From: Tannerellaceae bacterium
GTDB lineage: Bacteria; Bacteroidota; Bacteroidia; Bacteroidales; Tannerellaceae
NCBI GenBank assembly: GCA_031264865.1
Contig: JAISDJ010000340.1
Location: forward strand, 1 to 32,103
Direction of reading: 5' to 3'
Length of the DNA stretch: 32,103 nucleotides
Shown: in pieces, positions 1-32,103 of the stretch
Layout of the letters: each line of letters begins with the position of its first letter
Position numbering within the stretch: the first letter of the stretch is position 1
Translations under genes and position numbers: made by a program
The notes under the pieces: generated by a model
What the model was told of the DNA's origin: nothing
Database searches by the model: none
Seen by the model: the letters and a program-made list of their open reading frames with translations, nothing else

Positions 1-312
1 AGGTAATTCAAAGACTTTGGGGGTTAATTGAATTTCTGTTTTGTTAAAAAGCTCACTACCAGTTATGGATCGCGATTCATATCCGACATATGAAAAAAGA
101 ACAGTATCCGTATCTATCAGATTATCAATTGAAAACTCTCCATTAGTATTCGATATTGTACTCTTATATATATTTGTTAAAACAGATATGGAAACATAGG
201 GCATATTTTCATTAGTAGCGATGTCTATTACTTTCCATCTAGCAATACTTTGAGCACAGAGCAGTGTACAATTCAAAAACAGCACACTACTTAATAAGCA
301 TATATATTTCAT
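1..312 (-). CDS. Secreted carboxypeptidase-regulatory-like domain protein, N-terminal part only
   Basis: The gene runs off the left edge; 104 codons are visible from ATG at 312. Residues 1-20 form a signal peptide (MKY, a hydrophobic core, then a CAQ-type cleavage site). Residues 24-85 look like a CarboxypepD_reg-like beta-sandwich: a 'GEFSIDN' turn followed by 'VLFSYVGYESRS', the usual signature. In Bacteroidetes this fold sits at the N terminus of TonB-dependent receptors and other outer-membrane barrels, but it also occurs in stand-alone proteins, and the visible part cannot decide between them. It lies 114 bp downstream of a small peptide gene on the same strand, with a terminator-like hairpin in between, so it may belong to a peptide export or sensing cluster continuing beyond the window (inference). 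Confidence 0.75.
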   Translation of the reverse strand, partial: MKYICLLSSVLFLNCTLLCAQSIARWKVIDIATNENMPYVSISVLTNIYKSTISNTNGEFSIDNLIDTDTVLFSYVGYESRSITGSELFNKTEIQLTPKVFELP

Positions 313-386
313 TTGTCAATGGTAATTAATAACGATAAAATACAGTAATAATATTTTTTTTAAATCATTATAGATGTATTCATAAA

Positions 387-420
387 AAAAGAGTAGACAT
401 AATAATATGCCTACTCTTTT
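387..420 (-). terminator. Intrinsic terminator after the 50-aa peptide gene
   Basis: AAAGAGTAG and CTACTCTTT arms pair over 10 bp (387-396 with 411-420). The stem extends four more bases with one mismatch around an AATAAT loop. On the minus strand it is followed by a run of T. It starts 7 bp after the peptide stop codon, so it should end or attenuate that transcript before the gene at 312. Confidence 0.75.
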
Positions 421-426
421 CGAAAA

Positions 427-579
427 TCAGAATGCCCACGAGACTGTCGCACTTGCAGAACCTCCACCCTGACTACTTACGGTGGCACTTACAGTAATGT
501 CTGCTTTCATCTCTAGTCTATCTTCTAACTCTTCTACTTGGAAAAGTTCTTCTACTAATTTTTGTTCTTTTTTGCTCAT
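427..579 (-). CDS. Small Ser/Thr/Gly-rich peptide, candidate RiPP precursor
   Basis: A 50-codon ORF from ATG at 579 to TGA at 427. Residues 1-24 are charged and helix-prone with no signal peptide: a lysine-rich start, then 'VEELFQVEELEDRLEM', which has the look of an acidic RiPP leader. Residues 25-50 change abruptly to a Ser/Thr/Val/Ala/Gly stretch without charge after Asp27. It holds nine Ser/Thr, a GGG at 38-40, a repeated SATVS (31-35 and 43-47) and a C-terminal WAF. There is no Cys. The leader/core contrast, its own terminator and a secreted neighbour fit a ribosomally made, modified peptide. No maturation enzyme is visible inside the window, and the family is not recognised. Alternatives are a bacteriocin-like unmodified peptide or a small structural protein. 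The coding call rests on composition and context, not on homology. Confidence 0.6.
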   Translation of the reverse strand: MSKKEQKLVEELFQVEELEDRLEMKADITVSATVSSQGGGSASATVSWAF

Positions 580-606
580 AATTATAATATATTAATTATT
601 TCGTCG

Positions 607-614
607 CGAAGATA
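607..614 (-). promoter_or_regulatory. Possible -7 element for the peptide gene
   Basis: On the minus strand this reads TATCTTCG, one mismatch from the Bacteroidetes TAnnTTTG -7 element. It would start transcription roughly 20 bases before the peptide ATG at 579. The -33 match is poor, so this is tentative. Confidence 0.35.
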
Positions 615-640
615 AATTAATAATTGATACTAAGTAATTA

Positions 641-668
641 AAAAGATATGTTATAAAACATATCTTTT
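641..668. terminator. Perfect 12-bp hairpin, possible terminator of the kinase operon
   Basis: AAAAGATATGTT at 641-652 and its exact complement at 657-668 enclose a 4-base loop. The U-rich 3' arm fits a weak intrinsic terminator for transcripts arriving from the histidine kinase gene at 919-2238. It could also shield the peptide gene from readthrough. No long T tract follows the stem. Confidence 0.4.
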
Positions 669-918
669 AACGTGAGTTGGTGATAAAGTTTATAAAACAT
701 CTGTGCCGGGTATGTTCTATCTGGCAGATGTTTTTGAGAGACATACCCACTGTTGGTATTTCGGATACATTCTTGATAAAACTTTCCATATAAAGCATTG
801 TGATGCCTTTACCAAACGATTATAATAGTTTCACAGAAAGATCGTAATGATTTTATAAAACCATCGTAATCGTTTCCTCAAGACTATGTGATGTTTTTTT
901 AGAACCTCTTTCCGGCTG
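669..918. other. Gene-poor stretch with crossing inverted repeats
   Basis: This intergenic stretch holds two inverted repeats that cross each other: 694-703 with 725-734 (10 bp), and 708-715 with 741-748 (8 bp). Further imperfect repeats of an AAACGATTA-like sequence occur at 814-886. A 43-codon ORF (667-798, minus) is present but has no recognisable character. No known RNA family is recognised here. Confidence 0.4.
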
Positions 919-2238
919 TTACGAAAACATCAGCGTAAAGGTTGTTTGTCTCGTTGCCGGGATACTTTTCAATGTAATGCTACCACCGGACAGTCGCATA
1001 ATTTGTCTTGAGATAGATAGTCCTATACCGCTTCCGCCTTCTTTTGTAGTGAAGAATGGAATAAAGATATGTTCTGCTTCTTCGGGTGAAATGGCCGGGC
1101 CGTTGTTGCTGACTTCTATAAATACAGCTTCCTCTTCATTGCAATAGGCTTTTACTTCAATTCGTCCGTCGGGTTGCTCTTCACCAATCGCCTGCATGGC
1201 ATTTTTCAATAGATTAAGTATTACCTGGCTAATCAGGTTTTCGTCGGCGTATACAATCAAATCTTCCGGTTGTACGTCTATTGTAACTGTAATATTGGGG
1301 TAATTGTTATAATAAATGGTTGTTAGTTGAACCATACGTTCGGCAAATTTCTTTACGTAAAACAACGATGGACGAGGTTCGGGTATATGGGTAAATTTCC
1401 TGTACGATTCTACAAAAGAAATCAAACTTTTCCCCGTTGTGCTGATTACGTCCAAGCCGTTGCGTATGTCTTTGTTTGCATCTCCATGAATAGATAATAA
1501 GGTGTCGCTTAGTGAAGTAATAGGAGTAATAGAATTCATTATTTCGTGTGTAAGTACACGTGTCAGGCGAATCCACGAATCAATTTCCTTATCGTCTAAT
1601 TCGCTGTTGATATCGTTAATGGCAATGATACGTACGTGCTTATCCTGTAATGTCATTTCCGAAACACGGATAGAAAGATGTACAATTCCGCGTTCGTTGG
1701 TAAAAGTCGTTTGATGTTTATTTCCGGGCTGGATATTCATAATAAGTCCTTCTAGTTCTTCGTCGATACGCTTGAGTTGTTTGGCATGTGTAAAGACGGA
1801 TAGGCCCAATAAACGCAAGGCTTCGTTATTTGTTTGGTAAATATAACCGTTATCATCAATAACAATGATTCCGGTTGTAATACTATTCATTATCAATTCG
1901 TAATACTTTTCTTTCCGGACGGCATCTGCTTTTGCCTGGAATAATATTTTGGTGATACGGTTTAACGATTCATTTACCAATCTGTCGTTTGAGAAATGAC
2001 TGCTGGTAGCATATTTAAATGCATAATCTGCATTATCAATAGCATCAAACATAAAGGCTACTTTTTGTGCATTTTGTCTGTATAATTTCCGTATCATTTG
2101 TAAAACAGGAAACCATAAAACAATCGTCAACCCAACCCATAACCATTCTTTCTGCAAAGCGAAATAAGTAGCCACTACCGTTAGTATTAACAGCAGAGAA
2201 AGACGAAAAGTAAGACTGTTCAGGAATCCTTTTGTCAT
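919..2238 (-). CDS. Membrane-bound sensor histidine kinase (NtrY/AtoS-like)
   Basis: The protein has 439 residues. Two transmembrane helices (about 9-27 and 31-49) are separated by only a few residues, so there is almost no periplasmic sensor and signals are likely sensed in the membrane or cytoplasm. A PAS-like domain covers about 110-210. The dimerisation/phosphoacceptor segment has His231 in 'LTHEIMNSITPI'. The ATPase domain carries the N box (NLLKNAMQA, 342-350), a G1 box with Asn instead of the usual Asp (NNGPAI, 378-383) and the G2 box GGSGIGLS (401-408). Its ATG shares one base with the stop of the upstream response regulator (TAATG), so the two are translationally coupled and form a cognate pair. 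Asn at G1 is unusual because that Asp normally contacts the adenine; activity should be tested rather than assumed. Confidence 0.92.
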   Translation of the reverse strand: MTKGFLNSLTFRLSLLLILTVVATYFALQKEWLWVGLTIVLWFPVLQMIRKLYRQNAQKVAFMFDAIDNADYAFKYATSSHFSNDRLVNESLNRITKILFQAKADAVRKEKYYELIMNSITTGIIVIDDNGYIYQTNNEALRLLGLSVFTHAKQLKRIDEELEGLIMNIQPGNKHQTTFTNERGIVHLSIRVSEMTLQDKHVRIIAINDINSELDDKEIDSWIRLTRVLTHEIMNSITPITSLSDTLLSIHGDANKDIRNGLDVISTTGKSLISFVESYRKFTHIPEPRPSLFYVKKFAERMVQLTTIYYNNYPNITVTIDVQPEDLIVYADENLISQVILNLLKNAMQAIGEEQPDGRIEVKAYCNEEEAVFIEVSNNGPAISPEEAEHIFIPFFTTKEGGSGIGLSISRQIMRLSGGSITLKSIPATRQTTFTLMFS

Positions 2239-3590
2239 TACAAATCGTATCGTTTAATTTTGTTATATAGCGTTTGCCGAGATATCCCCAGTTGGTTGGC
2301 AACGAGCGATAGATTACCATTATATTTATCCAGGGCATTCTTTATCATCCGGTATTCCATTTCTTCCAATGTAGCAGCTTCTTTTACGCCTGGTTCTTTT
2401 TTGCGGGGAAAATCGAAGTTGTCGGCATCCAATAAATCATGTTCGCTTATGATAACGGCTTTTTCCACCGTATGTTGGAGCTCACGAATGTTTCCATACC
2501 AAGGCTGCGTTTTAAGTTTTTCTTTAGCATCGTTGGTAAGGCCTAATGCCGGTTTTCCATAGATACCGGCATAGTTGGAAAGAAATATTTCCGTAAGTGG
2601 AACAATGTCTTCCGGACGTTCACGTAAAGGAGGTATTTCTACATGAATCGTATTCATACGATATAATAAATCTTCGCGAAACTGCTGCTTATTTACCATC
2701 TCCTGCAAATCTCTGTTTGTTGCCGAGATAAGACGGATATTCACCGGAACCGGCAGATTACTTCCTACCCGTACAATGCTACGGTTTTGAAGAACTGTAA
2801 GCAGTTTGGCCTGTAAATGATAAGAAAGGTTACCTATTTCATCTAAAAAGAGCGTACCATTGTTTGCCGTTTCAAACTTACCGGGACGATCGGTGCGGGC
2901 GTCTGTAAAGGCTCCTTTTACATGGCCAAACAGTTCGCTCTCAAACAATGTTTCCGTTATAGCGCCCATATCAACCGGTATCATGGCTTCTTTCTTCCGC
3001 TTCGACAGTAAATGGATTTCCCTTGCCAACATTTCTTTACCCGTTCCGTTTTCACCGGTTATCAAGACATTGGCGTCTGTAATGGCTACCTTCTCTATTA
3101 AAGAGCGCAATTGTTGCATGGCAACGCTTTCTCCCCAAAACATCCCGCTTTCTTTGGAGACAACCTGTTTTTGTGCCGGCAACGTGATTCCTTTTTTATT
3201 GGCAACGCTGATTTCGTAGGCGTTTTGAAGTGTTTCTATCAATTTTGTATTATCCCAGGGTTTTACGATAAAATCGACGGCTCCTTCTTTAATGCCACGC
3301 ACAGCTAAGTCGATATCAGCATAAGCGGTAAATAAGATCACTTGCATTAACGAGTCTGTCTTTTTTATTTCCGAGAGCCAGAATAAGCCTTCATTACCGG
3401 TATTTATTCCTGTCGAGAAATTCATATCTAATAAAACGACGTCTATGTCTTCATCTCGTAAAGTGGTAAGAAGCTGATTGGGAGAGGCTAGTGTGATTAC
3501 TTTTTGAAAATAGGCTTCCAATAGCATACGTACAGCCGTAAGAATTGCGTTACTATCGTCGACCACTAAAATGGTTCCTTTTTTTGCCAT
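2238..3590 (-). CDS. Sigma-54-dependent response regulator, NtrC family
   Basis: The protein has 450 residues in three domains. The receiver domain (about 5-120) has acidic pocket residues Asp11/Asp12, phosphoacceptor Asp55, Thr88 and Lys110. The AAA+ domain (about 150-375) has Walker A GENGTGKE (179-186), Walker B LFLDE (247-251) and arginine-finger candidates in FREDLLYR (304-311). The C-terminal Fis-type helix-turn-helix is at about 425-448. The sigma-54 contact loop reads GAFTDA (226-231) instead of GAFTGA. The protein should activate sigma-54 promoters when phosphorylated by the kinase encoded directly downstream. A -7-like TATTTTTG lies 17 bases upstream of the start, so the operon itself appears to be read by the housekeeping sigma factor. 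The target genes are not evident from the window. Confidence 0.95.
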   Translation of the reverse strand: MAKKGTILVVDDSNAILTAVRMLLEAYFQKVITLASPNQLLTTLRDEDIDVVLLDMNFSTGINTGNEGLFWLSEIKKTDSLMQVILFTAYADIDLAVRGIKEGAVDFIVKPWDNTKLIETLQNAYEISVANKKGITLPAQKQVVSKESGMFWGESVAMQQLRSLIEKVAITDANVLITGENGTGKEMLAREIHLLSKRKKEAMIPVDMGAITETLFESELFGHVKGAFTDARTDRPGKFETANNGTLFLDEIGNLSYHLQAKLLTVLQNRSIVRVGSNLPVPVNIRLISATNRDLQEMVNKQQFREDLLYRMNTIHVEIPPLRERPEDIVPLTEIFLSNYAGIYGKPALGLTNDAKEKLKTQPWYGNIRELQHTVEKAVIISEHDLLDADNFDFPRKKEPGVKEAATLEEMEYRMIKNALDKYNGNLSLVANQLGISRQTLYNKIKRYDL

Positions 3591-3606
3591 GTAATTTTTC
3601 TTTTCG

Positions 3607-3614
3607 CAAAAATA
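3607..3614 (-). promoter_or_regulatory. -7 element of the response regulator/kinase operon
   Basis: The minus strand reads TATTTTTG, a full match to TAnnTTTG, ending 17 bases upstream of the response regulator ATG at 3590. Confidence 0.55.
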
Positions 3615-3649
3615 GCGTTAATAACTGATTCCAACCCAGAAATAAAAGA

Positions 3650-3685
3650 AAAAAGAGAATGTCTTATTATTGACATCCTCTTTTT
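3650..3685. terminator. Terminator after rubredoxin
   Basis: A 14-bp stem (3650-3663 with 3672-3685) with one A/C mismatch, loop TTATTATT, and T-rich flanks on both strands. It lies 25 bases past the rubredoxin stop at 3711 and upstream of the response regulator promoter, separating the two units. Confidence 0.8.
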
Positions 3686-3710
3686 ACATTCTCTTTCATA
3701 CGATAAGCAA

Positions 3711-3875
3711 TTACTCTTCAACCGGTTCGAAATCACTTTTGCCTACTCCGCAAAGCGGGCATACCCAATCATCAGGTATATCTTCAAAAGCTGTTCCGGG
3801 CGCTATACCACTATCCGGGTCTCCTTCTGCCGGATCGTAAACGTATTCGCATACAGTGCATACATACTTTTTCAT
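3711..3875 (-). CDS. Rubredoxin
   Basis: A 54-residue protein from ATG at 3873-3875 to TAA at 3711-3713. The two iron-binding knuckles are clear: [12 protein letters not shown] near the N terminus (CxxC, Cys6 and Cys9) and [13 protein letters not shown] near the C terminus (CxxC, Cys39 and Cys42). The intervening [20 protein letters not shown] is the standard rubredoxin core, and the length is typical. It carries one electron on a Fe(Cys)4 centre in the cytoplasm, normally for peroxide or superoxide reduction in anaerobes. It is a single-gene unit with its own promoter and terminator, so the electron partners are encoded elsewhere. Confidence 0.97.
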
Positions 3876-3910
3876 GTGTTGTTCTTTTTTTAAGATGATT
3901 TTTATTCAAA

Positions 3911-3918
3911 CAAAAATA
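3911..3918 (-). promoter_or_regulatory. -7 element of the rubredoxin gene
   Basis: The minus strand reads TATTTTTG, ending about 36 bases before the rubredoxin ATG. It is a full match to the Bacteroidetes -7 consensus. Confidence 0.55.
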
Positions 3919-3982
3919 CGGAAGTAAAAATGATATTTTCTCATAAATGTCATAAATGTTATTTATAAGTCGATAAATAAAC

Positions 3983-3990
3983 TATATTTG
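3983..3990 (+). promoter_or_regulatory. -7 element of the gene at 4034
   Basis: TATATTTG matches TAnnTTTG and leaves a 5' leader of roughly 35 bases before ATG at 4034. It is divergent from the rubredoxin promoter. Confidence 0.5.
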
Positions 3991-4033
3991 CCATGAATTA
4001 AACTATTTACTATAAATTAAAAAAGAATGAATT

Positions 4034-4864
4034 ATGAGAAAAATTACTTTTATTAGTTTAGCCACCTTGCTATCTCTCTCTTTATTTTCGCAGGGAAAAA
4101 ACACAATTGTTAATGATAAACTTGACCTAGTTTATGAGCCCGAACCAATTGCAACGCCTGTTTATACGAGTAATTTCGAGAATGACGCCGATGGCTGGAT
4201 TGTAATCAATGAGGGTGGCGCTTCGTCTACTCTTGCGGTGGAAAACAGCAAACTGAAACTTACCGTTTTAAGTGGAGGATCAGATAAATGGCATATACAG
4301 GTAATGAAAGCAGGCATCCTGCTGGAAAAAGGACAAGTGTATCGTATGTCGTTTACTGTCATTTGCAACGAACCAACTGCTATCTGTTATATGGGGCGCA
4401 ATGCCGAGCCATGGGATGCATACAGCGGATACAATTCGGCGGCACATTCCAAACAGGAAGAAACATCGTTCTCGTATGTATTTACGATGAATGAAGATAC
4501 AGACCCCGATGCACGTTTCGTCTTTAACCTTGGAATGATGGTTGGAATGACATGCGTTATCGGAGAGGCTACATTCAGCAGCATACAGATAGACAAACTG
4601 GAATTTCCTACCGACATTGCAGCAATAGAACAGAAGAATGATCTGCAATTGTATTTAACTCCCGATCAAAACCAATTATGCTTCTTCAATGAAGATGGTT
4701 ATAGCCGGATAAGTATCTTTTCCCTCGATGGAAACCTTTTGGCGAAACATTCATTAACCGCAGGATACAATGAGATCAATGCCAGCCGTTGGGCTTCCGG
4801 CATCTATATTGTGGCGGTAGACGGCAAAGGGAAAAACGATGTACGGAAAATATATAAGAAGTAA
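4034..4864 (+). CDS. Secreted protein with CBM-like domain and T9SS type A sorting domain
   Basis: The protein has 276 residues. Residues 1-20 are a signal peptide ending in LFSQG. Residues about 45-195 form a beta-sandwich resembling carbohydrate-binding module family 4/9: it begins 'NFENDADGWIV', continues with 'LKLTVLSGG' and a WHIQV strand, and ends 'TFSSIQIDKLEF'. Residues about 205-276 are a type IX secretion C-terminal signal of type A: '...ISIFSLDGNLLAKHSL...', 'GIYIVAV' and a basic C terminus. The product is expected to cross the outer membrane by T9SS, lose the C-terminal domain, and stay on the surface or be released. It is a monocistronic gene that ends at a shared terminator. The bound ligand cannot be predicted. 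Confidence 0.85.
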   Translation: MRKITFISLATLLSLSLFSQGKNTIVNDKLDLVYEPEPIATPVYTSNFENDADGWIVINEGGASSTLAVENSKLKLTVLSGGSDKWHIQVMKAGILLEKGQVYRMSFTVICNEPTAICYMGRNAEPWDAYSGYNSAAHSKQEETSFSYVFTMNEDTDPDARFVFNLGMMVGMTCVIGEATFSSIQIDKLEFPTDIAAIEQKNDLQLYLTPDQNQLCFFNEDGYSRISIFSLDGNLLAKHSLTAGYNEINASRWASGIYIVAVDGKGKNDVRKIYKK

Positions 4865-4885
4865 AAAGAAGTAAAGAAGCAACAG

Positions 4886-4924
4886 AAAAAACTCCCCAAG
4901 CCGGAAGACTTGGGGAGTTTTTTT
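4886..4924. terminator. Bidirectional terminator between converging genes
   Basis: ACTCCCCAAG and CTTGGGGAGT (4891-4900, 4909-4918) form a perfect GC-rich 10-bp stem with an 8-base loop. It has A runs on the left and T runs on the right, so it ends both the gene at 4034-4864 and the minus-strand protease gene. Confidence 0.95.
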
Positions 4925-4925
4925 G

Positions 4926-7826
4926 TTAATAGCCGAATAACTCTTCCTGAGTCAGCTTCGTTATGGCTCCCAGCTTTTCCAGCGATTTCAGATCTAAGTC
5001 TTTCGTATCGCCGAGGATGCAATAGATTAAAGGCTTGTCTTTAATATATAATGTCTGGAAATCCCTGACATCGCTCAACGTCATGACGGGGATATTCTGG
5101 AATAATTCTTTTCGGGCGTCGGTGTCGTAGCCGAACTCTTTTGCATTGAGGTAATTCCAGAGGACGGCATCGCGCAGGATACGTTCCGTGCGGATATTGG
5201 TAAGCAGGCTTTCTTTGGCTATCTCAAATGCGTTTTCCGATTCGGGCATCTCATTCAAGATCTCGAGGAAAGCGTTGGTGGCATCCATCATCTTATCGTT
5301 CTGCGTGGCAATAAATGTATTAATCCAGTAGGAATAATACGGTTTGCCGGGGCGTTCATATCCTGCGCCGGCAGAATAGGCTAGTCCGCGAGCTTCGCGC
5401 ATCTCCTGAAATACGATGCTGTTCATGCCTCCTCCAAAGTACATATTGTACAGGGTGCGGATAGGCTCGATGCTTTTATTAAAGGCTTGGCCCTTATGAC
5501 GCATGGACATATAGATTTGTTTGGCGTCGTAGTGAGCCAGCAACACTTCGTTTCCTACCGTTTCTTGTTCGGTGAAATTTTCGGGATCGGGCATCGGTTG
5601 CAGTGATTCTGTGGCGGCATGTTTTGTGTTGATGACTTCGGTAATCTGCTTTTCAGTCAGCGGGCCATAATAGAGGATGGTATGTTCGAAGGTTTTCAGG
5701 TTTTTTGTACGGTTTACGAGTTCTTCGGGATCCAGGTTTTTCAATTCTTCGGCCGAAAGCAGGTGAGTGGCTGGTGATTTGGCTCCCCATACGGCATATG
5801 CATTTAACCGGCTGAAGTTGGTGTATTGATCCAGTTTGGCATCCGAACGTTGTTTGATGATATCCGATACCAGGTTATCATATGTTGCTGCATCGGCTTT
5901 TGCGTCGGCTAAGCGTTCTTCCAGCAGCGCCATGGCTTTATCGAAGTTATCGCTCAGGCCGCTTACATATACATATACGCGGTCTTGGGTAGCCATTACG
6001 TTGAAGGAACAGGCCAATTTGTAGAGTTCGCTTTTGATTTCTTCCGCCGTTTTAGTAGAAGTGCCTAAATAGCTCAAATACGTAAAGGCTGTGCCTAAGG
6101 CTTTATCGTGGTTGTTCCCCATTTCATAGACGTAATAGAGAGAGAAGAGGGGATTGAGTGTATTTTGCTTATAGAGCAGAGGGATATTACTTTTTACGGT
6201 CAGTTTCGATAAATCTTTTGAGTAATCCAGAAATACCGGTTCTATCGGCTTCACTTCGCGTTCTTTTATACTAACAAGGAAAGCGCTTTCATTGTCCCGA
6301 TTTGTTGAGATGGGGGTGATTTGGGGTTTATCTATTTTAGGATTATCCGGTTTTCCTTCCCGTTTATAGACAACGGCATAATTGTCGTTAAAATATTTAT
6401 TGCAAAAATCGATAACGTCTTGTTTCGTTAGTTGTGCCTGGAAATCTATTTTGTTTACCTGGTCTTTCCAGTCTATTCCGTTTATAAAGGATCTTAATAG
6501 CAGGTAGGCGGCATAGCGGTATTCTTGCCGTTGGTAATATTGGTCGCGCTTGAAATTATTGATAACCGCCTCCAGCAGGTCGTCGTCGAACTCACCTTTC
6601 TTTAGTAAATCAAGTTGGCCGAGAAGCAGCTCTTTTACCTCTTCCAGCGTTTGTCCTTCTTTAGGCATGCCATACATCTGGAAAATGCTATAGTCTGCCA
6701 TCGGATTAGAATAACTGCCGGCATTTAATACTTTTTGTTTTTGAACGAGGTTCAGGTCTATCAATCCGGCATTTCCGTTGGTAAGCAGATAGTCTACAAA
6801 CTCCAATGCAGCCGCATCTTTTGTATTGGCGGCAGGCATGCGGTAAGCAATTGCCACATTGGCGGCTTCAATACCCACCATTTCTTTTGTGATGGGGGAG
6901 GTAATAGGTTGTTCGGGCGAGGTCTTCAGCGCTGGTATGTCTTTGGGTTGCATCGAACCGAAGTATTTATCAATAATAGCTACCACCTCATCCGGGTTCA
7001 TATCGCCTACCATACATACGGCCATGTTATTGGGTACGTAATAGGTTTCGAAATATTTTTTGATATTGGTGATAGACGGGTTTTTTAGATGCTCCTGACT
7101 GCCGAGGATGGTTTGGGTTCCGTAAGGATGATGAGGGAAAAGGGCGCTCATGATGGTGTCGCGCGCTCTGGCATCATCATAAGCCAGATACATATTATAT
7201 TCTTCATATACTGTTTCGAGTTCGGTATGAAACAAACGGATCACCGGGTTCGTAAACCTGTCTGATTGTATAATCGCCCAGTTCTCTATCTCGTTGGAAG
7301 GAATATCTTCGGTATAAGCTGTTACATCATACGACGTAAATGCATTTGTCCCCTGGGCTCCAATGGTAGACATCAGTTTGTCGTACTCATTAGGAATGGC
7401 TATTTTGGATGCTTCTTGCGAGATACTGTCTATTTTGGCATATAATACCTTTCGTTCGGCTTCCTCTGTTGTATTGCGATAGGTTTCAAAAAGGGCTTCT
7501 ATTTCATCGAGCAGTATTTTTTCGGCTTCATAATCGGACGTGCCGAAGCGTTGTGTTCCTTTAAACATCAGATGTTCAAAATAGTGCGCCAGTCCGGTTG
7601 TTTCTGCCGGGTCGTTCTTGCCACCTACGCGTACCCCTATATATGTTTGTATACGCGGTTTATCTTTGTTGACAGACAGATAAACTTTCAACCCGTTGTC
7701 TAGCGTGTAAATACGGGTTTGTAAAGGATCATTCGGTACACTTTCATATGCATACTTCGATCCTTTGCTGCAAGAAGCTGCCAATAAGACAACTCCAATT
7801 ACGAGTAACAAATAGATTTTCTTCAT
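4926..7826 (-). CDS. M16 family zinc metallopeptidase, lipoprotein
   Basis: The preferred start gives 966 residues. An ATG at 7856 would add ten residues, but it lies upstream of the likely transcription start and would bury the signal peptide. From ATG at 7826 the protein begins MKKIYLLL and carries a lipobox LAASC (Cys19). The first peptidase domain has the inverted zinc motif HYFEH (His81, Glu84, His85) and a downstream ELETVYEEY segment with the expected glutamates. The second half contains the R/Y-type substrate-binding region (AYSAGAGYERPGKPYYSYW), and the overall four-domain length matches pitrilysin-like proteases. It probably degrades peptides in the periplasm or at the outer membrane. 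It is a single-gene unit with promoter TATATTTG at 7854-7861. Confidence 0.93.
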   Translation of the reverse strand: MKKIYLLLVIGVVLLAASCSKGSKYAYESVPNDPLQTRIYTLDNGLKVYLSVNKDKPRIQTYIGVRVGGKNDPAETTGLAHYFEHLMFKGTQRFGTSDYEAEKILLDEIEALFETYRNTTEEAERKVLYAKIDSISQEASKIAIPNEYDKLMSTIGAQGTNAFTSYDVTAYTEDIPSNEIENWAIIQSDRFTNPVIRLFHTELETVYEEYNMYLAYDDARARDTIMSALFPHHPYGTQTILGSQEHLKNPSITNIKKYFETYYVPNNMAVCMVGDMNPDEVVAIIDKYFGSMQPKDIPALKTSPEQPITSPITKEMVGIEAANVAIAYRMPAANTKDAAALEFVDYLLTNGNAGLIDLNLVQKQKVLNAGSYSNPMADYSIFQMYGMPKEGQTLEEVKELLLGQLDLLKKGEFDDDLLEAVINNFKRDQYYQRQEYRYAAYLLLRSFINGIDWKDQVNKIDFQAQLTKQDVIDFCNKYFNDNYAVVYKREGKPDNPKIDKPQITPISTNRDNESAFLVSIKEREVKPIEPVFLDYSKDLSKLTVKSNIPLLYKQNTLNPLFSLYYVYEMGNNHDKALGTAFTYLSYLGTSTKTAEEIKSELYKLACSFNVMATQDRVYVYVSGLSDNFDKAMALLEERLADAKADAATYDNLVSDIIKQRSDAKLDQYTNFSRLNAYAVWGAKSPATHLLSAEELKNLDPEELVNRTKNLKTFEHTILYYGPLTEKQITEVINTKHAATESLQPMPDPENFTEQETVGNEVLLAHYDAKQIYMSMRHKGQAFNKSIEPIRTLYNMYFGGGMNSIVFQEMREARGLAYSAGAGYERPGKPYYSYWINTFIATQNDKMMDATNAFLEILNEMPESENAFEIAKESLLTNIRTERILRDAVLWNYLNAKEFGYDTDARKELFQNIPVMTLSDVRDFQTLYIKDKPLIYCILGDTKDLDLKSLEKLGAITKLTQEELFGY

Positions 7827-7853
7827 ATTAAATTGAATTTTAAGAGTATTTGT

Positions 7854-7861
7854 CAAATATA
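7854..7861 (-). promoter_or_regulatory. -7 element of the M16 protease gene
   Basis: The minus strand reads TATATTTG. The transcription start would fall near 7846, which rules out the ATG at 7856 and supports the start at 7826. Confidence 0.55.
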
Positions 7862-7899
7862 CTGTTTTCCTTTCATAAAACTATTTTACTTCGAATGTT

Positions 7900-8724
7900 T
7901 TATTGATTCTTGTTAATTATCGCCTGCAAACGTTCTACTTCGAGGCGCAGACGTTCGATTTCCAGCAGATGCTTTTCAGCTTCCGTGTGGCTCAACTTAT
8001 TGGGGATGAGATCTTCGGTTGTGAGTGGCATGGAGAAGGTCTCTTCGGCGCCAAAGAGCGGCTCGTCGTCTACATGTTTGAGGAACGACGCTTTGATGAT
8101 GAATTGCTTGCCATGGGAACCTACGGGCATCTGGAGGTTGTTGTGCAAACGGGTGGTCAACTGACGGCATACTTCCGTTTTCCCGTCGTTGGCAGAGATG
8201 ATAACAATCAGTGCATACTTTACGCCTGTAGGCCATCCGTGCTTTACCTGTGCAGCGTTTTTTCCTGCCGACTGGTCGATAACAACGCGGATGAAGTCTT
8301 CGTTTATTACTTTTACCTTGACTTCTGCTATAGCATTGGTTGCTTTCGAGCGTTCATGATGTCCGCCCTGTTCGCCGGGCAACAGGAAGCCTAGCTGGTG
8401 AATGTCGTCAGCCGTCATGACGTCGTCTGAAAATGCTCCATAAGCCCACGCCTTTACTCTGAGCAGACAGAAGCTTACGGTAGATTTAAGTAGCGTATTA
8501 CGCCATTCGCGGTCTATTGGTGAGACCAAAGGTGTGTGGCATTTGTTAATCAGTGTTTGCAACTCGTTGTAGTTGGCAGTTAGTTGCATAAGTAAGCTGG
8601 GTGGTACCCGCCATTCCATCTCGTGTTTTGTGAGGAGGCCGGTTAGGTTACTGATGTTGCTAAACCGATCGCTGATACCGCCGCGCCATCGCCGTCCGGC
8701 AGAACTTTCCATTGAACTTTCCAT
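7900..8724 (-). CDS. Conserved-looking protein of unknown function with C-terminal coiled coil
   Basis: The protein has 274 residues and I do not recognise its family. It lacks a signal peptide and membrane segments. Residues about 30-120 are helical (ANYNELQTLINKCHTP..., STVSFCLLRVKAWAYG). Residues about 125-235 look beta-rich (AIAEVKVKVINEDFIRVVIDQSAG, ALIVIISANDG, KQFIIKASFLKHV). Residues 245-272 are a leucine-zipper-like coiled coil (HLLEIERLRLEVERLQAII). Met1 and Met5 both start with MESS, so initiation at 8712 is equally possible. The coding sequence is more GC-rich than its surroundings. It starts 12 bp after a short ORF of heptad repeats and downstream of the 21-bp repeat array, which may regulate it. 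Confidence 0.7.
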   Translation of the reverse strand: MESSMESSAGRRWRGGISDRFSNISNLTGLLTKHEMEWRVPPSLLMQLTANYNELQTLINKCHTPLVSPIDREWRNTLLKSTVSFCLLRVKAWAYGAFSDDVMTADDIHQLGFLLPGEQGGHHERSKATNAIAEVKVKVINEDFIRVVIDQSAGKNAAQVKHGWPTGVKYALIVIISANDGKTEVCRQLTTRLHNNLQMPVGSHGKQFIIKASFLKHVDDEPLFGAEETFSMPLTTEDLIPNKLSHTEAEKHLLEIERLRLEVERLQAIINKNQ

Positions 8725-8736
8725 AATATCTGCAAA

Positions 8737-8943
8737 TTAATGGGTTAATATTGATATTTTATAGTTGCCTGTTTTCTGCCTTGTGTTTTCAAAAAAGATA
8801 TAAGAAATTATTTCTATCTCATATGTAATACCTTTTATTTCATATGTAATTACTTTCATCATATATGCAATCACTTTTATTTCATATGTAATAATATTCA
8901 TTATACTTGCGATGATTTCCATTACACTTGTAATGGCTTTCAT
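8737..8943 (-). CDS. Heptad-repeat small ORF read from the 21-bp repeats
   Basis: A 68-codon ORF whose first 48 residues are seven-residue repeats of the type (M/I)-K-x-I-(T/A)-Y-x, for example 'IKVIAYM MKVITYE'. Each repeat is the direct translation of one 21-bp DNA unit. The repeat frame stays open further upstream without an ATG until an in-frame stop at about 9007. It ends 12 bp before the gene at 8724, so the two could be coupled. It may be a real peptide with amphipathic repeats, or a by-product of DNA repeats whose unit length happens to be divisible by three. No signal peptide or known family. Confidence 0.3.
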   Translation of the reverse strand: MKAITSVMEIIASIMNIITYEIKVIAYMMKVITYEIKGITYEIEIISYIFFENTRQKTGNYKISILTH

Positions 8944-9056
8944 AACATATGCAATATCTTTTATTGCACTTGTAATTATTTTTATTTCATATGTGATTAT
9001 TTTTTACGCATGCAATACCTTTTATTTCATTTGAAACAGTTTTTATTTCAAATATG
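8811..9056. repeat. Array of about 12 near-palindromic 21-bp tandem repeats
   Basis: Units start near 8811, 8833, 8854, 8875, 8897, 8918, 8939, 8960, 8981, 9002, 9021 and 9040. The common form is TTTTATTTCATATGTAATxA, whose centre ATTTCATATGTAAT is palindromic apart from one base pair. Core hexamers vary between CATATG, ACTTGC, ACTTGT and GCATGC, mostly keeping the dyad. The spacing of 21-22 bp equals two helical turns, putting every dyad on the same DNA face. No spacer sequence separates the units. Confidence 0.9.
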
Positions 9057-9334
9057 TTTTTTGAGGATATAAAGATAGTTGTTTCTTATGAACACAGATT
9101 TAAATTTTATTTAACAATCTTATCTTTTATAACATTATATAACAAAGTAGCCCAAAAAACAAGTAATCAAGTGGATGAACGCAGGCAAACACTAGAACGT
9201 CTTTTACCTTTATACTGTAAGCGTCTTATAAATATTTAAGGAGTGTGTGGTAATGGAATGATGAATAAACCGTTTCTTTTTTGATACGGTTGCCTAATTT
9301 CTTTATTTAGGTATGTTATTTTCTTAATATTGTT
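9057..9334. other. AT-rich intergenic stretch upstream of serS
   Basis: Apart from the serS promoter at its right end I see no gene here. A 61-codon ORF (9054-9239, plus) has no recognisable domain, starts inside the repeat array and is not supported. Confidence 0.5.
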
Positions 9335-9342
9335 TACCTTTG
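9335..9342 (+). promoter_or_regulatory. -7 element of serS
   Basis: TACCTTTG, a full match to the Bacteroidetes -7 consensus, 24 bases before the serS ATG. Confidence 0.6.
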
Positions 9343-9366
9343 CGTCCTTAATTAAACATAGATGAT

Positions 9367-10638
9367 ATGTTGACGCTTAAAATTATTACTGAAAATAAGG
9401 ATGAAGTAATCCGTAAATTGGCTAAAAAGCACTTTGATGCAAAAGATATAATCGATCAGATTATAGAATTAGATAAAATCCGTAGAGAGACCCAGCAACA
9501 ACTGGATGCCAACCTGGCTGAAGTAAATAGTATATCGAAAGCGATTGGTGGGTTGATGAAGGACGGTAAGAAAGAGGAAGCCGATGTTGCTCGTTTGCAT
9601 GTGGCAGAAATGAAAGAAGGCAACAAAATCCTTGATGAAACAAAGAATTCGACAGAGAAACAAATACATGAACTTTTGGTATTGATACCAAATCTGCCGC
9701 ATGATTCTGTTCCCGAAGGTAAAAGTGCGGAAGATAATAAAATCGTAAAACAAGGCGGGATTATTCCTGAACTTAAAGAAGACGCTTTACCTCATTGGGA
9801 TTTAGCGAAGAAATACGATTTGATAGATTTTGAACTTGGCGTGAAAATAACAGGCGCCGGTTTTCCTATATACAAAGGATATGGTTGTCGTTTGCAACGG
9901 GCGCTGATTAATTTCTTTCTTGATAATGCGCGCGAAGCCGGTTATCTGGAAATCCAGCCTCCTTATGTGGTGAATGCTGTCTCCGGATATGGAACCGGGA
10001 ATTTACCCGACAAGGAAGGGCAGATGTATCACGCTACGCTGGATGATCTGTATCTTATCCCGACGGCGGAAGTGCCGGTAACCAATATCTATCGCGATGT
10101 GATATTGAACGAAAGCGAATTGCCGGTGATGAATACAGCCTATTCCGCTTGTTTTCGCCGCGAAGCCGGTTCGTACGGTAAGGATGTGCGCGGGCTGAAT
10201 CGCCTGCACCAGTTTGATAAGGTAGAGATTGTCCGTATAGATAAGCCCGAACATTCTTATCAATCTTTACGGGAGATGGTTGATTATGTACAATCATTAG
10301 TTGACAAATTGGAATTGCCTTGGCGTATTCTTCGTTTATGTGGCGGGGATATGAGTTTTACTTCCGCTTTGACATTCGATTTCGAGGTATATTCTGCTGC
10401 TCAGAAGCGTTGGTTGGAAGTTAGCTCGGTATCTAATTTTGAAGATTATCAGGCAAATCGATTGAAATGCCGTTATCGCGATGATAACAAAAGGATACAG
10501 TTATGCCATACGTTAAATGGTAGCGCTTTGGCTTTGCCTCGTATCGTTGCGGCACTTTTAGAAAATAACCAGACTCCGGATGGAATCCGAATGCCTCAAG
10601 CGTTGATTCCATATACCGGGTTTAATGTAATAAAATAA
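9367..10638 (+). CDS. serS: Seryl-tRNA synthetase
   Basis: The protein has 423 residues, the normal length for a class II seryl-tRNA synthetase. The N-terminal long helical arm (about 1-110), which contacts the tRNA variable arm, is present. The catalytic domain has the TAE serine-binding triad (233-235), motif 2 around 'ACFRREAGSYGKDVRGLNRLHQF' (261-283) and motif 3 'NGSALALPRIVAALLENNQ' (384-402). It charges tRNA-Ser, and also tRNA-Sec where present, in the cytoplasm. The stop codon overlaps the next start by one base (TAATG), so the lipoprotein gene downstream is translationally coupled. Confidence 0.98.
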   Translation: MLTLKIITENKDEVIRKLAKKHFDAKDIIDQIIELDKIRRETQQQLDANLAEVNSISKAIGGLMKDGKKEEADVARLHVAEMKEGNKILDETKNSTEKQIHELLVLIPNLPHDSVPEGKSAEDNKIVKQGGIIPELKEDALPHWDLAKKYDLIDFELGVKITGAGFPIYKGYGCRLQRALINFFLDNAREAGYLEIQPPYVVNAVSGYGTGNLPDKEGQMYHATLDDLYLIPTAEVPVTNIYRDVILNESELPVMNTAYSACFRREAGSYGKDVRGLNRLHQFDKVEIVRIDKPEHSYQSLREMVDYVQSLVDKLELPWRILRLCGGDMSFTSALTFDFEVYSAAQKRWLEVSSVSNFEDYQANRLKCRYRDDNKRIQLCHTLNGSALALPRIVAALLENNQTPDGIRMPQALIPYTGFNVIK

Positions 10639-11945
10639 TGAGAATAGTAAAGAATTGTATTGCTGCGTTTGCAGCAATTTTTCTTTCCGGCTGTCAGTTT
10701 TTCGGACAAATGGAAATGTCGGAAAATGCCATATCAATACCTATTGCCGGAAATACATATGTGACAGCAGGTAAAGGAGATGCTTTTGTGTTGACGGAAG
10801 GAATTACCCGATGGACCGGTGAAGAAGCAGTCTTGTCTTCTTGGTTTAAAGTAAGTCACATAGGCGAGCTCCGGTTATTCATGAAGGCTAAAGCTATCGA
10901 TGGGACGTCGGAAATAAGTGTTTCCTGTGAGGGGGAAAATTTCACTCTTACGATAGACGATACGGAAGAAACAATACTACCTGTGGGTAAAGTATCCATT
11001 ATTGAACCCGGTTATATACGGGTAGATATAAAAGGAATAAAGAAAGAAGGAAGTCGGTTTCCGGCTATTACCGAACTAATAATAGATGGTGAAGCAGCCC
11101 GGAAACCAATCGATTATGTACATGATTTTGAGATATATTGGGCTTTACGTGGCCCTTCTGTGCATATGAGTTATGCTTTACCGGATGCGGATGTTGAATA
11201 CTTTTACAATGAAGTCACAGTACCCGAGGGAGAAGATAAGATAGGAAGCTACTTCATGGCGAATGGTTTTGGAGAAGGATATTGTGGAATACAAGTAAAT
11301 AGTGAGACGGAACGGCGCATTCTTTTTTCCGTATGGAGTCCTTTCGAAACCGACAATCCTTCCGAAATACCGGAAAACCAGCGGATACAGTTATTGGAAA
11401 AAGGCGAAAAAGTATGTATCGGTGAATTTGGAAATGAAGGCTCCGGAGGACAAAGTTATAGGGTATATCCCTGGATCGCCGGAAACACCTATCGTTTTCT
11501 TACCCGCGTATGTCCGGATGGTAAAGGGAATACGCAATATTATGCATGGTTCTTTGCTCCGGAAGATGGACAGTGGCAACTGATTGCAGGCTTTTTGCGT
11601 CCGCAAACAAATACCTGGTATAAAAGAGCCCATTCATTTCTTGAAAACTTTATTCCTGAACAAGGATATCTTTCACGTTCCGTATTATTTGGAAACCAAT
11701 GGATTCGTACAGCTAAAGGTGAATGGCATGAATTAATAGAAGGTATATTTACTTATGATGCAACGGCAAAAGCACAGGTTCGTTTGGACTATGCAGGAGG
11801 TGTAGACGGAGATTCTTTCTTTTTGAAAAATGGCGGATTCTTTAATGAGAATACAGAATTAAACAGTATTTTTACTCGTCTGCCGAAAAACAATATGCCT
11901 AAAATAGAAATAGAAAAACTACCCGGAATTTCCGACAACCACTAA
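10638..11945 (+). CDS. DUF3472 lipoprotein with N-terminal DUF5077-like domain
   Basis: The protein has 435 residues. The lipobox FLSGC places the lipidated residue at Cys19. Residues about 30-155 form a beta-sandwich similar to DUF5077 (begins 'ISIPIAGNTYVTAG'). Residues about 165-345 match the DUF3472 style: 'MSYALPDADVEYFYNEVTVP', 'SYFMANGFGEGYCGIQVNS', 'ILFSVWSPF', 'GGQSYRVYPWIAGNTYRFL'. In Bacteroidetes such proteins are often linked to glycan use, but the substrate is unknown. It overlaps serS by one base and is followed 11 bp later by the phosphate transport genes, so all four genes may be cotranscribed. The family call is from sequence style and would need a profile search. Confidence 0.8.
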   Translation: MRIVKNCIAAFAAIFLSGCQFFGQMEMSENAISIPIAGNTYVTAGKGDAFVLTEGITRWTGEEAVLSSWFKVSHIGELRLFMKAKAIDGTSEISVSCEGENFTLTIDDTEETILPVGKVSIIEPGYIRVDIKGIKKEGSRFPAITELIIDGEAARKPIDYVHDFEIYWALRGPSVHMSYALPDADVEYFYNEVTVPEGEDKIGSYFMANGFGEGYCGIQVNSETERRILFSVWSPFETDNPSEIPENQRIQLLEKGEKVCIGEFGNEGSGGQSYRVYPWIAGNTYRFLTRVCPDGKGNTQYYAWFFAPEDGQWQLIAGFLRPQTNTWYKRAHSFLENFIPEQGYLSRSVLFGNQWIRTAKGEWHELIEGIFTYDATAKAQVRLDYAGGVDGDSFFLKNGGFFNENTELNSIFTRLPKNNMPKIEIEKLPGISDNH

Positions 11946-11956
11946 ATAGATACCTG

Positions 11957-12601
11957 ATGAATCGTTTATTTGACAAATTAAAGCCAAAAGAAAGCAAGTT
12001 TTTTTCATTATTGCATGAAATGGGCGAAATCATAATTAAGGCGTCCGACTTAATTATCGAATGTGTAAAGGTAACAAACCACGATGATGCCGTGAATTAT
12101 TATAAACAAATTAAAGAACTGGAACATAATGCCGATAGTGTGCAAAACCAGATCTTTGAAGAGTTGAATAATACATTTATCACCCCTTTTGACCGTGAAG
12201 ACATTAACAATCTTTCGTCGAAAATGGATGATATCATGGATTTAATAAATAGCTGTTCAAAGCGTATTGTATTATATAATCCGAAAAGAATACCCGAAAA
12301 TGCCACAGAATTAGCTGTTCTGCTGCGTGAATCGGTTGGTTATCTTGTTCAGGCTGTAGAAGAACTGGATTCTTTTAAGAAAAGACCGGATAAGATAAAG
12401 GAATATTGCGCACAATTGAATCAAACGGAAAAGAAGGCGGATGATGTATACGAACATTTCCTTATCGATCTGTTTGCTAATGAAAAAGATGCCATTGAAG
12501 TGATTAAACTGAAAGATATACTTCACGAACTTGAACGGGCTACCGATGCATCCGAATCCGTTGGTAAGATTATCAAGACAGTTATTATTAAGTATTCCTG
12601 A
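11957..12601 (+). CDS. DUF47 (PhoU-like) phosphate transport regulator
   Basis: The protein has 214 residues and is all-helical. It begins 'FDKLKPKESKFFSLLHEMGEII', and 'ELEHNADSVQNQIFEELNNTFITPFDREDINNLSSKMDDIMDLI' is the DUF47 hallmark, with E/D-rich metal-binding helices like those of PhoU. The later half repeats the bundle ('LNQTEKKADDVYEHFLIDLF', 'LKDILHELERATDASESVGKII'). DUF47 proteins are encoded next to Pit transporters and are thought to control them. That holds here: the permease starts 11 bp downstream. It acts in the cytoplasm at the inner membrane. Confidence 0.93.
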   Translation: MNRLFDKLKPKESKFFSLLHEMGEIIIKASDLIIECVKVTNHDDAVNYYKQIKELEHNADSVQNQIFEELNNTFITPFDREDINNLSSKMDDIMDLINSCSKRIVLYNPKRIPENATELAVLLRESVGYLVQAVEELDSFKKRPDKIKEYCAQLNQTEKKADDVYEHFLIDLFANEKDAIEVIKLKDILHELERATDASESVGKIIKTVIIKYS

Positions 12602-12612
12602 TCTGAAATAAG

Positions 12613-13614
12613 ATGAGTTTATTAATAATTGTTATTGTTTTAGCCTTACTATTCGATTATATTAATGGCTTTCATGATGCTGCCAATTCTATAGCAACGA
12701 TTGTCTCTACAAAGGTACTGACGCCTTTCCACGCTGTTCTATGGGCTGCCTTTTTTAATTTTGTGGCGTTCTTTATCGCCAAATTTATTATTGGCGAATT
12801 TGGGATTGCCAATACGGTTGCTAAAACGGTTTTACCTCAATTTATCACTTTGCCGGTTATTTTTTCGGGCTTGATTGCGGCTATTACCTGGAATCTGCTC
12901 ACCTGGTGGTTAGGGATACCATCGTCGTCGTCACACACATTAATCGGTGGATTTGCCGGAGCCGCTATTGCGAGCGCAGGATTTAGTTCTATCCAGGGAT
13001 TAGTAATCCTTAAAATTGCAGCTTTTATCTTTTTGGCGCCATTAATTGGTATGTTTATAGCAGTGATATTAACGTATATTACCTTATATTTTTGGAGAAA
13101 CTCCAAACCCCATAAAGCCGAAACCTGGTTTAGGCGTTTGCAATTAGTTTCCTCCGCTCTTTTCAGTGTGGGGCATGGACTTAATGATTCTCAAAAAGTA
13201 ATGGGTATTATTGCTGCCGCACTTTTTGCTGTTGGTGAAATAACGGATATCGGCGACATTCCCGTTTGGGTGCCTTTAGCCTGTTTTAGTATGATTGCCC
13301 TTGGAACGATGTCGGGAGGTTGGCGAATTGTTAAGACGGTAGGGACAAGAATAACGAAAGTTACCGCACTGGAAGGTGTTGTAGCCGAAACATCGGGAGC
13401 CATCACTCTTTTTATCACCGAAATACTGAAGATACCGGTAAGTACAACGCACACAATAACAGGGGCGATTATTGGAGTTGGAGCCGTTAAACGTCTTTCG
13501 GCCGTGCGTTGGGGGGTAACAAAAGATCTGCTGATAGCCTGGACGCTTACCATACCCGTAAGCGCTGTTATGGCGATGATTATTTATTTTTTGTTTTCGC
13601 TCTTTTTTAAGTAG
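12613..13614 (+). CDS. pit: PiT family inorganic phosphate permease
   Basis: The protein has 333 residues and about ten predicted membrane helices. Both halves carry the PiT signature: GFHDAANSIATIVST (19-33) in the first, GHGLNDSQKVMGI (187-199) in the second. Conserved 'SSSSHTLIGGFAGAAIA' and 'PVSTTHTITGAIIGVGA' segments match the inverted-repeat transport core. The family imports phosphate, usually as a metal-phosphate complex, with protons or sodium. It is the last gene of the unit, closed by the strong hairpin at 13677-13718. A substrate other than phosphate is unlikely given the DUF47 partner. Confidence 0.95.
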   Translation: MSLLIIVIVLALLFDYINGFHDAANSIATIVSTKVLTPFHAVLWAAFFNFVAFFIAKFIIGEFGIANTVAKTVLPQFITLPVIFSGLIAAITWNLLTWWLGIPSSSSHTLIGGFAGAAIASAGFSSIQGLVILKIAAFIFLAPLIGMFIAVILTYITLYFWRNSKPHKAETWFRRLQLVSSALFSVGHGLNDSQKVMGIIAAALFAVGEITDIGDIPVWVPLACFSMIALGTMSGGWRIVKTVGTRITKVTALEGVVAETSGAITLFITEILKIPVSTTHTITGAIIGVGAVKRLSAVRWGVTKDLLIAWTLTIPVSAVMAMIIYFLFSLFFK

Positions 13615-13676
13615 TCAAAGTAGTTAAGTAGCGATTCAAAGAAAAATTATTTTCAGTATCATATTATCGTGTTAAA

Positions 13677-13718
13677 AATTTCATGCCTACCTTTTTGAAA
13701 AAAGGTAGGCATGAAATT
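13677..13718. terminator. Long perfect hairpin (20-bp arms) after the phosphate permease
   Basis: Arms 13677-13696 and 13699-13718 are exact complements (AATTTCATGCCTACCTTTTT) around a 2-base centre, followed by TCTTTT. It is a strong terminator for the Pit operon. It is far longer than needed and also fits a small hairpin repeat element (see findings). Confidence 0.85.
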
Positions 13719-13823
13719 CTTTTAACTCCTAAAATATATTATAAAATAGGCTCACTTTAGAAAAAGTTCTTACCTTGTAGCCGTTTTTTATTACTAACTG
13801 TAACAAACTTATCTTTATAAGCC

Positions 13824-15125
13824 ATGATTTGGAATGAGACTATTGAGTGCATGGAGCGCGAAGAGATGCAGAAATTGCAAAGTATCCGTTTGAAGCGAGT
13901 TGTAGAACATGCTTATCATAATACTCCTTTTTACAGAAGGAAAATGCAGGAAATGGGATTAACCCCCGATGATATCGAATCGATTGATGACATTATAAAG
14001 CTTCCTTTTACGGTAAAACAAGATTTGCGCGACAATTATCCTTTTGGTTTAATGGCAGTTCCGATGTCGGAAATCGTTCGTCTGCATGCTTCGTCCGGTA
14101 CTACGGGTAAGCCGATTGTAGTAGGCTATACCCGGAAAGATCTTTCGATATGGAGTGAAACGGTTGCTCGTTGTTTATATGCAGCCGGAGTGACTCGTAA
14201 TGATACCGTGCAGGTTTCGTATGGATATGGATTGTTTACAGGAGGATTAGGCCTGCATGGTGGAGTTGAAAATATAGGAGGAACGGTGATACCTATGAGT
14301 AGTGGTAATACGCAGAAGCAAATCCAGTTAATGCATGATTTTGGAGCGAAAGTATTGGCATGTACTCCTTCGTATGCTTTATATCTGGGGGAAATAATAA
14401 AAGAATCGGGCATTCCCCGTGAAGAATTTCAATTAAAAATCGGTATATTCGGAGCAGAACCTTGGACTGATAACATGCGTAATGAAATAGAAGAATCGTT
14501 AGGTATTAAGGCTTACGATATTTATGGTCTAACAGAAGTGATTGGTCCGGGTGTTGGATGTGAATGTCAATGCCAGAAAGGTACGCATTTATGGGAAGAC
14601 CATTTCTTGCCGGAAATTATTGACCCCAATACCTTGCAACCAAGTAAACCGGGAGAACAGGGAGAGTTGGTTTTCACCACTTTAACAAAAGAAGGAATGC
14701 CGATGATACGTTATCGTACGCGTGATTTAACGTCTCTCCATTATAAAAAATGTAATTGCGGACGTACGGCTGTACGTATGGATCGTATTTTAGGCCGTAG
14801 TGACGATATGTTAATTATTCGCGGTGTGAATGTATTTCCTTCGCAGGTAGAATCTGTTATTCTGGAAATGCCCGAATTTGAGGCTCATTATCTTATTATT
14901 GTAGACAGAGTGAACAATACGGATACATTCCAGGTTCAGGTAGAAGTACGTCCCGAATACTATACAGACGAAATAGGTAAACTTATGGCTTTGAAAAAGA
15001 AAATTGCCGCTCAAATGCAAAGCGTGATTGGCATACAACCGGAAATAAAAATAGTGGAACCCCGCAGCATTGAGCGAAGCATGGGAAAAGCCAAACATGT
15101 AATAGACAATCGTAAACTAGTTTAA
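13824..15125 (+). CDS. paaK: Phenylacetate-CoA ligase family AMP-forming enzyme
   Basis: The protein has 433 residues, typical of PaaK. The AMP-binding P-loop reads SSGTTGKP (90-97). 'IYGLTEVIGPGVGCECQ' is the adenylate-forming A5 motif, and 'TRDLTSLHYKKCNCGRTAVRMDRILGRSDDMLIIRGVNVFPSQVE' carries the hinge and the CxC-containing loop usual in this family. It activates an aryl acid to its CoA thioester in the cytoplasm. In gut Bacteroidales this family is typically linked to aromatic amino-acid fermentation. The ACT-domain gene that follows supports a link to amino-acid metabolism. The precise acid (phenylacetate, indoleacetate, 4-hydroxyphenylacetate) cannot be read from sequence. Confidence 0.9.
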   Translation: MIWNETIECMEREEMQKLQSIRLKRVVEHAYHNTPFYRRKMQEMGLTPDDIESIDDIIKLPFTVKQDLRDNYPFGLMAVPMSEIVRLHASSGTTGKPIVVGYTRKDLSIWSETVARCLYAAGVTRNDTVQVSYGYGLFTGGLGLHGGVENIGGTVIPMSSGNTQKQIQLMHDFGAKVLACTPSYALYLGEIIKESGIPREEFQLKIGIFGAEPWTDNMRNEIEESLGIKAYDIYGLTEVIGPGVGCECQCQKGTHLWEDHFLPEIIDPNTLQPSKPGEQGELVFTTLTKEGMPMIRYRTRDLTSLHYKKCNCGRTAVRMDRILGRSDDMLIIRGVNVFPSQVESVILEMPEFEAHYLIIVDRVNNTDTFQVQVEVRPEYYTDEIGKLMALKKKIAAQMQSVIGIQPEIKIVEPRSIERSMGKAKHVIDNRKLV

Positions 15126-15142
15126 CCATAAAAGAATATGTC

Positions 15143-15568
15143 ATGTTGATTAAACAATTATCTATCTTTCTTGAAAATAAGAGAGGACGTTTTACGGAAG
15201 TAGCCAAATTATTAGGAGAAGCAGGAATCAACATGTCTGCCTTTACCGTATCGGAAAGCTCTGATTTTGGTATTTTGCGTTTGATAGTGTCGGATATAGA
15301 CAAAGCTATCGAAGTACTTCAATCCCAAAGATATGCTGTAAGTGTTACAGACGTAGTTTGTTTATATTGTCCCAATCAGCCGGGCGCTTTAGCTAAGGCA
15401 ATGGATATTATTACGAACGCTGCTATTTTTATCGAATATATGTACGCTTTCTCACAAGGAGATTCGGCGCATGTTATTATCCGTCCGGACGATGTGGAGA
15501 GATGTGCGGAAGTTCTAAAAAAGAATAAATTAACGTTGATTGCAGCGAGTGATTTATATAAGTTGTAA
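15143..15568 (+). CDS. Tandem ACT-domain protein
   Basis: The protein has 141 residues and is made of two ACT domains and nothing else: residues about 3-68 ('QLSIFLENKRGRFTEVAKLLGEAGINMSAFTV') and about 71-138 ('VVCLYCPNQPGALAKAMDIITNAAIFIEYMYAF'). ACT domains bind amino acids allosterically. Lying 17 bp after the CoA ligase, it probably senses an aromatic or branched amino acid and modulates that pathway. This partner is common next to PaaK-type ligases in anaerobes. It has no DNA-binding or catalytic part. Confidence 0.9.
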   Translation: MLIKQLSIFLENKRGRFTEVAKLLGEAGINMSAFTVSESSDFGILRLIVSDIDKAIEVLQSQRYAVSVTDVVCLYCPNQPGALAKAMDIITNAAIFIEYMYAFSQGDSAHVIIRPDDVERCAEVLKKNKLTLIAASDLYKL

Positions 15569-15608
15569 TTATTAACGTTTTGTGTTTTAATTATTAGCAA
15601 GGATACGT

Positions 15609-15616
15609 TAACTTTG
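15609..15616 (+). promoter_or_regulatory. -7 element of bamD-rpoZ unit
   Basis: TAACTTTG is a full match to TAnnTTTG. It overlaps a TTG at 15614, so that TTG cannot be the start codon and bamD begins at 15629 or 15635. Confidence 0.55.
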
Positions 15617-15634
15617 CAGGCTAAATATATGCGC

Positions 15635-16444
15635 ATGAGAAAAGTAACCTATTTATTAGTGATGATGACAATCTTGTTTTCTTCCTGCGGAGAATACAAT
15701 AAGATATTAAAGAGTACGGATTATGAGTTGAAATATTCTTATGCAAAGAAATATTTTAATGCAAAGAAATATTCCAGATCGGTTACTCTGCTGGAAGAAT
15801 TGGTTACTATCTTTAAAGGTACAGCCTATGCCGAAGAGTCATTATATCTACTGGCTCAGAGTTATTACGGACAAAAAGATTATCAAACGGCTTCACAATA
15901 TTTCAATACGTATTACACCACTTATCCCAAGGGTGAGTATGTAGAAATGGCGCGTTTCTATTCGGGTTACGGTTTATATCTGGATTCGCCGGATCCCCGG
16001 TTAGACCAAACGCAAACCTATGAAGCGATTAATCAATTACAATTGTATCTTGAGTATTATCCGCAATCGGAACGTTCGGCGGAAGCCCAGGATATTATGT
16101 TTGAGCTTCAGGAAAAACTGGCTTATAAAGAGCTGTTGGCTACCCATTTGTATTACAACATGGGAACCTATGGGGGTAATAATTACCAAGCCTGTGTTAT
16201 AACGGCTCAAAATGCATTGAAGAACTATCCGTTTTCAAAATACAGAGAAGACTTCATCTATCTGATGTTACAATCAAAATATGAATTATCGTTGGTGAGT
16301 GTAGACGAGAAATTGCAAGGAAGATATCGTGATGTAGTAGATGAATATTATAACTATATGAACGAATATCCCGAAGGAAAATATATAAAGCAAGCAAAAC
16401 GCTTCTATGATTATGCCGGCAAGAGAATTACCGACAGTTATTAA
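15635..16444 (+). CDS. bamD: Outer membrane assembly lipoprotein BamD
   Basis: The chosen start gives 269 residues; ATG at 15629 would add Met-Arg. The signal peptide MRKVTYLLVMMTILFSSC ends in a lipobox with Cys18. The remainder is tetratricopeptide-like helical hairpins: 'KYSYAKKYFNAKKYSRSVTLLEELVTIFKGTAYAEESLYLLAQSYYGQ', 'YYTTYPKGEYVEMARFYSGYGLYL', 'LQLYLEYYPQSERSAEAQ'. The pattern of aromatic residues and the Ser-Pro-like turn spacing match BamD/YfiO of Bacteroidetes. It is periplasmic and anchored to the outer membrane, where it helps BamA insert beta-barrels. Its stop codon overlaps an ATG in the following frame, and rpoZ follows directly. Confidence 0.92.
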   Translation: MRKVTYLLVMMTILFSSCGEYNKILKSTDYELKYSYAKKYFNAKKYSRSVTLLEELVTIFKGTAYAEESLYLLAQSYYGQKDYQTASQYFNTYYTTYPKGEYVEMARFYSGYGLYLDSPDPRLDQTQTYEAINQLQLYLEYYPQSERSAEAQDIMFELQEKLAYKELLATHLYYNMGTYGGNNYQACVITAQNALKNYPFSKYREDFIYLMLQSKYELSLVSVDEKLQGRYRDVVDEYYNYMNEYPEGKYIKQAKRFYDYAGKRITDSY

Positions 16445-16470
16445 TGAATTTAATTACTAAAAACAATTAT

Positions 16471-16803
16471 ATGGATTATAGAAAATCAAATGCTCCGATT
16501 ACTACGGTTACGCGTGACATGATGAGGTTATCGGCCGATACAGGTAATGTTTACGAAACAACAATGATTATTGCTAAGAGGTCTAACCAGATTGCTGTAG
16601 AAATGAAACAAGATTTGGAAAAAAAGCTTCAGGAATTTGCCTCTTACAACGATAATTTGGAGGAAGTATTTGAAAATAGAGAACAGATTGAAATCTCCCG
16701 TTATTACGAAAAACTTCCAAAGTCAACGCTTATTGCTGCTCAGGAATACGAAGAAGGTAAAATATATTATAAAAATCCGGCAAAAGATAAAGGAGGATTT
16801 TAA
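16471..16803 (+). CDS. rpoZ: RNA polymerase omega subunit (Bacteroidetes type)
   Basis: The preferred start gives 110 residues beginning MDYRKSNAP, as is usual for this family. An ATG at 16444 (overlapping the bamD stop) would add nine residues. 'TVTRDMMRLSADTGNVYETTMIIAKRSNQIAVEMKQDLEKKLQEFASYNDNLEEVFENREQIEISRYYEKLPKSTLIAAQEY' is the characteristic Bacteroidetes omega sequence, including the 'RSNQI' helix that wraps the beta-prime C terminus. It helps RNA polymerase assemble. The bamD-rpoZ-DUF4293 arrangement recurs in this phylum. Confidence 0.93.
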   Translation: MDYRKSNAPITTVTRDMMRLSADTGNVYETTMIIAKRSNQIAVEMKQDLEKKLQEFASYNDNLEEVFENREQIEISRYYEKLPKSTLIAAQEYEEGKIYYKNPAKDKGGF

Positions 16804-16804
16804 T

Positions 16805-16885
16805 TAGTTGACAGTTGGCAATTGGATTACGTAATTAATTGTCAACTGTTAATTGTCAACCATCAACCGTCACCGTCAACTGAAA
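16805..16885. repeat. GTCAAC-type intergenic repeat with imperfect hairpin
   Basis: The gap between rpoZ and the DUF4293 gene carries repeated (T/C)GTCAAC units and an imperfect inverted repeat, AGTTGACAGTTGGCAATT against AATTGTCAACTGTTAATT. No promoter or gene is seen in it. It looks like a dispersed intergenic repeat. Confidence 0.6.
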
Positions 16886-16889
16886 AATC

Positions 16890-17345
16890 ATGTTACAAAG
16901 AATACAAACTGTTTATTTACTTATCATAGCTATTTTAGCAGCTCTCATGTTATTTATGCCTTTATCGGTATTACAAACCGGCGACGGTTTTTATACGTTT
17001 GATGTTTTTGGTGTGAACGCTGTGGCTACTTCAGAGATTGTTTATCCCACATGGGGACTATTTGTATTGACAGCCCTCATATCTCTACTGGCTCTTATTA
17101 CGATATTTCTTTATAAAAAGAGAATGTTGCAGATACGTATCTGCCTCTTCAATGCTATCCTAATGCTTGGATTTTATGGATTCTTTACTTATCTTGTCAT
17201 TGTTATGAAACAACAATTAGACATATCTGTAAGTATACGGATAGCCTTATCTTTCCCTGTTATTTGTTTGATTCTCGACTATTTGGCGATACGTAATATC
17301 GGCGCCGACGAGACATTAGTCCGTTCCCTTGAACGATTAAGATAA
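16890..17345 (+). CDS. DUF4293 membrane protein
   Basis: The protein has 151 residues and four hydrophobic helices (about 5-27, 52-74, 81-101 and 115-135). It opens MLQRIQTVYLLI and ends in a charged LVRSLERLR tail. The length, topology and 'IQTVYLL' start match the DUF4293 family, which is largely confined to Bacteroidetes and often lies next to rpoZ. The function is unknown. It ends 6 bp from the converging minus-strand gene with no clear terminator between them, so the two messages may overlap. Confidence 0.88.
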   Translation: MLQRIQTVYLLIIAILAALMLFMPLSVLQTGDGFYTFDVFGVNAVATSEIVYPTWGLFVLTALISLLALITIFLYKKRMLQIRICLFNAILMLGFYGFFTYLVIVMKQQLDISVSIRIALSFPVICLILDYLAIRNIGADETLVRSLERLR

Positions 17346-17351
17346 TGCACG

Positions 17352-18020
17352 TTATAAAGGTATCAGATAGGTGAGCTTTCCGAAAATAACCTGACTGGAT
17401 GATTGGGGGAAAGGGTCGCCTTTTCTATTATTGAAAAAATCCCCTAATCCATAGTAATAACGTCCTTCTAACAGGAAATTACCTATGCCGGTTCTTATCT
17501 CAATACCGGGGCCTCCGCCAATTCCCCATGCAAATTTCTTTTCTACAAGTTTAGCGTGTAGTTCACGATAACGGCTATCCAACGTTTCTTCAAAATCACC
17601 TGACAGATTAGTCGTTGTCTTTTCATTAATAACAAAACCAATCTTCGGGCCAAGATTCAGAAAGAAACGCACACGTTTTCCTCCAAAGTAGATATGAGTA
17701 AGGAAGGGAACGTCAATAACATCTATTTTTCGTGTATATTGGAGTGTTTTATCTTCAAATTTCTCATCCCATCCTTGTTGTGTATAATTTACTTCGAGAA
17801 TTAAACCTAAATGATTTTCTGTTATCCAGCGGCCGGTAAAACCAATGTGTGAGCCCAATAGAAATTGTGTCTGTATTTTAGGTACAAAACTAACGGTGGA
17901 AACACCCATACCAAAAGAACCTCCAATGGATAACTCTTTCTTGAAAGTATTTTGCCCATTAATAGCTATGGTAAAAACAAAAAGGACAATTGATAGTAAG
18001 ATGATGAAGCGTTTATTCAT
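17352..18020 (-). CDS. PorT-like outer membrane beta-barrel protein
   Basis: The protein has 222 residues. Signal peptide MNKRFIILLSIVLFVFTIAINGQ. The mature part alternates polar and hydrophobic residues as in an eight-stranded barrel: 'LSIGGSFGMGVSTVSFVP', 'LGLILEVNYTQQGWDEKF', 'IDVPFLTHIYFGGKRVRFFLNLGPKIGFVINE', 'FLLEGRYYYGLGDFF'. The 'LGPKIGF' and 'VPFLTHIYFG' strands are the usual signature of PorT-family (OMP_b-brl_2) proteins. In Porphyromonas one member is a T9SS component, but most are of unknown role. Its start overlaps the stop of the LysM/binding-protein gene by one base, so they form one operon. Confidence 0.87.
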   Translation of the reverse strand: MNKRFIILLSIVLFVFTIAINGQNTFKKELSIGGSFGMGVSTVSFVPKIQTQFLLGSHIGFTGRWITENHLGLILEVNYTQQGWDEKFEDKTLQYTRKIDVIDVPFLTHIYFGGKRVRFFLNLGPKIGFVINEKTTTNLSGDFEETLDSRYRELHAKLVEKKFAWGIGGGPGIEIRTGIGNFLLEGRYYYGLGDFFNNRKGDPFPQSSSQVIFGKLTYLIPL

Positions 18021-19825
18021 TAGTTTAATTCATAACGAATTACTTTAAAATCACGTTTGTTATAGTGGATTATAAACAAGTTGGTGTTGATAAATCCTCC
18101 CCAGTTATTGGCACGATGGAAATCAAATCCTGTCTGAATACTTTTATAATGAATTTTATTCAGGTTATTCTCGAAATTAGTTCCATACTTGTGGATTGCA
18201 TCAAAGAAGAACATTCCGGTATCAAATCCTAAAATACCATATTTAGGATACGTATTCATCATCTCTTTACTGTACCATGTTTTATATTTAGTGTTGAAGC
18301 GCAACACATTATTCGCCATATTATCGGCGTAGAAATGAGAATAAATATATGTGTCAAGCGCATGGAAATCATCTAAACATTCGCGTGTATACGTTTGCCA
18401 CTCTGGATAACCAAACATATTAACAATAAACGAAGGGTTTGCCTCAACTATTATTCGGAGCGGAGAACATATTTTGTTTAATGCTGCACTCGAACCCGAA
18501 ATAGGTATAATAACATTACGCTTGTCGGTAACCAATAACGAAAGGACATCATTGGCAAACGATTCGTCATGGAAAACAAGGTCTTTGAACGGAACTTGCT
18601 TTTGTGTCAGTTCCAGTTTGAATGTTTTAATAAATTCTGCTTTATCATCTTTATCATAGGTATCAACGAAAATGATATTGTAGTCGTAAAACATTTTATA
18701 TGCTTCCTCCGATGCTCTTGCATGAAGATACGAATGTGGAGTGTTTACCTGATATATATAATAATTAGATAACACATCATCGTTTTTAGACGTAAACGGA
18801 ATTACATATTTAATGCTGTTCTTCCTGGCAAACTCTGCAATAGGTTTAATCTGTTCGTCTTCAACAGCCCCGATTATCAGATGTACATTCTTTAATGCAG
18901 TTTCGTTTAGTATCTGATCCAGCTTTTGCGTACCGGATCCAGTATCACGTACAATTAACTCGATGGATATCCCGGTATTCTTTAAGCTGTCTATGGCCAG
19001 TAATAATCCTTCGTAGTATTCAACAAAACGGGTCGTTGTTGACGTTTGACCTATCTGATCGGCCATAAACGGTAGTAATAATGCTACTTTTATTTTATCT
19101 ACTTTATTGATTTGTTTGGGAGTAGACAACATGGCATTCACTTCTCGTTCTTTGGGTTGAGCGGCTGTTTGTGTTATTGTTTCTTCTGTTTTAACAGGTA
19201 CTTTTATAATCATATCGGCTTTGACCCCTTTTTGCAATTCGGGATTCTTTGCTATTAACTCCTCAACCGTAACGTTAAACTTACGGGTAAGGCGGTACAT
19301 TGTTTCTTTTCTTTCTACTTTATATTCAATATATTTTACAACTGTTTGAGATTCTGTTTGAGGTAATTGGTCAATCTTAACAGATGGTATACGGATTGTT
19401 TTGCCAATTTGAAAAGTGCTGACAGAAAGCCCGGGATTAGCATTGATAATATTCGTAGCTGATACCTCGTATCTTTTGGATAACGAATAAAGCGTTTCTT
19501 TGGGTTGAATCGTATGGAACGAATAATCACGGTCTTCTTGTGTAGCAGTAACAGTGGTTGCTATATCCTTTTGGGGAATCCTTAATTTTTCTCCGGTTTT
19601 AATCATCTCGCGGCTTTCGGGATTCAGACGATAAATATCTTCGACGCCAACTCCGTACATAGTAGCGATTGAATAAACGGTCTGTCCCTGTTCAATAGTG
19701 TGATAAAATATATCATCATCCTGAATATTCGTAGAAATAATCTTAGTCCCTTTCTCTTGGGAATACACTTTTGCACAAGTAAAACAAAAGAATACAGTTA
19801 ATAGATAAATTATAATCTTATTCAT
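18020..19825 (-). CDS. Triple LysM plus periplasmic-binding-protein fusion
   Basis: The protein has 601 residues. Signal peptide 1-22. Three LysM domains: about 40-85 ('YHTIEQGQTVYSIATMYGV'), 101-147 ('FHTIQPKETLYSLSKRYEV') and 167-210 ('YKVERKETMYRLTRKFNV'). After a linker, residues about 245-580 form a type 1 periplasmic-binding fold (starts 'KIKVALLLPFMADQ', includes 'HLIIGAVEDEQIKPIAEFA' and 'YVIPFTSKNDDVLSNY'). LysM binds peptidoglycan, so the binding domain is held on the cell wall. No ABC transporter genes are nearby, which suggests sensing or cell-wall surveillance rather than uptake, similar to the LpoA-like use of this fold (inference). It is the first gene of the operon with the PorT-like barrel. 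Confidence 0.9.
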   Translation of the reverse strand: MNKIIIYLLTVFFCFTCAKVYSQEKGTKIISTNIQDDDIFYHTIEQGQTVYSIATMYGVGVEDIYRLNPESREMIKTGEKLRIPQKDIATTVTATQEDRDYSFHTIQPKETLYSLSKRYEVSATNIINANPGLSVSTFQIGKTIRIPSVKIDQLPQTESQTVVKYIEYKVERKETMYRLTRKFNVTVEELIAKNPELQKGVKADMIIKVPVKTEETITQTAAQPKEREVNAMLSTPKQINKVDKIKVALLLPFMADQIGQTSTTTRFVEYYEGLLLAIDSLKNTGISIELIVRDTGSGTQKLDQILNETALKNVHLIIGAVEDEQIKPIAEFARKNSIKYVIPFTSKNDDVLSNYYIYQVNTPHSYLHARASEEAYKMFYDYNIIFVDTYDKDDKAEFIKTFKLELTQKQVPFKDLVFHDESFANDVLSLLVTDKRNVIIPISGSSAALNKICSPLRIIVEANPSFIVNMFGYPEWQTYTRECLDDFHALDTYIYSHFYADNMANNVLRFNTKYKTWYSKEMMNTYPKYGILGFDTGMFFFDAIHKYGTNFENNLNKIHYKSIQTGFDFHRANNWGGFINTNLFIIHYNKRDFKVIRYELN

Positions 19826-19847
19826 TTTCCGGTTGGATTATTTCCGG

Positions 19848-19855
19848 CAAAGATA
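19848..19855 (-). promoter_or_regulatory. -7 element of the LysM/PorT operon
   Basis: The minus strand reads TATCTTTG, with a TTAG about 20 bases upstream as a weak -33 element, 22 bases before the ATG at 19825. Confidence 0.55.
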
Positions 19856-19909
19856 ATGTATCTCAACATAAAATACTAATCTTATATAATATTCAACCGG
19901 TAAATAAGT

Positions 19910-19917
19910 TATCTTTG
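19910..19917 (+). promoter_or_regulatory. -7 element of the type B T9SS cargo gene
   Basis: TATCTTTG, a full match to the -7 consensus, divergent from the LysM operon. It places the transcription start near 19924 and argues against a TTG start at 19931. Confidence 0.55.
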
Positions 19918-19984
19918 TGGGGTTGCTTGTTTGGTAACTCCAACAATAAGTACTTATTTTGGGATGGAAATCAGAAATTATAAA

Positions 19985-21319
19985 ATGCTTCACAAGATAT
20001 ATAGAAGACCGGTAGGCCTGTTTATCATGTTTCTTTTTGCGTTATCACTTCAGGCACAATATACGGTATCTGGAGGTAATGGAATCCCTTTGCTTGCTCT
20101 TAATGATACGCCCAATAAGCTGCAAGTATACCTTGTATATGGCATGAATAATGTAGAGATACGTTACACTTCCGCTTCCGCTTCATCATCACATCAATGG
20201 TTTCGGTATAAAGTAAAAGCGCTGGAAGCAGAACCTGTTTCAAGTGTACAGGAAGGAACCACATCGATTGTCCGTACTATTGAAGAAGGATATGGTTATT
20301 TTGTAAAGGAAGTGGAAGCGATAGGTTCCAACTCTTTCGTATGGATTATTGATTACAGTAAATATGCATTTGATATCAGCCAACTACAAATTGTTCCTGA
20401 TGATGACCCTTGCTATGAAGTCCGTCTTGAAGGAACAGCCACCTTGCCTAAACTAGCCTATTGTATACCCAATGGAGTGGAGTTTGAGTTGGACCGTGAA
20501 TTTGAGATTATATATAATACATTGGAATGGGATAGTAGTGAAAAAGTATTTTCTCTTAAAGCCTTGACCCAAACAGTAAAAAAAACACCTTTTTATCGTT
20601 CCTTTTCCCCCCCACCGTTGACCGATACGGATATTCAATTGAAAGGAGACCTTTTTGCACGTCATTTCGGCATAGAGAAATCAATGAGCGTCAGTTTTCA
20701 AGCAACGGCAATAGAGGCTTATATTGATACAACTATTATATCAACAAATGTTCCTAATATGGTTCCCAATACGAATATAGGCTATTCTGCACCGGTTGAA
20801 TTACGTTTTGCCGCTAAAGTAAATACGCCTGTTGTAACTTTTTACAGGTGGAATATCCTAAATACTGAAACCAGAGAAAACCTAAGAGTGGAAAATTCGG
20901 AAAGTTTTAATTTTACGTTCCACACAGCCGGTAAATACGTCGTTACCTTAGAAGTAAAGGATAGAAGTAATACCTGTGAGAAAACAGATTCTATCTTGGT
21001 AGATATTGGAGAATCTTATCTCAAGATACCCAATGCTTTCTCACCCGGTGCTTCTCCCGGAGTGAACGACGAGTTCAGGGTGGCTTATAAATCATTGATC
21101 AGTTTTAATGCATGGATATTTAACCGCTGGGGAGTGGAACTCTTCCATTGGACCGACCCGGCTAAAGGTTGGGATGGGAAAAAAGGAGGCAAATATGTAC
21201 CACCCGGCGTTTACTTCTATATAATAGAAGCAAGAGGTTCGGATGGGCGCCGATATAAGGAAAAAGGAAGTATAAATATAATAAGGCCCAAAAATGTACA
21301 AGACCAAATTATTGAATAA
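19985..21319 (+). CDS. T9SS type B (CHU_C) sorted surface protein
   Basis: From ATG at 19985 it has 444 residues, preceded by an A-rich region; ATG at 19964 would add seven. The signal peptide (HKIYRRPVGLFIMFLFALSLQAQ) fits either start. Residues about 260-345 contain a PKD-like fold ('FYRWNILNTETRENL', 'FHTAGKYVVTLEVKD'). The C-terminal 90 residues are a gliding-motility-associated CHU_C domain: 'LKIPNAFSPGASPGVNDEF', 'WIFNRWGVELFHW', 'GWDGKKGGKYVPPGVYFYIIEA'. That is the type B signal for T9SS. The body is not recognised, so the surface function is unknown. It overlaps the lytic transglycosylase gene by 26 bp. Confidence 0.88.
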   Translation: MLHKIYRRPVGLFIMFLFALSLQAQYTVSGGNGIPLLALNDTPNKLQVYLVYGMNNVEIRYTSASASSSHQWFRYKVKALEAEPVSSVQEGTTSIVRTIEEGYGYFVKEVEAIGSNSFVWIIDYSKYAFDISQLQIVPDDDPCYEVRLEGTATLPKLAYCIPNGVEFELDREFEIIYNTLEWDSSEKVFSLKALTQTVKKTPFYRSFSPPPLTDTDIQLKGDLFARHFGIEKSMSVSFQATAIEAYIDTTIISTNVPNMVPNTNIGYSAPVELRFAAKVNTPVVTFYRWNILNTETRENLRVENSESFNFTFHTAGKYVVTLEVKDRSNTCEKTDSILVDIGESYLKIPNAFSPGASPGVNDEFRVAYKSLISFNAWIFNRWGVELFHWTDPAKGWDGKKGGKYVPPGVYFYIIEARGSDGRRYKEKGSINIIRPKNVQDQIIE

Positions 21320-22277
21320 AAAAAACACCGTAGGTTTTATAGCTATCGGATTGATATGCCTGTCAGCTTGTATTGCCATAAGCTCAGATGATGCCGAAAA
21401 AGTAAAAGAAGAACGTCCGCTTGTAACAACTGTCACTACTTCGCCCGATGTACCTTCGTCGATAACTATCTTCGGAGAATCTGTTGATATTACACGGTAT
21501 AATATGCACGAAGGTTATGACCGGGAAATAAGCAGTTTCACTTATTTCCATTCAACGATTTTATTGTTATTTAAGCGTGCCAACTGTGTTTTTCCAATTA
21601 TCGAACCGATATTGAAAGCAAATGGTATTCCCGACGATTTTAAATACCTGGCTGTTATAGAAAGCCATTTAGACCCGCGTGCATCCTCTCCGGCGCGTGC
21701 GGTAGGAACCTGGCAAATTTTAGAAGTTACAGGTCGACAATATGGATTGGCTGTTACTCCAACAGTTGATGAACGTTGTGATGTGGTGAAGTCTACCCTT
21801 GCAGCCTGTAAATATCTGAAAGATGCCTATAATAGGTATGGTAGTTGGTTTAATGTAGCCGCTTCCTATAATGGAGGAATGGGGCGTATCTCCGGTGAAT
21901 TGACCAAACAGCAGGAAGAAAGCGCTTTCGACTTATGGCTTGTACAGGAAACCACCCGTTATCCATACCGGATTATGGCAATTAAGCAGATATTTGAAAA
22001 TCCCTATAAATATGGTTTCGTCTTACATGCCAAAGATTTGTATAAGCCAATTAAAACAAAAGAAGTATCCGTTTCGAAAGACATTATAAATTTGGCCGAA
22101 TTTGCCAAAGAACAAGGAATAACCTATGCTGATATCAAACGGTTTAATCCTTGGTTAAGAGATCGAAAATTAAATACATTAGGCAAGACATATAAAATCC
22201 TGATACCGGAAGCAGAAGATATGTATTATAAAAAGGCGAATACATATGTTCATGATTCCCGTTGGATAGTGAAATGA
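21294..22277 (+). CDS. Lytic transglycosylase (SLT/GH23) lipoprotein with LysM-like tail
   Basis: The protein has 327 residues. N-terminal hydrophobic segment with lipobox CLSAC (Cys26). The SLT domain (about 105-240) shows catalytic Glu123 in 'YLAVIESHLDPRASSPARAVGTWQI' and the later 'NVAASYNGGMGRI' motif, as in MltD-like enzymes. Residues about 272-318 ('VSKDIINLAEFAKEQGITYADIKRFNPWLRDRKLNTLGKTYKILIP') resemble a LysM domain. It cleaves peptidoglycan strands to 1,6-anhydro muropeptides in the periplasm. It starts inside the end of the previous gene and its stop overlaps the next start (ATGA), so three genes form one unit. Confidence 0.93.
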   Translation: MYKTKLLNKKNTVGFIAIGLICLSACIAISSDDAEKVKEERPLVTTVTTSPDVPSSITIFGESVDITRYNMHEGYDREISSFTYFHSTILLLFKRANCVFPIIEPILKANGIPDDFKYLAVIESHLDPRASSPARAVGTWQILEVTGRQYGLAVTPTVDERCDVVKSTLAACKYLKDAYNRYGSWFNVAASYNGGMGRISGELTKQQEESAFDLWLVQETTRYPYRIMAIKQIFENPYKYGFVLHAKDLYKPIKTKEVSVSKDIINLAEFAKEQGITYADIKRFNPWLRDRKLNTLGKTYKILIPEAEDMYYKKANTYVHDSRWIVK

Positions 22278-22840
22278 GAAGAATAGCTGTATTTTGCGGT
22301 TCGAGCCTGGGGGCGAACGAAGTTTACTGTGAACAGGCCTATTTACTGGGAGAAACAGTAGCCCGCTTGGGAATTGGTTTGGTGTATGGCGGCGGCAATG
22401 TAGGTTTGATGAAATATGTTGCCGATGGCGCTATCCGGCGAGGAGGGGAAGTAATAGGAGTTATTCCCGGTTTTCTTAATAAGAAAGAAATAGCTCATAC
22501 CGGCCTTACGGAATTGATAGTTGTAGAAACAATGCATGAGCGAAAAGCTAAAATGAATGAATTAGCCGATGGCGTGATAGCTCTCCCCGGAGGTTACGGT
22601 ACGATGGAAGAATTTTTCGAAATGATAACCTGGGGACAGCTACATTTGCACCAGAAACCCGTTGCTATTTTAAACACCAATGGCTTTTACAATCCTCTTA
22701 TCAAACAGGTAGAAGTCATGGCAACAGAAGGTTTTTTAAAAGAGTCGTATCGCAAAATATTAATAATAGATGATACGATTCCTTGTTTGTTAGAAAAAAT
22801 GAACCAATACAAACCACCCGTATTCGACAAATGGATATGA
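22274..22840 (+). CDS. LOG-family nucleotide 5'-monophosphate phosphoribohydrolase
   Basis: The preferred start gives 188 residues at ATG 22274, which overlaps the preceding TGA as ATGA; a TTG at 22262 is less likely. The TIGR00730/LOG hallmarks are present: 'VFCGSSLGAN' at the start, 'GLVYGGGNVGLMKYVADGA', 'MHERKAKMNELADGVIALPGGYGTMEEFFE' with the PGGxGTxxE motif, and 'TWGQLHLHQKPVAILN'. Family members release the base from nucleoside monophosphates, including cytokinin ribotides in some organisms. In Bacteroidales the physiological substrate is not established. The product is cytoplasmic. Confidence 0.93.
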   Translation: MRRIAVFCGSSLGANEVYCEQAYLLGETVARLGIGLVYGGGNVGLMKYVADGAIRRGGEVIGVIPGFLNKKEIAHTGLTELIVVETMHERKAKMNELADGVIALPGGYGTMEEFFEMITWGQLHLHQKPVAILNTNGFYNPLIKQVEVMATEGFLKESYRKILIIDDTIPCLLEKMNQYKPPVFDKWI

Positions 22841-22849
22841 TATATCCAC

Positions 22850-23014
22850 TTTAAAAATCAATGTCGTTTGGTTAGACTATAACTACAGAAGGTGCTTATC
22901 TTTTTTGAAGAAGGTGCTTACCTCTTTTCAAAAAGGTAGATATAAAATTTTTATCGGCCAGTGCGGTGCAGCCTGGTAAGGAAATCATTTAACTAAATGG
23001 CATTGATTTTTAAA
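22850..23014. repeat. 165-bp segment bounded by 14-bp perfect inverted repeats
   Basis: TTTAAAAATCAATG (22850-22863) recurs exactly inverted at 23001-23014. Inside are two direct copies of GAAGGTGCTTA(T/C)C (22899 and 22910 region) and a short TACCT/AGGTA hairpin near 22919-22938 that may end the upstream transcript. There is no ORF of note. It could be a small non-autonomous element or a chance repeat. It abuts the broken mrr gene. Confidence 0.45.
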
Positions 23015-23016
23015 TT

Positions 23017-23434
23017 CTAAATTTTATCAAACCATTCAGGATTAATGGTAACTTCTTCTATCAATTCTGTTTTAACTCCAAGATTAAATTCTTTTAGTTT
23101 ATCACAGAGTAAATCTCCATTTATCAAATCAATTGAAAGTGCCCCATCCCTAGAAGCTTCTTTTATTGCATCTTGTGTAAATTTACCTGTAGTTATAAAT
23201 AAACCCTTATCTGCACGTCCTTGCCCAAGCAAGGTTATAATCGACTCTACTTTGTATTCCGTCTTCTTTATGGGGGATACTTTAAGTATCCTCACTTATA
23301 TTAGCAATTTGATATACCTTTTCGTTAATCTTTTCTATAGTACCAGAGCCGCCTAGCTGTTTTAATGCTTTTAATGTGGGGATGAGTAGCTTGTCATAAG
23401 TTGGTATTTGATTATGTATTTTCTGTTTTCCCAT
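23017..23434 (-). pseudogene. mrr: Degraded Mrr-type restriction endonuclease
   Basis: Reading from ATG at 23434, the N-terminal winged-helix part of Mrr is plain ('IPTYDKLLIPTLKALKQLGGSGTIEKINEKV'). It then hits an in-frame TAA at 23282-23284; past the stop, 'SIPHKEDGIQSRVDYNLAWAR' continues the family sequence. The catalytic-domain end appears in another frame ('ADKGLFITTGKFTQDAIKEASRDGALSIDLINGDLLCDKL', ending at 23017). The middle of the nuclease domain, including most catalytic residues, is missing. About 139 codons remain of a protein that is normally near 300. Mrr cleaves methylated DNA; this copy cannot. The C-terminal fragment alone (23017-23295) stays open but is not expected to work. 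Confidence 0.85.
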
Positions 23435-23580
23435 ATACTAAATACTAATGTAAGATTTAAATTTCTTGCAATTTACAAATAATTTATAATACTATTCAAT
23501 AAAGAGTCAAAGTAGTTTAGTGTTTTTTCTACTTATATCTATAGCGATTTAAAATCGTATAACTTCTTTAACTCCTTTTC
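23435..23580. other. AT-rich gap downstream of hisB with a repeat-like segment
   Basis: No gene is seen. Positions 23502-23578 share their ends with the intergenic segment at 13612-13731 (AGTCAAAGTAGTT...AG at the left, CTTT-AACTCCT at the right), suggesting a dispersed repeat. Confidence 0.4.
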
Positions 23581-24708
23581 TCACACCACTCCTTTCGTAG
23601 AGGGTAATTCATAGTTGTATATATCTCTGCGGATGGCCATTTTGATGCTGCGGGCCAGCGCTTTGAATATTCCTTCTATTTTGTGATGTTCGTTATCGCC
23701 TTCGGCTTTGATGTTGAGATTCATTTTGGCTGCATCGCTGAAGCTTTTGAAAAAGTGGAAGAACATTTCTGTTGGCATGTCGCCTACTTTTTCACGTTTG
23801 AACTCTGCGTCCCAAACAAGCCAGGGACGGCCTCCAAAGTCTAAGACCACACTGCACAGGCAATCATCCATGGGTAGCGTATAGCCATATCGTTCTATAC
23901 CTCTTTTGTCACCTAGTGCTTTCAATAAGGCTTCTCCTAAAGCGATACCGGTATCTTCTATGGTGTGGTGTTCATCTACGTTTAAGTCGCCGACGACACG
24001 GATCGTTAAGTCTATTCCGGAATGTTTTCCTATCTGGTCGAGCATATGATCGAAGAATCCCAAACCTGTCGAAATGCTTGTTTGTCCGTTGCCATCGAAA
24101 TTTATTTCTACATAAATATCCGTTTCTTTTGTTGTTCGTTGGATCGTTGCACGTCGTTCGCCGGCAAAAATAAATTCTGTTATCTTATCCCAGTCGTCGG
24201 TAATTAGGGTAGGGGATAGGTTTTTACCGTAACTGGCAAGCTCTTCCAATGCACCTTCCGGATGATGTAGCCAGATACTTTTACATCCTAAATTAGCGGC
24301 TAGTTCTATGTCGGTTAATCGATCGCCTATTACATAACTGTTTGCCAGGTCGTAATCGCCATTCATGTAATGGGTAAACATGCCGGTTCGGGGCTTTCTG
24401 CCGGGTGAATTATCTTCAGGGAAAGAACGATCTATCAAGATATTGTCGAAGATGATGCCTTCGCCTTCAAAAGCCTTTAGCATTTTAGTATGAGCCGGCC
24501 AGAATGTTTCTTCGGGAAATGAAGCTGTTCCCAATCCATCTTGATTCGTGGCTATGACAAACTCAAAATCCAAATGTTTCCTGATAAAAAACAGATTACG
24601 GAATACTTTGGGATAGAACTCCAGTTTTTCAAGACTGTCTAACTGATAATCCAACGGCGGTTCGATAACCAACGTGCCGTCGCGGTCGATAAAAAGAGCC
24701 CGTTTCAT
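23581..24708 (-). CDS. hisB: Bifunctional histidinol-phosphatase/imidazoleglycerol-phosphate dehydratase
   Basis: From ATG at 24708 it has 375 residues; this start overlaps the hisC stop as ATGA and precedes '[12 protein letters not shown]' directly. The N-terminal HAD phosphatase (about 1-165) has nucleophile Asp8 and Asp10 in DRDGT, and a Cys/His region '[16 protein letters not shown]'. The dehydratase domain (about 185-375) has '[20 protein letters not shown]', '[17 protein letters not shown]' and '[20 protein letters not shown]', whose His/Glu clusters bind two Mn ions. It catalyses steps 6 and 8 of histidine synthesis. It is the last gene of hisGDCB. Confidence 0.97.
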
Positions 24709-25742
24709 AATTCTTTTGTTTGAAGCGCTTTTAATAATAGATTGTTTTGCTCCGGCGTACCAATGGTAATACGCAGGCAACCTTCGCATAAAGTTACGGC
24801 GTTTCGGTTGCGTACAATAATACCTTTTCTTACCAGATAATCATAGGTAGCATTAGGATCGTCTACCTTTACCAGGATAAAATTGGCGTCCGAAGGATAG
24901 ATTCGTTGTACAAAAGGTAGTTTCTGCAAAGCTGTTTCTACCAATGTACGTTCTTTTAGTATTTCAGATAGTTCTCCTTTCATCGCCTCTTGCCGGTTCA
25001 GTATCTCAAGCGCCTGCTCTTGTGTTAGTTGATTGATATTGTAAGGATATTTGATTTTATTCAATATATCAATAATATCAGGCGATGCAAAGGCCATTCC
25101 CAAACGGATTCCTGCCGCACCCCATGCTTTGGACAGCGTTTGTAGTACAATTAGGTTAGGGAAGTTTTTCAATTCCTTCAGAAAGGTAGGAGAGGAAGAG
25201 AAATCAATATAAGCTTCATCAATCACTACAATTCCTTCAAATCCGTTAATCACTTTATACAGTTCTCCGCGACTTAGTATATTCCCCGTCGGGTTATTGG
25301 GAGAACAAAGAAAAATAATCTTTGTATTGGCTTCAACTGCCTGTAAAAGTGCATCTGCATTGAGGCTAAAATCATTGTTCAGCCGTACTTTGCGACAGGC
25401 AACATGATTAATATCTGCTGCCACCTGATACATTCCGTAAGAAGGGTCAATGGTTAAGATAGTGTCGACTGCCGGTTCGCAAAAAGCACGGATGGGTAAG
25501 TCGATGGCCTCGTCGCTACCGTTACCTAAGAAGATGGAGGCACGGTCTATCCCTTTCACTGCCGCTATTTTGTCTTTTAGTTTCCACTGTAAAGGATCGG
25601 GATACCGGTTGTAAGGCTCGTTGTAAGGATTTTCATTAGCATCCAGAAAGACAGATGCTTCCCCTTGAAATTCATTTCTGGCAGACGAATAGGGTTTCAG
25701 GTTCCATATATTCGGACGCACTAATTCTTTAAGATCTTTCAT
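24705..25742 (-). CDS. hisC: Histidinol-phosphate aminotransferase
   Basis: The protein has 345 residues with the class II PLP-aminotransferase fold: '[18 protein letters not shown]' at the substrate-binding N terminus, 'CSPNNPTGN' (146-154), '[10 protein letters not shown]' (173-182), and the Schiff-base Lys205 in '[18 protein letters not shown]'. It transaminates imidazole-acetol phosphate with glutamate. It overlaps hisD upstream and hisB downstream by 4 bp each (ATGA), so translation is coupled through the operon. Confidence 0.97.
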
Positions 25743-27019
25743 AATGTTTCTAATCTGACTGTTACTGCATTACGGTGAGCATCCAATGCTTCGTTGCTTG
25801 CCATCACCCGGATGGTGTCACCTAATTGTTTTATTCCTTCGGGAGTAATTTCCTGAAATGTTATTTTCTTGATAAAGCTATCCAGATTTACGCCACTGTA
25901 AGCTTTTGCATACCCATTTGTAGGTAATGTATGATTCGTTCCCGAAGCATAATCGCCGGCGCTTTCAGGTGTATAAGCTCCCAGAAACACACTCCCTGCA
26001 TTTTTTATCTGTTCGCCTATACGCATATAATCCTTTGTTTGGATGATCAGATGTTCGGGAGCATATAGATTGGTGAAGTCAATCACTTCCTGATTGTCTT
26101 TTAAAACGATGATGCGGCTGTTTTCGAGCGCTTGGGAGGTAATTTCCCGGCGTGGAAGTTCGGCCAGTTGTTCATCTATGGCTTGCATTACATCTATCAC
26201 GATTGATTCGGCTGTGGTAACTAATATCGATTGGCTATCCGCTCCATGTTCGGCTTGCGAAAGGAAATCGGTAGCAATAAATACCGGATTGGCTGTTTCG
26301 TCGGCAATCACTTCTACTTCGGAAGGGCCGGCCGGCATGTCGATAGCAACGTCTTTCAGACTGACTAATTGTTTGGCGGCTGTAACGTATTGATTGCCGG
26401 GACCGAATATCTTATATACCTTAGGAATAGACTCCGTACCATACGCCATAGCCCCGATTGCTTGTATCCCGCCTGCTTTATATATCTTGCCGACTCCCGC
26501 TGTTTTAGCAGCAAAAAGGATGGCCGGATGTACGTTGCCTTCCCGGTTGGGCGGGGTACACAGGATGATCTCTTCACAACCTGCTATCTTAGCCGGGATA
26601 GCCAGCATTAATACCGTTGAGAACAACGGAGCTGTACCTCCTGGTATATATAAGCCGACTTTCTCGATAGGAACCGCCTTTTGCCAACAAACCACTCCGG
26701 GAGTCGTTTCAACCTTTTGTCCGGTAAATCGTTGTGAGGTATGGAACTTCTCAATGTTGTTTTTAGCGGTTAGAATAGCCTGTTTCAATTCTTCGGAGAT
26801 AAGGCGGCAAGCTTCATTTATCTCTTCTTCGGGAACTTGTAAGGCCGAAAGCAATACTTTATCAAACGTTTCGCCGTATCGTTTTACAGCAATATCACCT
26901 TCTTCTTTTATTTCATTCAGTATGGTTTGTACGGTACCGAATAAATGAGAAACGTCTAATGCCGGACGTTGAACCAACCCGTCCCATTCCGAACGGACGG
27001 GATACTTAGCTATTTTCAT
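25739..27019 (-). CDS. hisD: Histidinol dehydrogenase
   Basis: The protein has 426 residues, normal length. The family signature '[33 protein letters not shown]' supplies zinc and substrate residues, including the Gln-x-Glu-His of 'SQAEHG'. 'APEHLIIQ' and '[18 protein letters not shown]' supply the catalytic His and Glu. It oxidises histidinol to histidine in two NAD-dependent steps. It overlaps both neighbours (hisG stop and hisC start) by 4 bp. Confidence 0.97.
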
Positions 27020-27867
27020 ACGATCATTTTTTCAATCGGAATAATTAATATACCTTCAGCTCCCGATGCTTTTAGTTTTCCTATAATCTCCCAGAAATGT
27101 TTTTCGGTGATAACCGACTGTACAGATACCCATCTGTCGTCGGCCAACGGAGTTATGGTAGGACTTTTCATACCGGGCAATATTTCAATGATCTCATTCA
27201 GTTTAGCTTTCGGAGCGTTAAGTAACACATACTTTTTCCCTTCGGCAGCCTGTATGGCCTCAAAACGAAAGAGGAGTTCATCCAGGATCGCTTGTTTTTC
27301 TTCGGAAAGTTCGTTATTGGCTATCAGCAAGGCTTCGCTGTTCATCACTACTTCTACTTCTTTCAGGCGGTTACTGATTAATGTACTTCCCGAACTGACC
27401 AAATCGAAAATCGCATCCGCCAACCCGATTCCCGGTGCTATTTCTACCGAACCGCTGATGATATGTAAGTTTGCTTTTACATTGTATCGGCTGAGGTAAT
27501 TTATCAGTATCTCAGGATAGGAGGTAGCAATTGTTTTCCCTTCAAACCATTCGATACCTGTGTATTCTTCATCTTTAGGAATAGCCAGCGACAAACGGCA
27601 TTTACTGAACCCAAGACGTTTGGCTAATGTAGCTTCGGCCCCTTTTTCTACATATTCGTTTTCTCCTACAATACCCACATCAGCCACTCCGTTTGCCACC
27701 GATTGAGGAATATCATCATCGCGCAGGAAAAGGACTTCAACAGGAAATCCCTTGGCCGATAAAAGCAGGATACGCTTACCCCGATTTAGTTTAATCCCCG
27801 CTTCTTCGAGCAAATGCATTGTTTCATCGTATAAACGGCCTTTTGATTGTACAGCGATTCGTAACAT
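27016..27867 (-). CDS. hisG: ATP phosphoribosyltransferase, long form
   Basis: The preferred start (ATG at 27867, MLRIAVQSKGRL) gives 283 residues; an upstream ATG at 27876 adds three. It is the HisG-long type with its own C-terminal ACT-like regulatory domain (about 210-283), so no HisZ partner is needed. Key segments: 'QSKGRLYDETMHLLEEAGI', 'FLRDDDIPQSVANGVADVGIVGENEY', and the PRPP-binding loop near 'GLADAIFDLVSSGSTLISN'. It catalyses the committed step of histidine synthesis and is usually feedback-inhibited by histidine. Transcription is controlled by the attenuator at 27891-28020. Confidence 0.97.
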   Translation of the reverse strand: MLRIAVQSKGRLYDETMHLLEEAGIKLNRGKRILLLSAKGFPVEVLFLRDDDIPQSVANGVADVGIVGENEYVEKGAEATLAKRLGFSKCRLSLAIPKDEEYTGIEWFEGKTIATSYPEILINYLSRYNVKANLHIISGSVEIAPGIGLADAIFDLVSSGSTLISNRLKEVEVVMNSEALLIANNELSEEKQAILDELLFRFEAIQAAEGKKYVLLNAPKAKLNEIIEILPGMKSPTITPLADDRWVSVQSVITEKHFWEIIGKLKASGAEGILIIPIEKMIV

Positions 27868-27890
27868 AATTAACATTTAATGTGATTAAT

Positions 27891-27920
27891 AAAAAAGGCT
27901 CACCGTAAAAACGGCAAGCC
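27891..27920 (-). terminator. Attenuator terminator of the his operon
   Basis: On the minus strand, GGCTTGCCGT and ACGGTGAGCC form a 10-bp stem with two G-U pairs around a TTTT loop, followed by six T. It lies 24 bases before the hisG start. The 5' arm can instead pair with CGGTGGGCT at 27959-27967, which forms the antiterminator. Confidence 0.92.
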
Positions 27921-27958
27921 TCTCTCTGTTTCTATTTGATATATGCTACATATACATC

Positions 27959-27967
27959 AGCCCACCG
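27959..27967 (-). promoter_or_regulatory. Antiterminator arm of the his attenuator
   Basis: CGGTGGGCT (minus strand) imitates the 3' arm of the terminator (CGGTGAGCC) and pairs along nine positions (with G-U pairs) with the terminator 5' arm. It starts two bases after the leader stop codon, so a ribosome finishing the leader would cover it. Confidence 0.8.
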
Positions 27968-27969
27968 AA

Positions 27970-28020
27970 CTACTGCCCGTTGTTACGATGATGATGATTA
28001 TATAGCCTGTTTCTTTTCAT
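27970..28020 (-). CDS. hisL: His operon leader peptide
   Basis: A 16-residue ORF, MKRNRLYNHHHRNNGQ, from ATG at 28020 to TAG at 27970. Three consecutive His codons at 27988-27996 serve as the sensor. When charged His-tRNA is scarce, the ribosome stalls there and leaves the segment at 27959-27967 free to pair with the terminator arm, so hisGDCB is read. When histidine is plentiful, the ribosome runs to the stop codon, masks that segment, and the terminator forms. Position, codon content and the downstream competing stems all agree with this mechanism. The peptide itself needs no function. Confidence 0.9.
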   Translation of the reverse strand: MKRNRLYNHHHRNNGQ

Positions 28021-28040
28021 TTTTTAAATTATTTACGACA

Positions 28041-28070
28041 CAAAGTTACAATAATTATTTATTTCGCAAA
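28041..28070 (-). promoter_or_regulatory. Promoter of the his operon
   Basis: On the minus strand, TTTG (28067-28070) is followed after 18 bases by TAACTTTG (28041-28048), close to the Bacteroidetes -33/-7 pair. The -33 element lies inside the last codons of the SusC remnant. The leader ATG is 20 bases downstream of the -7 element. Confidence 0.75.
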
Positions 28071-28640
28071 TAAATCCGACAAATATTTTAAAAGTCGCAT
28101 AATGTTTAAACCAAAGGTAAAAGTAACGGGAGTGGCATAAAAATCAGTTCCGTCTCCAAATGTATTTCTTTCAGGATCAAGCCCCTCATATTCTTTATGC
28201 CATAACAGGGTAAAGAGGTTTTGTGCATTGGCGTAAATATATATTTTATCCAATTTCAGACGTGAAATCAAACTTTGAGAAAGGGTGTATCCTATTTGCA
28301 AATTTTTCAGCTTCAAAAAGTCAATTCGGTGCACCCAATAAGACGACTCTTGCTGATCTCATGAATTGTCGAATTTCAAACCGGGAATTTTTGAGTCAAG
28401 GTTTTCAGGCATGCGTTTTTCCACTTTGTCGAAATGGTTAGGTATTCGTATGACATACGTGTGTAGTCACTTTGGGTATATGCGTGAGTTTTCCCTATTC
28501 CCTGAAATAAAAGAATTAAATCGAAACCTTTATACCGGAAACCGGCAGATAAGCCATAGGTAAGTTTTGGTACCTTAATAAATCGAATGGTTTCAAAAGC
28601 GGTTATATTTCCCTGTTTTAGAAGAAGTAAAATATCTGCT
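28059..28640 (-). pseudogene. C-terminal remnant of a SusC/RagA TonB-dependent receptor
   Basis: Three pieces in two frames match the C terminus of SusC-type receptors in the right order. From about 28640: 'GNITAFETIRFIKVPKLTYGLSAGFRYKGFDLILLFQGIGK'. After a frameshift near an A run at about 28420: 'PENLDSKIPGLKFDN'. After an in-frame TGA (28359-28361): 'QQESSYWVHRIDFLKLKNLQIGYTL...NAQNLFTLLWHKEYEGLDPERN...PVTFTFGLNIM'. About 190 residues of a roughly 1000-residue porin remain, with no plug domain and no SusD partner. The final 91-codon segment (28059-28334) is still open. It is a relic of a lost polysaccharide-utilisation locus. Confidence 0.88.
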
Positions 28641-28736
28641 CTTTATTTTATTGATTTTTGAAATGATATTGGCATATTATCTTTACTTTATCCTTAAATT
28701 TAACAATTCGAGATCATTTTTATTGGTATTCTTTTT

Positions 28737-28744
28737 TACCTTTG
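28737..28744 (+). promoter_or_regulatory. -7 element of the ThiC-like/SGNH unit
   Basis: TACCTTTG, a full match to the -7 consensus, 21 bases before the ATG at 28766. The leader is too short for a TPP riboswitch. Confidence 0.6.
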
Positions 28745-28765
28745 TTTACATAATAATATTGTGTT

Positions 28766-30265
28766 ATGGGGGATAAGAGGAAGATGCGTATTGTCTATCC
28801 ATCATCTGAGAAGGTGTATGTTTTTGGAGAGGTTAATAAGATAAAAGTAGGGATGCGCAGAATTAAACAAACGGATACTATAACTATTGATAGTAAAGGA
28901 GGGAAAATCCGGAAGAAAAATAATCCGGTTATTGTTTATGATACAAGCGGCCCTTTCTCCGATTCCCAGGTAATCGTTGAAAACGGGAAGGGTATACCTC
29001 GTTTTCGTGAGGAATGGTATCTCCGGAGAAAAGATATAATCAAATTAGATGCTCTTTCATCTGTATATTGTGTTAAGCCGGGAAAGAACCTGACACAAAT
29101 GTATTATGCGAAAAGGCGCGTCATTACTCCGGAAATGGAATATGTTGCCATTCGTGAGAATCAGCAAATTGAAGATCTGGGGTTAAAATCGTATATTACT
29201 CCCGACTTTGTCCGTAAAGAAATAGCGGCCGGACGGGCTATTATTCCTTCTAATATTAATCATCCTGAAGCGGAGCCAATGATTATCGGGCAAAAGTTTT
29301 TGGTAAAAGTAAATACAACGATCAACAATTCTTTGCCGCCGCATATGATGGAGGAAGAAATTGAAAAAATAGCTTGGTGTTGTAAATGGGGGAGTGATAC
29401 CTTAATGGATTTATCAACCGGAGAGAATATGCACGAAAGTCGGGAACGGCTTATCCGAAATTGTCCTATTCCGTTTGGGACAGTTCCTTTATATCAGGCA
29501 TTAGATAAGGTGGGTGGAAGTATTGAAGATTTAAACTGGGCTATTTATCGCGATACATTAATTGAACAGGCCGAACAAGGGGTTGATATCTTTACCATTC
29601 ACGCAGCGATACTTCAGGAGCATATAGACCAGGCAGTTTTGAGGCTAAACGGGATTGTATCGCATGGCGGTTCCATCCTGAGCAAATGGATGCAAATGCA
29701 TAAAGAAGAGAATTTCTTGTTTACGCATTTTGTGGAGATATGTGAAATAGCAAAAACGTATGATGTGATTATTTCAATAGGAGACGGCCTTCGCCCGGGC
29801 GCTGTATATGACGCAAATGATACTGCCCAGATGGCCGAATTACGGGTAATGGGGAAACTGATAAATATAGCATGGAAACAGTTTGTTCAGGTAATGACGG
29901 AAAGCTCCGGCCATCTGCCCATGAATAAAATCCTCGACAATGTAAAGGAGCGGCAATATGCCTGCCATAACGCCCCCCTTTATTCGTATGGCCCCATGAT
30001 AACCGATGCGGCCTGCGGATACGAATATATAGCATCGGCCATAGGAGCTGCCCAGATTGCTTGGCAGGGAACGTCTTTAATCAGTTGTGTTATTCCCGAA
30101 CGGCATTGTATCATTGCAAATAAAATAGCAGCGCACGCAGCCGATTTAGCTAAAGGCCATCCAGGAGCACAAGTCCGCGATAATGCATTAAGTAAAGCCC
30201 GTTTTGAGTTGAGAAGAAAAGATGCACAAAATCTTTCATTCGATCCGGAACGAGCTGCTAAATAG
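28766..30265 (+). CDS. thiC: Divergent ThiC-family protein lacking the Fe-S cluster motif
   Basis: The protein has 499 residues and aligns over most of ThiC: N-terminal domain 'YPSSEKVYVFGEVNKIKVGMRRI', 'NPVIVYDTSGPFSDSQVIVENGKGIPRFREEW', 'VITPEMEYVAIREN', 'DLSTGENMHESRERLIRNCPIPFGTVPLYQAL', 'GDGLRPGAVYDAND', 'KIAAHAADLAKGHPGAQ'. The metal-binding histidines appear kept (His383, His447). It stops at 'LSFDPERAAK', just before the region where ThiC carries the C-x2-C-x4-C that binds the [4Fe-4S] cluster, and no such motif follows in any frame. Other family-invariant blocks differ: NIGNS is TINNS (185-189), EGPGHVPMH is ESSGHLPMN (379-387), and about 13 residues are absent after His447. Canonical HMP-phosphate synthesis is therefore unlikely. 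It may be a new function or a decaying paralogue. Confidence 0.88.
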   Translation: MGDKRKMRIVYPSSEKVYVFGEVNKIKVGMRRIKQTDTITIDSKGGKIRKKNNPVIVYDTSGPFSDSQVIVENGKGIPRFREEWYLRRKDIIKLDALSSVYCVKPGKNLTQMYYAKRRVITPEMEYVAIRENQQIEDLGLKSYITPDFVRKEIAAGRAIIPSNINHPEAEPMIIGQKFLVKVNTTINNSLPPHMMEEEIEKIAWCCKWGSDTLMDLSTGENMHESRERLIRNCPIPFGTVPLYQALDKVGGSIEDLNWAIYRDTLIEQAEQGVDIFTIHAAILQEHIDQAVLRLNGIVSHGGSILSKWMQMHKEENFLFTHFVEICEIAKTYDVIISIGDGLRPGAVYDANDTAQMAELRVMGKLINIAWKQFVQVMTESSGHLPMNKILDNVKERQYACHNAPLYSYGPMITDAACGYEYIASAIGAAQIAWQGTSLISCVIPERHCIIANKIAAHAADLAKGHPGAQVRDNALSKARFELRRKDAQNLSFDPERAAK

Positions 30266-30291
30266 TTATAAGAACCATAATATGAATTACA

Positions 30292-31959
30292 ATGAGAAAA
30301 GTTGGTGTATCTGTTTTATTTTGTTTGGTTTGTTTATTCGTAAATGCTCAATGGGTATGGAATAATCCTTTAGAAGCAAAGTTCCCGGTAATACAAAATC
30401 AAGGTTGGACGGAAGAGATAGGAAAGACATTTACCCGTCTTCCTCAAAGCGCACAAAATCAGGTACCCAAAGCTGTCTGGGATCTCTCTCGCCATTCCAC
30501 CGGTTTAGCGATTCATTTTTATTCTAATGCACCGGAGATACAAGTTCGTTATGCCGTAAATGGTTCCTTCGAGATGAATCATATGCCCGCCACCAGTACG
30601 TCGGGAGTTGACTTATATCGTATAGATAGTGATGGCGTTTGGAATGTCTGTTCGGGTAAATCTGATTTTGGGGATACGATTGTTTACCATTATAATCATA
30701 TAAAGAAAGATAGATACCATGATTATGGATATGAATACCGGCTTTATCTGCCATTATATAATAGTGTAAAATGGCTGGAAGTCGGTGTACCGGATGGTTT
30801 TTCTTTTGAATTTATTCCGGTTTTATTGGAGAAGCCAATCGTAGTATACGGTACCTCGATCGTTCAGGTGGCTTGCGTCACCAGCCCGGCTTTAGCGTGG
30901 ACTACAATTGTAGAGCGGTCATTAGATTATCCGTTAATTAATTTAGGATTTTCGGGCAGCGCTAAGTTAGAGAAAGAAGTAGTAGCGTATATGAGCGATA
31001 TCGATGCTTCCCTGTATGTGTTAGATTGCATGTCTGATTTATTTGAGTATGATAAAGAAGAGGTTGTAAAGCGTATTGTTGATGGAGTAAAACTGATACG
31101 TACAAAAAGCGCTGCCCCTGTTCTGTTAATCAAACATGCCGGAAATAGTAACGCCCAAACCGATTCTGTGCATTTTACCGGTAATAGCGATATAAATGAA
31201 GCATCCCTTTATGCCTATAAATTACTACAACAAGAAAATATTCCGGATATACATTATATATGTGGAGACGAATTCGTAGAGCAGAAAATACGGAAAATAT
31301 TAAAGATGGAAAAAGGTATAAGTACAACAACTATTCCTGTTACACAACGAAGAGAACCTAATAATTACGAATGGAAAAAGCGCCATTATGATGTATTGGC
31401 TCTAAATAAAAGTAATCCTCCGAAGTCTCTGATCATAGGCAATTCCATCACTCATTTCTGGGGAGGCGAACCCAAAGGCCCGCGACAAAATAGTATAAAT
31501 AGTTGGACAAAATATATGGAACCCCGAGGCTATCGAAATTTAGGGTATGGCTGGGATAGAATAGAAAACGTACTCTGGCGTATTTATCATGGTGAATTAG
31601 ACGGTTTCGAAACGGAAAAAATCATACTAATGATTGGTACAAACAATATGAAAATCAGTACAGATAACGATATTATTGATGGACTTCGCTTTTTATTGGC
31701 AGCTATACATGAAAGACAATCTAAGGCAATAATTAAAGTAATAGGTATTCTTCCCAGGAGAGATAATGAACAATGGGTTAATGAAATTAATAAACAAATC
31801 CAGCAGTTAGTTCAAGAAGAAGGATACATATATCAGAATGCCGGAAACCTGTTGTTAGATGCGGATGGAAAAATTGATGAGTCTTTATTTAGCGATGGTT
31901 TACATCCTAATGGGAAAGGATATACATTGTTAGGCGCTTTTATTTCCGATTTCGATTAG
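30292..31959 (+). CDS. Secreted tandem SGNH hydrolase
   Basis: The protein has 555 residues. Signal peptide MRKVGVSVLFCLVCLFVNAQ. Residues about 25-180 form the jelly-roll domain often found before SGNH esterases ('TSTSGVDLYRID', GxDLY type). Residues about 182-330 are a first SGNH-like domain (GTSI, Ser189; 'LINLGFSGSAKLE'), but the usual Asp-x-x-His at its end is absent and the oxyanion Asn position reads Asp (CMSD), so it looks degenerate. Residues about 375-555 form a second, complete SGNH domain: GNSI (Ser385), 'MIGTNNM' (448-453) and SDGLHPN (Asp535, His538). It is probably a periplasmic or surface carbohydrate esterase or lipase. It starts 26 bp after the ThiC-like gene and is likely cotranscribed with it. 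Confidence 0.87.
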   Translation: MRKVGVSVLFCLVCLFVNAQWVWNNPLEAKFPVIQNQGWTEEIGKTFTRLPQSAQNQVPKAVWDLSRHSTGLAIHFYSNAPEIQVRYAVNGSFEMNHMPATSTSGVDLYRIDSDGVWNVCSGKSDFGDTIVYHYNHIKKDRYHDYGYEYRLYLPLYNSVKWLEVGVPDGFSFEFIPVLLEKPIVVYGTSIVQVACVTSPALAWTTIVERSLDYPLINLGFSGSAKLEKEVVAYMSDIDASLYVLDCMSDLFEYDKEEVVKRIVDGVKLIRTKSAAPVLLIKHAGNSNAQTDSVHFTGNSDINEASLYAYKLLQQENIPDIHYICGDEFVEQKIRKILKMEKGISTTTIPVTQRREPNNYEWKKRHYDVLALNKSNPPKSLIIGNSITHFWGGEPKGPRQNSINSWTKYMEPRGYRNLGYGWDRIENVLWRIYHGELDGFETEKIILMIGTNNMKISTDNDIIDGLRFLLAAIHERQSKAIIKVIGILPRRDNEQWVNEINKQIQQLVQEEGYIYQNAGNLLLDADGKIDESLFSDGLHPNGKGYTLLGAFISDFD

Positions 31960-31984
31960 ATCGATAACAAAGTTCAAAAATAAG

Positions 31985-32018
31985 AAAAGCCGTCCGGGAT
32001 TAACCCTGAACGGCTTTT
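31985..32018. terminator. Bidirectional terminator between the SGNH gene and the rRNA operon
   Basis: AAAAGCCGT and ACGGCTTTT (31985-31993, 32010-32018), with an inner GGG/CCC pairing, form a strong stem. It is T-rich on both sides and closes both the plus-strand hydrolase gene and the minus-strand rRNA transcript. Confidence 0.9.
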
Positions 32019-32032
32019 AAGAATTAGATAAG

Positions 32033-32103
32033 TTGGCAGCTACCTACTCTTCCACATGTTTTGCAGTACCATCGGCGTAACCGGGCTTAACTTCTCTGTT
32101 CGG
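32033..32103 (-). rRNA. rrf: 5S ribosomal RNA, 3' part
   Basis: The minus strand reads CCGAACAGAGAAGTTAAGCC, then GATGGTACTGC, and ends GAGTAGGTAGCTGCC, the invariant 3' half of bacterial 5S rRNA. The 5' part lies outside the window. The rest of the rRNA operon is expected to the right, on the minus strand. The exact 3' end is uncertain by a few bases. Confidence 0.95.

Follow-up and report, generated by a model that had tools for sequence, protein, structure and literature searches.

The ThiC-like gene and its locus

The window, i.e., the whole stretch of 32,103 nucleotides of DNA from a gut-type Tannerellaceae bacterium analysed here, contains on its forward strand, at positions 28766 to 30265, an open reading frame of 499 codons plus a stop codon encoding a 499-aa homologue of the vitamin B1 enzyme ThiC. 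Homology extends over the N-terminal domain and the barrel of ThiC, with matches to the ThiC-associated domain (PF13667; 89.2 bits), the Pfam family ThiC_Rad_SAM (PF01964; 429.5 bits), ThiC proteins of solved structure (3epm, E 1.3e-149; 4s25, E 8e-132) and the NCBI ThiC equivalog NF006763 (661.7 bits for a cut-off of 650). The match to PF01964 stops at position 392 of the 420 in the profile, short of the cluster motif, and the C-x2-C-x4-C motif, which is C-terminal in ThiC, is absent from the protein. The original prediction of an intact, 499-codon ThiC-like gene ending before this motif is thus confirmed by the frame, the Pfam matches and the solved ThiC proteins. A frame-shifted tail hidden downstream of the gene was considered and rejected: 26 nt separate its stop codon from the ATG of an esterase gene, and since the missing tail of about 40 aa cannot fit this gap, there is no displaced tail between the two genes. 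The features of the locus are as follows:

28737 to 28744, forward strand: TACCTTTG, a fit to the presumed Bacteroidales -7 box TAnnTTTG, 21 nt upstream of the ATG of the window gene
28796 to 29038, forward strand: ThiC-associated N-terminal domain (PF13667), aa 11-91, from Pfam
29081 to 29311, forward strand: aa 106-182, where conservation within the clade is highest (at least 95% identity at 52% of sites, n = 39)
29663 to 29665, forward strand: H300, aligned with AtThiC R343 (SAM N7 contact) and replacing it
29792 to 29794, forward strand: R343 of the window protein, aligned with AtThiC R386 (phosphate ligand), kept
29912 to 29914, forward strand: H383 of the window protein, aligned with AtThiC H426 (first metal ligand), kept
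30101 to 30106, forward strand: R446-H447, where AtThiC E489 (SAM ribose contact) is replaced by Arg and the second metal His is kept by alignment, followed by an 11-residue deletion
30107 to 30205, forward strand: aa 448-480, conserved C-terminal helical region, the protein ending 19 residues further
30292 to 31959, forward strand: esterase with GxDLY and Lipase_GDSL domains and a signal-like start, beginning 26 nt after the window gene

Residue roles, here and below, are those given in the available part of PMC4389238, AtThiC numbering being transferred through the 4s25 alignment. Compared with ThiC, several blocks of the window protein are changed, namely NIGNS to TINNS, EGPGHVPMH to ESSGHLPMN and SRGGS to SHGGS, and the alignment opens an 11-residue gap directly after the second metal His. 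The changes originally noted in NIGNS, EGPGHVPMH and the segment after this His are therefore all seen, with the qualification that the final H to N replacement also occurs in the canonical thiC of several relatives (EGPGHVPMN).

The box TAnnTTTG, which we take to be the Bacteroidales -7 promoter consensus, is found upstream of the ATG in all six same-genus upstream regions printed, i.e., those of the window, of four other genomes and of a second copy in the window's genome. Downstream, a relative of the esterase follows the cluster-less gene in all six loci of the window's genus (hereafter g1), and the esterase is probably co-transcribed with the window gene. As no Rfam match reaches the gathering score in the window, it holds no TPP riboswitch, in agreement with the original prediction, which gives an esterase as the neighbour and no adjacent riboswitch. 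On the minus strand, at 28080-28700 between hisG and the ThiC-like gene, a decayed fragment with several stops resembles, by eye, the C-terminal end of a SusC/RagA-type outer-membrane receptor. A search of the window's genome for a second, canonical thiC, as had been advised, found none but uncovered a partial cluster-less copy (L002, G000:C279:2-1108), 88% identical over aa 1-369 and cut by the contig end. HisD and the esterase are present there in single copy, L002 being either a paralogue or a stray contig. L002 adjoins genes for an ECF sigma factor and for FecR.

A single cluster-less clade in the Tannerellaceae

Two surveys were carried out, where ThiC matches were obtained (i) in 57 of 100 relatives at E 1e-30, every match sequence being read, and (ii) in 81 of 99 genomes of the family at least 80% complete at E 1e-60, the sequences being read as well. 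Cluster-less proteins of one kind, orthologues sharing the loss of the motif, were found in 39 genomes from seven Tannerellaceae genera, namely g12 (20 carriers), g1 (6), g9 (4), g5 (3), g15 (3), g11 (2) and g3 (1), including a genome in a single contig (G027). None of the 39 proteins keeps any of the three cluster cysteines, and all are encoded by single full-length open frames; in-frame stops suspected in G056, G138, G143 and G145 were dismissed as they lie outside the genes, the frames of which are full length (525, 523, 505 and 545 codons, respectively). After the RDxA motif, the tail is 20-40 aa long in 36 of the 38 cluster-less proteins measured, and 58 aa long without Cys in the remaining two, as compared with 56-81 aa in 52 of 57 canonical proteins measured. 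Among the genomes sampled from other families of the order, all 15 with a ThiC match carry the cysteine motif, in two cases as C-x2-C-x3-C. This spacing is seen in two short ThiC homologues, 41% identical, from G071 (L052, CTMCGNLC) and G083 (L053, CTMCGELC); these diverged rows were dropped from some canonical counts, and later sets keep three of the 15 ThiC genes of other families (L028, L054 and L058). The cut sequences L002 and L048 (canonical-type) were assigned to no group, L121 stands outside the 39, and one partial relative from a scan of viral contigs was left out of the analysis. Twelve of 18 g1 genomes, many of them incomplete, yielded no such gene, which is thus probably dispensable in this genus.

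The ThiC family tree proposed in the original prediction places the cluster-less proteins on one branch. When 65 of the 99 rows are used and the tail columns excluded, this branch gathers the 30 cluster-less rows included (of 39) with an ultrafast bootstrap of 95 and an SH-aLRT of 89, is recovered in 96% of 200 bootstrap trees and has the ThiC of other families on its opposite side. A first tree, with the tail columns included, had likewise placed all 22 cluster-less proteins then known on one branch (98/94). With all 99 rows and no tail columns, two changes are needed, i.e., the cluster-less clade and a separate loss in L121. The latter (G113) belongs to the canonical lineage; its motif CTMCGPNFC has become CTMYRPNFH, so that two cluster cysteines have been lost independently and, by appearance, recently. 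The g15 branch is very long and the tree alone could misplace it, but its position is backed by a convergent patatin-family neighbour common to its three loci and to each of the seven g5 and g9 loci (ten of ten; assigned by Pfam in one locus and by BLAST cluster in the rest). Of the cluster-less proteins, the two from g11 branch closest to the canonical side. They retain the tail but read STMNDTNFF where canonical proteins read CTMCGPNFC, and so appear intermediate, all three cysteines being replaced while the tail is present.

Branches are longer in the cluster-less clade than in canonical ThiC, and evolution is faster. Nonetheless, dN/dS ratios (NG86) range from 0.050 to 0.216 in 18 of 22 cluster-less pairs, the four others being saturated, and reach at most 0.276 with YN00; the three pairs including the window gene give 0.105-0.160, and canonical pairs 0.011-0.120 (8 of 13 estimable). 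The cluster-less clade is under purifying selection, less constrained than canonical ThiC, and neither a broken frame nor a dN/dS near 1, as would be expected of a pseudogene under relaxed selection, was observed. Taken together with the residues described below, the data show a single Tannerellaceae clade of ThiC-derived proteins in which the [4Fe-4S] cysteines are absent and most contacts to SAM and imidazole lost, and which evolve under purifying selection.

The neighbours of the cluster-less genes differ by genus and point to no pathway, and none is common to all the loci compared (2 of the 39, L095 and L104, could not be placed). Directly upstream of the cluster-less gene, six loci from g5, g9 and a single g1 genome (L024, L025, L026, L027, L029 and L039) have between one and three tRNA genes with the same score. 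No TPP riboswitch was detected at the 33 of 39 cluster-less loci scanned (L034, L037, L099, L105, L107 and L110 falling outside the scan), a weak comparison as canonical loci have one in 3 of 20 cases and the flanks mostly span only 1-1.5 kb in both groups of loci. As such, no genomic link to thiamine synthesis, be it a thi operon or a TPP riboswitch, was found for the cluster-less gene.

Functional sites lost and kept

The cluster cysteines and each of the sites counted in this paragraph are kept in all 57 canonical rows. Among the 39 cluster-less proteins, the SAM contacts R343, E489, L259 and G230 are kept in 16, 14, 22 and 4, respectively, and the nearby L493 in 3. On the imidazole side, 7 of the 39 keep D383 (N3 contact), 4 keep Y449 (stacking on the 5-amino group) and 17 keep N228 (ribose contact), so that the aminoimidazole ribotide-like ligand suggested in the original prediction is not supported for the clade. 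The phosphate site, on the contrary, is mainly kept, with H322 and S342 in 36 proteins each, R386 in 35, Y286 in 29 and also E422 in 37; the losses amount to 4 for R386, 2 for E422, 3 for H322 (in g15), 3 for S342 (in g5) and 10 for Y286. Regarding the metal ligands, the first His (H426) is kept in 36 of 39 and lost in 3, and the second (H490) is kept in 6. Retention of both metal His and of the RPG motif, as originally noted, holds for the window protein (H383 and H447) but, for the second His, not across the clade.

Overall, mean retention is 0.28 for the ten SAM, imidazole and H490 sites and 0.89 for the six phosphate, E422 and H426 sites, compared with 0.63 for 136 canonical-invariant barrel sites. 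A genus-weighted permutation, with sites treated as independent, returns 0.0001 for the loss in the first set and a marginal 0.032 for the retention in the phosphate set. Replacements are directional: 30 of the 39 proteins have F at Y449, 25 have S or A at G344 and 21 have S at D383, the last site being occupied by S, C or N in most members of the clade. The window protein is a mild case with 11 of the 21 listed residues kept: all four AIR phosphate ligands (Y286, H322, S342 and R386) are present, its S299 (AtThiC S342) directly preceding H300; D383 and Y449 are kept, N228 is not, and among R343, E489, L259, G230 and the nearby L493 only L259 is retained.

Along the protein, the proportion of sites at least 95% identical reaches 52% in aa 106-182 and 37% in aa 448-499 against 10-20% elsewhere. 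The latter region may correspond to the helix bundle that the available part of PMC4389238 describes at the dimer interface of ThiC. An AlphaFold2 model built from three aligned sequences has a mean pLDDT of only 31.7, and the fold and the dimer therefore rest on homology.

Thiamine in the hosts and the likely role of the protein

Of the 99 family genomes, 38 are carriers, where the canonical ThiC motif pattern is absent from 28 and present in 10 (including G142). Neither ThiG (E 1e-20) nor ThiE/TenI (E 1e-10) was found in 18 of the 28, among which 13 combine a completeness of 90% or more with a contamination of 5% or less and nine reach a completeness of at least 98%; the other 10 have a ThiE relative, and four of them ThiG also. 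For comparison, 15 of the 18 family genomes without any ThiC match lack ThiG and ThiE, and 42 of the 43 with a ThiC match but no cluster-less member have ThiE; the 18 carriers resemble the former and not the latter. A match had to reach E 1e-20 to count as ThiG, and the partial ones seen at 1e-3 (20-37 bits, many above the Pfam cut-off of 23 bits; G000 and G007 among many) were taken for other barrel proteins. In G054 and G139, pieces of ThiG lie at contig ends, and a canonical thiC could be missing from these assemblies. Thiamine pyrophosphokinase is present in all 11 carriers without canonical ThiC of a 60-genome sample, although it is no marker of carriers as it occurs in 17 of 18 g1 genomes and, among carriers with canonical ThiC, in G019 and not in G035. 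Considering both the lack of ThiG and ThiE in 18 of 28 and this kinase in 11 of 11, carriers without the canonical motif probably import thiamine. In the window's genome, the kinase adjoins what we take to be a PnuT-like transporter and a TonB-type receptor, and another contig bears a salvage set with ThiE and genes presumably resembling ThiM, ThiD and TenA.

The window protein is very unlikely to make HMP-P, a radical SAM reaction could not plausibly be carried out by a cluster-less protein alone, and many hosts could not use HMP-P even if it were made. In three carriers (G128, G144 and G145; L129, L130 and L131), a thi operon without thiC (ThiE/TenI, ThiG and ThiH-/ThiF-like genes) coexists with the cluster-less gene, L129 being a short contig with masked stretches, and one could ask whether the cluster-less protein stands in for ThiC there; this idea is weakened by G129, G137 and G147, which have ThiG yet no ThiC match of either kind. 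Canonical genomes without ThiG may use THI4, as reported for a Parabacteroides in the available part of PMC8454699.

On these grounds, we consider it probable (about 0.6), judging from homology and residue retention, that the cluster-less protein descends from ThiC as a dimeric barrel, that its phosphate pocket has been remodelled, and that it works either as a binding or regulatory protein or as a non-radical enzyme. The homodimeric (beta/alpha)8 barrel would be retained together with its phosphate-binding end, i.e., the His, Ser, Arg and Glu residues and one former metal His, and the ring-binding side would have been rebuilt through the prevalent replacements at D383, Y449 and G344. A phosphorylated metabolite is the most likely ligand. 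The cysteines were probably lost first, from proteins that had the tail, as in g11, and the tail itself disappeared afterwards. More tentatively, and at somewhat under even odds, a radical SAM enzyme would have become a non-radical protein by losing the cysteines, then the cluster domain, the SAM site and the second metal ligand, and would have gained a new phosphorylated ligand and a non-thiamine function kept family-wide, with g11 as a living intermediate. The repurposed ThiC fold put forward in the original prediction is well supported by the shared loss, the purifying selection and the 28 of 38 carriers without canonical motif.

One branch of the preferred reading is that of a sensor or regulator, which would bind the phosphorylated metabolite and act through protein contacts without catalysis. 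With phosphate ligands mostly kept and with aa 106-182 and the C-terminal helical region as the best conserved parts, this role appears possible, at about one chance in three; it sits less easily with neighbourhoods varying by genus and the lack of a conserved partner gene, and the present data do not separate it from a non-radical enzyme. A dying relic, i.e., a thiC left in thiamine auxotrophs and slowly decaying without function, would account for the longer branches, the dN/dS higher than in canonical ThiC and the 12 of 18 g1 genomes in which the gene was not found. It is nevertheless unlikely in view of the low dN/dS in 18 of 22 pairs, the frames, open in all 39 genes from seven genera, the two strongly conserved regions and the conserved -7 box in g1.

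The remaining explanations are far less probable. A regulatory or inactive heterodimer partner of canonical ThiC would fit the retained C-terminal helical region and the 10 of 38 carriers also showing the canonical motif, but 28 show none, and the canonical copies read in g3, g9 and g12 carriers have a different position in the tree and ThiE and ThiG as neighbours, which looks like a later regain; we regard it as highly improbable. Slightly less credible still is a radical enzyme with its cluster or adenosylcobalamin domain on a separate chain, by analogy with glutamate mutase (adenosylcobalamin), the catalytic subunit of which is related to ThiC in barrel and dimer arrangement and has its cofactor domain on a separate chain, according to the available part of PMC4389238: the deoxyadenosyl contacts common to ThiC and the mutase are often lost in the clade (besides G230, L259, E489 and L493 with the counts given above, P494 is kept in 16 of 39), which disfavours this explanation. 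An assembly or sequencing artefact, conceivable as the draft genome is fragmented into 376 contigs and has a contamination of 6.86, is refuted by the orthologues, the same loss being found in 39 genomes including the single-contig one, and in two public records that are probably G013 and G016 themselves.

In the portions of the open-licence literature available, no report of a cluster-less ThiC or of a ThiC pseudoenzyme was found, which is weak evidence of novelty. In terms of annotation, 6 of the 11 cluster-less proteins scanned (of 39) pass the NF006763 cut-off and would therefore be misnamed ThiC. This is a trap for pathway prediction, where ThiC serves as a signature gene (PMC6593275, available part) and auxotrophs could thus be credited with HMP synthesis. 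From an evolutionary standpoint, one family offers a series that leads from a radical SAM enzyme to a descendant free of the cluster and includes the canonical sisters, what appears to be an intermediate and the end state.

Compared with known systems, the clade resembles ThiC, the radical SAM phosphomethylpyrimidine (HMP-P) synthase (PF01964; 3epm, 4s25-4s29), by homology along the protein, the N-terminal domain and most phosphate ligands, and differs from it by the absence of the cluster motif, of most SAM and imidazole contacts and, in most members, of the second metal His. BzaA, BzaB and BzaF are ThiC paralogues for B12 lower ligands, i.e., cases of a ThiC copy turned to another task, but they keep the cluster, unlike the window protein, which has no cluster motif. 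Against the BzaB-type model (TIGR04386), the window protein scores 289.3 bits and ten other cluster-less proteins 178.8-372.8 bits, all below the cut-off of 700. With pseudoenzymes in general, the clade would share a fold kept and selected after the loss of catalytic residues.
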